From assembly GCF_020037015.1 (NCBI RefSeq), contig NZ_JAIQDE010000004.1:124001-188000 (forward strand): a DNA stretch of 64,000 bases, given 5' to 3'. The DNA is from Corallococcus sp. AS-1-6 (GTDB taxonomy: Bacteria > Myxococcota > Myxococcia > Myxococcales > Myxococcaceae). This document shows positions 1-64,000 of the stretch, piece after piece. The notes beneath the pieces were generated by a model. It was given only the letters and a program-made list of their open reading frames with translations, was not told the origin of the DNA and did not search any database. The stretch's first letter is position 1; every line of letters begins with the position of its first letter. The position numbers and the translations under genes were made by a program.

Positions 1-2
1 AA

Positions 3-278
3 CTGCTCGTCACCTACGACGCGGGTTGGGTGACGCCCGGGCAGAAAGACCTGGACGCGGCCCTCGTGGTGGACCTGCCGGGGGACCTGCAGTTGGCGGC
101 GCAGATGGTGGTGGGCGCCCTGGTGCACGGGGACGGTGCGGAGGAGGCCGTATCCGAGTCCATCGGCGGCACGTCCCTGACGCGAGCCACGGACGAGGAC
201 GGGCAGTTGCCTGCGGTGCCCGCTCGCGCGCGGCGCCTGGTGGCCCGCTACCGCCGCCCGCGCCAGGGGGGCGTGTGA
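3..278 (+). CDS. gp6-like head-tail connector (5' truncated by window)
   Basis: The frame is open from the left edge and ends with TGA at 276-278; the true start is outside the window. The visible 91 residues have the pattern of the small helical gp6/gp15-type connector family: a DLPGDLQLAAQMVVGAL helix, then an acidic loop and a C-terminal basic segment (LVARYRRPRQ). Connector proteins form a ring below the portal. The place directly upstream of head-closure and tail-terminator genes supports the call. The stop overlaps the next ATG (TGATG), so the genes are probably translationally coupled. Family assignment is by pattern and position, not by alignment. Confidence 0.6.
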   Translation: MLVTYDAGWVTPGQKDLDAALVVDLPGDLQLAAQMVVGALVHGDGAEEAVSESIGGTSLTRATDEDGQLPAVPARARRLVARYRRPRQGGV

Positions 279-598
279 TGCTGCTGGGCCACCGACTCAA
301 GCAGCGCTTCTGGCTCGCGCGCCTCCTGGGCGTCAACGACCGCGGGCAGGAGGACTTCTCCGTGCCCACCGTGCACTCCTGCCGATGCGAGGGCAGCGTG
401 AAGCGACTCGTCACCACGGACGGAACCGACGCCACCTCCGAGGCCGTCCTCTACACCACGGTGGAGGTGGGGCCTGGGGACGCCCTCTGGCTGCCCGGCG
501 CCACGCCGGGCGACCTCAACACGCGGCGCCGCCCGCTGCGCGTCAACCCGTGCCCCAACATCCGCGGGGAGACGGACCACTTCGAGGTGTACGTCTGA
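278..598 (+). CDS. Putative head closure / minor capsid protein
   Basis: A 106-residue protein with ATG overlapping the preceding stop and TGA overlapping the next ATG. It is predicted to be mostly beta: a basic N-terminus (MLLGHRLKQRFWLARLLGV) is followed by strands around DATSEAVLYTTVEVGPGDALW. It sits in the slot normally filled by the head closure protein, between connector and tail terminator. I do not recognise a specific family motif, so the function comes from synteny. It is part of the rightward late operon. Confidence 0.5.
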   Translation: MLLGHRLKQRFWLARLLGVNDRGQEDFSVPTVHSCRCEGSVKRLVTTDGTDATSEAVLYTTVEVGPGDALWLPGATPGDLNTRRRPLRVNPCPNIRGETDHFEVYV

Positions 599-1002
599 TG
601 GCCTCCGCGCTGACGGACGTGGAACTCCACGTCGCCCAGGTGCTGGACGCGGCCGCGCTGGGCGTCTCCCGGACGGCGACGCCCCCCAGCCTCTACATGG
701 GCCCCATGCCCCTGTCTGCGCCGCCCCTCGCTGTGGCCGTGCGTGAGGTGCCGGGCGACGCGCCCGAGGACTACATGGGCACGGGGCGCAGTTACCTGCA
801 GCGGGACGTCCAGGTGCTGGTGCGCGGACGGGACTACCTGGAGGCCCAGGCGCTGGCTCGCGAGTGCTGGCGCACGCTGCACCTGGTGGCCGTCTCCGGC
901 TACGTCTCCTGCCGCGCGCAGGGCCTGCCGTCCTACCTGGGCGAGGGCGACAACCACCGGCATCGCTTCGTCTTCACCGTCACGCTCGCGTACGCGGCCT
1001 GA
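598..1002 (+). CDS. Putative tail terminator / minor capsid protein
   Basis: A 134-residue protein with ATG at 598 overlapping the upstream TGA. The N-terminal helix (LTDVELHVAQVLDAAALGV), a middle segment on which the protein speaks of repeated queries (RSYLQRDVQVLVRGRDYLE) and a C-terminal strand (HRFVFTVTLAYA) match the alpha/beta layout of tail terminator proteins (phage minor capsid family) that cap the tail tube and join it to the head. The position before a gp10-like gene and the tail tube gene agrees. The exact role could be exchanged with the next gene. Confidence 0.55.
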   Translation: MASALTDVELHVAQVLDAAALGVSRTATPPSLYMGPMPLSAPPLAVAVREVPGDAPEDYMGTGRSYLQRDVQVLVRGRDYLEAQALARECWRTLHLVAVSGYVSCRAQGLPSYLGEGDNHRHRFVFTVTLAYAA

Positions 1003-1031
1003 CGGCGAGCGGTCGCCCCTTCTCTTCGGAC

Positions 1032-1478
1032 ATGCCCGTCCGCGTGAAGCTCGACCTTCAGCCGCTCCTCAAGTTGCGCCAGCAGCCTGAGCGCGTGCTG
1101 GGGCGGCTGGAGAAAGCCTGCTACGCGACCGTGCGCCACGCGCTGGACCTCTCGCTGTTCGACGTGCCCCGCGGCGACAGGACCCCGGACTACGACGAGA
1201 ACGGGAACGTGAAGCCGTCGGAGCGCCCCCTGGCGGAGACCGGCTTCCTGGACGGGCCCGAGTACCACATGGACCGGCGCCTCTCCGTCACCTGGGTGGC
1301 GGGCTACGCGCACCACGCGGCCGGCGCCATCCACGAGGGCGTGCACTGGGACAGGGACATCGTCAACCCGGAGCCGCACTTCCTGAAGAAGGCCTTCCGC
1401 CGCTCCCGCTCCATCGGTCGCAAGGGTGTGAAGGCTGCCCTTGAGCAGGCGTTGAAAGAGATGTTCCCCCCGAAGTGA
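1032..1478 (+). CDS. HK97 gp10-like neck/tail completion protein
   Basis: A 148-residue basic protein starting at ATG 1032, 30 bases after the previous stop. It has an N-terminal helix with repeated basic residues, a central segment with HHAAGAIHEGVHWD, and a C-terminal EPHFLKKAFRRSRSIGRKG stretch. This last piece (pairs of basic residues after PxFLxxA) is typical of HK97 gp10-type proteins, in which the C-terminus carries the helix that contacts the tail. It lies just upstream of the tail tube gene, the usual location. The function is inferred from pattern and order. Confidence 0.5.
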   Translation: MPVRVKLDLQPLLKLRQQPERVLGRLEKACYATVRHALDLSLFDVPRGDRTPDYDENGNVKPSERPLAETGFLDGPEYHMDRRLSVTWVAGYAHHAAGAIHEGVHWDRDIVNPEPHFLKKAFRRSRSIGRKGVKAALEQALKEMFPPK

Positions 1479-1491
1479 AAGGAATTGAGAC

Positions 1492-1950
1492 ATGGCCGGA
1501 GAACCCGAAGTCCTCTACGCGCAGCGCATCCACTTCACCGCCTTGGCCGCGACCACGCTCGTGAACCTGGAGGATGGCACGGTCGAGGCGCCGTCCACCG
1601 AACTCGACGGCATCAGCGAGTGCAGCGTCGCCACGGCCGTCGACAGCGTGGACACGAACTACTTCGGCAGCGACGGCTACAAGCGCAACGCCGCCACGCT
1701 CCGCGGGCTCACCCTCAACGTCAGCGGCCACCGCATCAAGGGCAACGCCGCGCAGGACCTGCTGGAGACGCACATGCAGTCCGGCCAGGTGGGCTACCTG
1801 CACGTCATCAAGGATGAGGACGCGACGGCGGGCCAGCGCGGGAAGCGGTACGCGGTGAAGGTCATGTCCTTCGACTCCGGCGGCCCGTCCTCCGACGTGG
1901 ACAAGCTGACCGTCTCGCTCACCGGCCAGGGCGCCCCCGTCAACGTGTAG
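1492..1950 (+). CDS. Major tail tube protein
   Basis: A 152-residue protein starting at ATG 1492, preceded by a GGAATTGAG-type ribosome site. It is predicted to be beta-rich with alternating strands (AATTLVNLEDGTVEAP, TLRGLTLNVSGHRIKG, KRYAVKVMSFDSGG, VDKLTVSLTGQGAP). The central and final strands resemble the TP901-1/lambda-type tail tube fold, in which subunits stack into the DNA conduit. The size is normal for the family. It precedes the frameshifted tail assembly chaperones, the conserved place for a tail tube gene. Confidence 0.7.
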   Translation: MAGEPEVLYAQRIHFTALAATTLVNLEDGTVEAPSTELDGISECSVATAVDSVDTNYFGSDGYKRNAATLRGLTLNVSGHRIKGNAAQDLLETHMQSGQVGYLHVIKDEDATAGQRGKRYAVKVMSFDSGGPSSDVDKLTVSLTGQGAPVNV

Positions 1951-1995
1951 TCGCCCCTTCCTCATTCCACACCGCCCTCATTGGAGAAGGCAGAC

Positions 1996-2433
1996 ATGAC
2001 CGACCCCACCGCCATCGACCCCGACGACAACGAGGACTTCGGGCCGCCCATGACCGTCCCCGGCTCGCTCAAGCACCGGCTGCTGGCGAAGAACCGCAAG
2101 GTGCTCAAGACGCTCGACATCGAGGGCGACAAGGTGCACCTGATCAAGCCCACCCAGGGCGACCGCGTGAAGGTGCTGGAGGCCGCCAAGGCGGCCGGGG
2201 AGATGGGCGAAGACGACAAGCCGACGACGCCGCGCAACGCCCTGCGCACGGTGGCCCGCCTCGCGGCCTGCCTGCTCTACGACCCCACGAACGGGACGCC
2301 CATCTACACCGTCGCGGACCTCGACGCGCTGGTCGAGGCCGTCTGGCTGGAGGACATCCAGGAGGACCTCCAGGCCGCGTTCGCCCCGAGCATGAAGGAC
2401 GTCCGGGGAAAGTCCGCCGCGACCCCGAGCTGA
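1996..2433 (+). CDS. Tail assembly chaperone (gpG-like)
   Basis: A 145-residue protein. ATG 1996 is chosen over the upstream TTG at 1981 because a strong GGAGAAGG ribosome site lies at 1983-1990. The N-terminus is acidic, followed by LDIEGDKVHLIKPTQGDR and a helical second half that ends in a tail reading KDVRGKSAATPS. Between the tail tube and tape measure genes this is the place for lambda gpG. Near its 3' end a slippery heptamer and a stem-loop allow -1 frameshifting into the next frame, so two products are expected: the short G-like protein and a longer G-T fusion. The chaperone coats the tape measure during tail assembly and is absent from the virion. Confidence 0.8.
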   Translation: MTDPTAIDPDDNEDFGPPMTVPGSLKHRLLAKNRKVLKTLDIEGDKVHLIKPTQGDRVKVLEAAKAAGEMGEDDKPTTPRNALRTVARLAACLLYDPTNGTPIYTVADLDALVEAVWLEDIQEDLQAAFAPSMKDVRGKSAATPS

Positions 2434-2450
2434 GGCTCCTCTACGGGGTC
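2406..2450 (+). other. Programmed -1 ribosomal frameshift signal
   Basis: The heptamer GGGAAAG (2406-2412) is in register with the gpG-like frame as G GGA AAG. This is the X XXY YYZ form and the same heptamer that phage lambda uses for G-GT. After 8 bases comes a perfect 7-bp inverted repeat, GACCCCG (2421-2427) with CGGGGTC (2444-2450), a likely stimulatory hairpin. The gpG stop (2431-2433) lies in its loop. In the -1 frame translation is open from 2412 to the stop at 2678. Confidence 0.85.
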
Positions 2451-2678
2451 GTGAAGCTCACAGGGCAGTCACCGGACGAGGTGCGGTCCTGGGACTACGA
2501 GGACCTGCTGGGGCTCCTCGCCTACTGCGAGCTGGAGAACGAGGAGCATGACGAGCGCCTTGCGCAGATTCGCGCGCAGACGGGCGCGCCCTCTCGCACG
2601 CACCAGCGTGCGCCAGCGGGCGGGCCCACCACCACCGTCTACCGCTTCAAGCCGCGGACTCCTCCGCCGAAGCGGTAG
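2451..2678 (+). CDS. Tail assembly chaperone extension (gpT-like, made by frameshift)
   Basis: A stand-alone start would be GTG 2451 (75 residues), but the frame is open back through 2412, where it joins the gpG-like frame at the slippery site. The real product is therefore probably the G-T fusion, with about 88 extra residues (VRRDPELRLLYGVVKLTGQ and onward). The T part contains DYEDLLGLLAYCELENEEHD, a helix typical of T-like chaperone domains that bind the tape measure protein, and ends in a basic Pro-rich tail. It stops 24 bases before the tape measure gene. No ribosome site is obvious before GTG 2451, which favours frameshift expression. Confidence 0.75.
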   Translation: MKLTGQSPDEVRSWDYEDLLGLLAYCELENEEHDERLAQIRAQTGAPSRTHQRAPAGGPTTTVYRFKPRTPPPKR

Positions 2679-2702
2679 CCGGCAGCCTCCTGGAGTCCTG
2701 CC

Positions 2703-5594
2703 GTGGCATTGAAAGTCGGAGACCTCTACGTCGCCGTCACCGCCTCCATCGGCGAGGCGGTGACGTCGCTGGCCAAGCTCGCCAAGAAGGTGGAGGACAC
2801 GGCGAAGAAGGTGAAGGAGGCGGCCGAGCCCATCGGCAATATCGGCGCGGTGGTGGCCGCCGGCATCGGCGGGGCCGTGGTGGTGGCCGCGCAGTCCAAC
2901 CAGCGCCTGGCCGCGGAGGTGCAGCACATCCAGGAGGTGCTCTACACCTTTGCGGCGGAGGTGGGGGACCTCTTCCTTCCGCTCGCTCGACGCGTTGGTG
3001 ACTTCCTGTCCAACCTCGTCGCGCACTTCCAGCGCATGGACCCGCGCGTGAAGCAGGCCGCAGCCAGCTTCGCGGCGTGGGCGGCGATGGGGGCCCTCGG
3101 CGTGGGCGTGGTGGGCAAGCTGGCCGCCAGCGTCGAGGGCCTGGCCAAGGGCTTCGGCATCGTCCTTCAGGGCGTGAAGGCCACGCTGCCTGTCATCGGC
3201 AAGCTGGGCCCGGTATTGAACGGCGTCGGCCCGGCAGCGACGAAGGCGTGGCAGGCGCTCCAGGCGATGAAGACGGTGGACGTGGGCGCGACCATGTCCA
3301 AGCTGTGGATGGCGCTCAAGGGAATGGCGCCCACGATGGAGGGCATGAAGGCGGGCCTCGGCGGGCTGGGCAAGGCCATGGTGGACTTCGCGAAGTCCAC
3401 GCCCTCAATGCTCTCCAGCGTCGGGAAGATGCTGATGAGCTTCGGCGCCGCCGCCATCCCCATCCTCGCGGTGGCTGCTGCAATCACAGCCATCGTCCTC
3501 CTGGCCGGCGTCCTCTACAAGAACTGGGGCGACATCAAGCTCATTGCCAGCGAAGCATGGGGGGCGATGAGCGAATCCATATCTGAGATGATGGGCGGAC
3601 TGGGAGAGCTCGCAGACAACCTCGCTGGCTTCTTCGTCGAGGCCTTCGACGGCTTCGGGAACTTCGTCAAGAGCCTCGCGGAACGCGCCCTCAGTTTCGT
3701 GGCCTTCCTGGTGCGCGGCAGCGCGAAGCTCGTCAAGCCGCTCGTGCAGGCCGCGCGCATGAAGGAGACGGAGAAGGCACTCACCGTGCTGGAGGGGACC
3801 ACAGGGGAGAGCCTCGCAGCGGGCATCGCCAAGGCGCTTGAGGGTGGCGCCACCTCGATGGCGGCGATGACGCAGCAGTTGAAGGCGGCGAAGGATGAAC
3901 TGGGCAAGAGCGTGGTGGCCACCGTGCAGGACGCCGCGACGGCGGTGGGCAAGGGCGTCAGCGTCGCCAAGGATGTCGCAGGGGTCGGTCTCAGCGATGC
4001 GATGAAGGGCGTCAAGATGATGCTCGCGGACATCTCCAGCGCCACCGGCATGGACGAAATGAAGGGTCGGCTGGAGCAGCTCATGTCGTGGATGAACGGC
4101 AAGAGCGAAGCGCGCATCCGCCAACCGGGGGACCTGAATGGGGACCTCCGCCAGAAGAGCTACGACCAGCTTCAGGCGTACGAAAACGAGGCGGCGAAGC
4201 GCGAGGCGGATCGCGCTGCGGCGGCCGACGAGGAGAACGCGGCGACGTCGCTGGAGGCGCTGGCAAACGAGGCGGACCGGGCGGCGGAGGAATTGGAGGG
4301 GAACCGCGACGCATCGCTGGAGGCCCGCGAGGAGTATGCTGCCTCAGTGCATGCAGAGATGGAGGCCGCTCATGAGGCCAATCTCTCCATCTGGCAGGAG
4401 ACCCAACGGTTTGCTGACGAGGCGAAGGCCGCGATGGATGCGGCCCGGGCCGACCTCATCAGCGGATTCCTGGGTCGGATGGGCGAACTTGGCGGACTCA
4501 TCGACGCCGCGAAGCAGGGATTCAGCGCTGGCGGTTGGTGGGGGGCGCTGCTTGCGACCATTGGCGAACTCGTCATGGGGTCCGACCAGATGGCGGAGGC
4601 CATGGAGGTGCTCAACGGCGTCATCGGGATGCTGAAGGACCTGTTCGGCGCGGCGGCTACCGGGCTCGACACCATCATGGGCGGCGTCGGCTACCTCGTG
4701 TCCGTAATCGTTGAGGTCGTGCAGCCGTCGATGGAGGCGATGGGGGAGGCCATGGAAAGCATCGCGCCCATCATCGTCCTGGTGGGTATGGTGCTGAAGA
4801 TGCTCGCCCCCGCCCTCGATGCCATCGGCAAGGCCACCGCGTGGCTGCTCGACAACGTCCTGAAGGGCCTGTTCCAGGTGCTGCGCTACGTGGCCATCGT
4901 CATCCTCTACGTCATCAAGGGCCTGGGCAGCGCGTGGAACGGCATCGTCTCCGCCATCCAGTGGGTGTTCCGCAAGCTGGGCGACATCAGCATCCTGGGC
5001 GCGCACCCGCTCGGCTTCCTCAAGGGCTGGGCCAACTCGATGGAGGGAGCGAAGGTGGACATCGAGTCGCTCGCGCGAAGCATCCAGGAACTCGAGGGCC
5101 TGACGTGGGACGCGGCCATGGCCAAGGCCCGGGAGACGGCGGAGGTGTTGAAGAACCGGGACGCGCTGGAGGACGTCAACGAGGCGCTCTCCAACGTGCC
5201 CGACCTCTGGAAGGTGGCCCTCCGTCGCTTCGAGGCGCAGGACGCGCAGGACGGGCCGAACACCACGCCCGGCACGCAGCCCGCGCCCACGTCGGGCGCG
5301 CCCTCGACTCCGGCGCCACCCACCCCCGAAGTGCTGCCTCCCATCAGCCGCGGAGGTGGGGGGCTGCTCGGCATGGGCGGCACGTTGCAGGAGTTGCTCG
5401 ACCTCATCCTGGGCGGCTCCAACGCCACTGGAGCCGCCACCGCCTCGGCGATGCCGCCCGTCCAGTACAACATCACCGGCTTCGACCTCTCGGACGCGAT
5501 GGCGCAGGCCCGTCAGGACTACGAGAACCGGCAGCGGAAGGCAGGCGTCCGTCTCTTCGGCACGAGCGCTGCCGTCGGTCCGCGCTACGCATAG
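2703..5594 (+). CDS. Tail tape measure protein
   Basis: A 963-residue protein starting with GTG 2703 after a CTCCTGGAG leader. It is the longest phage gene in view, as usual for tape measures, whose length sets tail length. It has an N-terminal amphipathic Ala/Lys-rich helix region (residues 1-60), several hydrophobic segments (for example AAAIPILAVAAAITAIVLLA and the stretches around residues 660-760 of the VIVEVVQPSMEAMGEAM type), long coiled-coil-prone segments rich in Ala and Glu at about 480-570, and a C-terminal low-complexity Thr/Pro linker. It follows the G/GT chaperones and precedes tail tip genes. I see no peptidoglycan hydrolase motif. Confidence 0.85.
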   Translation: MALKVGDLYVAVTASIGEAVTSLAKLAKKVEDTAKKVKEAAEPIGNIGAVVAAGIGGAVVVAAQSNQRLAAEVQHIQEVLYTFAAEVGDLFLPLARRVGDFLSNLVAHFQRMDPRVKQAAASFAAWAAMGALGVGVVGKLAASVEGLAKGFGIVLQGVKATLPVIGKLGPVLNGVGPAATKAWQALQAMKTVDVGATMSKLWMALKGMAPTMEGMKAGLGGLGKAMVDFAKSTPSMLSSVGKMLMSFGAAAIPILAVAAAITAIVLLAGVLYKNWGDIKLIASEAWGAMSESISEMMGGLGELADNLAGFFVEAFDGFGNFVKSLAERALSFVAFLVRGSAKLVKPLVQAARMKETEKALTVLEGTTGESLAAGIAKALEGGATSMAAMTQQLKAAKDELGKSVVATVQDAATAVGKGVSVAKDVAGVGLSDAMKGVKMMLADISSATGMDEMKGRLEQLMSWMNGKSEARIRQPGDLNGDLRQKSYDQLQAYENEAAKREADRAAAADEENAATSLEALANEADRAAEELEGNRDASLEAREEYAASVHAEMEAAHEANLSIWQETQRFADEAKAAMDAARADLISGFLGRMGELGGLIDAAKQGFSAGGWWGALLATIGELVMGSDQMAEAMEVLNGVIGMLKDLFGAAATGLDTIMGGVGYLVSVIVEVVQPSMEAMGEAMESIAPIIVLVGMVLKMLAPALDAIGKATAWLLDNVLKGLFQVLRYVAIVILYVIKGLGSAWNGIVSAIQWVFRKLGDISILGAHPLGFLKGWANSMEGAKVDIESLARSIQELEGLTWDAAMAKARETAEVLKNRDALEDVNEALSNVPDLWKVALRRFEAQDAQDGPNTTPGTQPAPTSGAPSTPAPPTPEVLPPISRGGGGLLGMGGTLQELLDLILGGSNATGAATASAMPPVQYNITGFDLSDAMAQARQDYENRQRKAGVRLFGTSAAVGPRYA

Positions 5595-5621
5595 CGCCCG
5601 GTCCGCCCCTTCTGGTGGGGC

Positions 5622-6446
5622 ATGGCCTATCTCACCCTCAGCGGCATCGAGGTGCGGTGCTCGGCAGCGAAGGGGCTCGCCCAGAAGCCCACGCTGCGGG
5701 GCCCGCGCGTGCGGACCTTCAGTGGATGGGCCCAGAGCGGCACCCGGTCGCGCGAATTCGTCTGGTCCGGCGGCACCCCCCCGGTGCCGCTCGTGGAAGC
5801 GCAGGCGCTGCGCCGCCTCATTGACGGCGACGGGCATAGTTGGGACTTCGCCTCCGCGACGTCCAACGCCTTCACGTCCAGCAAGGGCGCGACGGCCAAC
5901 CTCACCGGGGCGCCCCAGGCCGGCACGGCCTTCACCGGGCGCTGGGGGTTCGGTGCCATGCAGATGGCGCCGGGCGACCAGGCCGAGTGGTCGGTCGGAG
6001 CGCGCCTGGAAAGCACCGTGGGCTTCTGGTTTCGCGCCGACGGTAGCGGCTCCTGGACGCACGTCGTGGCGCGCTTCCAGCCGGACGTCCTCTACGTCAA
6101 CGGCAGCGAACTGGGCATCGTGGATGACATGGAGGGCGAGACAGGGCTCTTCGTCTCGCTCACCGAGGGCGTGCTGGGCGTGAATGCTGTGGCCAACGTC
6201 ACGGTCAGCGACCTCGTCTACCTGCCCTACACGGTGCCGGAGTCCTGGGTATCGCAGTGGGCGGCGGCGACTGCGCCCTTCGGCCCGCTGCCGTACCACG
6301 CAGCGGACGGGGAGGGCATCCCGGGCCCGTTCCGCGTGCTGGGCCAGGCGCTCGACGCGCAGGCCGTGGAGTACGACGAGGGGGGCGTAAGGGTGCAGGG
6401 CCAGTACATGGACTTCGAATTGTGGCAACAGCCGGAGGCTGCCTGA
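5622..6446 (+). CDS. Putative distal tail protein
   Basis: A 274-residue protein with ATG 5622, 27 bases after the tape measure stop. It is beta-rich with many aromatic strands (SGTRSREFVWSGG, GSWTHVVARFQPDVLYVNG). The central part looks like a jelly-roll or LamG-like sheet. The gene lies between the tape measure and the tail-tip protein, where siphoviruses place the distal tail (Dit) protein that forms the hub for adsorption devices. The family is not recognised directly; the call rests on position and fold impression. Its TGA overlaps the next ATG (TGATG). Confidence 0.5.
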   Translation: MAYLTLSGIEVRCSAAKGLAQKPTLRGPRVRTFSGWAQSGTRSREFVWSGGTPPVPLVEAQALRRLIDGDGHSWDFASATSNAFTSSKGATANLTGAPQAGTAFTGRWGFGAMQMAPGDQAEWSVGARLESTVGFWFRADGSGSWTHVVARFQPDVLYVNGSELGIVDDMEGETGLFVSLTEGVLGVNAVANVTVSDLVYLPYTVPESWVSQWAAATAPFGPLPYHAADGEGIPGPFRVLGQALDAQAVEYDEGGVRVQGQYMDFELWQQPEAA

Positions 6447-8845
6447 TGCGTTCTCTCTCCAGTAGTTCCTCAGCGCTGGTCGCATGCCGCGCTGGCTTCG
6501 CGTCGCATGTTCGTGTCCTGGTGCAGCGCGACGCCACGTGGGTGGACCTCTCGACGTTGCTGGGTGGGGACTACCTGCTCGGCGCGTCCTGGTCAGACAG
6601 CATTGAGGCACCGGTCTCAACTGCCAGCGTGTCCGTCGTGCGGAACGGCCCCGGCGGGACGCGGCTGTCCCTGGCGCCGCTGGTGGTGGCGAGCTTCTTC
6701 AACACGAGCGAGGGGGCCTACGTGCCCCTCATCCGCGCGGGCGCGTACTTCCGCATTGAGACCGCAGCGGCTCCGCTCGGGACGCCTCGCGCGTCGGTGC
6801 CGGAGTTTTCGTGGACCGAGGCCTGGCGCGGTCGCATCGACGAGGTGGACCCGGGGCCGGAGGAGATGACCTTCAGCGGCCGGGACCTCGGCGGCGTGCT
6901 GCAGGACACGCACATCGAGACGGACCGGAACTATGGCAGCGCGGTCGGCGTCCCGGTGCAGTCCGTCATCCAGTCCATCCTCAACGACAATGGCATGGGC
7001 AGCTACGGGCTCTACACCCCGGTGAACCCAAGCAGCGTGCGCGGGCCGTACACCCAGAAGCAGGAGCCCATCCTGGACGCGCTCCGCTTCCTCGCTGAGC
7101 AGATTGGCTGGGATGTCCGCATGCGCTGGCGGACGGACGCGGGCGCCTTCGCACTCACCCTCTGGAGCCCGGACCGGCTGACGAGCACTCCCGTCGCCAG
7201 CTACGGGCCGGACTACTATCTGGACGCGTCGCCCGTGCGGCAGAGCCTGGAGCACGTCCGGAACGTCGTGCAGGTGGTGTACTCCGACAAGGCGGACGTG
7301 GACGCCACCGGCGCGCGGAAGCGCAAGACGGTGGAGGTCAGCAACTCCGCCAGCATCGCCCTCTACGGGCGCCGGTGGATGCGGGTGGCGGAGGCGGCGT
7401 CCTCGCTCATCGATACCGCGGCGGAGGCCTCGCGCCTGGCGAACGCGGCGCTCGCGGACCTCTCCGAGTCGGCGGTGAGCATGACGCTGACGCTCCCCGG
7501 GATTCACTGGTACTTGGAGGCGTCGGACCTCATCGAGGTCCAGCCCGACGGCGTGCGGTTCGACTCTGCGCAGACCCTGGCCATCCAGTCCGTCGACTTC
7601 GAGGCGGCGTCCAGCGGCGAGGCGCGCACGAAGCTTGAGCTCCGCGGGAGGCCGTCCACGAGCCTGGCCGTCTGGGCTTCAAAGGAGTCCCGTCCCGGCG
7701 TCGCGCCGAGCGTCCCCTTCACGGGGCCGTCTGCCCCGGCAGGGCTCGCGGTCACGAACACCGTCAACGGCTTCAGTCTCACATGGACGCCGGCGACCAC
7801 CGGGCCCGCGTGGGACTCGTACGAGCTTCACATCAGCAGCTCTCCCGCTTTCACCCCCTCGCAGGCTACGTACCGCGAGAACAGCCGAACCACGAGCTTC
7901 AGCGTGTCGAACCTGGTGGCGGGCCGCTCCTACTACGCGCGCGTCATCCCCCGCGATGTGAAGGGCAACGCAGGTCCTGCCAGCGCGGAGGTGACGCTCG
8001 CGCCCAGGTACGTCGCGCCGTCGATGCTCCTGCCGACCGTTACCTACGCGGCGCTGCCGCTCAACGCGGACTTCGAGGCGCTGAGCGACCCGCTCCAGCC
8101 CCCGGATGGATGGGGCGTCTCCCCGGGCACCTGGAACGTGGATGCCTTTGATGAAGCCACCACCGTATTCAGCGGCGTTCGCGCGGTGCGCCTCGCGTCC
8201 ACGCTGGTGGCCACGAAGCTGGGCAGCCAGCGCTTCGCCGTCCGCCCGGGTGACCTGCTCTTCCCCAGCGTGTTGGTGTGCAACGACCCGGTGCCGTTCA
8301 ACTTCAACTACCAGTCCGTGCTGTGGCTGGCGTGGCTGAGTGACACCTTCAACCTCATCGACATCACCGAGGTGGACAGGCGGGCGCAGTCCACCGTTTG
8401 GCAGGAGATGGGGAGCGGCAACAGCGCCGTCGCTCCCTTTGGCGCGCGCTATTGCCAGCTCTACGTCGGGAAGGCGAATGCCCTCGCTTACACCCTCTAC
8501 GTGGACTCGGCGAGGGTGGTGATTCAGTCTCGTCCTCAGGACTACCAGAGCGTGACGCTGACCTCCGGCTGGGTGGCCACGGGCTCACCGCGGAGCAACC
8601 CGGCGTACTACAAGGACAACGTCGGCGACGTCGTCCTCGCAGGCTCAATCAAGAGCGGCTCCCTCGGCAGTGCCGCCTTCACTCTGCCTGCTGGCTACCG
8701 CCCACCCTTCGAACTGCAACTGGCCGTGGTGAGCAACACCGGATTCGGAAGGCTTCGCATTGCCGCTGATGGGAGCGTCACCCCCATGACCGGCAGCACG
8801 ACGGAGTTCAGCCTCGACGGCGTGAGGTTCCGCGCGGCGACGTGA
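6446..8845 (+). CDS. Tail tip/fibre protein with fibronectin type III domain
   Basis: A 799-residue protein coupled to the upstream gene by a TGATG overlap. The first 420 residues resemble a baseplate hub: beta segments such as WRGRIDEVDPGPEEMTFSGR followed by a helix-containing region that resembles gp27/tail-associated lysozyme scaffolds. A fibronectin III domain follows at about 430-520 (SAPAGLAVTNTVNGFSLTW through NLVAGRSYYARVIPRDVKGN). The last 270 residues are beta-rich with Gly and Ser, as in receptor-binding tips. It ends the rightward late operon and faces a leftward gene 5 bases away. Its likely job is host recognition; the receptor is unknown. Confidence 0.65.
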   Translation: MRSLSSSSSALVACRAGFASHVRVLVQRDATWVDLSTLLGGDYLLGASWSDSIEAPVSTASVSVVRNGPGGTRLSLAPLVVASFFNTSEGAYVPLIRAGAYFRIETAAAPLGTPRASVPEFSWTEAWRGRIDEVDPGPEEMTFSGRDLGGVLQDTHIETDRNYGSAVGVPVQSVIQSILNDNGMGSYGLYTPVNPSSVRGPYTQKQEPILDALRFLAEQIGWDVRMRWRTDAGAFALTLWSPDRLTSTPVASYGPDYYLDASPVRQSLEHVRNVVQVVYSDKADVDATGARKRKTVEVSNSASIALYGRRWMRVAEAASSLIDTAAEASRLANAALADLSESAVSMTLTLPGIHWYLEASDLIEVQPDGVRFDSAQTLAIQSVDFEAASSGEARTKLELRGRPSTSLAVWASKESRPGVAPSVPFTGPSAPAGLAVTNTVNGFSLTWTPATTGPAWDSYELHISSSPAFTPSQATYRENSRTTSFSVSNLVAGRSYYARVIPRDVKGNAGPASAEVTLAPRYVAPSMLLPTVTYAALPLNADFEALSDPLQPPDGWGVSPGTWNVDAFDEATTVFSGVRAVRLASTLVATKLGSQRFAVRPGDLLFPSVLVCNDPVPFNFNYQSVLWLAWLSDTFNLIDITEVDRRAQSTVWQEMGSGNSAVAPFGARYCQLYVGKANALAYTLYVDSARVVIQSRPQDYQSVTLTSGWVATGSPRSNPAYYKDNVGDVVLAGSIKSGSLGSAAFTLPAGYRPPFELQLAVVSNTGFGRLRIAADGSVTPMTGSTTEFSLDGVRFRAAT

Positions 8846-8850
8846 GTGCG

Positions 8851-9207
8851 CTACTCAGCGAACCTGCTGACACGTCCGTTCGTGAACGTGACCGACTTTT
8901 CCTGAGCGCACCGGGCGCGTTCATACCGCGCGGTGGCAATGTCTATTCTTGCAGCGGCGGAAGGGCAGCCTCGACAATACATCCAGACGGATGTTTGGCC
9001 GTTCTGGCCTGTCTCGGCTTTCCGTCCGCACGGCTTCCCCCAGGAAGCTTGCACCCCCTCCTCGGGCATCCCGAGAATGATCTTGCGGCGGCGGACAGCG
9101 TCCCGCTCTTCGTCCGAAACATCGGCGCGCTGCAAGTACTGCTTGCGAAACGATGAGCAGCCGGCGGCACTCGCCAGCACCAGAGCAGCAACCAGCACAC
9201 GAAGCAT
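8851..9207 (-). CDS. Small lipoprotein with a BamE/SmpA-like motif (prophage cargo)
   Basis: A 118-residue protein with a lipoprotein signal peptide: a hydrophobic stretch MLRVLVAALVLASAAGC with the likely lipidated Cys at 17. The mature part has IILGMPEEGVQASWGKP, which matches the G-M-x4-V-x3-W-G-x-P pattern of BamE/SmpA-like outer-membrane lipoproteins, plus four further Cys. It is the last gene of a leftward unit with the zinc protein and the sigma factor, and lies tail to tail with the tail-fibre gene. Phages often carry such a gene as a moron that alters the lysogen surface. That role, or a spanin-like one, is inference. Confidence 0.65.
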   Translation of the reverse strand: MLRVLVAALVLASAAGCSSFRKQYLQRADVSDEERDAVRRRKIILGMPEEGVQASWGKPCGRKAETGQNGQTSVWMYCRGCPSAAARIDIATARYERARCAQEKSVTFTNGRVSRFAE

Positions 9208-9287
9208 GTCACCCCCATCCGTGTTGGACAGGACCTCCGTAGCATGGAGCCGTGTGCGTCGGCACCTGACAGGCGTTCAGCTTTCCG

Positions 9288-9587
9288 CTACCCCAAAGGG
9301 GGTAGGGGCCGGCTGCACCCAGCGCAGTCCACGCGCCACAACTTGCGGTGTCGTCCGTTTAGCCGCGTTTCCTCCAGCCGGACGGAGCCCTCACGCGGGG
9401 CTACCTGGGCGCCGCACCGGCAGCGCCCGGCGCGGAGGTTGGGGCGCCGGCCCTGCTCGGCGCTCGCGCACTCCAGGTGTCGCGTGCCGGTGGCGGCGGA
9501 GTACTCCACGTACTCGCCCTTGAGGATGCGCCCGCCGCACCCGGCCGCGGTGCAGATGCCCGCCTTCTTCGCGACGATGGTGGGCAC
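9288..9587 (-). CDS. Small zinc-binding protein
   Basis: A 99-residue protein starting with GTG 9587, directly after the sigma-factor stop (9590-9592). Cysteines occur as C-x4-C near the N-terminus, RHLEC, CRC and CAGC, so up to two zinc sites are possible. Basic residues surround them, as in phage zinc-ribbon proteins that contact nucleic acid or RNA polymerase. The place behind a sigma factor suggests a transcription-related role, but this is only inference. No family name is claimed. Confidence 0.6.
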   Translation of the reverse strand: MPTIVAKKAGICTAAGCGGRILKGEYVEYSAATGTRHLECASAEQGRRPNLRAGRCRCGAQVAPREGSVRLEETRLNGRHRKLWRVDCAGCSRPLPPLG

Positions 9588-9589
9588 GG

Positions 9590-10603
9590 CTACGCTCCCA
9601 TGAGCGACGGAAGCCGGGACTCCACGCGCAGGAGTTCCAGGCCGAGCTGCGCCGTCGGACCCGCGGGGCGCCGACGCACGTCGCGGGGGGCGGCTTCGCG
9701 GTGGCGCCGCAGTTTCCCTGCCGTGTCATTGGGCAGCGCGGGCCCGTGTCCCAGGGCGTCGAGTTCCTTGCGGAGCCGCGCCAGTCCCCGGACATGCAGG
9801 TCATGCACCTGGGCCACCGGCAGGCGCAGCTCCTGCGCGAGCGTCCGCTCCGTGGCCGGTAGGCCATCACCCCGACTGAAGCCGGCCAGCGCCTGCACCA
9901 CCTCGCGCTGCAGGCGGGGCAGCCGGTACAGCGCGGCGAGGGCGGCATCGCGCTCAGCCACGTGCGCCTGCTGCGCGGTCGTCGTGTCCACCAGCCCCAG
10001 GCGCGCCTCTGCGTTCGCTGCTGAATCTCGGCCGTCCTCACCTTCGAGCAGGTGGTTCAGCGAGACGGTGGAGATGGAGCCCTCCCCCAGCGACAGGATG
10101 GAGGCCTCGTCCAGTCCCTGGGCGCGGAGCGCGGTGGACACCGCCACGCCCGTGGACCGCGCCGCGCGCTTCGCCCGCGCCACCTTCCGGCGCGCATGTC
10201 GCGTCACGTGGACGGCGCTGCGCTCCGCCGCGGCAGCCCGCTCCATCGCCTGCCGAGCCAGGCGGAGCACGTAGGCCGGGTACAGGCATCGCCCCGGGGC
10301 GCGGCCGGGCGTGAATCGGCGCCACGCCTTGTGCGTCGCCAACTGGCCCTCCTGCTCCAGGTCCTGCGCGCTCACCTTCCAGGCGCGCGCGATGCTGCCG
10401 GCCGCCCGTGCGATGTGCGGCTGGATCAGTTGCACGAGGCGACCTTCCGCGCGGCGCTGCTCCGGGCATCCGTCCGGGAGTTCACGCAGGAGATGCAGCA
10501 GCGCCTCCATCTCGTCGTCCGGGGTGGGGGCCGGCGGCAACCGTGCCGTGCCGGGCCGGGCAGCATGAGAGGTCGTGGCGCTAGGACGGGCACAGGCGGG
10601 CAT
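9590..10603 (-). CDS. Phage-encoded sigma-70-family RNA polymerase sigma factor
   Basis: A 337-residue protein with ATG 10603 behind a CAGGAG ribosome site. An N-terminal Ala/Pro-rich extension is followed by a region 2-like segment (LVQLIQPHIARAAGSIARAW, then DLEQEGQLATHKAWRRF), a region 3-like basic stretch (SAVHVTRHARRKVARAKR), and a region 4 helix-turn-helix (residues about 230-295, LYRLPRLQREVVQALAG and RTLAQELRLPVAQVHDLHV). The order fits a group 3/4 sigma factor rather than a fragment. A phage sigma factor would redirect host RNA polymerase to late or lysogenic promoters. It heads a leftward unit with the zinc protein and lipoprotein. The target promoters are not identified. Confidence 0.75.
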   Translation of the reverse strand: MPACARPSATTSHAARPGTARLPPAPTPDDEMEALLHLLRELPDGCPEQRRAEGRLVQLIQPHIARAAGSIARAWKVSAQDLEQEGQLATHKAWRRFTPGRAPGRCLYPAYVLRLARQAMERAAAAERSAVHVTRHARRKVARAKRAARSTGVAVSTALRAQGLDEASILSLGEGSISTVSLNHLLEGEDGRDSAANAEARLGLVDTTTAQQAHVAERDAALAALYRLPRLQREVVQALAGFSRGDGLPATERTLAQELRLPVAQVHDLHVRGLARLRKELDALGHGPALPNDTAGKLRRHREAAPRDVRRRPAGPTAQLGLELLRVESRLPSLMGA

Positions 10604-10958
10604 CAGGAACTCCTGCCCGTGCGCACGCGCGCAGGGGCGCTATACTGGCGTCCCCAGCGGTGCTTCCCCGGCGCTCCTGGCCTGTGCGGGCTCGACCGTC
10701 TTCCCCGGTCGGGCCCGTCGTCTTTCTGCCTACCGCCCTGCTCACCCGCACCCGCCGCCCGACCCGGCATCAACAGCATCCGCACAGGGCGTCGTCCAGC
10801 GACTGCCCATGTTTGGACAGAAGGGGCGGCCACGCTCCGGCACCCCCGACGTCCGTCGGTTGGATAGGTATATATCTATTGACTGCGCGTAGATATATAC
10901 CTATACCCGCCATCGCCGGCAGCGGCGTGCCGCCGCGTCATACCCCAGGGGGACGAGG
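10604..10958. other. Divergent intergenic region of 355 bp
   Basis: No convincing coding frame is visible between the leftward sigma-factor gene and the rightward small gene. The right part contains the AT-rich promoter/operator at 10864-10907. The left part contains TATACT at 10641-10646 without a good -35 partner. The rest is GC-rich and unremarkable. Confidence 0.6.
10864..10907 (+). promoter_or_regulatory. AT-rich sigma-70-type promoter with a 15-bp inverted-repeat operator
   Basis: A -35 box TTGACT (10879-10884) and a -10 box TATACC (10902-10907) are separated by exactly 17 bases. The -35 lies in the 11-base gap between perfect 15-bp inverted arms, ATAGGTATATATCTA (10864-10878) and TAGATATATACCTAT (10890-10904). 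The right arm fills the spacer between the boxes, where a bound repressor would block RNA polymerase. The arms stand out against the high-GC surroundings. It faces the two rightward genes at 10959 and 11271 and is a candidate prophage repressor operator. Confidence 0.65.
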
Positions 10959-11198
10959 GTGCCAGACGATGTGAAGAAATCGGATTCGGGCCTGCGGCAG
11001 AGGGCGCACCGGGGCAGCGTGGTGTTCAAGCAGTTGCTCCCGCACACCGCACGCTCGCGAAGCGCCCAGGTATTCCTGGTGAAGCGCCTCAAGGAACACC
11101 CGGAAGAGGGGGCAGAGGCCTCCGAGGCGGGGGTCGCGAGGATGGGGCTCGAGGAGGCTGCTCTCGCGCGCGGATGGGTCCCTCCAGACGACACCTGA
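10959..11198 (+). CDS. Small basic phage protein of unknown function
   Basis: A 79-residue protein starting with GTG 10959 after a CAGGGGGACGAGG leader, 51 bases downstream of the AT-rich promoter. It is helix-rich and charged, with a basic middle (HTARSRSAQVFLVKRLKEH) and an acidic Ala-rich tail ending GWVPPDDT. No family is recognised. It is the first gene after a regulated-looking promoter, so an early regulatory role is possible but not shown. Confidence 0.5.
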   Translation: MPDDVKKSDSGLRQRAHRGSVVFKQLLPHTARSRSAQVFLVKRLKEHPEEGAEASEAGVARMGLEEAALARGWVPPDDT

Positions 11199-11270
11199 TG
11201 GCTGTGGCCGAGCCCCTGCTCGCTCGGTTGGGACCATGATCTACGCTCAAAGCTGGAAAGGCCGGGCCGA

Positions 11271-12101
11271 ATGAATACGCGACACGAGCAGCCGTTGATG
11301 GAGCAGCACCAGGGCGGGGTAGGGCCGTACCGGTTCGGCCGGCGGCTGCGGGTGGGCGAAGGGCTGGGGCGCGTCTACGAGGCGCGTAACGAGGAGACGG
11401 GCAACCCGGCCTACGTGGTGACGCCCACGGGGGCAAGGGTGGACCTAGCGCCGGATGTGGCGCTCCAGTACCTCGTGACGACCTCCGTCCGCCCGGCCTT
11501 CATCGCCTGCGAGCTCGTCTCCGTCCCTTCTGGTGCCGACGCCTCCGCGGTGGAGGCGGAGATGTTGGACACGAGCGAGGACGTGATGGACATGCTGATG
11601 GCGGCGGGAGCGACAAAACAGCGGCTGGTCCACCTGCTGACGGGCCGCGCCCCGGTGCCGCGCCGAGCGCCGCCCTCCCCGGTGTCGGCGCCGCGCGCGA
11701 TCCGCCCGGCCCGTGCCCTTCGCCTCGTGACGGCCCTGTCCCTGGCGGCTGCCGGCGTCCTTCTCGCCGTCCAGGTGAGCGCTCCGACGCCGGAGCCCGA
11801 GCCTTTCGACGAGATGGCGCTACCGGAGTTGCCGCGCGAGCAGGCCGTGTTCACCGCCGGCTTCGCGTCTGGCGCAGGGAACCGGCTCCCGGAGCGCTAC
11901 CGCGTGCCGGACGCGCCGTTCAAGGGCCAGAAGGAGGCGCCCTGCTCCGGGCAGGAAGTCGCCATCAACGGTGGATGCTGGCTGAAGCTCGACGCTCAGG
12001 TGCCCTGCCCGAAGCAGGCCGGGGAGTGGAAGGGCGGATGCTACATCCCCGTGAGCGGCTCGAAGCCGGACAACGTGAGCGGCCCCGGCGGCCTGTACTG
12101 A
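11271..12101 (+). CDS. Truncated Ser/Thr-kinase-like membrane protein (no catalytic core)
   Basis: A 276-residue protein. Residues 18-50 look like the start of a myxobacterial Ser/Thr kinase domain: GPYRFGRRLRVGEGLGRVYE resembles the Gly-rich ATP loop. The usual lysine strand is replaced by NPAYVVTPTG, and no HRD or DFG motif follows. Residues 149-168 form one membrane segment ([20 protein letters not shown]). The outside part has four Cys (225, 236, 246, 257) in a PCSGQEVAINGGCW and CYIP context, which I know from the C-terminal tails of myxobacterial transmembrane kinases. It may interfere with, or act as a partner of, host kinases. It overlaps the 3' end of the opposing gene by 61 bases. 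Confidence 0.65.
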   Translation: MNTRHEQPLMEQHQGGVGPYRFGRRLRVGEGLGRVYEARNEETGNPAYVVTPTGARVDLAPDVALQYLVTTSVRPAFIACELVSVPSGADASAVEAEMLDTSEDVMDMLMAAGATKQRLVHLLTGRAPVPRRAPPSPVSAPRAIRPARALRLVTALSLAAAGVLLAVQVSAPTPEPEPFDEMALPELPREQAVFTAGFASGAGNRLPERYRVPDAPFKGQKEAPCSGQEVAINGGCWLKLDAQVPCPKQAGEWKGGCYIPVSGSKPDNVSGPGGLY

Positions 12102-12304
12102 TCGACGTTCGCCGCGTCTCCCAGCACGTGCTGGCCCGCGAGCACCGCCAGGGCCTGAGCCTCCGCCGCCCGGTGTTCCTCACGGGCAACTGCGAGCCGC
12201 GTCCGGGCCCCGTGACTCCCGTCCAGCCCGCGCATCGCCGCCTGCAGCTCCGCCTCCGCTTCGCCCAAGCGCTGAGCCAGCACCACCCGCTCCGTTGTCG
12301 TCAT
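12041..12304 (-). CDS. Short coiled-coil protein, unknown function
   Basis: An 87-residue protein starting at ATG 12304. Residues 8-60 are Ala/Glu/Arg-rich and likely form a helical pair (RLGEAEAELQAAMRGLDG, RLAVAREEHRAAEAQALAVL). It is the last gene of the leftward early operon. Its 3' end overlaps the rightward kinase-like gene by 61 bases, which is unusual but compatible with convergent transcription ending there. No strong ribosome site is seen. Confidence 0.5.
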   Translation of the reverse strand: MTTTERVVLAQRLGEAEAELQAAMRGLDGSHGARTRLAVAREEHRAAEAQALAVLAGQHVLGDAANVDQYRPPGPLTLSGFEPLTGM

Positions 12305-12335
12305 GCCGGGCGCGGAGAGCAGGAGGCGTGCCGGG

Positions 12336-12551
12336 TTACAGCGGCGCCGCCCAGTCCTCCGGCGGCGGCCCGCGCACGTCCGTCTGGGCCTCGCGGCTGG
12401 CCTCCCGGAGCGCGTCGTCCACCAGGTGGGCCACGCGCTCCACGTTCGCCGGGAGGACGCCGCCAGCCTCCAGGGCCTGCGCGTGCAGGCTCGCCGCGGC
12501 GGCTGTGAGGTGCAGCTTCACGACGGGCATCCTGGACACGGGCATGGCCAC
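12336..12551 (-). CDS. Small phage protein of unknown function
   Basis: A 71-residue protein with ATG 12551 behind a strong GAGGAGG ribosome site. It is mostly helical with a hydrophobic N-terminal half (KLHLTAAAASLHAQALEAGG) and an amphipathic second helix (NVERVAHLVDDALREASREA). It lies between the antirepressor and a small coiled-coil gene in the early operon. No family is recognised. Confidence 0.55.
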   Translation of the reverse strand: MAMPVSRMPVVKLHLTAAAASLHAQALEAGGVLPANVERVAHLVDDALREASREAQTDVRGPPPEDWAAPL

Positions 12552-12617
12552 CTCCTCGGCGGAAGGTGGCCATGCGCACGCGGTGCCGCAACGGCAAGCC
12601 GGACCGCGCCAAGCGCT

Positions 12618-13394
12618 TCAGTGGGCCAGGGACGCGGCCAACTCGGCGTAGCGCTCGCCCAGCCAGACGACACCGGCAGGTGTCACGCGCGTCTGGGAGA
12701 AGTCCTTCTCCACGCTGCCGGCCGCTGTGTGCAGGGTGACGAGGTTGGGCGGGAAGGCGAACAGCCCCCGCGCGACGTACTCGGCGTAGGGCTCCAGCTT
12801 CTTGTCGCGCCGCCGGAAGAGGATGCCGTCCTCCACCAGCCGCGCGTTGAGCGTCAGCGGTGGGATGCACAGGCGCTTCGCGGCGTCGCGCAGCGAGAGC
12901 AGCGAGTCCGCCTTCGCGTACCGGTCGACGAAGTCCACCGCGGGCTGCTGGGCGAGTAGTTGCGCCTGCTGGGACTCCACCTTCTCGGCCAGGTCCGCCG
13001 CGAGGCGCAGCGCCTCCGGGAGTGACTTCGGCACCGCGAAGGCAGGGGCGGGCGGCTGGGGCGCATTGCCCGTGGCCACCGCGATGAACGTCTGGATGAC
13101 GGCGACGTGGAAGGGCGGGGACACCCAGGCCGCGTAGGCGATGACGAGTTCGTGGCAGGCGAACGTCCCGCCGTTGCGACCGGTCACGACCTCCACCGGC
13201 GAACTCCTCACTTCTGAGGAGTTTCCCAGCTCGGCCGCCAGCGCCCTCGTCGAGCCCAGGCGAAGGAAGTTGGACGGCTGGTGTCGTGCCTCGCCGCCCG
13301 CCGCGAGGTGCAGGTCATTGAGGCTGAACCTGCCGTGGGCGTCCTGCGTGATGACGACTCCGGCGACCTGGATGCTGCTGGGCTGACAGGACAT
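12618..13394 (-). CDS. Phage antirepressor (KilA-N plus KilAC-like domains)
   Basis: A 258-residue protein. ATG 13394 is preferred because GGAGGAAG lies at 13397-13404; the longer GTG start at 13415 would put that site inside the gene. The N-terminal 100 residues have the KilA-N pattern (GRFSLNDLHLAAGGE, PSNFLRL, a GRNGGTFACHELVIAYAAWV strand). After a linker the C-terminal part (about 145-250) fits an antirepressor/KilAC domain (SLRDAAKRLCIPPLTLNARL, then the VTPAGVVWLGERYAELAASL helix). Such proteins bind DNA or repressor and favour lytic growth. It sits in the leftward early operon. Confidence 0.8.
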   Translation of the reverse strand: MSCQPSSIQVAGVVITQDAHGRFSLNDLHLAAGGEARHQPSNFLRLGSTRALAAELGNSSEVRSSPVEVVTGRNGGTFACHELVIAYAAWVSPPFHVAVIQTFIAVATGNAPQPPAPAFAVPKSLPEALRLAADLAEKVESQQAQLLAQQPAVDFVDRYAKADSLLSLRDAAKRLCIPPLTLNARLVEDGILFRRRDKKLEPYAEYVARGLFAFPPNLVTLHTAAGSVEKDFSQTRVTPAGVVWLGERYAELAASLAH

Positions 13395-13474
13395 GGACTT
13401 CCTCCGGTGGCGCACATGCGGGCGACCACCGCCGGGCGCCGCGGGGGTGGTGCGTGAAAGGGGTGGGAAAGGGG

Positions 13475-13903
13475 CTACCGGCCGTCGTGCGCGAGCAGCA
13501 GCCAGCGCAGGTGCCGGACGGTGCCGCGCACGTTGCCGTAGAGCAGGTTGAGGTGCTCAAGGACGAACACCTCGTCGTCCGGCGGCGTGACCAGGAGGCG
13601 CTCCTCGATGGCCTGCCGGAGGTAGACGACGAAGTCGAGCTGCTCCTGGTACGCGTCCACGAGCGCGTCGCGGCCGTTGCCCGCCTGGAGCGGAACGCCG
13701 TAGCGCTCGCGGCCCTGGGCGTCCCGGGCCTTCGCGTCCGCGCGCACCAGCGCCACCACGCGCTGCTCAGCCCAGGGTCTGTCGGCCGAGATGGGTGGGA
13801 GCCGAGCCTCGTCGAGGTCCAGGTCCTGCACCACGAGGTCCCAGACGGCGGGCTTGTCGTTGGCCACCGGCGGCGGCTGGGGCTTCAGCAGGTCGTCAGC
13901 CAT
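13475..13903 (-). CDS. Phage protein with an NGRD-LVDAYQEQLD motif
   Basis: A 142-residue protein; ATG 13903 overlaps the upstream stop (13896-13898). The core reads RYGVPLQAGNGRDALVDAYQ followed by a helix of the LDFVVYLRQAIEE type. I have seen this conserved pattern in small phage proteins, and it resembles part of an all-alpha NTP pyrophosphohydrolase, so a nucleotide-pool role is possible. The C-terminal helix (VFVLEHLNLLYGNVRGTVRH) could form a coiled pair. The enzymatic call is uncertain. Confidence 0.55.
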   Translation of the reverse strand: MADDLLKPQPPPVANDKPAVWDLVVQDLDLDEARLPPISADRPWAEQRVVALVRADAKARDAQGRERYGVPLQAGNGRDALVDAYQEQLDFVVYLRQAIEERLLVTPPDDEVFVLEHLNLLYGNVRGTVRHLRWLLLAHDGR

Positions 13904-14531
13904 GGACGGCACCGCCTTCCGACTTCCACGTCTCAAGGGCCGGGCGACGAAGGGCGGCGAGCAGGATGGCGTGGTCGCGCACTTCCGCCCAGAGGGTGCC
14001 GGTGGGCCACTCGTACTTGACCGTCCCCTTGCAGCCCGGGACGCGCAGCCACACCGTGCCCGTGCCGGAGGTGACGACCGTGCTCGCAACCTCCGCGCTT
14101 GGCAGCGTCTGACGCACCTCCGCGAGTACCGCTTCCCGGGCGAGCCGCCGCTCGGTGCGCTCACGCGCCTCAGCCTCCCGGCACGCCTCCGAGCACCAGA
14201 CGTCTTGCCCGCGCGTCACCGGGGGCGCCCACTCCATCTCGTGGCTGGCCTCCTCATCGGCGTTGTCCGCGCAGCGCCAGCAGCCTTCCTCTTCCACGCG
14301 GTGGGCGCAGTGGCTGCATTCGAGCCACCAGTTGATGGCGAGCAGCGCCTGGGCGGGCACCGGCCCTGGGGCATGCGCGTCCAGGCGGGGCTCGCGCCGG
14401 GCCTCCGTGTCGCGCGCGTCCAGCCCCTCCTTCCGAGCGCCACGCACCCGCGCACGTGCCTCGGAGCGCTCGAACACCACCTCGTGGTGATCGTCGTCCA
14501 GTTTCACCACCCACGCCACAAGGTCAGCCAC
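13896..14531 (-). CDS. Phage protein with a zinc-finger-like region
   Basis: A protein of about 211 residues. GTG 14531 is chosen because GAGG lies just upstream and the protein then begins MADLVAWVVKLDDDHHEVVF; an in-frame ATG at 14543 is also possible. A Cys cluster (WWLECSHCAHRVEEEGCWRC, then WCSEACREAEARE) suggests one or two zinc sites. The C-terminal part has mixed strands (TGTVWLRVPGCKGTVKYEW). It overlaps the neighbours on both sides, showing tight coupling within the early operon. No function is known. Confidence 0.55.
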   Translation of the reverse strand: MADLVAWVVKLDDDHHEVVFERSEARARVRGARKEGLDARDTEARREPRLDAHAPGPVPAQALLAINWWLECSHCAHRVEEEGCWRCADNADEEASHEMEWAPPVTRGQDVWCSEACREAEARERTERRLAREAVLAEVRQTLPSAEVASTVVTSGTGTVWLRVPGCKGTVKYEWPTGTLWAEVRDHAILLAALRRPALETWKSEGGAVHG

Positions 14532-17097
14532 GGGGCACCTCATCCCCGGGCAGCGGCAGGTCGCGGATGGCGAGCGCCTCCAACTCCAGCTTCAGCGCCA
14601 TCTGGTGGCTGAGGGAGTACGTCTCCGGCGTAGCACGCCCCGTCGTCGCGCTCTCCTCGCTGGCCGAAGACTCCAGCCTCAGCGCCGCCCGCTCGCGCAT
14701 GTCCTCCGCACCGAGGCGCGCGGCGTCCTGCACGGCCTTCACCATCGCCGACCCGGCCAGGTCCTGCAGGTGGGCCACGCCCTGCCACACGTCGACGAGG
14801 TTGTTGTGGACGAGGGCGATGAGTTCCTTGACGGGCTCCGGCAGGTCGTGCCGGTCCAGCATGTCCGACAGCGCCGCTTTGCACGCCTGAGCCATCAGCA
14901 CGACGTCCTGGTAACTGAGGGCGTCCGGAGGCTTGCGCATGCCGATGGAGCCCTGGACGCGCGAGGCCATCCGTCGCGTGAGGAGCTTCACCGCCTCTCG
15001 CCCCTCGTCGCCGTCGGGCACGGGCAACTCCTGGAAGACGGCGCGGAGGACGGCCACGGCCGCGCCCTGCTCCGGCGTGGTGACGCGGAGCGCGCTCCAC
15101 ACGCGCACCACGGCGCGGCGCACGGACTCCGGCACGCTCGGGCCGCCGCACGCGTCGCACCGCGCGCGGCACCACTCGCACTGGCCCTCGCCCGCGCAGG
15201 TGCAGCGTCCGGAGGGGTGCAGCATCGCGTCCACCTCGGAGGCCATGAGGCGCCCCATGGGCGTCAGTTCGTGGCCCAACTTCGCGAGGCTGGAGTCGAT
15301 GCGCTGGGGCAGGGTGGGGCGGCCCTCCTGCGCGCGGCGGAGCACCCGGGACACGTCCGCCGGCACCCAGCCCGCGGGCTTGATGACCTTCCCGTCGGCG
15401 CGCCTCACCGGGCGCCCGTCCGGCCCCAGCTTGCGCATGTTCGCCGGGTGGATCTCCTCGCTCACCGCGGCGAGCAGCGGCAGCCCGAACTGCACCGCGC
15501 GGCCCGCCACCACCACCTGGCAGTCCCCGAGCTCGTGGAGCATGGCGGCGAGGTCCGGCCCCGGGCTGTCGGGGTCCACCTCCACCACGAGGTCCGCCAT
15601 CCTCAGCACGGCCGAGCCCACGCGCACGCGCAGTCCCGAGGCGCCCAAGAACTCCAGCGACTCCTCCAGGATGAGGCCGCCGCCGAGAACGCGCTCCTCC
15701 AAGGTGCCAACGTCCGGCACGTGGCGCACCGGCAGACCCATGGACTCGTGGAACTCCGTCACCCGGGCCACGTACGGGTCGGCCTCCGGCGGGCGCTCCA
15801 GCAGCGGCGGCACCGTCGGGCGCACGTCGAGCGCGGACAGCATCCGGTTTGCGGCCGGTTTGCAGTTGCCCTGCACGGTGGAGGGCTCGCCACAAACCGG
15901 CACGTCGCCGTGGAGCACCCAGCGCACCGCCTCGCGCAGCGCACCGGGGTGGACGGACGCGCCGTTGGCGTGGGCCCGGTAGCGCGACACGACGGCAGCA
16001 TTCGAGGCCGCGCGCTCAACGGCAGCATGCCAGCGCCGGGCCGCCAACATGTAAGCCGCGCTTTCAGGTTCGGCAGTCGGAGTTGAACCATCCGAAACGG
16101 CCGGAGAGTTCGCCGCTTCCTCGCCGCGACCGCACACGCCGGAGCATCCCTCGTCGTCCGGGTTGATGGACTCAGCTTCGCAGCGCTGGCACGCGAGCGA
16201 ACAGAACCGCTGTCCGGCGGGCGCCGCATGGTCGCCGTGCTCGCACGTGTTCTCCCACTCCTCCGGCGTCGTCTCGGCGGGCAGGGCGGAGAGGGCGTTG
16301 CGCAGGTCCTCCAACGCCACGTCGCGCTCAGCCATGGCCTCGGCTTCCTCGCCAGCCAAACTGGTCAGGTAGTCGTCGTGGGCCTCCAGCACCCTCTTCA
16401 CCTGCGCGCGGAGGGCGTCGCGCTCGGACTCGGCGCGCTCCTTCTCCCTCTTCGCATCGTTGTGGAGCGTCACCCACGCTTTCGCGTCGGCGCTGTGCAG
16501 CGCCACTGCCTCGTCCCGATCGGCCGTGAGCGTGGCCACCTGGGCCCGGAGCGTGGGCACCTGGGCGGCGAGGGAGGCCACGTGCTCCGCCAGCGCGCGC
16601 ACACTGTCCAGGCTCCACGTGGAGTCCTTGCCACGGAAGCGCTCCCCGATGGCCGGGACCTCCGCTTCGGGGAACGCGTCCAGCAGCCGCTCCTTGAGCA
16701 CGCCCAGCGTCGAGTCCACCTGGCCCTCCAGCGCGTCCACCCGCCCATGGAGGGCGGACAGTTCGCGCATGCGCTTCTGCGCGGCTTCGAGGCACCCCCA
16801 GGCGTCCGGCGTCACCTCCGGGTCCAGCACCTTGGCGATCTCCGCCACCTGCTGGTGCGTCTGCGTCCGCTGCTCCTCCGCCAGAGTCGCGCGGTTGGTG
16901 AGCGTCCGCACTTGCTCCTCCAGCCCCGGCACCTGGGCGCCCATCAGGGCGGCGGCCTTGAGGCGGGCGAGGGCTTCGCGGTCGAGGTCCTGCAACTCCT
17001 CCACGTAGCCGCTGTTGTTGATGGTGCCTTCCAGCCCGGCCACATCGGTCTCAACATCGTCGGTCGTGTACTTCGTGTTGTCCGTGCACGTCGTCAT
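14524..17097 (-). CDS. Large fusion protein: coiled coil, zinc clusters and MazG-like pyrophosphohydrolase
   Basis: An 857-residue protein starting at ATG 17097. Residues 30-280 are a long Ala/Glu/Arg coiled coil with repeated ALRAQV and TLTADRD blocks. Residues 285-322 hold a Cys cluster (CEHGDH, CSLACQRC, CSGVCG). Residues 442-587 match the all-alpha MazG/PRA-PH pyrophosphohydrolase of phages: VTEFHESMGLPVRH, metal-site residues E478-E479 in LILEESLEFL, D525 in HELGDCQ, then NMRKLGPDGRPV and a terminal GWVPADVSRVL. A second Cys cluster lies at 632-650 (CTCAGEGQCEWCRARCDAC), followed by a helical tail. It may hydrolyse nucleotides. The N-terminal coiled coil resembles the protein at 21493-22323. 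Confidence 0.65.
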   Translation of the reverse strand: MTTCTDNTKYTTDDVETDVAGLEGTINNSGYVEELQDLDREALARLKAAALMGAQVPGLEEQVRTLTNRATLAEEQRTQTHQQVAEIAKVLDPEVTPDAWGCLEAAQKRMRELSALHGRVDALEGQVDSTLGVLKERLLDAFPEAEVPAIGERFRGKDSTWSLDSVRALAEHVASLAAQVPTLRAQVATLTADRDEAVALHSADAKAWVTLHNDAKREKERAESERDALRAQVKRVLEAHDDYLTSLAGEEAEAMAERDVALEDLRNALSALPAETTPEEWENTCEHGDHAAPAGQRFCSLACQRCEAESINPDDEGCSGVCGRGEEAANSPAVSDGSTPTAEPESAAYMLAARRWHAAVERAASNAAVVSRYRAHANGASVHPGALREAVRWVLHGDVPVCGEPSTVQGNCKPAANRMLSALDVRPTVPPLLERPPEADPYVARVTEFHESMGLPVRHVPDVGTLEERVLGGGLILEESLEFLGASGLRVRVGSAVLRMADLVVEVDPDSPGPDLAAMLHELGDCQVVVAGRAVQFGLPLLAAVSEEIHPANMRKLGPDGRPVRRADGKVIKPAGWVPADVSRVLRRAQEGRPTLPQRIDSSLAKLGHELTPMGRLMASEVDAMLHPSGRCTCAGEGQCEWCRARCDACGGPSVPESVRRAVVRVWSALRVTTPEQGAAVAVLRAVFQELPVPDGDEGREAVKLLTRRMASRVQGSIGMRKPPDALSYQDVVLMAQACKAALSDMLDRHDLPEPVKELIALVHNNLVDVWQGVAHLQDLAGSAMVKAVQDAARLGAEDMRERAALRLESSASEESATTGRATPETYSLSHQMALKLELEALAIRDLPLPGDEVPRG

Positions 17098-17202
17098 CTG
17101 GCACCTCTGCCGTCGAGGAGCGCGCCGTCGTGACGACGCGCGGGAAGAGGGCGGGCGGCCCGCGCTGCGCCGCCCGCTGGATACGTCAGGAGAGGGGAGG
17201 GG

Positions 17203-18909
17203 CTACTGGGCCGGCGGCGGGACGGGGACGCCCAGCTCGCCGCGGATGACCGTCTTCGTGACGGTGGCCGCTTCGAGGTCCGCCAGGTTGCCGCTGAAGA
17301 TGTTGTGCGAGAGGACGACGTAGCTGGCGTCCTTGCCCGGCTCCAGCGTGCCCAGGTTGCTGAGGCGCCGCGCCTCGGCGCTGCCGCGGGTGAAGGCCGT
17401 CACCGCCTGCTCGACGGTGAGCCGCTCCTCCGGCCGGGCCTGGGTGACGAGGCGGTGAATCTGCTTCAGCGGGGCCTCGGGCGCGCCGAACGTGTCACCT
17501 CCGAGGGCCAGGGGGATGCCTGCCTCCAAGAGCGAGCGGAAGCGCTGGGAGTCGTTCAACTCGCGCGAGTCGTACCGCGTGGTCATGAGGGGCAGCAGGT
17601 CCAGGTGCGGGGCGTTCTGGACGATGTAGATGCCGAGTGCGGCAATCAACTGGCGCGTCACCTCGTCCGTCATGTCGGCGTGCTCCACCGTGAGGCACGG
17701 GACGCGGCCCGTCTCCAGCCACAGCGCGGTGGCCACCTCCGCCACCACGCGCGTCGCCTCGCGGCCGAAGGCGTGCACCATGAGGCACTGCTCCGGGTTG
17801 GCCATCACGCTGCGCATCCTGGCCTCCAGTTGCTGGCGGCTGATGTCGGCGCGGCCACTCCAGCCCGGGCCCGCAGACGGGCAGAGGGTGGGGTCGAGGT
17901 AGGGGTAGTCGGAGTTGCCGCCACACGCGGAGACGGCGCCGTCCAGGAACACCTTCACCCAGCGGACGCGACCCGGCGTGCTGGGCGCGGGGCAGGTTGC
18001 GGTGCCGGACAGCGGGAGGCATGCGATGTCCTGCTCCACCGGGTGCACCAGGCCGTCACCGATGCTGATGGTTTCCTCCGGCGTGCCGTCGAAGGGGATG
18101 TCCAGGGCGTAGACGATGCCCTGGGCCAGGGCCTTGTTTCGCCACACCCGGTACTCGTCGCGCTTGTCGGCCAGCGCCTTGAAGCTGGAGAGGTAGCGGA
18201 AGAAAGGGACCTGCTGCAGTTCCTGCACGAAGCCGTCTGGCGAGCCGTCATCGAGCCGACCCAGGTAGCCGCCGTAGACGTCCTGTGCGTCGGGCGTCGT
18301 GGGCGTGCAGACCGCGGCGAAGGCGGCGTCGTTGGCCACCATGCCATGCCCCTCGCCCGCGTCGAAACCGATGACGGGGTTGAGCGGGGCCGCCATCGTC
18401 AGCGCGGCGCGCACGTTCTGGCCATGGCTCGCGGCGTTGAACGAGGGCCCGAGGAGCAGCACCATCGGCGCGCCCGCCGGGTAGTAGTACGTGGCGCAGA
18501 AGGTCACCGCGTCCAGCGCCTCGGAGTAGGTGGGGTTGATGTTGAGTTGCCCGGGTGCGCTGTAGATGGGGCAGAGTTGCTGCTCCAGGGCCGCCGGGGT
18601 GCGCTCGTGCTCGTGCGGGTCAACGAAGCCGGGCGTCACGGTGGCGCCGGCCAGGTTCACCACCTGCGTGCTGTCGCACGCGAACGACAGCGCCCGCAGG
18701 TTGCTGCCCACGGCGATGACCTTGCCGTCCTTCTCCGCGAGAGCCTGGGCGTACCGCTTGGCCGGGTCCTTCGAGGCGGTGAAGACGAGGCCGTTGATGC
18801 TCACCTTGTCGGCGCACGGAGTGGACGGGACGGGGATGCGCTCGGCGAGCGCGGGGGAGGACGCGAGGCACACGAGTGCCAGCGCGGTGAGACGCTGATG
18901 GAGAGACAT
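17203..18909 (-). CDS. Secreted amidohydrolase (amidohydrolase family 3-like), prophage cargo
   Basis: A 568-residue protein with ATG 18909 behind TAGGAGTCGT. Residues 1-22 form a signal peptide (MSLHQRLTALALVCLASSPALA). Amidohydrolase signatures follow: PGFVDPHEHE (metal His at 99 and 101), WVKVFLDGAVSACGG (candidate metal-bridging Lys), MVHAFGREA, TVEHADMTDE, and a C-terminal LGTLEPGKDASYVVL strand. Length and motif order fit the YtcJ-like metal-dependent hydrolases; the substrate is unknown. The third Asp motif reads GGDTFG. It lies within phage early genes, which is unusual. Base composition matches its neighbours, so the time of acquisition cannot be read from it. Confidence 0.75.
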   Translation of the reverse strand: MSLHQRLTALALVCLASSPALAERIPVPSTPCADKVSINGLVFTASKDPAKRYAQALAEKDGKVIAVGSNLRALSFACDSTQVVNLAGATVTPGFVDPHEHERTPAALEQQLCPIYSAPGQLNINPTYSEALDAVTFCATYYYPAGAPMVLLLGPSFNAASHGQNVRAALTMAAPLNPVIGFDAGEGHGMVANDAAFAAVCTPTTPDAQDVYGGYLGRLDDGSPDGFVQELQQVPFFRYLSSFKALADKRDEYRVWRNKALAQGIVYALDIPFDGTPEETISIGDGLVHPVEQDIACLPLSGTATCPAPSTPGRVRWVKVFLDGAVSACGGNSDYPYLDPTLCPSAGPGWSGRADISRQQLEARMRSVMANPEQCLMVHAFGREATRVVAEVATALWLETGRVPCLTVEHADMTDEVTRQLIAALGIYIVQNAPHLDLLPLMTTRYDSRELNDSQRFRSLLEAGIPLALGGDTFGAPEAPLKQIHRLVTQARPEERLTVEQAVTAFTRGSAEARRLSNLGTLEPGKDASYVVLSHNIFSGNLADLEAATVTKTVIRGELGVPVPPPAQ

Positions 18910-19049
18910 ACGACTCCTATGAGTGTGAGGGTGCTACGTGCTGCTGCGCTGGCGGGCGACCTCGAGTCGCCACTGCCGGGCCCACGCCCACGTCAGCTTT
19001 CTGCCGGGTGCTGCACTTCAGCCAGGGACAGCCGCTCCCCGGATGCTGC

Positions 19050-19254
19050 GTGTTCTACTCGTCGCCGGAGCCGTAGCCGTCGCCGGAGCCGGAGCCGTCG
19101 CCGGAGCCGGAGCCGTCGCCGGAGCCGGAGCCGTCGCCGGAGCCGTCGCCGGAGCCGTCGCCGGAGCCGTAGCCGTCGCCGTAGCCGGAGCCGTCGCCGT
19201 AGCCGTCGCCGTAGCCGTAGCCGTAGCCGTAGCCGGAGCCGTCGCCGGAGCCGC
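19050..19254. repeat. Hexamer tandem repeat (GCCGTC/GCCGGA/GCCGTA)
   Basis: About 200 bp consist almost only of hexamers with the plus-strand pattern GCCGGA, GCCGTC and GCCGTA, often arranged as 12- or 18-base higher-order units. On the minus strand it encodes Ser/Tyr/Asp-Gly repeats of the overlapping small gene. Slippage should make its length variable between strains. Confidence 0.85.
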
Positions 19255-19267
19255 GCGTCCCGCTCAC
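19055..19267 (-). CDS. Gly-rich repeat peptide (GSGDG/GYGDG)
   Basis: A 70-residue protein starting with GTG 19267, which overlaps the upstream stop (GTGA), so translation is probably coupled to the preceding gene. After MSGTR almost every second residue is Gly, alternating with Ser, Tyr and Asp (GSGYGYGYGYGDGYGDGSG). It ends GSGDE. It has no signal peptide and no recognised domain; Asp-Gly repeats could bind metal or form a disordered linker. It may also be an expanded repeat rather than a functional protein. Confidence 0.55.
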   Translation of the reverse strand: MSGTRGSGDGSGYGYGYGYGDGYGDGSGYGDGYGSGDGSGDGSGDGSGSGDGSGSGDGSGSGDGYGSGDE

Positions 19268-19581
19268 TGCGCCGACTCCCAGGCCTTCACGGCCTCCGCG
19301 GTGCAGTCGACGACGAGCGACACGCCCGGGACCTCGCAGCGGCCCGGCACCTTCGGGCCCACGCGGCTCCCGCTCTTCGGCCCGTTGACCGCGAGGCCCA
19401 ACTCTCCGCAGGAGTCCTTGCCGTAGTAGAGCGCCTGGCGAGCGCCCTCCAGCACCGCGTGCCCGCCCTTGCGGTCATACTCGATGAGCGCGCCCTGGAG
19501 CACGCGGGCCCAGTTGCTGCCAGGGGTCCTGGAGATGACCACCACCTGCTTCGCCTTCGCTGCCTTCTTCGCCGTCGCCAT
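19264..19581 (-). CDS. Phage protein resembling DUF6948
   Basis: A 105-residue protein with ATG 19581 behind a clear GGAGG site. A basic Ala/Lys N-terminus (MATAKKAAKAKQ) is followed by VVVISRTPGSNWARVLQGAL, a GARQALYYGKDSCGEL segment and LAVNGPKSGSRVG. The strand-loop-strand order with an aromatic Tyr-Tyr/Trp motif and Ser-x-Leu resembles the small DUF6948 phage family, whose function is unknown. I match it from memory only. Its stop overlaps the start of the Gly-rich gene. Confidence 0.55.
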   Translation of the reverse strand: MATAKKAAKAKQVVVISRTPGSNWARVLQGALIEYDRKGGHAVLEGARQALYYGKDSCGELGLAVNGPKSGSRVGPKVPGRCEVPGVSLVVDCTAEAVKAWESAQ

Positions 19582-19792
19582 GCTGCCTCCTGCTGCTGGG
19601 TGAGTGCTGCGGTGAAAGAGCCCGGGGCGGACAGGTGGGGGTGTGCCAGTCCGCCCCGAGCGGGCGCGCGACGTCCGCGCCTCGAAAGGCCCGGCCCCAC
19701 AATGGGACCGGGTTGCAACCTCGCGCGCCAAGAGATCGGCCCGGGCCCGTATGCAGCAGTCCGGAACGCACGGTGTTGCGTAAACCGAGAAC

Positions 19793-20068
19793 TCAGCCGT
19801 CGTGGAGTCCCCATCCGCAGATGAGCCCGTCTGCGCCGTGAATGAGCGGAGCGCCGCAGTAGCACGTGCCGTTGGCCGCGTTCTGCGCAGGCGATGGAGG
19901 CGAGAACTCGACGCGCCCCGACACCGCGACGGATGGCGCCGCCGGCACGGCCGGAGGAATCGGCGGAACGCGACCGCGCAGCACATCCAACTCGCGGAAA
20001 TACTCGGCGCGGTTGGCACGGTGCCGGATGATGTCGGGCGATGGTTTGCGCGGACGGCAGTATGCCAT
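19793..20068 (-). CDS. Small zinc-ribbon-like phage protein
   Basis: A 91-residue protein with ATG 20068. The N-terminal third is basic (MAYCRPRKPSPDIIRHRANR), the middle is Pro-rich, and the C-terminus holds GTCYCGAPLIHGADGLICGW, with three Cys that could bind one metal ion. It belongs to the leftward early operon. Its function is unknown. Confidence 0.5.
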   Translation of the reverse strand: MAYCRPRKPSPDIIRHRANRAEYFRELDVLRGRVPPIPPAVPAAPSVAVSGRVEFSPPSPAQNAANGTCYCGAPLIHGADGLICGWGLHDG

Positions 20069-20124
20069 TGTGGACCTCTCAGGTGTTTGGCGTTCGATTG
20101 AACGCTAGCGGTCGCGTCTGACTT

Positions 20125-20463
20125 TCAGGCCGCGACCAGCGCGCGCGTTCGTGCCCACCACAACTCGCACTCGACGGTGCTGCGCAGCAGCACCTCTTCC
20201 AGGTCCAGCGCCGCGAGCCGCGTCCGCGCCGCCGTGTACGTCGTCTGCTCCTCGCGCCACCGGCGGTCCGTCGCAGCGCTGCCGTCCGGCGCCAACTGCT
20301 CGATGGCGTCCTCGGCCGCGCGCATCACATCCGCCTCCGTCGCCTGCGCGCGCTCGATGCGCTCCAACTCGAAGCGCAGGTGCGGCACGTCTGCCTCCGG
20401 GCGGGAGTAGCCCGCGCGGTGGTGACTCTCCAGCACGGCGAGCACCTCGTGCAGGGGCTTCAC
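20125..20463 (-). CDS. Helical phage protein of unknown function
   Basis: A 112-residue protein starting with GTG 20463, which overlaps the stop of the upstream gene as GTGA. It has a predicted long helical content (HLRFELERIERAQATEADVM, RTRLAALDLEEVLLRSTVEC). No family is recognised. The start at 20463 is preferred to longer frames because the extension upstream has no coding character and overlaps the 65-residue gene. Confidence 0.5.
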   Translation of the reverse strand: MKPLHEVLAVLESHHRAGYSRPEADVPHLRFELERIERAQATEADVMRAAEDAIEQLAPDGSAATDRRWREEQTTYTAARTRLAALDLEEVLLRSTVECELWWARTRALVAA

Positions 20464-20657
20464 GGTGCGCTCTCCAACCGGGTCGCCTTCGCGCGCTTCG
20501 ACGTCGCCTCCCCGGAGAGGATGGCGGCGTCCTTCCGGAGGTTGGCGGCGGAGTCCGGGGAGCACCACGGGGCGTCGGCCTGTCGCAGTTTGCGACGAGC
20601 GCGGGCGTCGAGGTCCGCAGCCTCGGCCATCAAGACGCTGGGGTTGATGGAGAACAT
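20460..20657 (-). CDS. Small phage protein of unknown function
   Basis: A 65-residue basic protein starting at ATG 20657, with N-terminus MFSINPSVLMAEAADLDARA and a Lys/Arg-rich end. Its stop overlaps the next gene start. It is likely helical. No domain is recognised. Confidence 0.45.
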   Translation of the reverse strand: MFSINPSVLMAEAADLDARARRKLRQADAPWCSPDSAANLRKDAAILSGEATSKRAKATRLESAP

Positions 20658-20745
20658 GGTTTGCTCGGTAGGCGGGGCCGGAACTGGCGCCCCGCCTCGA
20701 AAGGGGCCTAGGCCTTCGCGTCGGCTTCCCGCTTCGCCGCCGCCT

Positions 20746-20907
20746 TCATGTCGCGCGACATCCGCGCCACCTGCTCAAGCGCGAGGTCCAACGTGAAGTC
20801 GACCTGCTGCGCCATTCCCCCGGCGTCGACGGCTCCTCCACCGTCTTCAGAAGCCGCCGTGCCCGCTTCCCCGTCTCCATCAACTTCGCCTTCGTCGTTT
20901 CGTCCAT
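20746..20907 (-). CDS. Possible first gene of the leftward early operon (weak)
   Basis: A 53-residue frame starting at ATG 20907, with MDETTKAKLMETGKRARRLL and a basic tail. A second frame, 20708-20815 (35 residues, MAQQVDFTLDLALEQVARMS), overlaps it and looks about equally plausible. Only one of them, or a coupled pair, may be real. This gene would be the first after the divergent control region. Confidence 0.3.
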   Translation of the reverse strand: MDETTKAKLMETGKRARRLLKTVEEPSTPGEWRSRSTSRWTSRLSRWRGCRAT

Positions 20908-21057
20908 AGAGCCACCCCCTGTGCTGCGTGTGCCCTGCGGTGCTGCACCTGCCGGCGTCCTCGCTGGCCACCCAGCTCGCGCCCGCCCTCCACCTCTCCC
21001 CGCCAGGGGCCCCGTCCGTCCGCCTCAACGAAAGGAACAGTATGTTAAGGCTCTTGT

Positions 21058-21088
21058 GTTTGCAAGGCGCAAACTGGAGTTTGCAAAC
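21058..21088. promoter_or_regulatory. Palindromic operator-like cluster
   Basis: GTTTGC (21058-21063) and GCAAAC (21069-21074) form an inverted pair with a 5-base gap. Five bases further lies the perfect 10-bp palindrome GTTTGCAAAC (21079-21088). On the minus strand TTGCAA followed 17 bases later by TACTGT gives a weak promoter pair toward the leftward operon. The cluster sits in the gap between divergent operons and is a plausible regulator site. Confidence 0.5.
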
Positions 21089-21160
21089 ATGGAGTTCGCA
21101 GACTACTTTGACCTCATCACCCGCTGCCTTGCAGGAGGCGATGTGCGACAGTCCGGAGCC

Positions 21161-21496
21161 ATGACCCTGACCCCGAAGCCGCCAACCCGTAAGAGGAAGT
21201 CGCCCACGTATGCCTTCCGGCCCCCGGACGACCAGGACGCCTGGCTCTCCGCGAAGCTGGATGCGGGCTGGAGCCAGACGGCCATCCTCACGGAGGTGTT
21301 GGCGCTGCACCTGCGCCTGGACTCCGCCCTCGACAACCACGCCGATGCCATTGAGGCGTACCGCCAGCGCGAGGGGCTCATGCCGCGCTATGAGGGCGAC
21401 ACGGCGGGCCTCCACGAGGCGCTGGCCCGACTGATGGTGCGCGGGCTGGAAGCGGAGGGGCTCCTCAAGCCCGCGAAGAAGGGCGGCCGGGGATGA
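21161..21496 (+). CDS. Putative ribbon-helix-helix-type DNA-binding protein
   Basis: A 111-residue protein. ATG 21161 is used, but an in-frame ATG at 21089, directly after the palindrome, would add 24 residues. A basic N-terminus (TPKPPTRKRKSPTYAFRPPD) is followed by a strand and two short helices (AWLSAKLDAGWSQTAILTEV), the pattern of ribbon-helix-helix regulators. The C-terminal half is helical (TAGLHEALARLMVRGLEAEG). It heads a three-gene rightward operon; its stop overlaps the next start (ATGA). It may bind the nearby GTTTGC palindromes, which is inference. Confidence 0.5.
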   Translation: MTLTPKPPTRKRKSPTYAFRPPDDQDAWLSAKLDAGWSQTAILTEVLALHLRLDSALDNHADAIEAYRQREGLMPRYEGDTAGLHEALARLMVRGLEAEGLLKPAKKGGRG

Positions 21497-22323
21497 GCGC
21501 GTGCAAGCCAGAGGAGGTGGAGCAGGAGGCGAAGCGGATTGAGGAGACGCTGACGCTGCTTCCTGGGGCGTATTGTCAGCACCAGGCCCTTGCCCAACGG
21601 CGGCTCTATCGCCTCCGCGACGCCGCGCTGGAGGGCGCGAAGGTGCCGGGGCTGGTGGCAGACAACGCAGCGCTGCTGCATGCAGCGCGTCGGGTCGAGC
21701 CTCACCTGCCGCACTTGGACGCGGGCGTCATCCGGTACAGCGAGCACGCCCAGGCGTCCGGCGCACTGCGGGCGGCGCTGGCGGTCGAGCACCCCGGCGC
21801 GGCCCTGCTCGCTGAGCACGAGGCGCAGGTGTCCGCCCTCCAGGCCCAGGTGGACATGATGGTGGGCGCCATCGCCGCCGGGCTGGATTACACCCCGACC
21901 CCCTCCATGGCAGCGGAGCGCGTGCGCGGCATCATCGCGGACGGGGATGCGGCCATGCAGCGCGAGCCGGACCTGCTCGCGAAGGTGGCCACGCTCACGG
22001 CCGAGCGGGACGGCGCGCGCTCACGCGAGGCCGACCTGGAGCTGGCGCTGAACCACGTGGCTGGGGAGCTCGGATTCAACGCGCCCCAGGGCGTGCTCGG
22101 CACCGCGAAGGACATCGTGGACGCCACGAAGCGCATGGTCAGCGAGCGCGACGCGTTCGAGGCGGAGCGCGACGCCCTCCGCGCGCAGGTTCTCGCCGCC
22201 GAGGGCGCGGCCTACGACGCGGTGTTCACCATCTACGGTGACAGTCAGCGGGCCCAGCAGGTCGCCAACGCAGTCCACGCCGCCCTCTCCGCCCCGCCTG
22301 CCGAGACGAAGGAAACTCCGTGA
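21493..22323 (+). CDS. Coiled-coil phage protein, paralogous to the N-terminus of the MazG fusion
   Basis: A 276-residue protein whose ATG overlaps the upstream TGA. It is predicted to be almost fully helical with long coiled-coil stretches (LLAEHEAQVSALQAQVDMMV, VATLTAERDGARSREADLEL, ERDAFEAERDALRAQVLAAE). A block near residue 40 (LYRLRDAALEGAKVPGLVAD) and the C-terminal NAVHAALSAPPAET resemble segments of the 857-residue protein at 14524-17097, so the two are probably related by duplication. The function is unknown; a structural or nucleic-acid role is possible. Confidence 0.55.
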   Translation: MSACKPEEVEQEAKRIEETLTLLPGAYCQHQALAQRRLYRLRDAALEGAKVPGLVADNAALLHAARRVEPHLPHLDAGVIRYSEHAQASGALRAALAVEHPGAALLAEHEAQVSALQAQVDMMVGAIAAGLDYTPTPSMAAERVRGIIADGDAAMQREPDLLAKVATLTAERDGARSREADLELALNHVAGELGFNAPQGVLGTAKDIVDATKRMVSERDAFEAERDALRAQVLAAEGAAYDAVFTIYGDSQRAQQVANAVHAALSAPPAETKETP

Positions 22324-23066
22324 GCGCGCCGCGCTCGCTGAAGTCGGCCCGGCACCGTTCCCGCCCGCGCAGCCTCGTGCGCGGGGATGCGCCGTGCTGC
22401 ACTCAGGCGGAGGCCGTCGCGTGCGCCTGCGGCACCGCCTGGGCCTGTGCGCACCACGGCGAGACACACCGGCCCCATCCGGAGGACAGACGCGTGGCCT
22501 GCACCGCCCGGGACCGCGACATCCGCCCGGTCCTGCGCCAGGAGGTGGGGTTGCGGACCCCGGGCGCGCGCGTCGTCGATGAGCTCGGCCTGTGCCATGG
22601 GTTCGTCCGCGTGGACGTGGCGTCCATCTCCGCGGACTGCCTCCACGGGTACGAGCTCAAGGCGGACCGGGACACGCTCTCCCGGCTGCCGACGCAGGTG
22701 GAGCACTACGGCGCGGCGATGGGCCGGTGCACCCTGGTCACCGGTGTCGCTCACCTCCAGGAGGCGCTGCAGGTGGTGCCGTCCTGGTGGGGCGTCCTCC
22801 GCATCGAGGTGGACCTCTTCGGCCTGCGCTTCGAGCAACTGCGCGAGGCGACGGCGAACCCGGAGCCGGATCCGCTGGCCACCTGCCGCCTGCTGTGGCG
22901 TGACGAGGCGCTCGCGTTCCTCGAGGAACTGGGCGCGGCGCGGGGCGTGCGCGGGAGGTCGCGTGCCGTCCTCTACGCGCGCCTCGTCGAAGAGGTGCCG
23001 GCGGATCAACTCCGCGCCCGCGTGCGCCAGGTGCTACTGCAGCGCGAGGAATGGAGAGCCTCTTGA
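22320..23066 (+). CDS. sce7726-family PD-(D/E)XK-like nuclease
   Basis: A 248-residue protein starting with GTG 22320, overlapping the preceding stop. The N-terminal 60 residues hold several Cys and His (PCCTQAEAVACACGTAWACA) that may bind zinc. The core fits the sce7726 family: RDIRPVLRQEV, E88 in VVDELG, then VRVDVASISADCLHGYELK, in which D99, E112 and K114 form the nuclease-type D...E-x-K site. The rest is helical. Such proteins are often found on phages and islands and are thought to act on DNA. Whether it serves phage recombination or superinfection exclusion is unknown. Confidence 0.65.
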   Translation: MSAPRSLKSARHRSRPRSLVRGDAPCCTQAEAVACACGTAWACAHHGETHRPHPEDRRVACTARDRDIRPVLRQEVGLRTPGARVVDELGLCHGFVRVDVASISADCLHGYELKADRDTLSRLPTQVEHYGAAMGRCTLVTGVAHLQEALQVVPSWWGVLRIEVDLFGLRFEQLREATANPEPDPLATCRLLWRDEALAFLEELGAARGVRGRSRAVLYARLVEEVPADQLRARVRQVLLQREEWRAS

Positions 23067-23749
23067 CAGTCTCGTAGAACCAGCGCACCTTGCATTCCGT
23101 AGTTCGCCGTACTCGCTGGGGCTTCGGCCCAGGTAAGCAGCGGGACTCCACCACCTCCGGTTCGACCGGAACCCATTAGAGCCGCAGCCCGCGAGGCATA
23201 CCCGTGCGACGGGGTGCAGCCCGGGAGGCGGCTCCGGCACCGCGCCCGGCGTCTTACCTCGTCGGGCGAGGGTGCCGTCTTTCGGGGTGGCCCATGCAGC
23301 GCACGAAGACGAGCCGCGAAGCAGTCGATGCAGGCACCGCGTGCGCGCATGGGGCCACCGATGTTTCAGCAATCCCTCGCACCGGCCGCCGAGTGGTACG
23401 GGCTAGCGCTCGCGGTGTGGCCGCGCGCCGCGTCGAGTGTCGCGCAATCCAAGACAGGTTCGATGGTCGCGCGCTCCCGCTGACTTCCGAAGATGGAAGG
23501 CCGAGCAACTCCGGCCGTGGTTGCTCGGAATCCGACGTGCGCCCGGTGGCGCAGCGAGGATGCAAGCAAAAAGTGCAGGCAATCACTTGCAAGCAAAATC
23601 GTCGTGCGATACTGATGTTTCAAGCAGCCTCCGGGGGTGAGTATCCGAGGCTGTGCTCCCCAACGACGTCATCCGCAGTGCGCAGCGCGTCGTATTTCCT
23701 TTTGGCATCGATACTGCACATGCATTCAGACGCCCGACAGGAGGGAGCG
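23067..23749. other. Intergenic region upstream of the excisionase-like gene
   Basis: These 683 bases carry no convincing protein; frames crossing them have unlike codon use and poor composition. Two direct copies of TGCAAGCAAAA lie at 23561-23571 and 23588-23598, 27 bases apart, with an inverted AAGTG/CACTT pair (23571-23575, 23584-23588) between them. An integrase arm-site or excisionase-binding function is possible. The DNA becomes less GC-rich toward the right. Confidence 0.5.
23561..23598. repeat. Direct repeat TGCAAGCAAAA (two copies)
   Basis: Identical 11-bp copies at 23561-23571 and 23588-23598 lie upstream of the excisionase-like gene. Short AT-rich direct repeats near int are typical of arm-type sites bound by tyrosine integrases or of excisionase sites. 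No further full copy was seen near the att region. Confidence 0.5.
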
Positions 23750-24081
23750 GTGAGCGAGAACATCGAGGGCGGTGTTGAACTGGTGGCGCTGGTGCGGCGC
23801 GAAGTGGAGCGCGCACTCAAGGCGCTCCGTGAGACGCCGGCGGCGTCGAGGCCGGAACTGCTGACGCAGGCGGATGCGGCTGCGCTCCTCGGCGTCTCCG
23901 TATCCACCATCCGGAACTGGCTGCGCGACCGGAAGCTGACGAAGTACGGCAGCGGCAAGGTGGTGCGCGTCTCACGCGCGGAGCTGCTCGCGCTGAAGGC
24001 GTCGTCCGCGGAGCCGGACGCCAAGGCTCCGGCGGCGGACGCCGACGCGTGGGCCGCGGCTCGCATGCGGAGGGGCGGGTA

Positions 24082-24082
<1 letters not shown>
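23750..24082 (+). CDS. Excisionase-like HTH protein (Mx8 Uoi-like position)
   Basis: A 110-residue protein starting with GTG 23750 behind AGGAGGGAG. Residues 38-95 contain a helix-turn-helix of the excisionase/MerR-like class (LLTQADAAALLGVSVSTIRN, then WLRDRKLTKYGSGKVVRVSR). Its stop overlaps the integrase ATG (TAATG), so both are co-translated. In Mx8 a small gene upstream of int (uoi) has this place. It probably directs excision by bending DNA near att and may also control the int promoter. Confidence 0.75.
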
Positions 24083-25397
<1,315 letters not shown>

Positions 25398-25408
25398 ACA
25401 AACCTATA

Positions 25409-25480
25409 TGGGCGGAACAGGGATTGAACCTGTGACCATCGCCTTGTAAGGGCGCCGCTCTACCGCTGAGCTATCCGCCC
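25409..25480 (-). tRNA. tRNA-Val (TAC)
   Basis: A 72-base cloverleaf on the minus strand with 5' end 25480. GGGCGGA pairs with TCCGCCC, the D arm is GCTC/GAGC, the anticodon loop is CTTACAA with TAC, and the T arm is ACAGG/CCTGT. CCA is not encoded. It lies upstream of tRNA-Asp in the same transcript. Confidence 0.95.
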
Positions 25481-25511
25481 TGCGCGGCCCCGCCGTGACT
25501 CAGTGAGGCGG

Positions 25512-25540
25512 CTTGTACCGTCCCCCTCCGCTCACGTCAA
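25512..25540 (-). promoter_or_regulatory. Promoter of the tRNA-Val/tRNA-Asp operon
   Basis: On the minus strand TTGACG (25540-25535) and TACAAG (25517-25512) are separated by 17 bases. The -10 box ends 31 bases before the tRNA-Val 5' end. A good match for a housekeeping sigma promoter. Confidence 0.65.
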
Positions 25541-25617
25541 GCATCTGTTTTCGGGGCCCCTGCTGCTCGCTCCGCTCCCTCGGTGGGGAGCGGATCCGAC
25601 GGGCGCGGATCCGCCTG

Positions 25618-25803
25618 CTACCCGGCCCGCACCTTCCACCGCCGCACGCGGCGGCGGGAACGGGGAATCATCAACACGGCGCCCACCAGCAGGGCCACCG
25701 GCACGAACACCAACATCGTCTGCATCATCGCCTCCATGCGCGACACCATACGGAGGCCGTCTGACATCCTGACGGGGAGTTCGTGACTTTCAGGAAACGA
25801 CAC
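25618..25803 (-). CDS. Possible small single-pass membrane protein
   Basis: A 61-residue frame starting with GTG 25803; in-frame ATG codons further in would give 40-50 residues. It contains one membrane segment (MLVFVPVALLVGAVLMI) and a strongly basic cytoplasmic tail (PRSRRRVRRWKVRAG), the positive-inside pattern of a real small protein. No clear ribosome site is seen and no family is recognised. Confidence 0.35.
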   Translation of the reverse strand: MSFPESHELPVRMSDGLRMVSRMEAMMQTMLVFVPVALLVGAVLMIPRSRRRVRRWKVRAG

Positions 25804-25863
25804 TCCAAGCCGCCGGGTTTCCGGCCGTCCTGGCGAGCAGGGGGCCGGACCCGCGGTAGGGGG

Positions 25864-26355
25864 CTATTCGCCTCGGGGAGGACCGCCGCGCCCGCCGTGG
25901 CCGGGACCGTGTGAGCGGCGCTCTGTCTCCAGGAGCGTGCGGGCCTGGGACTTCTGGGCGTCCGTCAGGACCTGCTCGGCCTCCTGGTACGCGGCCAGGT
26001 CGTTGGCGCGGAGCTGCTCGAAGAGGCCCCGGGCCTGCTCATGGGCGGCCTTGTCCTCCGCGGACGGCGTGCCCTGGGTGCGGTCCGGCGGCGCGGGCGG
26101 GCGCAGGGCCTCCAGGGACTGCTTCACGGGCGCGTTCTTCGCGTCGAGCGCCGTTTGGATCCGCTCCAGGCTCGCGGCCTGGGCGTCGGTGAGGGCCAGG
26201 TCCTGGCGGTGGTCGATGAGCACCTGGACGGGCGACTTGCGCTCGAACGGGGGCGGACGGCGCGCGTCCTGGGACGAGCCCTGGGACGTGGGGGTGGAGC
26301 TGGCGAAGGTGGGGACGGCGAACAGCAGGCCCAGCATGAACAGGTGGCGCTTCAT
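25864..26355 (-). CDS. Periplasmic Spy/CpxP-like LTxxQ protein
   Basis: A 163-residue protein; ATG 26355 lies 11 bases after GGAGG. A signal peptide (MKRHLFMLGLLFAVPTFASS) is followed by a Pro/Arg-rich stretch and a helical domain with one LTDAQAASLERIQTAL motif. The LTxxQ motif is the hallmark of Spy/CpxP and the zinc-binding ZraP family, which act as periplasmic chaperones or stress sensors. The tail is Gly/His/Arg-rich (SHGPGHGGRGGPPRGE) and may bind metal. It stands alone, with no sensor kinase gene next to it in view. Confidence 0.65.
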   Translation of the reverse strand: MKRHLFMLGLLFAVPTFASSTPTSQGSSQDARRPPPFERKSPVQVLIDHRQDLALTDAQAASLERIQTALDAKNAPVKQSLEALRPPAPPDRTQGTPSAEDKAAHEQARGLFEQLRANDLAAYQEAEQVLTDAQKSQARTLLETERRSHGPGHGGRGGPPRGE

Positions 26356-26567
26356 GGTGATGGGTACCTCCGATTGCACAGGATGACCGCACCCGGAAGG
26401 CCCATGGACTGAGGGCACGAGGACACCGTGAGGGACTCATGGGAGGGGTTTGTCCCCCACGGCGTCCCGTGCCGCTCAGGCCCGGGGCTCCGGGCTGACA
26501 CGGTGCAAGGTGCTCCCGCCATGTGCCGCGAAAATGTCCCGCGCGTTACCGAATGTGTTCGTGGCCG

Positions 26568-29500
26568 CTATTCGGCCGCGGTCCGGATTTCCCGCGCCGG
26601 GGCCGGGGCGGTGCCGCCGAGCGCCCGGTAGATGTTGAACCACGCCAGATAGGCGCGCCAGGCCGGGTCCCGCTGCTCGAGGAGCGTCCGCCGGGCCTGC
26701 TCCATCCGCTGGGGCACGTCGAACGGCATCCGCGTCCCGTCCTCGGATTGCAACTGCGCCGCGAACCAGAGCACGTCCAACTGGCCCGCATCGACTGGCG
26801 CGTGCGTGCGCGCCATCATCGAGTCGGCGTGCTCCAGCGCCTTGCCCAGCCACCGAGCCGCCCGCGCGGGGTCGCGGCGGTCCACGGCGTTCTCCGCCAG
26901 CCGCAGCTCCGCCAGCGTCACCGCGCGGAGGTCCTCGTCGCGCTCCAGCTCGTCGAACTGCTCCAGGAACAGCGCGCGCCGCTGCTCCAGCGCGCGGGCC
27001 GCGGCGTCCATGCGCCCCAGCCGCGTCTCCGCGTTGGCGCGCAGCCCCGCGGCGATGATGCGATACGCGCGCTGGACGAATCCGGGCGTGGCGTGCGCCT
27101 GCTTCAGCGTGGCTTGCACGGCGGGCGTCGCCAGGTCCCGGTCCACCTGGTCCAGGTCCTCCAGCGCCCGCTGGGGCTTGTCCGCGCCCAGCGCCGCGCC
27201 GCAGCGGGCCAGCCGCAGCACCATCCGGTTGCGCAGGCCCTCCTCGTCGCGGGGGCCGGCTTCGATGCCGGGCAGCGCGCGGTCGTAGATCGCCAGGGCC
27301 CGCTCGAACCGGCCCGCGGCCAGGTTGTAGAGCGCCGCGCGGTCCGTCACCAGGGGGATGAACCGGGCCAGCTTCGGCGCGGCCTCCACCGTCGCCAGGG
27401 CCTTGTCCGCCGCCTGCGCGGCCTCCGCCTCGCGGTTGACGTGCAGGAGCGCCCGCGCCCGGGCCAGGGCCACCGACAGCCCCGCCGCGCTGTCCGCGTA
27501 GGGCAGCTTGTCTCGCTCGTCCAGGTAGCCCAGGGCGATGTGGTGGTTGCCCACCTGCGTGTGCAGCAGCCCCAGCGCGCCGAGGATCATGGCCTTGTAG
27601 CGCGCGTTGTTGCGCACCAGGTCCAGGGCGACCAGGTAGTGGCGGTTGGCGCGCTCGGCGGCGGCGGGGTTCCGGCCGCGCAGGAAGTCCTCGTGGTGGA
27701 TGGCCCCCATGAGCGCCTGCACCTCGCGCTGGTTCTTGAGCTCCTGCCACGCCGCGCGCAGCTCCGCGAGGCCGGTCTTCACCGCCTGGGCGTGGGCGGC
27801 GTCATCCAGCTTGGACAGCCGGCGCGTCGTCACGTAGGCCTTCACGAAGTGCGCGAGCGGCACGGCCTTGCCCGGCACCTCCGTGGTGACCTCCTTCATC
27901 ACCACGTCGGGGGCCACGCCCGCGCGCAGGCGCAGGCTCATGGACTCGACGGCGCTCTCCAGCGAGCCCGTCCGCCGCGTCACCAGGTCGAAGTCCGCGC
28001 GCGCCTCGTCCATCCGCTCCCTCCCCATGCGGCGGTAGGCGCGGCCCATCAGCGCGCGGCGGAACAGCCGCTCCGCCCGGCGCCGCTCCTCGGTGCCGGC
28101 CGGGGCGTCGTCGACGTAGAGCGTCGCCAGGGCCTCCATCACGCCGTCCGCGCCCAGGCTCGCCGCGCGCTCGGCGGCGTCCTGCACCACCACGCGGCGC
28201 CGGAGCGGATCCGTCTGCTGTTGGTAGAACGCGACCAGGGCGTCCCGGACGGGGCGGGGAGGGCGCTCCACGTTCAACGCGTTGACGTGGCGGCCCAGCT
28301 CCAGGGCGAACGCATACGGCGTCCCGGGGGGCTCCGCCGCGAGCGCCTGGGCCATGGCGGCGTCCGCCTCCGCGTAGGGACGACCCCGGTACAGGGCGCG
28401 GACGGCGCCTCGCGCGAAGTCGAGCTGGTCGTCCTGCTTGAAGACCTTGTTCTGGGAGAGCTTTCGGCCGGCGGCGACCAGCGCGTCCCGGTCATCGAGC
28501 TCGCGGTACAGCGCGTCCGCCTGCTCGTACCAGCCCTCCAGCACCGCGCGCGGCGTGGTGTCCGTCAGCAGGGCGGCCTCCAGCTCCTGCCGGGCGAGCG
28601 TGAAGTCGCCGGACGCCTGCGCCAGCTCGCTGCGCACCACGTGCCGGTAGACGGCGGAGGGCGGGCTGGGCGCCGCGGCGGGGTCCAGGGCCGCCATGCG
28701 TTGGCGTTCCGCCTCCTGCAGCTCGTCCACCATGCGGCCCCGGTCGCGCTCCTTCAGGGCCTTCCGGTGGGCGATGAGGATGCGCAGCGGCTCCGACAGC
28801 CCGGCGGTGACGGGGTCGTCCACCTTCGACATCTGACGGGCGTAGAAGTCCGCGGCGTCGAAGTCGCCAGAGGCCAGGTGCAGTTGGCTCAGGCGCATCA
28901 TCAACAACCGGCGGAGCTTGGGCCGCGTCTCGAGCAGCAGGCGCTGGCGGTAGAGGAGGAGCTGATCCGCGCGCCGGCCCACCATGCCCAGCTCCTCGTT
29001 GAGGCGGGGCACGTCCCATTCGCCGGGCACCTGGCCGTCCAGCGGCAGGCGATACACGTCCAGCGACTGGCCCCGGGAACAGGTGGTGATGAGCGACACG
29101 GCGGTGGGGGCCGGGTACTCGCAGTTCCACGCCTGACTGGTGAGCTGGTCCGGGCTGGCGGCGGCGGCCCGGGCGGGCGCGTCGTCGCGCTCGGAGGCGA
29201 AGGGCACGCGGAACAGCACCCCGCTGTCGCTCGCGTCAATCACCCCGTCCCCGTTGGAGTCGGTGAAGAACTGCACCACGTACAGCGAGCGCCCGTCGCG
29301 CGCGAACACCGGCTGGCCCGTCTGCCCCGGGATGTCCAGCGTCAGCGGGACGGGGGCCGCGCCGGGGACGTCCAGGCGGACGGCCTCCAGGTGCGGCGCC
29401 GCTCTCGCCGCGAAGCCCGGCCCCACCGCCTGCACGGAGCGTTGGACCGGGACGTACACCAGCCAGCGTCCATCCGGAGAGAAGGCGGGGCTGGTCAGGT

Positions 29501-30026
29501 TGCGCTCTAACAGCGGCGTCACGTGCCACCCGGCCCCGAGCGCCACCTTCGACAGCCGCAGGTCGCCCTGGATGGTCGCGCGGCTCACCAGGGCGATGTG
29601 CGTGTCGTCGATCCACTCCGCCTGCAGCGCGCTCGTCTCCTCTTCCAGACAGCGGCGCTCCTTCGCCTCCGGCAGGTCCCTCACGCAGAGCTGGCCGCTG
29701 GCCTGGGTGCGGAACGAGATGTAGAGCAACTGCTTGCCATTGGGGCTGATGCGCGGCCACGTCACGTCCGCGCCTTCGTCGAAGAGGCGGCGCTCGCGGC
29801 CCTTCTCCAGGTCCTGGGCGAAGACCTCCGTCGCGATGTCCCGGTTGGACACGAACAGCAGCGAGTTCTCGTCGGGCCCCAACTGCCCCAGGAACTGGTC
29901 GCCCATGCCCACGGTGAGCCGCTCGGGCAGGCGCATGCCCCCGTCGTTCTCGTCGTCCTGGGCCCAGGCGCCGCTCGCGACGAGGAAGACCAGGGCCAGG
30001 AGCCAGGGGCCGGGGCGCTTCAGCAC
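26568..30026 (-). CDS. Envelope protein with TolB-like beta-propeller and TPR repeats
   Basis: A 1152-residue protein; GTG 30026 lies behind GGGGAGAGAA and overlaps the previous gene by 7 bases. Signal peptide: MLKRPGPWLLALVFLVASGAWAQ. Residues 45-350 contain TolB/PD40-type propeller repeats (PRISPNGKQLLYIS, PAFSPDGRWLVYV, PVFARDGRSLYVV) and an EF-hand-like calcium motif at about 255-268 (DSNGDGVIDASDSG). From about 380 onward the protein is helical with many TPR-like pairs (ALMGRAYRRMGRERMDEARA, ALAIYDRALPG). It probably acts as a periplasmic scaffold for the upstream lipoprotein and AsmA-like protein in the same operon. Confidence 0.7.
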   Translation of the reverse strand: MLKRPGPWLLALVFLVASGAWAQDDENDGGMRLPERLTVGMGDQFLGQLGPDENSLLFVSNRDIATEVFAQDLEKGRERRLFDEGADVTWPRISPNGKQLLYISFRTQASGQLCVRDLPEAKERRCLEEETSALQAEWIDDTHIALVSRATIQGDLRLSKVALGAGWHVTPLLERNLTSPAFSPDGRWLVYVPVQRSVQAVGPGFAARAAPHLEAVRLDVPGAAPVPLTLDIPGQTGQPVFARDGRSLYVVQFFTDSNGDGVIDASDSGVLFRVPFASERDDAPARAAAASPDQLTSQAWNCEYPAPTAVSLITTCSRGQSLDVYRLPLDGQVPGEWDVPRLNEELGMVGRRADQLLLYRQRLLLETRPKLRRLLMMRLSQLHLASGDFDAADFYARQMSKVDDPVTAGLSEPLRILIAHRKALKERDRGRMVDELQEAERQRMAALDPAAAPSPPSAVYRHVVRSELAQASGDFTLARQELEAALLTDTTPRAVLEGWYEQADALYRELDDRDALVAAGRKLSQNKVFKQDDQLDFARGAVRALYRGRPYAEADAAMAQALAAEPPGTPYAFALELGRHVNALNVERPPRPVRDALVAFYQQQTDPLRRRVVVQDAAERAASLGADGVMEALATLYVDDAPAGTEERRRAERLFRRALMGRAYRRMGRERMDEARADFDLVTRRTGSLESAVESMSLRLRAGVAPDVVMKEVTTEVPGKAVPLAHFVKAYVTTRRLSKLDDAAHAQAVKTGLAELRAAWQELKNQREVQALMGAIHHEDFLRGRNPAAAERANRHYLVALDLVRNNARYKAMILGALGLLHTQVGNHHIALGYLDERDKLPYADSAAGLSVALARARALLHVNREAEAAQAADKALATVEAAPKLARFIPLVTDRAALYNLAAGRFERALAIYDRALPGIEAGPRDEEGLRNRMVLRLARCGAALGADKPQRALEDLDQVDRDLATPAVQATLKQAHATPGFVQRAYRIIAAGLRANAETRLGRMDAAARALEQRRALFLEQFDELERDEDLRAVTLAELRLAENAVDRRDPARAARWLGKALEHADSMMARTHAPVDAGQLDVLWFAAQLQSEDGTRMPFDVPQRMEQARRTLLEQRDPAWRAYLAWFNIYRALGGTAPAPAREIRTAAE

Positions 30027-30559
30027 TTCTTCTCTCCCCAGGTGCCGTCCTCGGCCTCCACCCAGCCGCCGCAGACGACGCCCTCCGCGTGCGCCAGGCG
30101 CCAGTTCTGGCGCAGCGTCGCTTCCGGCACGCCGGGGCGCACGGTCTTCATCCACTGCCACAGTTGGCGCCGGGCCCGGTTCACGCGCTCCACCAGGGCG
30201 GCGTCATCCGCGGACACGCGCCCCGCCGTGCACTGGCGCCGCGTGAGCACCAGCAGCCCGTCCCTGCCCTCGCCCACGCAGTGGCGCCGCACCAGGTCGT
30301 CCACGCGATCCGCCTGCGTCTTGCCCAGGTTCTCCACCAGCGGCGGGGGCTGGATGCCCAGGTCCTCCAGTTGGTTGGGCGTCAGCGGCACCGGCGTGGG
30401 GTTCATGCCCGCGCGCGCCAGCCGCTGCTCCACGTCCTTGTACGAGCCCGCGGCCTGCTCCTCGAGCGCCGTCGCCCGGTCCACCATGACGATCTCCGGG
30501 GCGCGGATGCACCCGGGGGCGGCGAGGGCGGCCACGAGCAACAACCCACGGTGTCTCAT
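30020..30559 (-). CDS. Lipoprotein with DUF1318 (YdbL-like) domain
   Basis: A 179-residue protein; its ATG overlaps the AsmA-like stop (ATGA). Lipoprotein signal MRHRGLLLVAALAAPGC, with Cys 17 lipidated. The N-terminal mature part (APEIVMVDRATALEEQAAGS) is typical of DUF1318 lipoproteins. The C-terminal part, with VERVNRARRQLWQWMK and WRLAHAEGV, then GGWVEAEDGTW, follows the YdbL pattern of a helix with N-x-A-R and a closing G-x-W. In E. coli YdbL is the chaperone of the AsmA-like YdbH in an inter-membrane lipid bridge. Here it sits between an AsmA-like gene and a TPR gene. Confidence 0.7.
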   Translation of the reverse strand: MRHRGLLLVAALAAPGCIRAPEIVMVDRATALEEQAAGSYKDVEQRLARAGMNPTPVPLTPNQLEDLGIQPPPLVENLGKTQADRVDDLVRRHCVGEGRDGLLVLTRRQCTAGRVSADDAALVERVNRARRQLWQWMKTVRPGVPEATLRQNWRLAHAEGVVCGGWVEAEDGTWGEKKC

Positions 30560-33500
30560 TGCAGGGCCTCCGGAGGGGTCATGGAAGTGATGAGGCGGTC
30601 GACGATGGGGCCCAGGGGGATGCCCCGGATTTCATCGATGCTGACCAGTTGGGCCAGGCCACCCATGGTGATGAGCAGGCTGCCGAAGCCCTGCTTGAAG
30701 CTCACGCGCACGTGCTCCGGATACCCCAGGCCCAGCGCGTAGCGGACGCGGTTGGTGGCGGGGTCGGTGTGGTGCGGGTCCTCCAGGTCCAGGAGGTCCA
30801 GGAGGTGGCGGTTGCCGATGCGCAGGATCTCCGCGCGCCCGTTGATGCTGCGGTCCCTTGCGGAGATGACCATGGCGGCGTTGCCGTCAAAGGGCTCGCC
30901 CCGGGAGGACTTCACGCCCGTGGCCCTCACGTGGGCCTCCAGCGTGGAGTGCTTGCCCTGCCAGTTCAGCATGCACTGGCCGGTGACGCGGCCTCCGCGG
31001 ACGCCCATCTCCAGTTGGCTCATGGAGAACACGTTCTGGTTGATGGCCAGGTTGCCCGCCAGCGGCGCGAGGGTCATCCACGGCGTGGTGATGCGGTCCG
31101 CGGACAGGAAGCCGCTGCGCGTGAGCAGCGGGTGCTGATCCGCGAAGCGCAGCATCGAGTAGGGGTTCACGTCCAGGTCGTTCAAGAGCCGCACGCCGTC
31201 CTGGGAGACCTCCACGTTCTCCGTCAGCGGCACGTCGCCGTTGAGCGCCTCCACCTCGATGCCGGACTCGGGCATCCGCACGTTCACGTCCTGGAGCTTG
31301 AGGTTGGAGGAGGTGCGGAAGACCACCAGGTCCGGCGACGCCACCCGGAAGTCCACCGTGACCTTGCCGCTGCCTTCGACCTGGCCGGGCCGCGCGAGGT
31401 GGGCCAGGTCCTGCTCCAGCGAGCCCCGGAGCCCCATGCGCTGCTGCTCATTGCTCAGGTCGAGCCGCCCCCGGACCTTCAGCAGCGTCTGGGTGCCTCC
31501 ATTGGACAGCCGCAGGTCCGGGACGCGGATGACGCCGGTGGGCTTGCGCACGACGGAGAACGACGCCTCCACGTCCTGGACGGGGTAGGGCAGCGCGGGC
31601 TTCTGCTCCAGCGAGCGGACCTTCACGAGCTGCTTCAGCTCGAGGTCCCCCTGCTCCCATTGGTCGGTGAAGGTGGCGGTGCTGTCGCTGGACAGGTCCG
31701 CGAAGGTCAGCCGGCGGTCGTTCCGGCTGACGGTGAGCTTCTCCACCGCCAGGGTCGTGCGGACGGTGCGCTGGGAGCCCTCGGCGCGCGACTCGGCCTG
31801 CCAGCGCAGGGCGGGGACGTTGAGGGTCTGGTCCGCCTGCTTCCAGCGCACGCCGCGCAGGTCCACGTGCGCCTTGCCCTCGAAGCTGGCGGCGCGCGGA
31901 GGCATGGGGGCCAGGCGGAAGCTTCCGTCGGAGCCCAGGTGCGTGATGAGGCCCGTCAGCGTGCCGTGCAGCTCGCCGGTCATCGCGAGCTTGGAGGGGT
32001 CCACCTCCGGGGGCACCCGCGCCTTCGCCAGCAGCGGCGACAGCGGGCCCAGCGGCGGGAAGTCGCCCTTCACGTCCATGCGGAGCGCGCGGGCCTTCCG
32101 GTCGTACGCGAGCGCCGCGTCGGCCGCGACTTTCAGGCCCTCCTGGCCGTTGAGCCCCAGCTTGAGCCAGAGCCTGCGGCGGTCGATGTCGAACGTCAGC
32201 GTCTGGTGCTGGGTGCCCGCGTCGGTCTCTCCGATGCGCAGCCCCTCGACCTTCAGGTCCAGGGCTCCCTGGTGCTTCCAGGCGTCTCCCTGGGAGCGCA
32301 GCGCGAGGGTGGTGCTGGCGGCCGACACGTCGTCCCAGCCCGCGCGCCGCAGGCGCAGCTCCGTCTGATGATCCACGCGCGGCGAGGGCTCGAAGAGGGC
32401 GTTGAGTCTGCCCTTGGATGCCAGCGTCACGGCGAGCTGTTTCCAGGGGAAGCGCGCGGCGACGTCCTCCGGGATGAAGGGCCTCGCGATGACGAGGTCC
32501 GGCAGTTGGGCGTCCAGCGTGTACGCCACGTCGTCGGTGCCCTTCGTGGCGTCCAGCGACGCGTGCAGCGTGCCCACGTCCAGCTCCAGCCGCGCGCGGG
32601 CCCTGCTCAGCCGTGGCTCCTCCATCGTGGGGAAGGCTTCCGTCACGTGGAGCCGCACGCGCGCGGGACCGTTCAGCACCTCGCGGCCCTCGGTGGTGAT
32701 CCGCAGCGACTCCACGGGCAGGTCCGCCTTCAGCGCGAAGGGGGGCTTCGCGGTGAGGGGCACCTGGAGGTTGAAGCCCAGGCGCTCCGCCAGCGCCCGG
32801 TATCCGGAGGCACGGACGTCCAGGGCCTCCACCCGGGCGGACAAGGCCGCGTCCCCCGCGACCCGGAAGGGCGAGGCGAGGTCGGGCCGTAGCTGCTTCC
32901 CGGTCAGCTCGCCGGAGGCCTTCGGAACGCGGACCGGTGTCGCACCGCCAATGTCGAGTCCCTGGAGCGCGAACGCGAGCCGGGCGGCCAGTCCCTGGGG
33001 CGCGTCCGGGGTCGCCGTCAGCGAGAGGCGTCCATCGCCCAGCTCCACCTTGAGCTCCTTCTGCACGAGGAGGAGCTTCGCCACGTCGACGTCCAGCCCG
33101 AGCCGGCCCCGGGCCCCCAGTTGGGGCATGTCGCTGAGCGTGACCTCCCGGGCCTCCAGGTGCACCTTGCCTCGCTCCAGGGAGAACGGGCGCAGGTCCT
33201 CGGGAATCCATCGCAGCAGCCGCCCGAGGTCCACGTCCGCCAGGGCCTGCACCAGGACGGGAGGGACCTCCGCCGCATCCGGGAGCACCAGTTGGGCCTG
33301 CACCTCGGCGCTGTCGGTCAGCCGCGTGCGCTCCAGCTCGACGGTGGTGTGTTGCTTCGCGGTGTCGAACTTCGCCGTCACCGCGCCGTGCAGCAGCGAG
33401 CGGAGCGTGAAGCGCGGATCGAAGGTCTGCCTCGCGACGTCCAGGTCCACCTTCACGTGCGCGGCGTCCGTGCTCGCATCCACCGACAGGGCCAGCTCCA

Positions 33501-34227
33501 GCAGGGCCTCGGCGGCGGGCGCTTCACGGTTCAGCGCCAGGGCCAGCGGCTTCCCGGGCTTGCCGAGGTCCACGAGGAGCTTCCAGCTCTTGTCCCGCGG
33601 CTTCGCTTCGACTCCGGCTTCGAGCCCTCGCAGCGACCAGCGGTCCACCACCGCGCCGCCCTGGACGCGGACATACGTCAGCGACACGTTCGACAGCCCG
33701 ATGCTCGAGACGGGGAACGGGGAGGCGAAGAGGTCCGCGACCTGCCGGGAGGTCCCGGGGGACGCTTCCTCCACCGGTTCGGGCTCCGGCGGTCCGGTGA
33801 GGTTCGTGAGCGACGTGGTCCCCTTTTCATCCGCCACCAGGACGAGGGTCGCGTCGCGCACCGCGACCCGCTCCACCCGGACCGGTCCCTTCACCAGGGC
33901 CCCGAACGACCACGCGGCCTCCAGCGTGCCGACGCGCAGGAGCTCGGGCGCGACGTCCTGGAACGGCGGCGGGGTCCGCACCACCAGGCCTTCCAGCCGC
34001 AGCCCGGAGAGCACGTCGATCCGCGCCGTCTGGTAGTCCAGCCGCACGCCCGAGGCCGCTTCCACCCGCGAGACGACGTGCGGCTTCAGCCAGGGGTGGT
34101 CGAGGTGGTGGAGCGCGGTCACGACCGCGATGAGCAGGAGGACGGACGTCGCGAGGAGGAGCAGGAGCGTGCCCGCGATGATTCGCGTCAACCGCGGACG
34201 AGGCCGCTCAGCACCGGGGGAGTCCAT
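30556..34227 (-). CDS. Large AsmA/YdbH-like inter-membrane protein
   Basis: A 1223-residue protein with ATG 34227. After a basic N-terminus there is one membrane anchor (IIAGTLLLLLATSVLLLIAV), then a long periplasmic part made of alternating beta strands, ending with an AsmA-like segment of the LEMGVRGGRVTGQCMLNW and ARDRSINGRAEIL type. This is the layout of AsmA, TamB and YdbH proteins, which form grooved beta structures bridging the two membranes and move phospholipids. It is the first gene of the operon, and the coupled DUF1318 lipoprotein points to the YdbH branch. No enzyme motif is seen. Confidence 0.7.
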   Translation of the reverse strand: MDSPGAERPRPRLTRIIAGTLLLLLATSVLLLIAVVTALHHLDHPWLKPHVVSRVEAASGVRLDYQTARIDVLSGLRLEGLVVRTPPPFQDVAPELLRVGTLEAAWSFGALVKGPVRVERVAVRDATLVLVADEKGTTSLTNLTGPPEPEPVEEASPGTSRQVADLFASPFPVSSIGLSNVSLTYVRVQGGAVVDRWSLRGLEAGVEAKPRDKSWKLLVDLGKPGKPLALALNREAPAAEALLELALSVDASTDAAHVKVDLDVARQTFDPRFTLRSLLHGAVTAKFDTAKQHTTVELERTRLTDSAEVQAQLVLPDAAEVPPVLVQALADVDLGRLLRWIPEDLRPFSLERGKVHLEAREVTLSDMPQLGARGRLGLDVDVAKLLLVQKELKVELGDGRLSLTATPDAPQGLAARLAFALQGLDIGGATPVRVPKASGELTGKQLRPDLASPFRVAGDAALSARVEALDVRASGYRALAERLGFNLQVPLTAKPPFALKADLPVESLRITTEGREVLNGPARVRLHVTEAFPTMEEPRLSRARARLELDVGTLHASLDATKGTDDVAYTLDAQLPDLVIARPFIPEDVAARFPWKQLAVTLASKGRLNALFEPSPRVDHQTELRLRRAGWDDVSAASTTLALRSQGDAWKHQGALDLKVEGLRIGETDAGTQHQTLTFDIDRRRLWLKLGLNGQEGLKVAADAALAYDRKARALRMDVKGDFPPLGPLSPLLAKARVPPEVDPSKLAMTGELHGTLTGLITHLGSDGSFRLAPMPPRAASFEGKAHVDLRGVRWKQADQTLNVPALRWQAESRAEGSQRTVRTTLAVEKLTVSRNDRRLTFADLSSDSTATFTDQWEQGDLELKQLVKVRSLEQKPALPYPVQDVEASFSVVRKPTGVIRVPDLRLSNGGTQTLLKVRGRLDLSNEQQRMGLRGSLEQDLAHLARPGQVEGSGKVTVDFRVASPDLVVFRTSSNLKLQDVNVRMPESGIEVEALNGDVPLTENVEVSQDGVRLLNDLDVNPYSMLRFADQHPLLTRSGFLSADRITTPWMTLAPLAGNLAINQNVFSMSQLEMGVRGGRVTGQCMLNWQGKHSTLEAHVRATGVKSSRGEPFDGNAAMVISARDRSINGRAEILRIGNRHLLDLLDLEDPHHTDPATNRVRYALGLGYPEHVRVSFKQGFGSLLITMGGLAQLVSIDEIRGIPLGPIVDRLITSMTPPEALQ

Positions 34228-34339
34228 GAAGTTCCGTCGAGGCGACCGGCTCGCCCCCTCCTACCATGCGCCGGAATCGGGCTTCAATCCGAGCGCATGC
34301 CTCGCGAGCCCGGCGGCGCCGTGCACCCGGGAGACAGCC

Positions 34340-35116
34340 TCAACCGAAGCTGGACGGAGTCATTCCCGCCGTGCCGCCCGCGAGGGGTTTGTAGGGGAAG
34401 TAGAGGTTTCGCACGAAGCGGGTGAACAGGTGCTCCTCGTTCCACCGCTGGCGGGCCATGCCGTACACGCCGGGGGCTCGCAGGTCGTGGGCGGAGACTC
34501 CGGTGACGAACTCGCGCTCGCTGTAGATGGCGAAGACCTCGTCCACCGCCGCGCGGCTGCGGTACGTGCGGAGCATCGTGCGGTAGATGAGCTCGCTCTC
34601 CTTCTGGGTGAAGGCCAGCCCCTGGATGGCGTGCGCCATCTCGTGGAAGACGAGGTACTGCTCCGACTCCAGCCGGTCCTGCCGCAGCGCGATGCGTGCC
34701 CGGGGCCAGTCCGGATGGTCCCAGAACAGGCCCGCGGCCTGGGGCGACACGGCCCGGGGATAGCCGTACTTCGCCAGCGTGTGCCCGGGGGGAATCAGCT
34801 CCAGCGTCAGGGGCCTCGCGGCCTCCATGCGGGCGATGAGCTGGAGGTTCCCGGAGAGCTGCCGGATGAGCTCCTCCTGCACCCGCTTCACCTGCGCCGC
34901 CGGGGCGCCGTACGGCTTGAGCTCCAGCTTCGCGCTCACATAGGCGCGGGCGCGCGCGGGGCCTTCCGCGGGGGGACGGCCCGCGCGCGACTCGAAGACG
35001 TCGCCTCCCTCCAGCAGGGTGAAGGCGCTCAACGGTTGCTTGAGCCCGACCTCCGCCGCCAGCGGGGTGACGTCCGGCGTGGAGCCGTCCAGCGTCTCGT
35101 AGCGCTCCGGGGCCAT
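34340..35116 (-). CDS. Zinc-metallopeptidase-like protein (HEMAH)
   Basis: A 258-residue protein; ATG 35116 lies 4 bases after the preceding stop, while longer in-frame starts would overlap that gene. It has the HExxH motif in EQYLVFHEMAHAIQG (H158, E159, H162), a likely zinc-site helix. A third ligand could be the Glu in AVDEVFAIYSEREFVTG. There is no signal peptide in this start form. The rest is a soluble mixed domain. It may be a lipoprotein-coupled peptidase with the upstream Cys-rich lipoprotein; the substrate is unknown. Confidence 0.6.
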   Translation of the reverse strand: MAPERYETLDGSTPDVTPLAAEVGLKQPLSAFTLLEGGDVFESRAGRPPAEGPARARAYVSAKLELKPYGAPAAQVKRVQEELIRQLSGNLQLIARMEAARPLTLELIPPGHTLAKYGYPRAVSPQAAGLFWDHPDWPRARIALRQDRLESEQYLVFHEMAHAIQGLAFTQKESELIYRTMLRTYRSRAAVDEVFAIYSEREFVTGVSAHDLRAPGVYGMARQRWNEEHLFTRFVRNLYFPYKPLAGGTAGMTPSSFG

Positions 35117-35120
35117 GGGC

Positions 35121-35381
35121 TCAGGAGCAGGTCTTCGCCTGCTGCTTGCAGGAGTCGGTGCAGGCCGGCGTCTGGGTATCGGGGGTGAGCCGCTCCGCGT
35201 GTCCCTGCACGGAGTCCGGCGGCTGACGCGAGGCGGGCCGGCCGCGCGGCTGGCAGCCGTCGAGACAGGCGTCGTACTGGTCGCGGCAGTACGGCGACAT
35301 GTTGGATGTATCGAGCGTCGCGCAGCCGGACAGCAGGGACAGGGCGGCCGCGAAGAGGGAGAGGCCACGGATGAGGTTCAT
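35121..35381 (-). CDS. Small Cys-rich lipoprotein
   Basis: An 86-residue protein with lipoprotein signal MNLIRGLSLFAAALSLLSGC (Cys 20). The mature part has further Cys in YCRDQYDACLDGCQ and ACTDSCKQQAKTC, which could form disulphides. It lies 4 bases upstream of the metallopeptidase gene and is probably co-transcribed with it. No family is recognised. Confidence 0.65.
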   Translation of the reverse strand: MNLIRGLSLFAAALSLLSGCATLDTSNMSPYCRDQYDACLDGCQPRGRPASRQPPDSVQGHAERLTPDTQTPACTDSCKQQAKTCS

Positions 35382-35415
35382 GCCCGGAGTCTAACCGGGA
35401 CCCCGTGAGCGGGTG

Positions 35416-37281
35416 TCACTCCCTCCGCCGGCGTTTCCGGCCCAGCGCCCAGGCCGCCCAGAGCAGCGCTCCCGCCGCGGAGACGCCTGGGGCCGCGCCG
35501 CAGCCGCCCGCGTTGCCTTGCCCGCCCGAGTCTCCCGGACCGCCTGGGTCCTGCGGCTCCAGCGGCATGGTGACCGGCTCCCCGCCCATGCGCGGCGCGG
35601 AGGGATTGCCCAGGGTCAGCTCCTGGTAGCGCTGGATGAGCCGCAGCCGCGCCGCATCGAACGCGGCGCCGTCGTCCGGCACCTGCCATGCGTTGGGCAG
35701 CAGCTCTCGCGCCACCTGGCGCGCGAAGGCCGGGTCCCCCGCGTCACTCACGGCCTTGAGCCATTCATAGTCCTGCATGCCCTGGCGGATGAGCTTCAGG
35801 CGCACGGAGGCCACCGGCACGTGCGTCAGCCCGCCAATGGCCGTGGGCGTGCCCGGGTAGAACAGCGTCCCGTCCCCGTTGCCATCGAAGTGGTACTGGT
35901 CCGTCCACGCCGTGGGGAGCATGCCCGCGGTCTCGTAGTACAGCTCGCCCTTGCAGCCGAAGAGGAAGGACAGCCACTCCATCGCGCGGGCCTTCGCCGA
36001 GGGGCGGTCCACCATGTACGACGGCCAGCCCGACCCCGGCTGGTTCTGCGGCACGGTGACGCCGGGCGCGCAGCCGTGGACCGCGCAGCTCTGATACATC
36101 CACAGCGCCGTTCCGGGCCGCGAGAGGAACTCCACGTACGTCGAGGTCTGGTCGCCCACGAAGCCGGGGTCCGTGCCCTCCAGGTGGTTTACCATCGGCA
36201 CCATGATGTCCACCAGGGACTCCAGGCCGGTGGGCTTCAACTGGTTGGCGTTCGACGTGAGCATGGTGCGCAGGCCGGGCGCGGCCTGCCGCACCAGCGC
36301 CCCGGCGGCCTGCACCTGCTCGTAGGTGATCCAGACGGGCGGCTCATCGCCGATCAGCGCATAGGCCCGGTCCAACCAGCCGCGCTCGCGCATGTGCGCG
36401 GTGAAATCCGCCAGGCCGCCCGCGGTGAGCGGGCCCGTGTATTCCACGCTCGTCATCCGCGCGCCGGACAGCCGCGTGGGCGCGGTGCCATCCAGGCTGG
36501 GCCCCCACGTCGCGTCGAACCCGCTCCATGCCTGGGGCCCGGACCCGCCCAGGAAGAGCCGGGGCTGCGTGATGCGGTGCTCCAGCGACAGTTGCTGGTA
36601 GCGCACGAGCAACGGCTGCAGCTCCGCGTAGGAGCAGTCGGCCCGGCCCAGGTGCGCGAGGCACACCTGCGCGGGTGACAGCGGAAACGCGGAGGCCAGC
36701 GACGACGTGCCCGGCATCATCGCCGCCACCACCGTTAGCTTCGCGGTCACCTGCCGCTGGAAGCCGCCCTCCGCCTCCACCGTCACCGTGCCCGTGTATT
36801 CGCCGGGCGGCGCGTCCGGCGGCACGTGCACGTCCACCCAGACGGCTCGCGCCTCGCGCGCGGGCACGTCGAAGGGGAAGGCGTTGCGCGGCTCACCGGC
36901 GATCTCGTCCGTGTCCGGCACCAGCCCGTCCGGCCACCGCCCCACCGGCTGCCCGGGCTCGGAGGGCTGCCGCGTGGTGAGGTAGGCCTGCCGGTACAGG
37001 GTGACGTCCGGCCCCGTCAGCGTCGCGGGCCCCTCCAACCCGGGCAGGCGGGCGCGCACGCCCTTCAGGCCCGTGTCCCCGCCGTGCAACGCCACCTGGA
37101 AGGAGACGAACTCATTGCGCGCGGCAGTGAGTCGTACCTCGGTGCTATTTCCTGGCGCGGTGTCGTCGGGGCGGACCTTCACCATCATCCCTTCGCCCCA
37201 GACCACGGGCTCCGCCGCGTACACCGGCCAGGCCACGGACAACGCCAGCCACCCGAGTCCACATTGACGAAGTGCCAGCAT
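35416..37281 (-). CDS. Secreted GH123/DUF4091-like glycosidase with MYXO-CTERM-type anchor
   Basis: A 621-residue protein with signal peptide MLALRQCGLGWLALSVAWPVYA. Residues 25-190 form beta-sandwich-like strands; the middle contains ALIGDEPPVW with the Asp-Glu pair (312-313) that is catalytic in GH123 N-acetylgalactosaminidases. The DUF4091-like C-terminal region reads YYETAG and GMQDYEWLK. A Pro/Gly linker is followed by GGCGAAPG, a membrane segment and RKRRRRE, a MYXO-CTERM-like anchor that myxobacteria process by a dedicated sorting protein. It probably works on surface or prey glycans. Confidence 0.65.
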   Translation of the reverse strand: MLALRQCGLGWLALSVAWPVYAAEPVVWGEGMMVKVRPDDTAPGNSTEVRLTAARNEFVSFQVALHGGDTGLKGVRARLPGLEGPATLTGPDVTLYRQAYLTTRQPSEPGQPVGRWPDGLVPDTDEIAGEPRNAFPFDVPAREARAVWVDVHVPPDAPPGEYTGTVTVEAEGGFQRQVTAKLTVVAAMMPGTSSLASAFPLSPAQVCLAHLGRADCSYAELQPLLVRYQQLSLEHRITQPRLFLGGSGPQAWSGFDATWGPSLDGTAPTRLSGARMTSVEYTGPLTAGGLADFTAHMRERGWLDRAYALIGDEPPVWITYEQVQAAGALVRQAAPGLRTMLTSNANQLKPTGLESLVDIMVPMVNHLEGTDPGFVGDQTSTYVEFLSRPGTALWMYQSCAVHGCAPGVTVPQNQPGSGWPSYMVDRPSAKARAMEWLSFLFGCKGELYYETAGMLPTAWTDQYHFDGNGDGTLFYPGTPTAIGGLTHVPVASVRLKLIRQGMQDYEWLKAVSDAGDPAFARQVARELLPNAWQVPDDGAAFDAARLRLIQRYQELTLGNPSAPRMGGEPVTMPLEPQDPGGPGDSGGQGNAGGCGAAPGVSAAGALLWAAWALGRKRRRRE

Positions 37282-37513
37282 GGGGAATGAATGTGCACGG
37301 GCCGTGTGCGGCTCCAGCCTCCCGGCCGTACCGCCATCCCGGCCCGCCAGCGCTCCCAGGCTCGGATGCCGGAGGACGCCGCCCGCGCGCTGCTCCGCGA
37401 AGAGGGGGCTTTCATTCTCATCCCAATGAAATCCCAGACACGTGAACGCTCCCGGGCTTTCCGTTTCCGGCCTGGGATTGGGAGGGAAGGGAGGAGTGGG
37501 CTATGAAGCCGCC

Positions 37514-38119
37514 ATGCCCAGAAATCTTGTTCTGCCTTTGTTCGCGCTGCTCGCGTTCGTCGGCTGTACCCATCAGGTGCGGCCGAGCCCCGCGCCCATG
37601 TCCAACGCGGGGACGCCCCTGGCGCTCCGCGCGCGCTACTTCATCTCCCCCGAGCAGAAGGCACGCATCGACTCGGACAGCTACTTCGTCCTGGGCGCCG
37701 GACACACCTGGAACATCGCCATTGGCGAAGGGCTCACGCGCAGCTTCCCGCAGATGATGGGCACCGTCTTCCAGTCCGTCCAGGAGGCCTCCGGCCCCGA
37801 GGACATGGGTGACGCGGACGTGCTCATCGTCCCGGAGATCCAGTACTTCGACGTCAACGGCGGTGGCTTCGTGTCGCAGTTGAAGCTGACGGTGCGCTCC
37901 CGGGGGAGCCAGGACGCCGTCCAGGTGAGTGACCTCATCGAGGGCGAGTCCCAGAAGAGCAAGGCGGCCTCGGCGTGGCTGGGTGGGGCCGCCGCGGGGC
38001 AGGAGGCCCTGCGGCAGTCCACCGAGATGGCCTTCGAGGACGTGATGCCCAAGGTCGCCACCCGCCTGCGTGAAATCTTCGCCAAGACGCAGGCCAAGGC
38101 GGCACCGGGCATGCTCTGA
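37514..38119 (+). CDS. Small outer-membrane lipoprotein
   Basis: A 201-residue protein with ATG 37514. Lipoprotein signal MPRNLVLPLFALLAFVGC, Cys 18. The mature part contains WNIAIGEGLTRSFPQMMGTV and a beta strand series (ADVLIVPEIQYFDVNGG, VSQLKLTVRSRG), then a helical C-terminus with TEMAFEDVMPKVATRLREIF. The fold resembles small lipoproteins of the YajG type, but I do not make a family call. It is transcribed alone, divergently from the glycosidase gene. Confidence 0.6.
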   Translation: MPRNLVLPLFALLAFVGCTHQVRPSPAPMSNAGTPLALRARYFISPEQKARIDSDSYFVLGAGHTWNIAIGEGLTRSFPQMMGTVFQSVQEASGPEDMGDADVLIVPEIQYFDVNGGGFVSQLKLTVRSRGSQDAVQVSDLIEGESQKSKAASAWLGGAAAGQEALRQSTEMAFEDVMPKVATRLREIFAKTQAKAAPGML

Positions 38120-38149
38120 CCCAAGACGCCAACGTCAACGAGCACTCAA

Positions 38150-38177
38150 GGGCCCGGAACCCAAACGTTCCGGACCC
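38150..38177. terminator. Bidirectional hairpin between convergent genes
   Basis: GGGCCCGGAAC (38150-38160) and GTTCCGGACCC (38167-38177) form an 11-bp stem with one C-A mismatch and a 6-base loop. No T tract follows on either side, so it may end transcription of both convergent genes or only protect mRNA ends. Confidence 0.5.
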
Positions 38178-38203
38178 TCCGCGCCCTGCGTGGGGCGGCG
38201 GGG

Positions 38204-40381
38204 CTACTCGAGCAGCTCTCCCCGCTCAGCCTTGGCGACCAGCGACGCGGGCGGCAGGAAGTGCTTCCCGTAGCGCTCCGCCAACTGGCGCGCGCGGATG
38301 ACGAAGCCTCGCGGCCCCGTGCCGGACGGGCCTTCGTAGCCGTTGATGTACTGCACCACGCCGCCCGTCCACGGCGGGAAGCCGATGCCCAGGATGGAGC
38401 CCACGTTCGCGTCCGCGGTGGAGCGCAGCACGCCCTCGTCGAAGCAGCGCACCGTGTCGATGGCCTCCGCGAAGAGCATCCGCTCCTTCATGTCCTCGAA
38501 GGGGATGGTGTAGCCGGGCTTCGTGTAGTGCTGCGTCAGCCCCGGCCAGAGGTTCGTCCGCTTGCCGTCCGCGTAGTCGTAGAACCCGCCGCCCGTGGAG
38601 CGGCCCTTGCGCCCGTGCTGGTCGACCATCGCGTCCATCACCGCGTAGCTGCCGTGGTCCACCCACGGCTGGCCCGCGGCCTCCATGGCCGCCTTCGTCT
38701 CCTGGCGGATCTTCCGGGGCAGCGTCAGCGTCAATTCGTCCACCAACTGGAGCGGGGCGGCGGGGTAGCCCGCCTGGAGTCCCGCCTGCTCGATGGACGC
38801 GGGCGCGATGCCCTCGCCCACCATGGCGATGGCCTCGTTGAGGAACGTGCCAATCACGCGGCTGGTGAAGAAGCCCCGGCTGTCATTGACGACGATGGGC
38901 GTCTTGCCAATCTGCACCGCGATGTCGATGGCCTTCGCCAGCGTCGCGTCGCTCGTCTGCTTCCCGGCGATGAGCTCCAGCAGCGGCATCTTGTCCACGG
39001 GGGAGAAGAAGTGCATGCCGACGAAGTCCGGCGGCCGCGCCACGCCCTCCGCGAGCAGGGTGATGGGCAGGGTGGAGGTGTTGGACGCCAGCACCGCGTC
39101 CGGGGCCACCACGCCTTGAATCTCCTGGAAGACCTTGTGCTTGAGCTTCACGTCCTCGAACACCGCTTCGATGACCAGGTCGCAGCCCGCGAGCGCGGCC
39201 GGGTCCTCCGCCGGGGTGATGCGCGCCAGGAGCGCGTCGCCCTTCTCCTTCGTGACGGAGCCCTTGGAGACGGCCTTCTCCACCAGCTTGACGGAGTAGC
39301 CCTTGCCCTTCTCCGCCGCGGCGAGCGTCACGTCCTTGAGCACCACGTCGATGCCGGCCTTGGCGCACACGTAGGCGATGCCCGCGCCCATCATGCCCGC
39401 GCCCAGCACGCCCACCTTCTTCGCGGTGTGCTGCGGGAAGCCCTTGGGACGGCCGCCGCCGGAGTTGATGTGCTGCATGTCGAAGAAGAACGCCTGGATC
39501 ATGTTCTTCGCGACCTGACCGACGACGAGCTCCGTGAAGTAGCGCGACTCGATGGTGAACGCGGTGTCCACGTCCACCTGCGTGCTCTCCACCGCGACGG
39601 CCATGATGGCGCGCGGCGCGGGCATGTTGGTGCCCTTGAGCTGCTTGCGCAGGTTGGCGGGGAAGGCGGGCAGGTTCGCCGCGAACGCCGGGTGGGACGG
39701 CGTGCCGCCGGGAATCTTGTAGCCCTTCTGGTCCCACGGCTGCTGCGCCGTCGGGTTCGCCTTCACCCACGCCTTCGCCGCGGGCAGGAGCGCGTCCACG
39801 GACGGCACCACCTCATGCACCAGCCCCAGCTCCTTCGCCTCCTGCGGGCGGTAGCGCTGGCCCTGGAGCAGCACCTTCATCAGCGCGTCCGTGATGCCCA
39901 GCATGCGCACCGTGCGGACCACGCCGCCGCCGCCGGGCAAGAGGCCCAGCGTCACCTCCGGCAGGCCCACCTGCGCGCCCTTCACGTCCGCGATGATGCG
40001 GCGGTGGCACGCGAGGGCAATCTCCAGCCCGCCGCCCAGCGCCGCGCCGTTGATGGCCGCGACCACGGGCTTGCCCAGGGTCTCCAGCGCGCGCAGTTGC
40101 GCCTTGATCTCCTGGCCCAGGTCGAAGACCTGCTTCGCCTCGCTCTTCTTCACGTTGCGCAGGTCGTTCAGGTCGCCGCCCGCGAAGAAGGTCTTCTTCG
40201 CGGAGGTGATGACGACGCCGGTGATGGAGGCCTTCTCCTTCACCAGCCGGTCCACCGCCGCGCGCATGGACTTCACGTAGGCGGCGTTCATGGTGTTGGC
40301 GGACTGGGAGGGGTCGTCCATCGTCAAGACGACGATGCCGTCCGCGTCCTGTTCCCAGCGCAGGGTGTTCTGTTCGCTCAT
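38204..40381 (-). CDS. fadJ: Fatty acid oxidation multifunctional protein (enoyl-CoA hydratase / 3-hydroxyacyl-CoA dehydrogenase)
   Basis: A 725-residue protein with ATG 40381. The N-terminal domain is a crotonase: AGGDLNDL gives the oxyanion loop and GLPEVTLGLLPGGGG includes the catalytic Glu. After about residue 320 the dehydrogenase domain starts with VLGAGMMGAGIA (NAD site), followed by VASNTSTLPITLL-type and HFFSPVDKMPLLE (catalytic His). The C-terminal half carries a second dehydrogenase-fold domain. It does steps two and three of beta-oxidation. It lies 37 bases downstream of the thiolase gene and forms the operon with it. The FadJ symbol is by family, not subtype. Confidence 0.9.
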   Translation of the reverse strand: MSEQNTLRWEQDADGIVVLTMDDPSQSANTMNAAYVKSMRAAVDRLVKEKASITGVVITSAKKTFFAGGDLNDLRNVKKSEAKQVFDLGQEIKAQLRALETLGKPVVAAINGAALGGGLEIALACHRRIIADVKGAQVGLPEVTLGLLPGGGGVVRTVRMLGITDALMKVLLQGQRYRPQEAKELGLVHEVVPSVDALLPAAKAWVKANPTAQQPWDQKGYKIPGGTPSHPAFAANLPAFPANLRKQLKGTNMPAPRAIMAVAVESTQVDVDTAFTIESRYFTELVVGQVAKNMIQAFFFDMQHINSGGGRPKGFPQHTAKKVGVLGAGMMGAGIAYVCAKAGIDVVLKDVTLAAAEKGKGYSVKLVEKAVSKGSVTKEKGDALLARITPAEDPAALAGCDLVIEAVFEDVKLKHKVFQEIQGVVAPDAVLASNTSTLPITLLAEGVARPPDFVGMHFFSPVDKMPLLELIAGKQTSDATLAKAIDIAVQIGKTPIVVNDSRGFFTSRVIGTFLNEAIAMVGEGIAPASIEQAGLQAGYPAAPLQLVDELTLTLPRKIRQETKAAMEAAGQPWVDHGSYAVMDAMVDQHGRKGRSTGGGFYDYADGKRTNLWPGLTQHYTKPGYTIPFEDMKERMLFAEAIDTVRCFDEGVLRSTADANVGSILGIGFPPWTGGVVQYINGYEGPSGTGPRGFVIRARQLAERYGKHFLPPASLVAKAERGELLE

Positions 40382-40418
40382 GGGTTCGCTCGAAGGTCTT
40401 TGAGAGGGGAGGGAGGGT

Positions 40419-41630
<1,212 letters not shown>

Positions 41631-41831
41631 GGGGAGCCTCCTTGTGAGAAGGGAGGGGGCTACAGGGACCGGGCGACGAGCTGCTTCACGACCCCGGTCG
41701 CGCCGGCGAAGATTCGCAGGACGCGGGGGGCCGCGAACAGAGGGGCGATGGGGATTCCGCTTTCCAGCGGGTCCGGGAGCGCGCACGGATGGTCCTGCCA
41801 GCCTCCGTCCGGATGGAGTAGAGGGTGGGCC

Positions 41832-43451
41832 ATGAAGAAGAAGCCGTCCCCCTCCAGCGACCTGCCCTTCGAGACGTTCACCTGGGCGCAGGTTCGCGAC
41901 GAGGTGAAGGTCCCTGGCAATGGCGAGGAGGACTCGGACCGCGTGCTCGTCCTCACCGGGAGTGTCGTCATCCCCCACGACCTGGGGCTGGACTTCCGCC
42001 AGGGCCTCTTCGCGCAGGATGACGAGGACGCGCCTCCGTTCACCGGCCTCATCGTGCGAGGCGACCTCACCGTCGAAGGCTGCGTGCTCAACTGGGAGAA
42101 CGACTTCGGCCCGTTCCTCCAGGTGCACGGCAACCTCGTCGCGAAGCGCATCGCCATGGGCGGCGCGCGGCTCCACGTCACCGGCGACGTGACGACCGAG
42201 GACCTGGTGGCGGTCTACAACCACGGCAGCGTCTTCGTGGGCGGCAACCTCAAGGCCCGCACCCTGGCTTCGCATTACGCCTTCACGGTGGTGGGTGCCG
42301 TGGATGCGCACCGCTACCTGGGCCAGGACTCGAAGGTGTTCGCGGTGGCCGGTGGGGTGGAGGACGTGCGCGACCCCTATGACGCGAAGGGCGTCTTCGT
42401 GCCGGCGGTGGTGGCGGACGGCCGCGTCGACCTGGACAAGGCACGCGCCCGGCTCGCGGCGGGCAAGCCCATCGCCCGCGACGCGTTCACCAGCATCCGG
42501 GAGGCGTTCCGTCAGCTCGTCGCGAAGAAGCTCGCGGAGCCCGACAAGGTCAAGAGCCTGTCGCTGGAGGACAAGGGGCTCACGTCCCTGCCGGAGGAGC
42601 TCTTCCTGTTCCGCAAGCTGGAGAAGCTCAACCTCCGCCGCAACAACCTCCGCGCGCTCCCGGAGGCGCTGGGACAGCTCACGGAGCTGCGCGAGCTGGA
42701 CCTGCGCGGCAACGGCCTGTTGGAGCTGCCGGAGTCCGTGGGCTCGCTGACGAAGCTGCGGGTCCTGGACCTGGAGGCCAACTGTCTCTGGCGGCTGCCG
42801 GAGTCGCTGTCCGGATGCGTCGAGCTGCGGCGGGTGAACCTGGTCAACAACCCGTACGCCTCCGTCCGGCGGGCCTTCGGGAGCTGGCGGCAGGTCCAGC
42901 TCATGTTCGACTTCCCGGAGGTCCTCACGCGGCTGCCGAAGCTGGAGGTGCTCACCTTCGAGGGAACGCCGCTGCGCACGCTGCCGGCGCGCCGCTTCGA
43001 CAGCGCGACCTTGAGCCAGGCCACGGTCCTCCGTTCGCTGGTGACGCAGGTGGATCCGGCGCTGCACGCCCAGCTCCAGGTGGACGTGGAGCGCAGCCGG
43101 GAGAGCGCGGCGGCCTATGTCGGCTACTGGTTCCGCCCGGAGACCCTGCGCCTGGAGTCCTTCTACGACGCGAAGGCGGACCGCCATGACTTCGCGGAGG
43201 TGCTCGCGCTGCTGGCGCTGCTCTTGCGCATCACCATCCCCGTGGCGGCGCCCTACGAAGAGACGCTGGAGAAGTTCCGGGCGCGGAGCCAGGAGATCGC
43301 CCGGCACCTGGACTGGGACGGCGACAAGCCCCGGCACGTCCACGCGCTCTTTGGAGCGCTGCGCGACGCGCTGGGGCCGCTGGGCGAGCCGTATCCCGGC
43401 GACGCGCTCATCGCGGGCCTGCGGGACGTCTTCGCGGCCCACGCCGGCTGA
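41832..43451 (+). CDS. Leucine-rich repeat protein with beta-helix-like N-terminal domain
   Basis: A 539-residue protein with ATG 41832. Residues 1-190 show repeated short strands around Gly ([63 protein letters not shown]), resembling bactofilin/polymer-forming beta-helix coils. Residues 235-350 are leucine-rich repeats of 23 residues ([37 protein letters not shown]). The rest is helical and ends near the [11 protein letters not shown] segment. No membrane segment or signal is visible, so it is likely cytoplasmic and mediates protein contacts; the partner is unknown. Confidence 0.65.
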
Positions 43452-43578
43452 AGCCCCCTGGTGACTCGGGTCATCAGATGGTGAATGGCGTCATCGCGCC
43501 GGGCGGGGAGCGCTCGGCCGAAGTGACTGATTTCACGGCGGATGGGGGTTGGCATGTGTCCTGCTTTTGCGTCACGGC

Positions 43579-44595
43579 ATGTCCATCTCCTCCCTGAACC
43601 GCGCGTCCTTCTTCCAGCCCTCCTCGAGCATCTCCCAGCTCAAGCCGGCGGCCGCTCCGGCTCAGGGTGGGGTGGGCGCCTCGGCGCAGCAGCCCCGGAA
43701 CGACCTGCGCCGGATGTTCATGGCCGACTCCTTCGAGGCGGGCCCGAGCCGGCTGGGTGGCGCCTCCGGGGACTTCCAGAAGCAACTGTCGGAGGTCGTG
43801 GCCCAGCTCACGCAGTTGGTGAAGATGCTCCAGACGCAGTCGCCCGCGGCGCTGGGCCAGGGCGCGGAGGGTGCCGCGTCCGCGGTGGGCGGCGTGGGCG
43901 GTGCGGCCCCGGCGCAGCAGGCGGCTCCCACGGCAGAGGGCGCGGCTCCGGCCTCCAGCGCGGACGCTCCGGCGCACCCCACGTACAACAGCGACGCGGG
44001 CCCCGGCTTCGGCCCGCCGTCCGCCGGATCCACGGAGCCCGCGCCCGCGAACGCGCCGTGGCTCGCGAAGAACAACGTCGGGTCGCCCTACAACAGCAAC
44101 ATGCAGCTCATCGACGAGAGCCAGAAGGGCCAGTTCAAGTACACCAACACCTTCACCAACAAGACGAACGAGCCTCAGACCCTCACGCTCTGGAACAAGA
44201 CGGGCGAGAACGGCAACCCGAACGACGGACAGAACTTCGACAAGAGCACGCCCAAGACGTTCACGCTCCAGCCCGGCCAGTCGCAGGTGGTGGCGTTCGA
44301 CAGCAACACCAGCGTGGCGTGGTGCGCGTCCAAGGACGGCACGGCGAAGCCCGGCGCGAACTCCGGTCAGACCTGGGGCGAGGCCACGTTCGCGAACTCC
44401 GGCACCGGCTGGAGCGGCTTCGACACCAGCCAGATTTCCCCCGCGGGCCACAACGGCAAGATGTCCATCACCAACGAGGCGACCGGCAAGACGGTGACGG
44501 AGGCCAACGCCTGGCAGACGGAGAAGGACGACCCCGCGCTCCACGACGTGGGCGTCCCCGCCGGTCCGCTGAACCTGCGCACGGAGATCGGCTGA
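43579..44595 (+). CDS. Hypothetical protein with Ala-rich N-terminus and beta-sandwich-like C-terminus
   Basis: A 338-residue protein with ATG 43579. No signal peptide is seen. The N-terminal 160 residues are Ala/Gly/Ser/Pro-rich with one helix (FQKQLSEVVAQLTQLVKMLQ). From about 175 the protein is strand-rich with Asn, Thr and Gly (FKYTNTFTNKTNEPQTLTLW, KTFTLQPGQSQVVAFDSNT), and NGKMSITNEATGKTVTE follows; this resembles thaumatin-like or dispase-autolysis-inducing-type sandwich proteins. The gene faces the flavoprotein gene. I do not know its function. Confidence 0.45.
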   Translation: MSISSLNRASFFQPSSSISQLKPAAAPAQGGVGASAQQPRNDLRRMFMADSFEAGPSRLGGASGDFQKQLSEVVAQLTQLVKMLQTQSPAALGQGAEGAASAVGGVGGAAPAQQAAPTAEGAAPASSADAPAHPTYNSDAGPGFGPPSAGSTEPAPANAPWLAKNNVGSPYNSNMQLIDESQKGQFKYTNTFTNKTNEPQTLTLWNKTGENGNPNDGQNFDKSTPKTFTLQPGQSQVVAFDSNTSVAWCASKDGTAKPGANSGQTWGEATFANSGTGWSGFDTSQISPAGHNGKMSITNEATGKTVTEANAWQTEKDDPALHDVGVPAGPLNLRTEIG

Positions 44596-44617
44596 AGGCC
44601 ATCCAACCCGCGATGAC

Positions 44618-45979
44618 TCAAAGGCCGAGCGCCGCCTTGCACGTCTTCACATACAGGTCCCGGAAGAGGTTGTCCGGGTCCGTGCGCTGCTTCACGGCCT
44701 GGTACGTCTCGCGGTTCCAGATGCTCCAGAAGGTCTCCTCGTCATAGTAGTTGTAGGAGATGAGCGTCTTGGTGCCGTTGACGCGCTGGAGCTCGTCCTC
44801 CAGCTCCTTGTAGACGTTGCGTCCCGGCGGCTGCTTCATGCCGTACACGGCCAGGTCCAGGAACAGAGGGTCCTTCATCCCGGACCACCACCGGGGCGTC
44901 AGCCATTCGTAGTCGCGCGTCCGCCGGAAGGGCACGCACCACACGGGGTAGTGACGCATCTCGCGGTGGTACCAGTCCATGAACGCGGCCGTGCCGGAGA
45001 AGGGGACGAACACGTCCACGATGACGGGCGGGTCCTTCTTCGGCAGCAGCCGGGTGAAGCGGTTGGCCGTCCTCAGCACGCTGTCGGAGTGGATGAGCCT
45101 TCCGAACAGCGCCCGCGCGAGGAGGTTCTTCGGTCTGACGTGCGTGACGCCCCGGTTGTAGCGGAAGAGGTAGTCATACGTCGTCAGGTAGTCCTCGCTC
45201 CGGCGCGGGATGCTCTCGCAGTAGGCCGTGAGCCAGTCGTAGCGGTGGACGTACGGGGCCCGGTCCACGAAGTGGCCCACGCACAGCACGTGCTTCGTGG
45301 GAGAGAAGATCTGCCCGTCCAGGTAGTCCGCGCCCGGGTCCTGGAAGTGGTGCCAGATGCCCTGCTGGAAGGACTCCAGGGTGGTGTGCGTCTCGTTCGT
45401 CACCCGCACGTAGGGCGCGCAGCGCGTGAGCCTGAAGCGCACCTTGGACAGGATGCCCAGCGTCCCGAACGAGCCGTGCATCATCTGGAAGAGGAGCGGC
45501 TCCTGCGTCGGGGAGCAGCGCAGCACGTCTCCCTTCGCGGTGATGACCTCGTACTCCAGGCACGTGTCGTGGAAGCCGCCCTGGCGGAAGGACATGGACT
45601 CGATGGAGCACCCCGCGATGGCGCCCCCGAGCGTGATGGTCTTGTGCTCGGGGACGATGAACGGGATGAGCCCGTGCGGCAGGGTCGCGCGCACCACCGC
45701 GTCGAAGGTGGCCGCGGGCTCGGCGGTGCAGGTCATCCCCACGGGATCGATGTCGAGGATGGCGTCCAGGTCGCCCAGGTCCACCTTCTCATCGCGGCGC
45801 CGCGCATCGAACCGCTTGGGGACGCTGTGGGGTGGGGACTTCTTCTTGAAGGACGCGGGCCCCTGGCCCTTACGTTGCCTCAATTGCTGGCTGATGGCTT
45901 CGACCTTCGCCTCGTGAAGCGCCTCCGCCCGTGAAGAGCCCTCCACCCGGGGACCGCCTGTCACAGACTCCGTGCACAT
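44618..45979 (-). CDS. DHCR24-like FAD-dependent oxidoreductase
   Basis: A 453-residue protein with ATG 45979 behind GGAGGAAAC. A Lys-rich N-terminus is followed by an FAD-binding (PCMH) domain: FIVPEHKTITLGGAIAGCSI, ESMSFRQGGFHDTCLEYEVI and ITAKGDVLRCS resemble the delta-24 sterol reductase (DHCR24) and its bacterial relatives. The remaining part matches the substrate domain (GSFGTLGILSKVRFR, YHREMRHYPVWCVPF, then NYYDEETFW). Such enzymes reduce isolated C=C bonds of lipids. As the last gene of the lipid cluster it may modify the synthase product. Substrate inferred only. Confidence 0.7.
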   Translation of the reverse strand: MCTESVTGGPRVEGSSRAEALHEAKVEAISQQLRQRKGQGPASFKKKSPPHSVPKRFDARRRDEKVDLGDLDAILDIDPVGMTCTAEPAATFDAVVRATLPHGLIPFIVPEHKTITLGGAIAGCSIESMSFRQGGFHDTCLEYEVITAKGDVLRCSPTQEPLLFQMMHGSFGTLGILSKVRFRLTRCAPYVRVTNETHTTLESFQQGIWHHFQDPGADYLDGQIFSPTKHVLCVGHFVDRAPYVHRYDWLTAYCESIPRRSEDYLTTYDYLFRYNRGVTHVRPKNLLARALFGRLIHSDSVLRTANRFTRLLPKKDPPVIVDVFVPFSGTAAFMDWYHREMRHYPVWCVPFRRTRDYEWLTPRWWSGMKDPLFLDLAVYGMKQPPGRNVYKELEDELQRVNGTKTLISYNYYDEETFWSIWNRETYQAVKQRTDPDNLFRDLYVKTCKAALGL

Positions 45980-46099
45980 CCGTTTCCTCCGTTGGCGGAA
46001 GGGTGGGGATGCCGCGGCGCGTGGTGAGCCCTCGCCTGTCGGAGCGGGGCCAACCCGGACGCCCACCCACCGGGCGGGCGTCCGGGCGGCTGGGGCCGC

Positions 46100-47173
46100 T
46101 CAGGTGGCTTCGAGCCGGCGGCGCAGCTCCGTGGTGCTGACCTCCTGCGTGCCGCCCCGGTCCATCAGCGTCTGTCCATCCTCGGAGTAGAGCGCTGGAC
46201 GCCGGTACAATGTGCGCAGGGCGTGCAGGTGCGGGTAGACGATGGAGGCCCGGGGGCTCAGCTCGCGCAGGTGCTTGCGCAGCAGGGGGGCATACCTGGG
46301 GCTCTGCGCCGGGAAGATGTGGTGCTCCTGGTGGTAGCTGAAGTTGAAGTGCAGCCAGTTCATCAGCGGGTGGGTCTCCACGCTGGCGGTGTTCACGAAG
46401 GGGTTGTCCGTCTCCTCCGCCGCGGGCTGCATCCAGTGGTTGGTGGCGATGTAGATCATCAGCGTGACGTTCCCGATGAGCAGCGGCAGCACCAGCGCGT
46501 AGAACGCGGCCCGGGGCCCCAGGACCCACCCGAGCGCCACCCAGCCCGCGGTGACGAGCACCGTGAGCACGCGCTCCCGGGTCCGGTGCAGGTGCACGTG
46601 CTGGAACGCGGGCAGCCGGCAGTGGTGCCAGAGGAAGGCCTGTCCCTGCGCGGTGAAGAAGACGCTGAAGCTGATGAAGCTCAGCCAGTGTCCGGAGCCG
46701 GGGGACATCGCGTGGAACAGCTTCGCGAACCCCTGGGTGTGCCAGTCCGTCCTGCGCGGGAGGATGTCCGGATCCCTCACCAGGACGTTGGCGGCGCCGT
46801 GGTGGGCCTGGACGTGCCAGGCCCTCCAGTTGCCCGGCGTCACCAGGAAGGGCGCGAAGCCCACCCAGCCCAGCAGGCTCTCCCACTTGCGGCCGTGGAA
46901 CACCGAGTGGTGCAGGGCCTCATGCGCGGCGAGCCCCACGGCGGTGATGAGCTGGCCCAGCGCGAACGCGATGAGCAGACAGGCCCAGTGGGGCAGCGTC
47001 CAGGTGCCGAGCACCCAGATGAGCGCCGCCTCCAGCGGCACCAGGCACAGCGCCACGATGCCTCGCAGGGGTTGTCGTTCGAAGGCCTCCGGAGGCAGCA
47101 CGCGGCGCAGCTCCGAGCGGAGCCGCTTGGCGTCATCCGGGGACAGGGGGATGGAAGAAGTGGAATCAGTCAT
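46100..47173 (-). CDS. Membrane fatty acid desaturase
   Basis: A 357-residue protein with ATG 47173. It has the three His boxes: HEALHH (84-89), HVQAHH (120-125) and HQEHH (281-285), which bind the di-iron centre. Four to five membrane segments are visible (LCLVPLEAALIWVLGTW, CLLIAFALGQLITAVGL, LSFISFSVFFT, VLTVLVTAGWVALGWVL, FYALVLPLLIGNVTLMIYI). The spacing fits front-end or acyl-lipid desaturases. It lies 29 bases after the synthase gene, so it probably inserts double bonds in the synthase product. Confidence 0.85.
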   Translation of the reverse strand: MTDSTSSIPLSPDDAKRLRSELRRVLPPEAFERQPLRGIVALCLVPLEAALIWVLGTWTLPHWACLLIAFALGQLITAVGLAAHEALHHSVFHGRKWESLLGWVGFAPFLVTPGNWRAWHVQAHHGAANVLVRDPDILPRRTDWHTQGFAKLFHAMSPGSGHWLSFISFSVFFTAQGQAFLWHHCRLPAFQHVHLHRTRERVLTVLVTAGWVALGWVLGPRAAFYALVLPLLIGNVTLMIYIATNHWMQPAAEETDNPFVNTASVETHPLMNWLHFNFSYHQEHHIFPAQSPRYAPLLRKHLRELSPRASIVYPHLHALRTLYRRPALYSEDGQTLMDRGGTQEVSTTELRRRLEAT

Positions 47174-47202
47174 GGCGGTTGCCTGGACGGGAGAAGGGGT
47201 TG

Positions 47203-50200
47203 TCAGGCCATGGGACGGGCGATGCCGCCTTCGACGAGCATCCGCAGGCGGCCGGCTTCGTCATGCGCCGCCACGGTGCCGCACTGGAGCAGGTCGCCCT
47301 CCACGCGAGGGGCGAGCGACTTCAGCGTGAGGCGGCGGGGAGCCCGGGAGTCGTGCGCCACCAGGTCGCGGTCGAACGTGGCCCGCTGGACGCCCACGGG
47401 CGCGAACACGTCATTGGACACGCCGTCCACGTGCATCGCGCTGAGGCGCAGGGCCGCGTCCAGCACGAGCGCCGGCACGCCGTGGCCCGCCTGCCGCGGA
47501 GTCTCCGGCAGCCCGAGCCGCGCGAAGCGGGCGTCCTCCTCCAGGCGGATCTCCTCCAGGCAGTCGAACATCCTGCGCAGCTCGATGGGGGAGCCCGTGG
47601 CGCAGTGCGGGTCGTGCACGGGCAGGCCGTGGCCCGAGGCGCGGGCGGCCTCCAGCCGGGGTGGGGGCCGGGGGGGCTCCGCCGTCAGCGTGAAGCGGGC
47701 CTCGGCGTAGACGAGGTCGCGCTCCAGCACCACGCCGGAGGCATGGACGATGTCCCCCGTGAGCTTCACCCGCACGCTGTGCTCGCCCGGGGCATCGGTG
47801 AGGGGCGTGCACTCGGCGCGCAGGGACTGCTGGCCGCCGGGCTTCACGCGGATGAAGCGGGAGAAGCGGACGTCCTCGATGGTGACGGTGCGCAGCTCGG
47901 GGCGTGCGTCGTCCAGGGCCGCCTGGAACATCAGGTCCAGGGCCCAGGCGCCGGGCAGGGTGGGCGTGCCCCGGACGAGGTGGTCCTCCAGGCACGGGAC
48001 GCTCGCCGCGTCGACGGTGAGCGGCCTTCGCGTGGGACGCGGAGGCTCCGGCGTGGGCGCGGGCGGGGCGAGGACCTCCAGGTGGTAGAAGGCGCGCTCG
48101 CTCTCGGTGAGCTGGACGTTGATGGGTTGGACGGGCTGGCCGTCCACCAGTTGGAGGAAGAGCGCCTCGCCCTCCTCCGCGCGGATGCCGCGCAGCCGGC
48201 GGCTGGCTCCGAGCACGCGGTACTCCGAGCCGCGCGTCATGCCGATGCCGTCCCAGGCGAGCCAGCCCACGCTGCACCACTGCACGTCCTGGCGCGCGTC
48301 ACTGACCCAGGCGCAGAGCCGGTCCAGCGCTTCGTTCGCCGCGCCGTAGTCCGCCTGTCCGTCGTTGCCGATGTAGCTGAACGCGGAGGTCAGGACGTGG
48401 AAGGGCACGGGGACCGGGAGGTGGCGAGCGCAGGCCTCGCGCAGGTTGCGCAGTCCCAGCAGCTTGGTGTCCAGCGTGCCGCGCAGCTCCGTGAGCCGGC
48501 GGCGGTGGAGCTTCTTGGACACCTGCGTGCCCGCGCCATGGACCACCAGGTCGAGCCGTCCGTGTTCGCGGAGCAGCTCCGCCACCACGCGGTCCACGTC
48601 CTCGGGACGGGTGACGTCCGCGGCGCGGTAGGTCATCTGGCCGGGAAGCCGCATGAGCCCATCGAGCGTGGTCCGCAGCTCGCGCACGGCCAGGTGGCGC
48701 TCGAAGCGTGCTCGCAGCGCGGGCATGCGCACGGAGCTGTCGCGGGCGAGCTCTGAGGCATAGAACTCGCGCTCCACGGCGCCCAGTTCCTCGTCGCGCG
48801 CCTGGAGCACGCGCTCGGGAGCGTCGGAAGGGTCGCTGCGGCCCAGGAGGACGACCTTGCAGCCGTACCGCTTGAGCAGCGCTCCGGCGAGGACGGCCGT
48901 CACGCCGCGTCCCCCGCCCGTGAGCAGGACCACCGAGTGGGAGTCGAGCGTGACGGCGGGCCGAGCCGGGACGTCCGTGGGCTGGAGCAGCCGGACGCAG
49001 CGGACGGAGCCGTCGAAGCAGACCTCCACCGGAGCGGTGTCGTCACCGGAGCCCAGCTCGGACGCGACGTGGTCGAGCGCCATGCGGAGCGGAAGCGGAC
49101 CCGTGGCGATGGCGCGGATGCCACGCGAGGGGACCTCGCGGCCCAGGGACTTGAGCAGGCCGGCGAAGAGGCCGGTGACGGGGTGCAGCGTCCGGCGCGC
49201 GCCGACGCCGCCGATGCACAGGCTCGCCAGCGTCACGTTGCCGGAGGACAGTGCCTCATAGGCGCGGCGGGCGGACAGGAAGAGCAGCTCCAGCGCTTCA
49301 TGGCGAAGGGCCGTGTCCGCGACGACGGAGGACTCGTTCTCCTGCGAAGGGAGCCGGCACACCGCGATGATGACCTGAGGCTCGAAGCCGAGCGCATCCA
49401 GGCCCGCCTCCGCGGTCTCCTCGCGAGTCAGGTCGATGCCGTGGAGCCGCGCCCCCGCATCGGAGGCACCCGAGTGGATGATGCGGAACTCAGGGCCGCA
49501 GACGTCGTGTGCCTGGGCCGAAAGTTCACGGGCCACGGCCTCGTCCTGAGCGATGAACAGCACCCGACGGCCACGGAGCCGTGATGCGCCGGTCGTCAGG
49601 GCCGGGCGCTCGACGAGCACAGGCGCGTGGTAGCGGATGGGAGCCGAGTGGTCGAAGCCCTCAGCGGCCTCCGAGCTGGGAGCGGAGGTCGACAGCGAAC
49701 GAGCCTCCCCCAAGCGAGCCGAGTCCGCCCGCGCCTGCACGGCCCCGGTGGCGGTCGCCTCGGAGTCGGGCCGCGCAGGGAGCGGCGCGATGGCGCCTGA
49801 TGCAAACGGAGCGCCATTCCCACGGGCCTCCAAGCTGCCCGCCCCCGGCGCGGAGCGGCCCAAACCTGTCCGACTGTCGGACAAGTTCCCGTAGTTCGAC
49901 TGGGGCGGCAGCCCCTCGCGACCGAAGTTGCCCAAACCTGTCCGACTGTCCGACAGGTTTTCTCGGCCCGGCAGCCCCTCGCGACCGTGGTTGGCCAAAC
50001 CTGTTGTCCGACTGTCCGACAGGTTCCCGCTTCCCGGCTGGGGCGGCAGCCCCTCGCGGCCGCGGTCGTCCAAACCTGTCCGACTGTCGGACAGGTTCCT
50101 GTGGTCCGACTGGGGCGGAAGCCCCTCGCGGCTGCGGTCGTCCAAACCTGTCCGACTGTCCGACAAGTTCCTGTGGTCCGACTGGGGCGGCAGCTCCTTG

Positions 50201-53200
50201 CTGCCGTGGTTCTGCAAACCTGTCCGACTGTCCGACAGGTTCCCGTGGCCCGGTTGGAACAGCAGCCCTTCCGGCCCGGCATGGTCCAAACCTGTCCGAC
50301 TGTCCGACAGGTTTCCGGTGTTCGGGTGGCGCGGCTGCGTCCGAGCCATCTCAGGTGATGCCGAGAGACTGGAGCGGCGCGGCAGCTCGCTTGCGTCCGC
50401 TCGGGTCGGTCCTCCCTGGCTGTCCAAACCTGTCCGACTGTCGGACAGGTTCGTGCGGTTCGCCGCCGGCAGGGCGGTACCTTCGAAGTCTCGATTCTCA
50501 GCACCGGGAACTGAAGGCATGCCCGAGGGCGTGGCGGCCGTCGCTGAAGCTCTGCGCTCCGCGGAGGGAGACCTCTCCGTCACCGATTGTTCCTCCGGGG
50601 CTCCAGGCCGGGCGCCGAGGCCAGGATGAAGCTGGAGCACCAGCCGTGTGCCGGTCGCGGCATCCGGATGGAATCGCAGCGTGACGGCCTGTCCTTCGGC
50701 GGCGGCCCGCACCGCGCTCAGCACCTCTTGTGCCTCCCGGGCGGAGTGGGGCGGCAACGTGAGGCCCGGTCCTGAGCTGGAGCCCGTGGCTTCGGACATC
50801 CGCAAATGGCACAGCGGCTTCAGGCCCTTCGCTTCCGCCATCGCGGCCGTGGTCACCGCCAACATCGTCATGCCCTCTTCGGGCGCGGATGCGGCGGGGC
50901 CTTCCCCGGGCCTCTTCACGTGAGCGCTGCCCACCAGCACCAGCTCGAAGCCGCTGTCCAACAGGGCCCTGGATGCCCGCAGCGACGCGGCCAACGTGCT
51001 GGCCCCCGCGTCCACCACGAAGTTCGGACCCTTGGTGTCGAGCACCCCCGCCACCCGCCCCGGCGTGACGTTGGGCATCATCCCCTGGAGCGTGTACGGC
51101 CCGGACGGCCGCAGCGCGCTCACCGCAGCGTGGAGCCGGTCCACCAGCGACAACAGCCGCGCGGCGTCCGGAGTCCGCTGGATGTGCTCGCGCAGCCTGC
51201 GCCGTGTGGAGTCCGCCAGCACCCGCTGCGTGGCCTCCACGCCCCGGCGCGTCTTGCCCTCCAACCCCAGGACGATGGCCGTCCCCGTCCGCAACGAATC
51301 GAACGCCCCCAGCTTCTTCACGGCGTCGCTCGCGACGATGAGCCCCAGGTGCTGCGTGAGGTCCATGTCCTCGGTGATGTCCGGCAACAGCCGCACGGAC
51401 GCGGGCAGCCGCATCCCCTTCGCGTCGAAGCGTACCTCCGGGAACATCCCCTCTGCGGCCACCACCACCAGCTCTTCACTCTTGGAGTGCACGGCCCTGG
51501 CGCGCGGCGCGAGCGCGCCTCCCCGGTACTCCTCCAACACCAGGTGCGCGTTCGTGCCGCCAAAGCCGAATCCGTTCGTGGCCGCCCGGCGCGGATGCTC
51601 CCCGTTCTCCGGCCACGGCTGCTCCCGCGTGCTCACCTCGAAGTCCGGCCCGAGCGCTCGCAGCCCCGCGCCTGGACGGTCGAAGTGGGACTGTGGCGGG
51701 ATGCTCCGGTGCTCCAGCGCCTTGCACAGCTTGATGACCGAAGCCGCGCCCGCGGCCCACCCGACATGGCCGATCAACGCCTTCACGCTCGCGAGCTGGA
51801 GTCCCTTGCGCTTGCCGCCGAAGACGCGGCCAATCGACTGCAGCTCGGTGGTGTCTCCGGCCGGCGTGGCCGTTCCGTGCGCTTCGAGGTACTGGATGGA
51901 CGCCGGTTCAACGCCCGCCGCCGCGTAGCACGCCTCCATCGCGGCCACCTGTCCGTCCGCTCTCGGGACGTTCGCGGAGCTGCTGCGCCCGTCGCTGGAC
52001 AGCCCCGCGCCACGGATGACCGCGTGCACCCGCAGCCCCGCGGAGACGGCGTCCTCCAGGCGCATCAGGCCGACCACTCCCGCGCCCTCTCCGAAGATGA
52101 CGCCATCCGCGCGCTCGTCGAACGGCCGGCTCCCCGTCGCGGAGAGCCCCTTGAACTGGGAGAACAGACAACTGTTGCCCGGCCCCGGTGAGAACACCCC
52201 GCCCGCGAGCACCAGGTCGGCCTCGCCGCGCTCCAGCGCCTTCATCCCCAGCGCGATGGCGTAGAGCGACGAGGCACACGCCGCGTCCAGCAGCACCGTG
52301 GATACGCTCGGGCCCACCACGTCCGTCACCACCGCCTGGAGGGTGGGGTGCGGCGCCAGCTCGGAGGACGTCGCGGTGACGCCCAGCGCCTCACGCATCA
52401 GCGCGGAGAAGTCCCGCGCCGTCTCTCCCCGTGCGCGCAGCAGGGCCTCTCCCGCTTCCACGCACAGCGCTTCGTCGTACTCGGGCGAACCGTCCGCGGT
52501 GGAGCCGAGCAGGCACTGGATGCGTCCCGGCGCGGTGGACCGCAAGGGCTCCATCGCCTGGCTGAGCGCAATGGCCAGCAAGCGCTGCTCTCGGCCATAG
52601 CGCAGGAAGCGCTCCGGCGCGATTCCCGGAGGCGGCGCGAGGTCGCTGTCCAGGACCCGCCCGGAGAGCAGCGTGTACGTGCGGTCCGGAGTCACCGCCG
52701 GACCCACGAAGTCCACGACCTGATCCGGATGGCTCACACCCGTGTCGACGATGCCGCTGATGCCCCGCTGGATGTTCCGCCAGTACGTCTCCGGATCCTT
52801 CGCGCCGCCCGGGAGCATGCAGCCCAGCGACACCACCGCGATGGCCGGAGCCACCGGCGTCACGGCCGCAGGGGCCACGGGCAGCGAATGGTCCACGGAC
52901 GTCAGCGCCACGGATGCGTCCTTCGGCAGGATCCGCTGGACCATGCGCGTGAGCCGCCCCCCGGTGCCGCAGTCCACGAACCGCGCGCAGCCCGCGCCCA
53001 CCAACGTCTCCACCGCGCCCGGGAAGTCGAAGGGCCGCACCAGGTGGGACGCGAGCGCCCCCGCCAGCTCGGACCCGCCACGTCCGTACACCCGCCGCTC
53101 GATGGGCGAATAGATGGGCCCCCGCGCCGGATGCACGGACAGGCCCGCGAGGCTCGCGCGGAACGCGGTGACCGCGGGCGACAGGCTCGGGTGGTGGAAC

Positions 53201-54405
53201 GGGTAGCGGCTGGAGATGAACGTGAAGCCCTTGCCCTGCCGCTCCAGGAACGCGCGCAACCGCTCCAGCTCCTCACGAGGCCCCGCGACCACGGTCTGCC
53301 GCGAGTGATTGCGGCCCGCGACCTCCAGCGTCCTGGCCCCGCTGTGCGCTATTGCCCCGACGGTCTCCGGCTCCGACAAGGCGACCGCCGCGAGCGTGCC
53401 CAGGTCGTCCGGCACCGTCTGGAGCGACCGGATGCGACGGCACACCACCTCCGCGCCCGTGCGCAGGTCCATGGCTCCCGCCGCGGTCATCGCCGCGATC
53501 TCCCCGAAGCTGTGCCCCACGAACACGTCCGGCCGGGTGCCCTGACGCTCCATCCACCGCGCCCCCAGCACGCCGGACAGGAAGATGCCGAGCTGATCCA
53601 ACAGCGGCGCCGCGTCCAGCGCCCGGTCCACCTGGGCCACGTCCTCCGCCGCGAGCAGTGGACCCACGTCGATGCCCTGCGAACGGCAGGCCTCCGACAC
53701 CGCCAGCAGCTCGTCACGCAGCTCCGGCTGGAGCGCCTTCAACTGGAGGAAGAGGGCGGGCTCGAACGTGCCCTGTCCGGCGAACAGGAACGCGGTGGCG
53801 TTGGCCGGCAACGCAAGTCCGGACGTGGGCACCGGCTCCGGAAGACGCACCGTCCGCGAAACGCCGCGCGGGGCCGTGTCCGCCAGCAGCGTCCGCGCCA
53901 GCTCGCGCACGGCCTCCGGGAACAAGGCCTGGACGCCTGCGCCTCCCTGCAGGGCGAGGTCGCGGAAGCTCTTCGGACCCGTGGGCTCGTGCAGTGCCGC
54001 CAGCGACTCAAAGCTGCGCTGGAAGGACTTCGGGAACGCGCGCAGCACGCCCTGCCGGTCCGCGCAGAGCACGGTCTGGTAGCCGCAGGCCACCGGCGTG
54101 CCGTCGCCCTTCAGCGTGCGGAAGCAGAAGCGCAGGGACACCTCGCCTCGCTCCTCCAGGGACGTCAGGATGATCAGCCGGTCTCCCAGCACCGCCGGGG
54201 CCAGGTTTCGCGAATAGCCCTCGTAGGTGAGCAGGAGCACCTGGTCGAAGTCGCGCCGGAACTCGGGCTCCTCGAAGGCGTGCGGGCTGAAGAGCAGGTG
54301 CTCCCGGCCGGCGCACTGGAACTTGAAGTTGGTGAGGAAGTGATGGCTCCCGTAGGCCATCGTGTCATCGAAGTGGATGTCGTACGGGACGGCGAAGAAG
54401 TCCAT
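47203..54405 (-). CDS. Iterative polyketide/fatty acid synthase: hotdog-AT-KS-KSlike-repeats-KR-DH
   Basis: A 2400-residue protein; ATG 54405 follows GGAG, and a longer start would enter the upstream gene. Domains in order: hotdog-like N-terminus (1-150); acyltransferase (205-510, GHSFGE with S299); ketosynthase (520-960, DAACASS with C710, EAHGTAT H843, KALIGH H880); a second KS-like part (965-1260) whose Cys is lost (VVDAGASTLAAS), like a chain-length factor; a linker with eight NLSDSRTGL units (1319-1515); a KR with pseudo half (1590-2050; LLTGGGRGVTAV, SAFSYIGNDGQADYGAANEA); and a DH (2120-2400, HLVRGTPTLP, H2142). There is no ACP here; ACPs are supplied by the upstream gene. It probably makes a long, partly unsaturated lipid or polyketide. 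Confidence 0.8.
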   Translation of the reverse strand: MDFFAVPYDIHFDDTMAYGSHHFLTNFKFQCAGREHLLFSPHAFEEPEFRRDFDQVLLLTYEGYSRNLAPAVLGDRLIILTSLEERGEVSLRFCFRTLKGDGTPVACGYQTVLCADRQGVLRAFPKSFQRSFESLAALHEPTGPKSFRDLALQGGAGVQALFPEAVRELARTLLADTAPRGVSRTVRLPEPVPTSGLALPANATAFLFAGQGTFEPALFLQLKALQPELRDELLAVSEACRSQGIDVGPLLAAEDVAQVDRALDAAPLLDQLGIFLSGVLGARWMERQGTRPDVFVGHSFGEIAAMTAAGAMDLRTGAEVVCRRIRSLQTVPDDLGTLAAVALSEPETVGAIAHSGARTLEVAGRNHSRQTVVAGPREELERLRAFLERQGKGFTFISSRYPFHHPSLSPAVTAFRASLAGLSVHPARGPIYSPIERRVYGRGGSELAGALASHLVRPFDFPGAVETLVGAGCARFVDCGTGGRLTRMVQRILPKDASVALTSVDHSLPVAPAAVTPVAPAIAVVSLGCMLPGGAKDPETYWRNIQRGISGIVDTGVSHPDQVVDFVGPAVTPDRTYTLLSGRVLDSDLAPPPGIAPERFLRYGREQRLLAIALSQAMEPLRSTAPGRIQCLLGSTADGSPEYDEALCVEAGEALLRARGETARDFSALMREALGVTATSSELAPHPTLQAVVTDVVGPSVSTVLLDAACASSLYAIALGMKALERGEADLVLAGGVFSPGPGNSCLFSQFKGLSATGSRPFDERADGVIFGEGAGVVGLMRLEDAVSAGLRVHAVIRGAGLSSDGRSSSANVPRADGQVAAMEACYAAAGVEPASIQYLEAHGTATPAGDTTELQSIGRVFGGKRKGLQLASVKALIGHVGWAAGAASVIKLCKALEHRSIPPQSHFDRPGAGLRALGPDFEVSTREQPWPENGEHPRRAATNGFGFGGTNAHLVLEEYRGGALAPRARAVHSKSEELVVVAAEGMFPEVRFDAKGMRLPASVRLLPDITEDMDLTQHLGLIVASDAVKKLGAFDSLRTGTAIVLGLEGKTRRGVEATQRVLADSTRRRLREHIQRTPDAARLLSLVDRLHAAVSALRPSGPYTLQGMMPNVTPGRVAGVLDTKGPNFVVDAGASTLAASLRASRALLDSGFELVLVGSAHVKRPGEGPAASAPEEGMTMLAVTTAAMAEAKGLKPLCHLRMSEATGSSSGPGLTLPPHSAREAQEVLSAVRAAAEGQAVTLRFHPDAATGTRLVLQLHPGLGARPGAPEEQSVTERSPSAERRASATAATPSGMPSVPGAENRDFEGTALPAANRTNLSDSRTGLDSQGGPTRADASELPRRSSLSASPEMARTQPRHPNTGNLSDSRTGLDHAGPEGLLFQPGHGNLSDSRTGLQNHGSKELPPQSDHRNLSDSRTGLDDRSREGLPPQSDHRNLSDSRTGLDDRGREGLPPQPGSGNLSDSRTTGLANHGREGLPGRENLSDSRTGLGNFGREGLPPQSNYGNLSDSRTGLGRSAPGAGSLEARGNGAPFASGAIAPLPARPDSEATATGAVQARADSARLGEARSLSTSAPSSEAAEGFDHSAPIRYHAPVLVERPALTTGASRLRGRRVLFIAQDEAVARELSAQAHDVCGPEFRIIHSGASDAGARLHGIDLTREETAEAGLDALGFEPQVIIAVCRLPSQENESSVVADTALRHEALELLFLSARRAYEALSSGNVTLASLCIGGVGARRTLHPVTGLFAGLLKSLGREVPSRGIRAIATGPLPLRMALDHVASELGSGDDTAPVEVCFDGSVRCVRLLQPTDVPARPAVTLDSHSVVLLTGGGRGVTAVLAGALLKRYGCKVVLLGRSDPSDAPERVLQARDEELGAVEREFYASELARDSSVRMPALRARFERHLAVRELRTTLDGLMRLPGQMTYRAADVTRPEDVDRVVAELLREHGRLDLVVHGAGTQVSKKLHRRRLTELRGTLDTKLLGLRNLREACARHLPVPVPFHVLTSAFSYIGNDGQADYGAANEALDRLCAWVSDARQDVQWCSVGWLAWDGIGMTRGSEYRVLGASRRLRGIRAEEGEALFLQLVDGQPVQPINVQLTESERAFYHLEVLAPPAPTPEPPRPTRRPLTVDAASVPCLEDHLVRGTPTLPGAWALDLMFQAALDDARPELRTVTIEDVRFSRFIRVKPGGQQSLRAECTPLTDAPGEHSVRVKLTGDIVHASGVVLERDLVYAEARFTLTAEPPRPPPRLEAARASGHGLPVHDPHCATGSPIELRRMFDCLEEIRLEEDARFARLGLPETPRQAGHGVPALVLDAALRLSAMHVDGVSNDVFAPVGVQRATFDRDLVAHDSRAPRRLTLKSLAPRVEGDLLQCGTVAAHDEAGRLRMLVEGGIARPMA
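49863..50451. repeat. Eight palindromic repeats in the synthase linker
   Basis: Copies start at 49863, 49935, 49998, 50073, 50145, 50217, 50289 and 50427. The full form (50073 and 50427) is a 25-bp perfect palindrome with arms AACCTGTCCGAC and GTCGGACAGGTT around one T; the others have one or two changes, and the copy at 49998 has a 3-base insert. Most intervals are 72 bases and all are multiples of three. On the minus strand each encodes NLSDSRTGL. Confidence 0.95.
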
Positions 54406-54431
54406 GGTGGTGGCTCCTGGAAGGTGACGGG

Positions 54432-55889
54432 TCAGGACGCGCGCGCGGCCGGCAGCAGGCCGTCCACGGTCCCGGAAAGGCCGGCGTCCACCACCCAGAT
54501 GGCGCCATTCACGCGCTGGGTCTTCGGCCCCAGCAGCAGCTCGGTCACGTCCGCGACGTCGTCCGCGGTGCACAGCCGTCCTCCGGGCGTCGCGGACTCC
54601 CAGCGCGCCACGCGCTCCGGGGCGTCCGGGAACATGCCCAGCAGCTCCCCGTGCACGGGCCCCGCGGACACGCAGTTGGTGCGGATGCCATCCGGCGCCA
54701 GCTCCGCGGCCAGGTAGCGCGTGAGCGACTCCACGCCCGCCTTCACCACGCCCTGGCAGCCCAGGTCGTGCATGTACCGTTGGGACATGGACGTGGACAT
54801 GGTGACGATGCTCCCGCCCCCACGCGCGGCCATCAGCGGACGGGCGCGCATCGCGCACTCGTAGGTGCCGGTGATGCAGGTGCGGAACGCCTTGTCCCAG
54901 TCCCGGGGCGCGATGCGGTCGAACGGACCGATGAGCCCGTTGGACGCGTTGCACACGAGCAGGTCGAGCCCGCCCAACTGCTCGCGGATCGCCGCGAACA
55001 TCCGCTCCAGGTGCTCCTCCTGCGCGACGGAGCCCCACAGGTGGACCGCCCTGCCGCCCGCGTCGACGATGTCCCGCGCCGTCCTCTCTCCGTCCTCACG
55101 CGAGTGGAACGAGTTGACCACCACCGTCGCCCCCGCGCGCGCCAGCCGCGTCGCGATGACCCGGCCAATGCCCTTCCCCGAACCCGTGACGAGCGCGACC
55201 TTCCCCGCGAACGGCAGCTCCGTGCGCAACGGAACAGGCGCGGGCGCAGCGAGGATGGGCGCGCGAGGCCTGGTTTCCACCACGGGCGGCGCGGCCGGCA
55301 GCAGCGCACGGGCCGCGTCGGCGATGGCGGCCATCGTGCGCAGGCGCTGCGACGGCTTCGGCGCGTCGCCCAGCCCCAGCTCCTTCATGAGCACGGCCAT
55401 CACCTCCGCCTGCTTCACGGAGTCGATGCCCAGCTCGTCCTCCAGGTCCGCGTGCGGCGTGAGCAGCTCCTCCGGGTAGCGCGTCACGCGCGCGAACACG
55501 GCGCGCACGCGAGTCAGGAGATCCGGAGCGTGGGTTCCAGCACGCGCCTCGACGCCAGCGCTCACGGCGGACGCCACCGGAGGCGGCGCGGACGTGACGA
55601 CGGGCGACGGGGCCGTTCCCAGCGCCTCCTTCACCGCTCCCGCGATGGCGCCGAGCGTGCGCGCCTTCCCGTTCCGCGGCAGCCGGTCCGGCGGCAACTG
55701 GAACTCCCGAGCGATGACCGCGGCGATCTCCGCGAGCTTCACGGAGTCGATGCCCAGCTCGTCCTCGAGCTGCGCATGCTCCGTCAGGATGTCGAGCGGA
55801 TACCGCGTGACGGACGCGGCGCACTGCCGCACCTGCTCCAGGATGTTCGAAGGCGTGGATGTATGGGATTGGGAAGAACGCGCGGACAT
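54432..55889 (-). CDS. Tandem acyl carrier proteins fused to an enoyl-reductase-like SDR
   Basis: A 485-residue protein with ATG 55889. Two ACPs share the motif LGIDSVK, with phosphopantetheine Ser 49 and Ser 157. Residues 228-470 are an SDR: KVALVTGSGKGIGRVIAT, NSFHSREDGERTARDI, the Asn-Ala-Ser loop (NASNGLIGPFDR), and a YMHDLGCQGVVKAGVESLT segment with Tyr/Lys of the FabI/FabL enoyl reductase class, then RTNCVSAGPVHGE. It supplies the carrier and the enoyl reduction for the downstream synthase, which has KR and DH but no ACP or ER. It is the first gene of the cluster; no phosphopantetheinyl transferase is in view. Confidence 0.8.
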   Translation of the reverse strand: MSARSSQSHTSTPSNILEQVRQCAASVTRYPLDILTEHAQLEDELGIDSVKLAEIAAVIAREFQLPPDRLPRNGKARTLGAIAGAVKEALGTAPSPVVTSAPPPVASAVSAGVEARAGTHAPDLLTRVRAVFARVTRYPEELLTPHADLEDELGIDSVKQAEVMAVLMKELGLGDAPKPSQRLRTMAAIADAARALLPAAPPVVETRPRAPILAAPAPVPLRTELPFAGKVALVTGSGKGIGRVIATRLARAGATVVVNSFHSREDGERTARDIVDAGGRAVHLWGSVAQEEHLERMFAAIREQLGGLDLLVCNASNGLIGPFDRIAPRDWDKAFRTCITGTYECAMRARPLMAARGGGSIVTMSTSMSQRYMHDLGCQGVVKAGVESLTRYLAAELAPDGIRTNCVSAGPVHGELLGMFPDAPERVARWESATPGGRLCTADDVADVTELLLGPKTQRVNGAIWVVDAGLSGTVDGLLPAARAS

Positions 55890-55980
55890 GATGGCCCCTG
55901 TCGGTTCAATGCGTGACGGGGGCCGACTGTAAATGGGGGTCTGACACGTGCCGCGAAGCGACGCGCACAGCTCACAGCAA

Positions 55981-56532
55981 TCAAGGAGGCGGTGAAGATT
56001 GCTCGTGCGCGGGAATGCGCGCGCCCTCTTCACGAGCCACGCGAGCACGCCGCCATCCCAGCCACAGGGGAATGCATAGCGAAGGCAGCGTGAGCAGATC
56101 CGTGACGTCCACCGTGTGCATCGTGGGCCGGACCGCGGGAATGCGCGCGCCCGCGAGCCCCGCGCGCAGCGCGTAGAAGGGCCACTGCAGCGCGCCCAGC
56201 GCCCAGCGCCACGCATCCCCGGCGTCGGAGGAGAGCTTCGTGGCGCCGAAGCACAGCCCCGTCAGCACCACCGCGCCCACGAGCACCGGGAACGACGGGT
56301 AGAATTCCCGCACGCGCCGCTGGAACGCCTGCTCCCACAGCGCCTGGAGGAGCAGCGGGAACATCGCGAGCCCGGCGACGTCGGAGAGCTTCCCCGTCCA
56401 CCACGACGGCCAGCGCGCCTTGAACACGTGGTCGTTCAGCACGAGCAGCACCACGGCCAGGAGCACCGCCGGATGCAAGAGGCCGCTGGCCGGAAAGGGC
56501 TTCGCCCCGGTGGATGTCACGCCCGCGCGCAT
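55981..56532 (-). CDS. Hypothetical multi-pass membrane protein
   Basis: A 183-residue protein with ATG 56532. It has four likely membrane segments: HPAVLLAVVLLVLNDHVF, DVAGLAMFPLLLQALWEQAF, FPVLVGAVVLTGLCFGATKL and VTDLLTLPSLCIPLWLGWRR. The C-terminal tail is basic and ends in a Ser/Pro stretch. It may be unrelated to the lipid cluster, whose first gene starts 92 bases away on the same strand. No family is recognised. Confidence 0.6.
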   Translation of the reverse strand: MRAGVTSTGAKPFPASGLLHPAVLLAVVLLVLNDHVFKARWPSWWTGKLSDVAGLAMFPLLLQALWEQAFQRRVREFYPSFPVLVGAVVLTGLCFGATKLSSDAGDAWRWALGALQWPFYALRAGLAGARIPAVRPTMHTVDVTDLLTLPSLCIPLWLGWRRARVAREEGARIPAHEQSSPPP

Positions 56533-56712
56533 GGGGGGCACTGTCACACTCGCCGCCGGGACATGGGAAGGCCCGTGATTGCGAGGGTTTGGAGGACGCG
56601 GCGGAAAATAAAAGAGCCGTGTCGATTCTCCCCGGGCCCATTCGTTGCGTCCCTGAAGGCAGGAAGAAGGACACCCCCCGCGGCCCGAAGGCGCGCGGCA
56701 GGAGACACGACC

Positions 56713-57144
56713 GTGCGATTCATGATCATCCGCAGGGCGGACAAGGACACGGAGGCCGGCGTGCTTCCGGACGAGAAGCTGCTGGCCGCCATGGGCGCCT
56801 ACAACGAGGAGATGGTGAAGGCGGGCGTGATGCTCCAGGGCGAGGGCCTGCATCCGAGCAGCAAGGGCGCCCGCGTGAAGTTCACGAACGGCAAGCCGGC
56901 CATCATCGACGGTCCCTTCACGGAGACGAAGGAGCTCATCGCCGGCTTCACCCTCATCCAGGTGAAGTCGCGGGAGGAGGCGCTGGCGTGGCTCCAGCGC
57001 TGGCCGTCCATCGACGCGGGCGGCAACGTGGAGCTGGAGCTGCGCCAGGTCTTCGAGGACGACGACTTCGGCGCCGAGTTCACGCCCGAGCTGCGGGCGC
57101 AGGAAGCCCGCATCCGGGAGCAGGGCGCGAAGAACAGCCGCTAG
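56713..57144 (+). CDS. YCII-related (DGPF) domain protein
   Basis: A 143-residue protein. GTG 56713 is used because AGGAGA lies 8 bases upstream and the N-terminus MRFMIIRRADKDTEAG agrees with the family; the ATG at 56722 is also possible. The core contains GEGLHPSSKGARVKF, the DGPFTETKELIAGFTLI motif and an SREEALAWLQRWP helix, the hallmarks of the YCII/DGPF family. These small ferredoxin-like domains have an uncertain role. It is a single gene. Confidence 0.8.
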   Translation: MRFMIIRRADKDTEAGVLPDEKLLAAMGAYNEEMVKAGVMLQGEGLHPSSKGARVKFTNGKPAIIDGPFTETKELIAGFTLIQVKSREEALAWLQRWPSIDAGGNVELELRQVFEDDDFGAEFTPELRAQEARIREQGAKNSR

Positions 57145-57214
57145 TGCCGCGATGGCGCCTCCGCGTGACATAGACTGCCGCGCTCCCGGGGCCGGAGTGA
57201 AGGCAGGTGCAGCG

Positions 57215-58351
57215 ATGTTCCAGCGGCTGGTGCTGGTGTGCGCGGTGTGTCTCATGGCGTGCGGAGGCAAGCGGGTGGCCACGGGGCCGGGCTCGCCGCC
57301 GGACCGGGTGGACGACGGCTGGGACGTGGCCTCCTTCGAGGACACGGCCATGCAGCGCCCGTGGTTCGACGCGCTGGAGCACGACGTGTCCGAGGGCACG
57401 GTGGAGACGCCAGACGCGGTGCTCGTCGCGAAGGGAGGCCAACTCGTCTACGAGCGCTACTGGAACGACTTCACGCGGGAGCAGGCGCACGACCTGAGGT
57501 CCGCCACGAAGAGCGTCACGTCGCTGCTGGTGGGCATGGCGCACGAGCGCGGGCTCCTGCCGGACCTGGACGCGCCGGTGCTCCCGCTGCTGCCACACCT
57601 GTCGCCGGTGAAGAACGCGGATCCGCGCAAGGAGCGCATCACGCTGCGCCACCTGCTCCAGATGCGCTCCGGACTGTCGTGCGATGACTGGGACCCCAAG
57701 TCCCCCGGCAACGAAGAGCGGATGTACGACACGGACGACTGGGCCCGCTTCATCGTGGACGTGCCCATGCGGGACGAGCCCGGCACCGTGACGCGCTACT
57801 GCACGGGCGGCGTGGTGCTGCTGGGCGCGGTGCTGGAGCACGTCAGCGGCCGCTCCATCCCGGACCTGTCGCGCGAATGGCTGTTCACCCCCATGCAGGT
57901 CCAGGACGTCACCTGGCAGCCCGCGGGCAAGCAGGGCACGGACACCGGCGGCCACCTGCGCCTGCGTCCGCGTGACTTCCTCAAGGTGGGGCAGCTCATG
58001 CTCGACGGTGGCGCGTGGCACGGCGAGCGCCGGGTCTCCGAGGCGTGGGTGGCGGAGTCCCGCAAGGCGCTGGGGCCGCTGGGCGACGCGGGCTACGGGC
58101 TCCTGTGGTGGAGCACCCGCTTCGTCATCAACGGCACCCCGGTGGAGGTGTCCTTCGCGCGGGGCAACGGAGGGCAGTACGTCTTCGTCGCGCCTTCGCT
58201 GGGCGTCACCGCGGCCTTCACCGGCAGCCATTATAATGATGCGGGCTCGGCGCTCCCCCTGGTCCTGTTCGGACAGTACGTGCTGCCGGCGGCGCTCGGG
58301 CTGGAGCGGCCGGGGGCTCGGGACGGGCTCGTGTCGTCCGTCCGACGGTGA
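57215..58351 (+). CDS. Beta-lactamase-like serine hydrolase lipoprotein
   Basis: A 378-residue protein with ATG 57215. Lipoprotein signal MFQRLVLVCAVCLMACGG, Cys 16. Class C/PBP-type fold: S96-A-T-K99 (RSATKSVTSLL) gives the active-site Ser and Lys; the HLLQMRSGLSCDD block follows; a Tyr motif reads RYCTGGVVLLG (Y-C-T instead of Y-x-N); and GNGGQYVFVAP replaces the K-T-G strand. These changes suggest an esterase or peptidase rather than an antibiotic-degrading lactamase. It is probably at the inner or outer membrane. Confidence 0.7.
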   Translation: MFQRLVLVCAVCLMACGGKRVATGPGSPPDRVDDGWDVASFEDTAMQRPWFDALEHDVSEGTVETPDAVLVAKGGQLVYERYWNDFTREQAHDLRSATKSVTSLLVGMAHERGLLPDLDAPVLPLLPHLSPVKNADPRKERITLRHLLQMRSGLSCDDWDPKSPGNEERMYDTDDWARFIVDVPMRDEPGTVTRYCTGGVVLLGAVLEHVSGRSIPDLSREWLFTPMQVQDVTWQPAGKQGTDTGGHLRLRPRDFLKVGQLMLDGGAWHGERRVSEAWVAESRKALGPLGDAGYGLLWWSTRFVINGTPVEVSFARGNGGQYVFVAPSLGVTAAFTGSHYNDAGSALPLVLFGQYVLPAALGLERPGARDGLVSSVRR

Positions 58352-58436
58352 CCGCCCGGGCCCCATCCGGATTCAGACGGGACGGTGCGCTTCTTGGATG
58401 ACCGCGCGCTGACGGGTGGGCAACGTCCGCCGTGGC

Positions 58437-60980
58437 ATGGCACCTCCGAAAGCACCTCGCACCCGCAAGAGCTCCGACCCCTCCGGCTTCGTCCGCGTCC
58501 GGGGCGCGCGCGAACACAACCTGAAGCACGTGGACGTGGACATCCCTCGCGACGCGCTGGTGGTCTTCACCGGCGTGTCCGGCTCCGGCAAGTCGTCGCT
58601 GGCGTTCGGGACGCTGTACGCGGAGGCGCAGCGGCGCTACTTCGAATCCGTGGCCCCGTATGCCCGGCGCCTGATTGATCAGGTGGGCGTGCCGGAGGTG
58701 GACGCCATCGACGGGCTGCCCCCGGCGGTGGCGCTCCAGCAGCACCGGGGCGCGCCCACGTCCCGCTCGTCGGTGGGCAGCGTGACGACGCTGTCGAACT
58801 CCGTGCGCATGCTGTACTCGCGCGCGGGCACGTACCCGCCGAAGCTGGAGCGGCTGGACTCGGACGCGTTCTCCCCGAACACGCCCGCGGGCGCGTGCCC
58901 GAAGTGCCACGGCATCGGCCGTGTGTTCGAGGTGACCGAGCGCTCCATGGTGCCGGATGACTCCCTGAGCATCCGCGAGCGCGCCGTCGCCGCGTGGCCG
59001 CCCGCATGGCACGGCCAGAACCTGCGCGACATCCTGGTGACGCTCGGGTACGACATCGACAAGCCCTGGCGCGACCTGCCGAAGAAGGACCGCCAGTGGA
59101 TCCTCTTCACGGACGAGCAGCCCACCGTCCCCGTCTACGCGGGCTTCACGTCCGCGGAGGTGAAGCGGGCCATGGCCCGCAAGGAGACGCCCAGCTACAT
59201 GGGCACCTTCACGGGTGCGAAGCGCTACGTGATGACCACCTTCGCGACCACCCAGAGCGCGATGATGAAGAAGCGCGTCGCCCGCTACATGGTCGCCAGC
59301 GACTGCGCGCTGTGCGAGGGCAAGCGCCTGAAGCGCGAATCCCTGTCCGTCACGTTCGCGGGCCGCGACATCGGAGACCTGTCCCGCCTGCCGCTGGAGC
59401 AGGTCGCGGAGCTCATCCGGCCCACGGCGGAAGGGAAGGGGAGGGACGCGGACGCCATGGCCCGCGAGCACCCGGAGAAGCTCATCGTCGCCCAGCGCAT
59501 CACCAAGGACCTGCTCGCGCGCATCCAGGTGCTGACGGACCTGGGCCTGGGCTACCTGTCGCTGGAGCGCAGCACGCCCACGCTGTCACCGGGGGAGCTG
59601 CAGCGGCTGCGGCTGGCCACGCAGGTGCGCTCCAACCTCTTCGGCGTGGTGTACGTGATGGACGAGCCCTCCGCCGGCCTGCACCCCGCGGACACGGAGG
59701 CGCTGCTCACGGCGCTGGACCGGCTGAAGGAGGCGGGCAACTCGCTGTTCGTGGTGGAGCACGAGGTGGACGTCATCCGCCACGCGGATTGGATCGTCGA
59801 CGTGGGCCCCGCCGCCGGTGAGCACGGCGGGCGCGTGCTCTACAGCGGCACGCCGGAGGGACTCGCGAAGGTGGAGGCGTCCCGGACGCGGCGCTACCTC
59901 TTCGAGGAGGAGACCCTGCGCCGCCGCGAGCCCCGGAAGCCCACGGGGCGGCTGCGCCTGGAGGGCGTGACGCGCAACAACCTGCACGGGCTGGACGTGG
60001 ACTTCCCGCTGGGCGTCTTCACCACGGTGACGGGCGTGTCCGGCTCCGGCAAGTCCAGCCTGGTGAGCCAGGCACTGGTGGAGCTGGTGGCGGCGAGGCT
60101 GGGCCAGACGCTGGCGCCGGAGGAGGAGGAGGGCGAGCCGCTGGACCGCGAGCCGGTGGTGGCGAGCGAGGGATATATAAAGGAGGGGATGGAGGCCATC
60201 CGCCGGCTGGTGACGGTGGACCAGAAGCCCATCGGCCGCACGCCACGCTCCAACCTGGCGACGTACACCGGCCTCTTCGACCACGTGCGCAAGCTGTTCG
60301 CGGCGACGCCGCTGGCGAGGTCGCGCAAGTACGGCGCGGGGCGCTTCTCCTTCAACACCGCGGGAGGCCGCTGCGACACGTGCGAGGGCGAGGGCTTCGT
60401 GAGCGTGGAGCTGCTCTTCCTGCCCAGCGTGTACGCGCCGTGCCCCACGTGCCACGGCACCCGCTACAACGCGAAGACGCTGGAGGTGCGCTACCGCGAG
60501 AAGAACATCGCGGACGTGCTGGGGCTGACGGTGGACGGCGCCTTCGACTTCTTCACCGAGGAGCCGCCGCTCCAGCGCGCGCTCAAGGTGCTGCGCGACG
60601 TGGGCCTGGGCTACCTGCGCCTGGGCCAGCCCGCGACGGAGCTGTCCGGAGGCGAGGCCCAGCGCATCAAGCTGGCCACGGAGCTCCAGCGCACCCAGCA
60701 CGGCGACACGCTCTACGTGCTGGATGAGCCCACCACCGGCCTGCACCCGGCGGACGTGGACAAGCTGATGGCGCAGTTGGAGGGACTGGTGGACGCGGGC
60801 AACACGGTCATCGTCGTGGAGCACGACCTGCGCGTCATCGCCGCCAGTGACCACGTCATCGACGTGGGGCCCGGCGCGGGCAACGCCGGAGGCCGCGTGG
60901 TGGCGCAGGGCACTCCGGCGCAGGTGGCGAAGGTGAAGCAGAGCCGCACCGCGCCCTATCTGGCGCGGGTGCTCGGGTGA
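58437..60980 (+). CDS. UvrA-like excinuclease ATPase lacking the UvrB-binding domain (class II)
   Basis: An 847-residue protein; ATG 58437 is used, with an alternative GTG at 58416. Two ABC modules are present: Walker [10 protein letters not shown] in both halves, and signatures [12 protein letters not shown] and [12 protein letters not shown] with [11 protein letters not shown] and [11 protein letters not shown]. Zinc-type CxxC pairs occur in [24 protein letters not shown] and CPTCHGTR. Between the first Walker A and CPKCHG only about 110 residues remain, so the UvrB-binding domain of classical UvrA is missing. This is the class II UvrA type, linked to DNA damage or drug tolerance rather than the standard repair complex. 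It is a single gene. Confidence 0.8.
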
Positions 60981-61000
60981 CTTAGGCCGGGACGGCTCGC

Positions 61001-61765
61001 TCAGTCGTCCTTGCCGTCATGGTGGCTGCCGTCGTCGTCGTCGTGGTCCTCGCCGCCGTCGCGGTCGTGGTCATCGAAGGCGTCGATGGACTTCTGGAGG
61101 TTGTTCTCCAGCTCCGACCGGGCGCTGGACTCGCGCGGGTCGAGCCGCTTGCCGTCCTTGTCGGTGAACCAGCCGCTCGGGTCGATGTTGAAGGTCACGT
61201 TCTGGTCGTCACCCTCGGCGATCTCGAAGCGCACCTCGCGCTCCTGCTCCACGCCGACGCTGGTGACAAACTGGAAGGGCTCGCCGTCGATGTGGCCGTC
61301 GATGATGATGGACGCGTCCTGGTCCGCCAGCTCCTTCAGGCCGCCCGTGGCCTTCTCCGGGTCGACCTTGCCGATGTCGAATTCGATCTCGTCGTAGATG
61401 CCGACGTCCACGGTGATGTCCTGCAGGCGCACCAACTGTCCTTCCAGCGCCGCGCCGGACAGGTCGATGAGGAAGGGCCCCGTGCGCCGCTTGAACTCGG
61501 TCTTGTCGTCGTCGCTCCCGGCGTCGGAGTCGTCGGAGACGTCGTCATGGTGGCCCTCGCGCTTGAGCTCCAGCTCGCGCACGGACAGCCGCACCCGATC
61601 CACGGTGATGCCATTGGAGAGCTGCAGCCGCTGGCTGGACGTGCGCGTCAGGGCCGAACCCGTGACCGCGCCTCCCATCCGCGTGCTCAACCCCACCGAG
61701 GACGTGCTGTTGCCGCACGCGGACAGCCACATGAGGGACGCGAACAGACCGATGAAACGACGCAT
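61001..61765 (-). CDS. Lipoprotein with DUF4382-like domain and His/Asp-rich tail
   Basis: A 254-residue protein with ATG 61765 behind CAGGAGA. Lipoprotein signal MRRFIGLFASLMWLSACG, Cys 17. The mature N-terminus has VDRVRLSVRELELKREG, a strand pattern like DUF4382-type proteins, then an acidic loop (HHDDVSDDSDAGSDDD) and beta strands (GPFLIDLSGAALEGQLVRL). The C-terminal 25 residues alternate Asp, His and Gly (DDHDRDGGEDHDDDDGSHHD), a probable metal-binding tail. It is divergent from the ECF sigma gene. Confidence 0.65.
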   Translation of the reverse strand: MRRFIGLFASLMWLSACGNSTSSVGLSTRMGGAVTGSALTRTSSQRLQLSNGITVDRVRLSVRELELKREGHHDDVSDDSDAGSDDDKTEFKRRTGPFLIDLSGAALEGQLVRLQDITVDVGIYDEIEFDIGKVDPEKATGGLKELADQDASIIIDGHIDGEPFQFVTSVGVEQEREVRFEIAEGDDQNVTFNIDPSGWFTDKDGKRLDPRESSARSELENNLQKSIDAFDDHDRDGGEDHDDDDGSHHDGKDD

Positions 61766-62085
61766 GACGTGTGTCTCCTGGTTCCGGTGGGGGACGCCGG
61801 GCCCGTGGCCTCGCACCGGCCGTGCGATGCCGCCCGCCATCCCTTCCGCTGAAGGAAAGGAGTCCGGCCGCGAAAAACGGCCACGGGACGGATTTTCCCG
61901 GGCCATTTTCCGGGGACCTCGACCGGACGGGCGTGGCCGGAAAAGCCCCCCGTGACTCCTTCCCCTCGCACGGAGTACTGAACAGGGGTCATGGCTTGCA
62001 CTCCCTCACCTGGACCGGCATCGCCCTCGGCGGGGTGTCCCAGCCCGCGCTCGTCGCGCGTGCGCGTGGGGACGGGGAGGGCGCC
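61766..62085. promoter_or_regulatory. Divergent control region upstream of the ECF sigma operon
   Basis: No gene is seen in these 320 bases. They hold a GGCCG/CGGCC hairpin around AAAAA (61866-61882), a direct pair ATTTTCCCGGG (61892-61902) and ATTTTCCGGGG (61905-61915), and CCGGAAAA (61937-61944) in inverted orientation. These may be sites for the sigma factor or another regulator; no classical ECF -35/-10 pair could be fixed. Confidence 0.4.
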
Positions 62086-62658
62086 ATGACGGAACAGGAA
62101 CTGGCGGACTGCATCCGCAGGGCGGCGCGCGGAGAGCAGGCCGCGTGCGGTCAGCTCTACCAGCGCTTCCACGGGGCGGTGCGCCGCGTGGCCCAGGGCT
62201 CGGGAGTCCTGGGCACGGCGGAGGTGGAGGACGCGGTGCAGGAGACGTTCGTGCGCGCCTTCCGCGAGCTGCCCCGGCTCCAGCACCCGCGCGCGTTCAG
62301 CGGCTGGCTGCTGACCATCGCGCGGCATCACGCCTACGCGCTCAGCCGGGGCGTGAAGGCCCGGGCCCGCGTGGAGGAGGACCTGGCGCGAGAGCTGGAC
62401 ACCACCGCGCCCGCGCTGCCTCCGTCATTGACGCTGGAGCGCCGCGTGGCCGTGGTGCGCCAGCTCATCGAAGGGCTGCCCGAGGGCCCGGAGAAGGAGA
62501 CGGCCCGCCTCTTCTATCTGGAGGGCGAGCTGAGCGCGCGGGAGATCGCCGACCGGCTGGGGCTGGGCAAGAGCGCGGTGACGATGCGGCTGGAGCGCTT
62601 CCGGGCCCGCGTGAAGCGCGAGCTGCTGGCGCGGCTGCTGGCCGCGGAGGTGGGCTGA
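62086..62658 (+). CDS. ECF-type RNA polymerase sigma factor
   Basis: A 190-residue protein with ATG 62086. Region 2 (residues 20-90) contains EDAVQETFVRAFRELPRL and FSGWLLTIARHHAYALSR; region 4 (about 125-185) holds the helix-turn-helix LSAREIADRLGLGKSAVTMR. There is no long N-terminal region, as expected for ECF factors. It starts an operon with a zinc-motif membrane protein and a caspase-like gene, so it is probably held by the next gene product and released by an envelope signal. Confidence 0.85.
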   Translation: MTEQELADCIRRAARGEQAACGQLYQRFHGAVRRVAQGSGVLGTAEVEDAVQETFVRAFRELPRLQHPRAFSGWLLTIARHHAYALSRGVKARARVEEDLARELDTTAPALPPSLTLERRVAVVRQLIEGLPEGPEKETARLFYLEGELSAREIADRLGLGKSAVTMRLERFRARVKRELLARLLAAEVG

Positions 62659-62661
62659 ACC

Positions 62662-63459
62662 ATGGGCGCGAGCGACAGACACCTGGACGTGGAGTCCGCG
62701 AAGCAGCTCGAACGGCGCGAGCCCGAAGCGGTGCGCTACTTCGCCGAGCACCTCTCGCGGCCCTGTGAGACGTGCGAGGCGTTCCTCGCCCGCGACGAAG
62801 CGGAGCCTGACGGGTTCCCGGGGCTGGATGCCCTGGCGGACGAAGCGCTCGTCGCGGCCTCGGGCCGTCCCGTGCGGGAGGACGCGGTCGGTTGGGCGCG
62901 GGTGCGCCGGAAGCTGGGTGCGCCCCAGCGGGTGTGGCTGACCGGAGGACTGGGCGCGGTGGCCGCGGCGGTCCTCCTGGCGCTCCTGGTGCGCCCGGGG
63001 ACCGGAGGGCCGGGCAGCGTGGAGCCTCCCTCCCAGCGCATCAAGGGCACGGCGCCGCTCGCGCTGGAGCTCACGGCGGCGGCGCAGATGCCCGGCGGTG
63101 AGGTGCGCGCCGTCTCCGAGGACGCGGTGCTCCCGCCCGAAGCCGTGGTGGTCCTGCGCTACCACGCCAGCGAATCCGCGGACGCCCTGCTGGTGCGCGA
63201 AGCCCCTGGCGTGCCGCCGCAGGTGCTGGGCCGCCATGTGCTGACGCCGGGCACGCACGACCTCCGCGACGGCGAGGACCTGGCGGGCGTGTCCCTGGAG
63301 GACGAGCGTGGACCCGTGACGCTGGTGCTGGTCGCCTGGCCGCAAGGTGAGCAGGAGAGCCCGGCGCTGGAGGCGGTGCGTGTCAGCGGACAGGTGCCAC
63401 CCGACGCGGCCCAGGCCCGCCTTCGCTTGAGGGTGGAGTCGGGGCATGCTGCTCCCTGA
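62662..63459 (+). CDS. Putative zinc-motif anti-sigma factor
   Basis: A 265-residue protein with ATG 62662, 3 bases after the sigma stop. The N-terminal part has H30-x4-C35-x2-C38 (HLSRPCETCEAF), like the zinc anti-sigma motif but with one extra spacer residue. One membrane segment follows at about 93-113 (VWLTGGLGAVAAAVLLALLV), then a periplasmic beta-rich part with LALELTAAAQMPGGEVR and TPGTHDLRDGE. The sigma-first, membrane-second order supports the role. Binding to the sigma factor is not shown. Confidence 0.65.
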   Translation: MGASDRHLDVESAKQLERREPEAVRYFAEHLSRPCETCEAFLARDEAEPDGFPGLDALADEALVAASGRPVREDAVGWARVRRKLGAPQRVWLTGGLGAVAAAVLLALLVRPGTGGPGSVEPPSQRIKGTAPLALELTAAAQMPGGEVRAVSEDAVLPPEAVVVLRYHASESADALLVREAPGVPPQVLGRHVLTPGTHDLRDGEDLAGVSLEDERGPVTLVLVAWPQGEQESPALEAVRVSGQVPPDAAQARLRLRVESGHAAP

Positions 63460-63469
63460 GGAGCCGCGC

Positions 63470-64000
63470 GTGTCCCGCCTGCTGTTCATCCCCCTGGTGC
63501 TGGCGCTGGTGGCGCTCGGCGCGTGCCGCTCCGTGGAGCCACGGGAGAAGGGCCGCGCGGTGCGGGTGCGCCTGGAGGAGGGCGTGCTGGCGTCGGCGCA
63601 GGAGGGCGAGCGGCACGCGCTGCTCATCGGCATCTCCGCGTACACGGACCCTGCCTGGAACGCGCTGCGCTACGCGGCGAAGGACGCGGACGACCTGGGC
63701 CGCGTGCTGGCGGATCCGGTGCGCGGAGGCTTCCGCTCCGTGACGGTGCTCACGCGGCCCGAGCAGACGACGCGCACGTCGGTGCTCGCGGCGCTCCAGG
63801 CGCTGGAGGCGCGTCCGTGGCGGCCGCAGGACACGGTGGTCGTGTACGTGTCCGGGCACGGCTCGCTGGCGCGCGACGTGAGGGGCGAACTGCAGCGCTA
63901 CCTGGTGACGTCCGACACCCGCTACCGGGACGTGGCGGGCACGGGCCTGGACATGGCCACGCTGGAGCAGTCGCTGGAGCGGCTGGGGTCGCGGCGGCGC
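63470..64000 (+). CDS. Caspase-like peptidase C14 lipoprotein (3' truncated by window)
   Basis: 177 residues are visible. GTG 63470 is chosen because GAGGAG lies 7 bases upstream and gives the clean lipoprotein signal MSRLLFIPLVLALVALGAC (Cys 19); an in-frame ATG at 63446 would overlap the anti-sigma gene. The caspase fold starts with ERHALLIGISAY, then LRYAAKDADDLGRVL and a VVVYVSGHGSLARD strand with catalytic His 130. The catalytic Cys should lie beyond the window. It forms a unit with the ECF sigma and anti-sigma genes and may be the effector of their response. Confidence 0.8.
   Translation, partial: MSRLLFIPLVLALVALGACRSVEPREKGRAVRVRLEEGVLASAQEGERHALLIGISAYTDPAWNALRYAAKDADDLGRVLADPVRGGFRSVTVLTRPEQTTRTSVLAALQALEARPWRPQDTVVVYVSGHGSLARDVRGELQRYLVTSDTRYRDVAGTGLDMATLEQSLERLGSRRR

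Follow-up and report, generated by a model that had tools for sequence, protein, structure and literature searches.

The gene described here lies at positions 11271-12101 on the plus strand of a 64,000-nucleotide stretch of Corallococcus sp. AS-1-6 DNA, which we call the window. It begins with ATG, has a coding-like GC3 of 0.89, and specifies a predicted membrane protein of 276 amino acids with a kinase-like N-domain, a transmembrane segment and a tail carrying four cysteines. As a preliminary description of this sequence had claimed, the gene is phage borne. Within a prophage, genes for a tape measure protein (2703-5594) and a tail protein (6257-8845) lie upstream of it; a convergent antirepressor gene (12618-13415, minus strand) lies just downstream; and excisionase (within 23204-24082) and integrase (24049-25362) genes, which match PHROGs 66 and 1, are found farther on along the plus strand (23204-25362). 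The antirepressor is assigned from its matches to PHROG 129 (transcriptional regulator, E = 1.3e-36) and PHROG 63 (anti-repressor Ant, E = 8.7e-32).

Judging from position and visual inspection, we assigned the Imm-like slot of this prophage to a gene at 21161-21496 (plus strand), for which a Pfam search gave no match. The gene under study lies about 9 kb from this Imm-like gene and does not adjoin it. The Imm-like gene is followed, with a 4-nucleotide overlap, by an unrelated, coiled-coil-like ORF that also has 276 codons (21161-22323 for the two together), and genes placed directly behind the repressor seem to be exchangeable. Elsewhere in the window, an 857-amino-acid protein (14524-17097) matches a nucleotide pyrophosphohydrolase at residues 442-591 (PHROG 671, E = 1.8e-22), and a low-complexity frame rich in glycine, aspartate, serine and tyrosine occupies 19055-19267 on the minus strand.

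The gene is the second of a two-gene unit behind a palindromic, promoter-like site. A perfect 15-nucleotide inverted repeat with an 11-nucleotide spacer (10864-10904), which has no counterpart elsewhere in the window, is a probable operator. Inside it begins a promoter-like sequence, TTGACT-N17-TATACC (10879-10907, plus strand); a scan with a stricter consensus did not report this site. The first gene of the unit (10971-11198, plus strand, GTG start) encodes 75 amino acids. Its order with the second gene is conserved, with 82% identity over 66 residues, at four collected loci (L006, L008, L036 and L041) that represent a single relative, also from Corallococcus (the member genes of L006 and L008 are identical and were counted once). 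At the matching position, L006 and L008 have a palindrome with different arms (AGAGATATCTCTA) around TTGACC. Because the pair adjoins the excisionase and integrase genes in L006 and the antirepressor gene in the window, it occupies different positions in different prophages. Judged by eye, the small protein is possibly a regulator of the ribbon-helix-helix (RHH) type; searches of Pfam, PHROG and PADLOC gave no match and lent the RHH assignment no support. Among seven Imm-like neighbors of related genes, one (L125) matches RHH_5, below threshold (E = 0.11).

Three parts can be distinguished in the 276-amino-acid protein, all encoded on the plus strand. The N-domain (residues 16-125; 11316-11645) contains a motif like that of a kinase N-lobe, G-x-V-Y-x-A-x(4)-T-G. 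The predicted transmembrane segment occupies residues 149-167 (11715-11771), where Kyte-Doolittle hydropathy is 2.09, and the sequence before it is richer in arginine and lysine than the sequence after it. The tail (residues 212-262; 11904-12056) is predicted to lie on the exported side. Its cysteines (C225, C236, C246 and C257) are invariant in an alignment of 20 tail-bearing proteins, and AlphaFold assigns a pLDDT of 83-94 to the tail blocks in residues 211-260. The tail motif, PxxGQ..PPC..GGCW..PC..E.KG.CY, occurs in this protein and in a set of kinases, and we name proteins with a transmembrane segment and this four-cysteine tail the GGCW four-Cys tail family.

For comparison across the family, we aligned 58 short members with 27 kinases, after dropping 17 of 75 non-kinase frames that were either shorter than 250 amino acids or excluded by name (L058, L078, L002, L070 and L003). 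Four cysteines are present in the tails of all 55 short members scored (the other three did not match the tail pattern, and by eye they also have four); hydropathy predicts a transmembrane segment in 46 of the 55, and the positive-inside rule is followed in 50. From these features, we infer that the N-domain is cytoplasmic and that the tail forms a disulphide-type knob in the periplasm. The membrane segment, the Cys-rich tail and the kinase-type ends without a catalytic core had all been noted in the preliminary description, and each is borne out. The ATP-loop-like start it reported is likewise present, as GPYRFGRRLRVGEGLGRVYEARNEETGNPA at residues 18-47, but the family keeps only the last glycine of the GxGxxG loop.

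The family is large. In a protein search at E <= 0.001, the 276-amino-acid protein matches 45 of 96 genomes of its bacterial family, spread over 7 of the 26 genera; in the genera labeled g3 and g6, each genome has 12 to 29 matches, many of them near full length, with open frames of about 250-330 amino acids. Members from the bacterial family and from phages, including Mx8 p2, Mx4 and Mx9, come to 59 when 66 sequences are reduced at <90% identity (L002, L058, L078, L050, kinases and shorter frames left out). The closest relatives have 60-66% identity and come from the genus of the window, one of them from Corallococcus carmarthensis. The records of phages Mx8, Mx9 and Mx4 match the protein best in their tails, and translation reveals full-length members in all three: Mx8 orf2 (p2), Mx9_p06 and Mx4_p71. 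In Mx4_p71 (L039, 2891-4189) and Mx9_p06 (L038, 1885-2901), the homologous domain begins M-A/G-A-R-N-G-V-G-P-Y, and the annotated starts are probably too far upstream. Mx8 also encodes p60 (AF396866, 34264-34593; L037, 4860-5189), annotated as a transmembrane segment and tail only. Since the N-domain is present in the counterparts from Mx4 and Mx9, its absence here is probably a loss that occurred in Mx8 at this locus, with p2 being retained. Metagenomic phage contigs (L049-L054 and L130-L138) encode tail-only proteins, mostly of about 120-160 amino acids and sometimes two or three per contig, which consist of a transmembrane segment and four-cysteine knob without the N-domain. The genome of the window itself (G000) has a second copy of prophage type on contig C1 at 189.5-191.5 kb (L004, L164), in the order Imm-like gene, member, excisionase, integrase, and a frame-broken copy at 204.5 kb (L002, L165).

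No library model describes this apparently unnamed family. The 276-amino-acid protein has no match in Pfam at E <= 10, in NCBIfam at E <= 1 or in PADLOC, and it matches PHROG 996, of unknown function, at E = 0.0033. Scattered matches that we attribute to chance were obtained with 20 members in NCBIfam (six families, one member each; best, NF038083 at E = 2.4e-4) and in Pfam (eight families, one member each; best E = 0.044), and with 39 N-domains in Pfam (seven families, one member each, kinases not among them; best E = 0.019). A profile of the tail searched against solved structures found no relative, its sole match (E = 0.49) being a 51-amino-acid ant toxin. A viral scan with A5 returned no relatives, and we found no account of the gene or its family in the open-access literature. 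The preliminary description had foreseen, as an outcome that would count against it, homologues forming a separate, known family without kinase relatives; the homologues are separate and have no good library match, yet their tail is common to kinases.

Many members are linked to phage immunity genes. In Mx8, imm (35-367) and p2 (364-1158) overlap by 4 nucleotides at the 3' end of imm, which the GenBank records describe as the "primary repressor" and as "necessary for superinfection immunity"; a review (PMC6070905) also underlies this account of imm. We scanned flanks of 0-2.5 kb upstream and 1.2-2.5 kb downstream, which are short for many loci. A co-directional Imm-like gene lies directly upstream of 12 of the 59 members (weakly so in L014) and a divergent one lies beside four, counts that lean upward by construction in that all seven Imm-like queries come from loci beside members. 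Eleven members sit between a co-directional Imm-like gene and the excisionase and integrase genes, both of which occur within 1.5 kb downstream of 23 members; an antirepressor gene occurs near four. Altogether, 29 members have some phage mark and 30 have none, nearly all of the latter from two many-copy genera. On a tree of the 59, the labels phage and chromosomal change only twice, whereas 500 shuffles gave 19.9 changes on average and never fewer than 13, and therefore the phage members look like standing lineages rather than repeated accidents. In this tree, genus and phage label are partly confounded, and L016 is labeled as phage by way of its copy L043, which lies beside an integrase gene; five phage-marked members from g3 and g6 also cluster together.

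Full-length kinases with the same tail, which the preliminary description proposed to look for, do exist. Among the loci collected, 27 of 102 distinct tail-bearing frames contain the HxDxK motif, and tail-bearing L067 and L158, used as controls, match Pkinase (PF00069) at E = 5e-22 and 3e-26. A search with the tail finds matches in 45 of the 96 genomes of the family, a set not identical to that of the whole-protein matches, and across the order the tail profile has matches in 54 of 145 genomes, belonging to 8 of 46 genera. Among the 150 matches listed, frames of at least 440 amino acids predominate in g7 (47/55), g8 (12/14) and g19 (6/6), and frames of 230-345 amino acids in g3 (33/39) and g6 (29/32); greater length by itself is no proof of a kinase. 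Compared by eye with the full kinases, three tail-kinase frames from g7 and g8 appear to have undergone large in-frame losses within the domain: in L058 (one locus with L163) the sequence passes from the hinge directly to the domain's end, in L156 it passes from beta-1 to beyond the domain, and L153 has two gaps and keeps HRDVKGDN. Since full-length tail-kinases exist and these three frames lack large parts of the domain, the family to which the 276-amino-acid protein belongs likely descends from tail-bearing kinases. (PADLOC matches of two tail-kinases to PD-T4-6 look like generic kinase matches.)

What is left of a kinase in the N-domain is limited. The last glycine of the GxGxxG loop is kept in 56 of the 58 short members, and it is the only glycine of the loop so kept. 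In a register that rests on the alignment of this loop, the position of the beta-3 lysine (VAIK) holds V, L, D, Q, E or A in 57 of 58 rows, with V in the 276-amino-acid protein. ATP binding by the N-domain would thus be unlikely, because the beta-3 lysine is absent and a single loop glycine is kept. The protein lacks the catalytic motifs HRD and DFG and also HxDxK; the count of zero HRD motifs in the 58 short members follows from the choice of a set without HxDxK, and a DFG-like triplet occurs in 11 of them when position in the protein is disregarded. The domain extends for only some 110 residues before the linker begins, leaving no C-lobe and thus no complete bilobal pseudokinase fold.

A Pkinase search at E <= 10 gave no match for the protein or for any of 39 N-domains. 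Aligned by hhalign, the N-domain scores best on the kinase Gly-loop, in register, with a score of 24.0 and a probability of 7.8%; the reversed control scores 16.3, and the maximum of 200 column shuffles is 22.4. The N-domain profile has eight matches among all PDB sequences, of which the first six fall on the Gly-loop of kinases, STK10 accounting for five of these (E = 0.25-0.3). Structure prediction had also been proposed in the preliminary description. AlphaFold builds an antiparallel set of five strands plus a helix, with a mean pLDDT of 59 over the full protein and 70 when the domain is modeled alone. By title, 47 of 50 and 48 of 50 Foldseek matches listed in two model searches are kinases, but the best E-values are 0.52 and 0.71. 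In VIA structural alignment (Z <= 5.0), polo-box, AMPK/MARK C-terminal and BamC folds rank level with or above kinase N-lobes; we did not accept these as true relatives, their Z of 4-5 being below the level that is meaningful for the tool, and the same reserve applies to the kinase N-lobes.

Homology to the kinase N-lobe is not significant in any single test. The N-domain might therefore be a small beta-domain unrelated to kinases, its Gly-loop likeness being due to chance and only the transmembrane segment and tail being common to kinases. The want of a significant sequence or fold match and the equal performance of other folds speak for this explanation, which we consider rather unlikely: with three methods, the top match is to beta1-beta3 of kinases, the overall architecture is common to kinases, and tail-kinases without a core exist. 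We conclude that the N-domain is likely of kinase origin, its match to the N-lobe being consistent with this origin and statistically weak, and that the gene product is likely a kinase-derived, non-catalytic phage membrane protein.

Patterns of substitution differ along the gene. The N-domain shares 83% identity with that of L036 and 87% with that of L007, whose frames are both open, with Ka/Ks values of 0.245 and 0.252 (simple pairwise count), and among the three sequences compared, it is under purifying selection. The linker and tail are only 41-49% identical to those of the two relatives; Ka/Ks is near neutral in the linker (0.91 and 0.68), indicates mild constraint in the tail (0.50 and 0.61), and is 0.56 for the whole gene. 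The tails of L036 and L007 are 83% identical to one another (Ka/Ks = 0.13), and over 59 residues the tail in the window shares 61% identity with the tail of Mx8 p60. This pattern fits a swap in which a conserved inner domain received a different outer part, although the outer part may instead have drifted faster. Given the extent of the family (45 of 96 genomes and 59 non-redundant members) and selection on the N-domain in the three sequences compared, the term "remnant" used in the preliminary description does not suit the gene.

Our preferred hypothesis, to which we assign a probability of roughly 0.4, is that the protein is expressed in the lysogen, is non-catalytic, and serves at the membrane in superinfection exclusion or a related lysogenic function, and that it carries a kinase-derived, N-lobe-like domain. 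Co-location with the repressor in Mx8 and other cases, the nature of a membrane protein, the selected inner domain and the changeable knob lead us to a membrane function in the lysogen, most simply exclusion. The protein is prophage encoded and predicted to reside in the membrane, as superinfection-exclusion proteins do. During dormancy of the phage, the protein would be expressed from a repressor-linked unit. It would cross the membrane by a single helix, with the kinase-derived domain facing the cytoplasm and a four-cysteine knob of disulphide type in the periplasm. The variable knob might contact an envelope component, the conserved N-domain might contact a cytoplasmic partner, and the protein would act at the membrane against competing phages. 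Against exclusion in the window are the distance of about 9 kb from the Imm-like gene, the near-neutral linker and the mild constraint on the tail. Moreover, exclusion cannot be the sole role of the family, because 30 of 59 members have no phage mark in their flanks.

A prophage-switch sensor or a toxin-type pair would leave traces similar to those of exclusion. As a sensor, the periplasmic knob would perceive an envelope signal, and the N-domain would control a neighboring repressor of Imm or RHH type, so tuning induction. Imm-like regulators of several types adjoin members in both orientations, and the gene in the window is accompanied by a small gene and a palindrome of its own. We nevertheless regard a sensor as unlikely: the type of regulator varies among phages, and the coupling may reflect co-expression alone, contact between the proteins being only hypothetical. 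Somewhat more doubtful is a toxin or abortive-infection pair, in which the small regulator would be an antitoxin-like repressor and the membrane protein, once released, would depolarize the membrane or stop growth. The two-gene order with a 4-nucleotide overlap in Mx8 and (with an assumed start) in L047, the fact that the pair is placed differently within the prophages of the window and L006, and the precedent of PdpSau, described in one report (PMC10127798) as a membrane-anchored prophage abortive-infection protein, are in keeping with such a pair. However, the partner in Mx8 is the main repressor of the phage, conservation of the N-domain suggests more than a pore, PADLOC gives no match, and the small gene has no RHH match.

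The preliminary description suggested that the protein may be a decoy that pairs with host kinases; in the form weighed here, it would pair with those that have the tail and block their signaling. The shared tail makes this conceivable, and its plausibility depends on the host. Our tail search found no tail-bearing kinase in the genome of the window, though very divergent tails could escape its first step, in which a limited number of candidates is scored. The three clear tail genes there (E <= 1.2e-16) are the gene under study, the second prophage copy and the broken copy, none of them kinases; a fourth match, to a 92-amino-acid frame at E = 0.54, was taken as chance. Tail-kinases occur in 3 of 16 genomes of the genus, where G026 alone combines one with a short member as judged by frame length. 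They are motif-confirmed in 9 of the 13 g19 genomes checked (27 in total). Having members close to Mx8 p2, g19 is probably Myxococcus-like. These frequencies mean that a decoy is not general: in the host at hand no partner for it was found, elsewhere it may apply, and overall we consider it improbable. Last, the missing catalytic motifs, the frame-broken copy at C1:204.5 kb in the same genome and the near-neutral linker might suggest a decaying pseudogene, but this is very hard to credit, since Ka/Ks in the N-domain is close to 0.25 and the frames of both relatives are open.

Returning to exclusion or a related lysogenic function, we offer a broader and distinctly speculative history, which as a whole we consider unlikely. 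Myxobacterial phages would have taken over a receptor kinase of their hosts and trimmed it to the ATP-lobe, helix and Cys knob, and the product would have become the repressor's standing partner, a receptor with interchangeable knobs that guards lysogeny. It may poison the parental kinase in Myxococcus hosts, and two other genera would then have expanded it on their chromosomes. The protein in the window may help the resident prophage hold its host. If the N-domain is indeed a kinase lobe, the family represents repeated natural truncation of a kinase into a non-catalytic membrane receptor. The work also places a testable gene beside the immunity repressor of Mx8, a classic transducing phage, and ties the large kinase-tail family found in social bacteria to the phages of these hosts.

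Among known proteins, the myxobacterial Ser/Thr kinases L067, L071 and L158 are like the 276-amino-acid protein in their transmembrane segment, tail motif (varied in L158) and position of the Gly-rich start, whereas L067 and L158 carry the Pkinase domain (PF00069) that it lacks. Mx8 p2/orf2 (AAC48897, AAK94337) shares its N-domain, transmembrane segment and four-cysteine tail at 34% identity; p2 overlaps imm, whereas the gene in the window adjoins an antirepressor gene. GenBank annotates orf2 only as unknown or p2, and notes p60 as similar to p2; the tail of p60 is like that of our protein, and as annotated p60 lacks the N-domain. Mx4_p71 and Mx9_p06 have the same architecture, with an antirepressor gene on the other strand 32 nucleotides and 1.3 kb downstream, respectively. 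P22 SieA and PdpSau, both of them prophage-encoded membrane proteins that act in exclusion, may be functional analogues.
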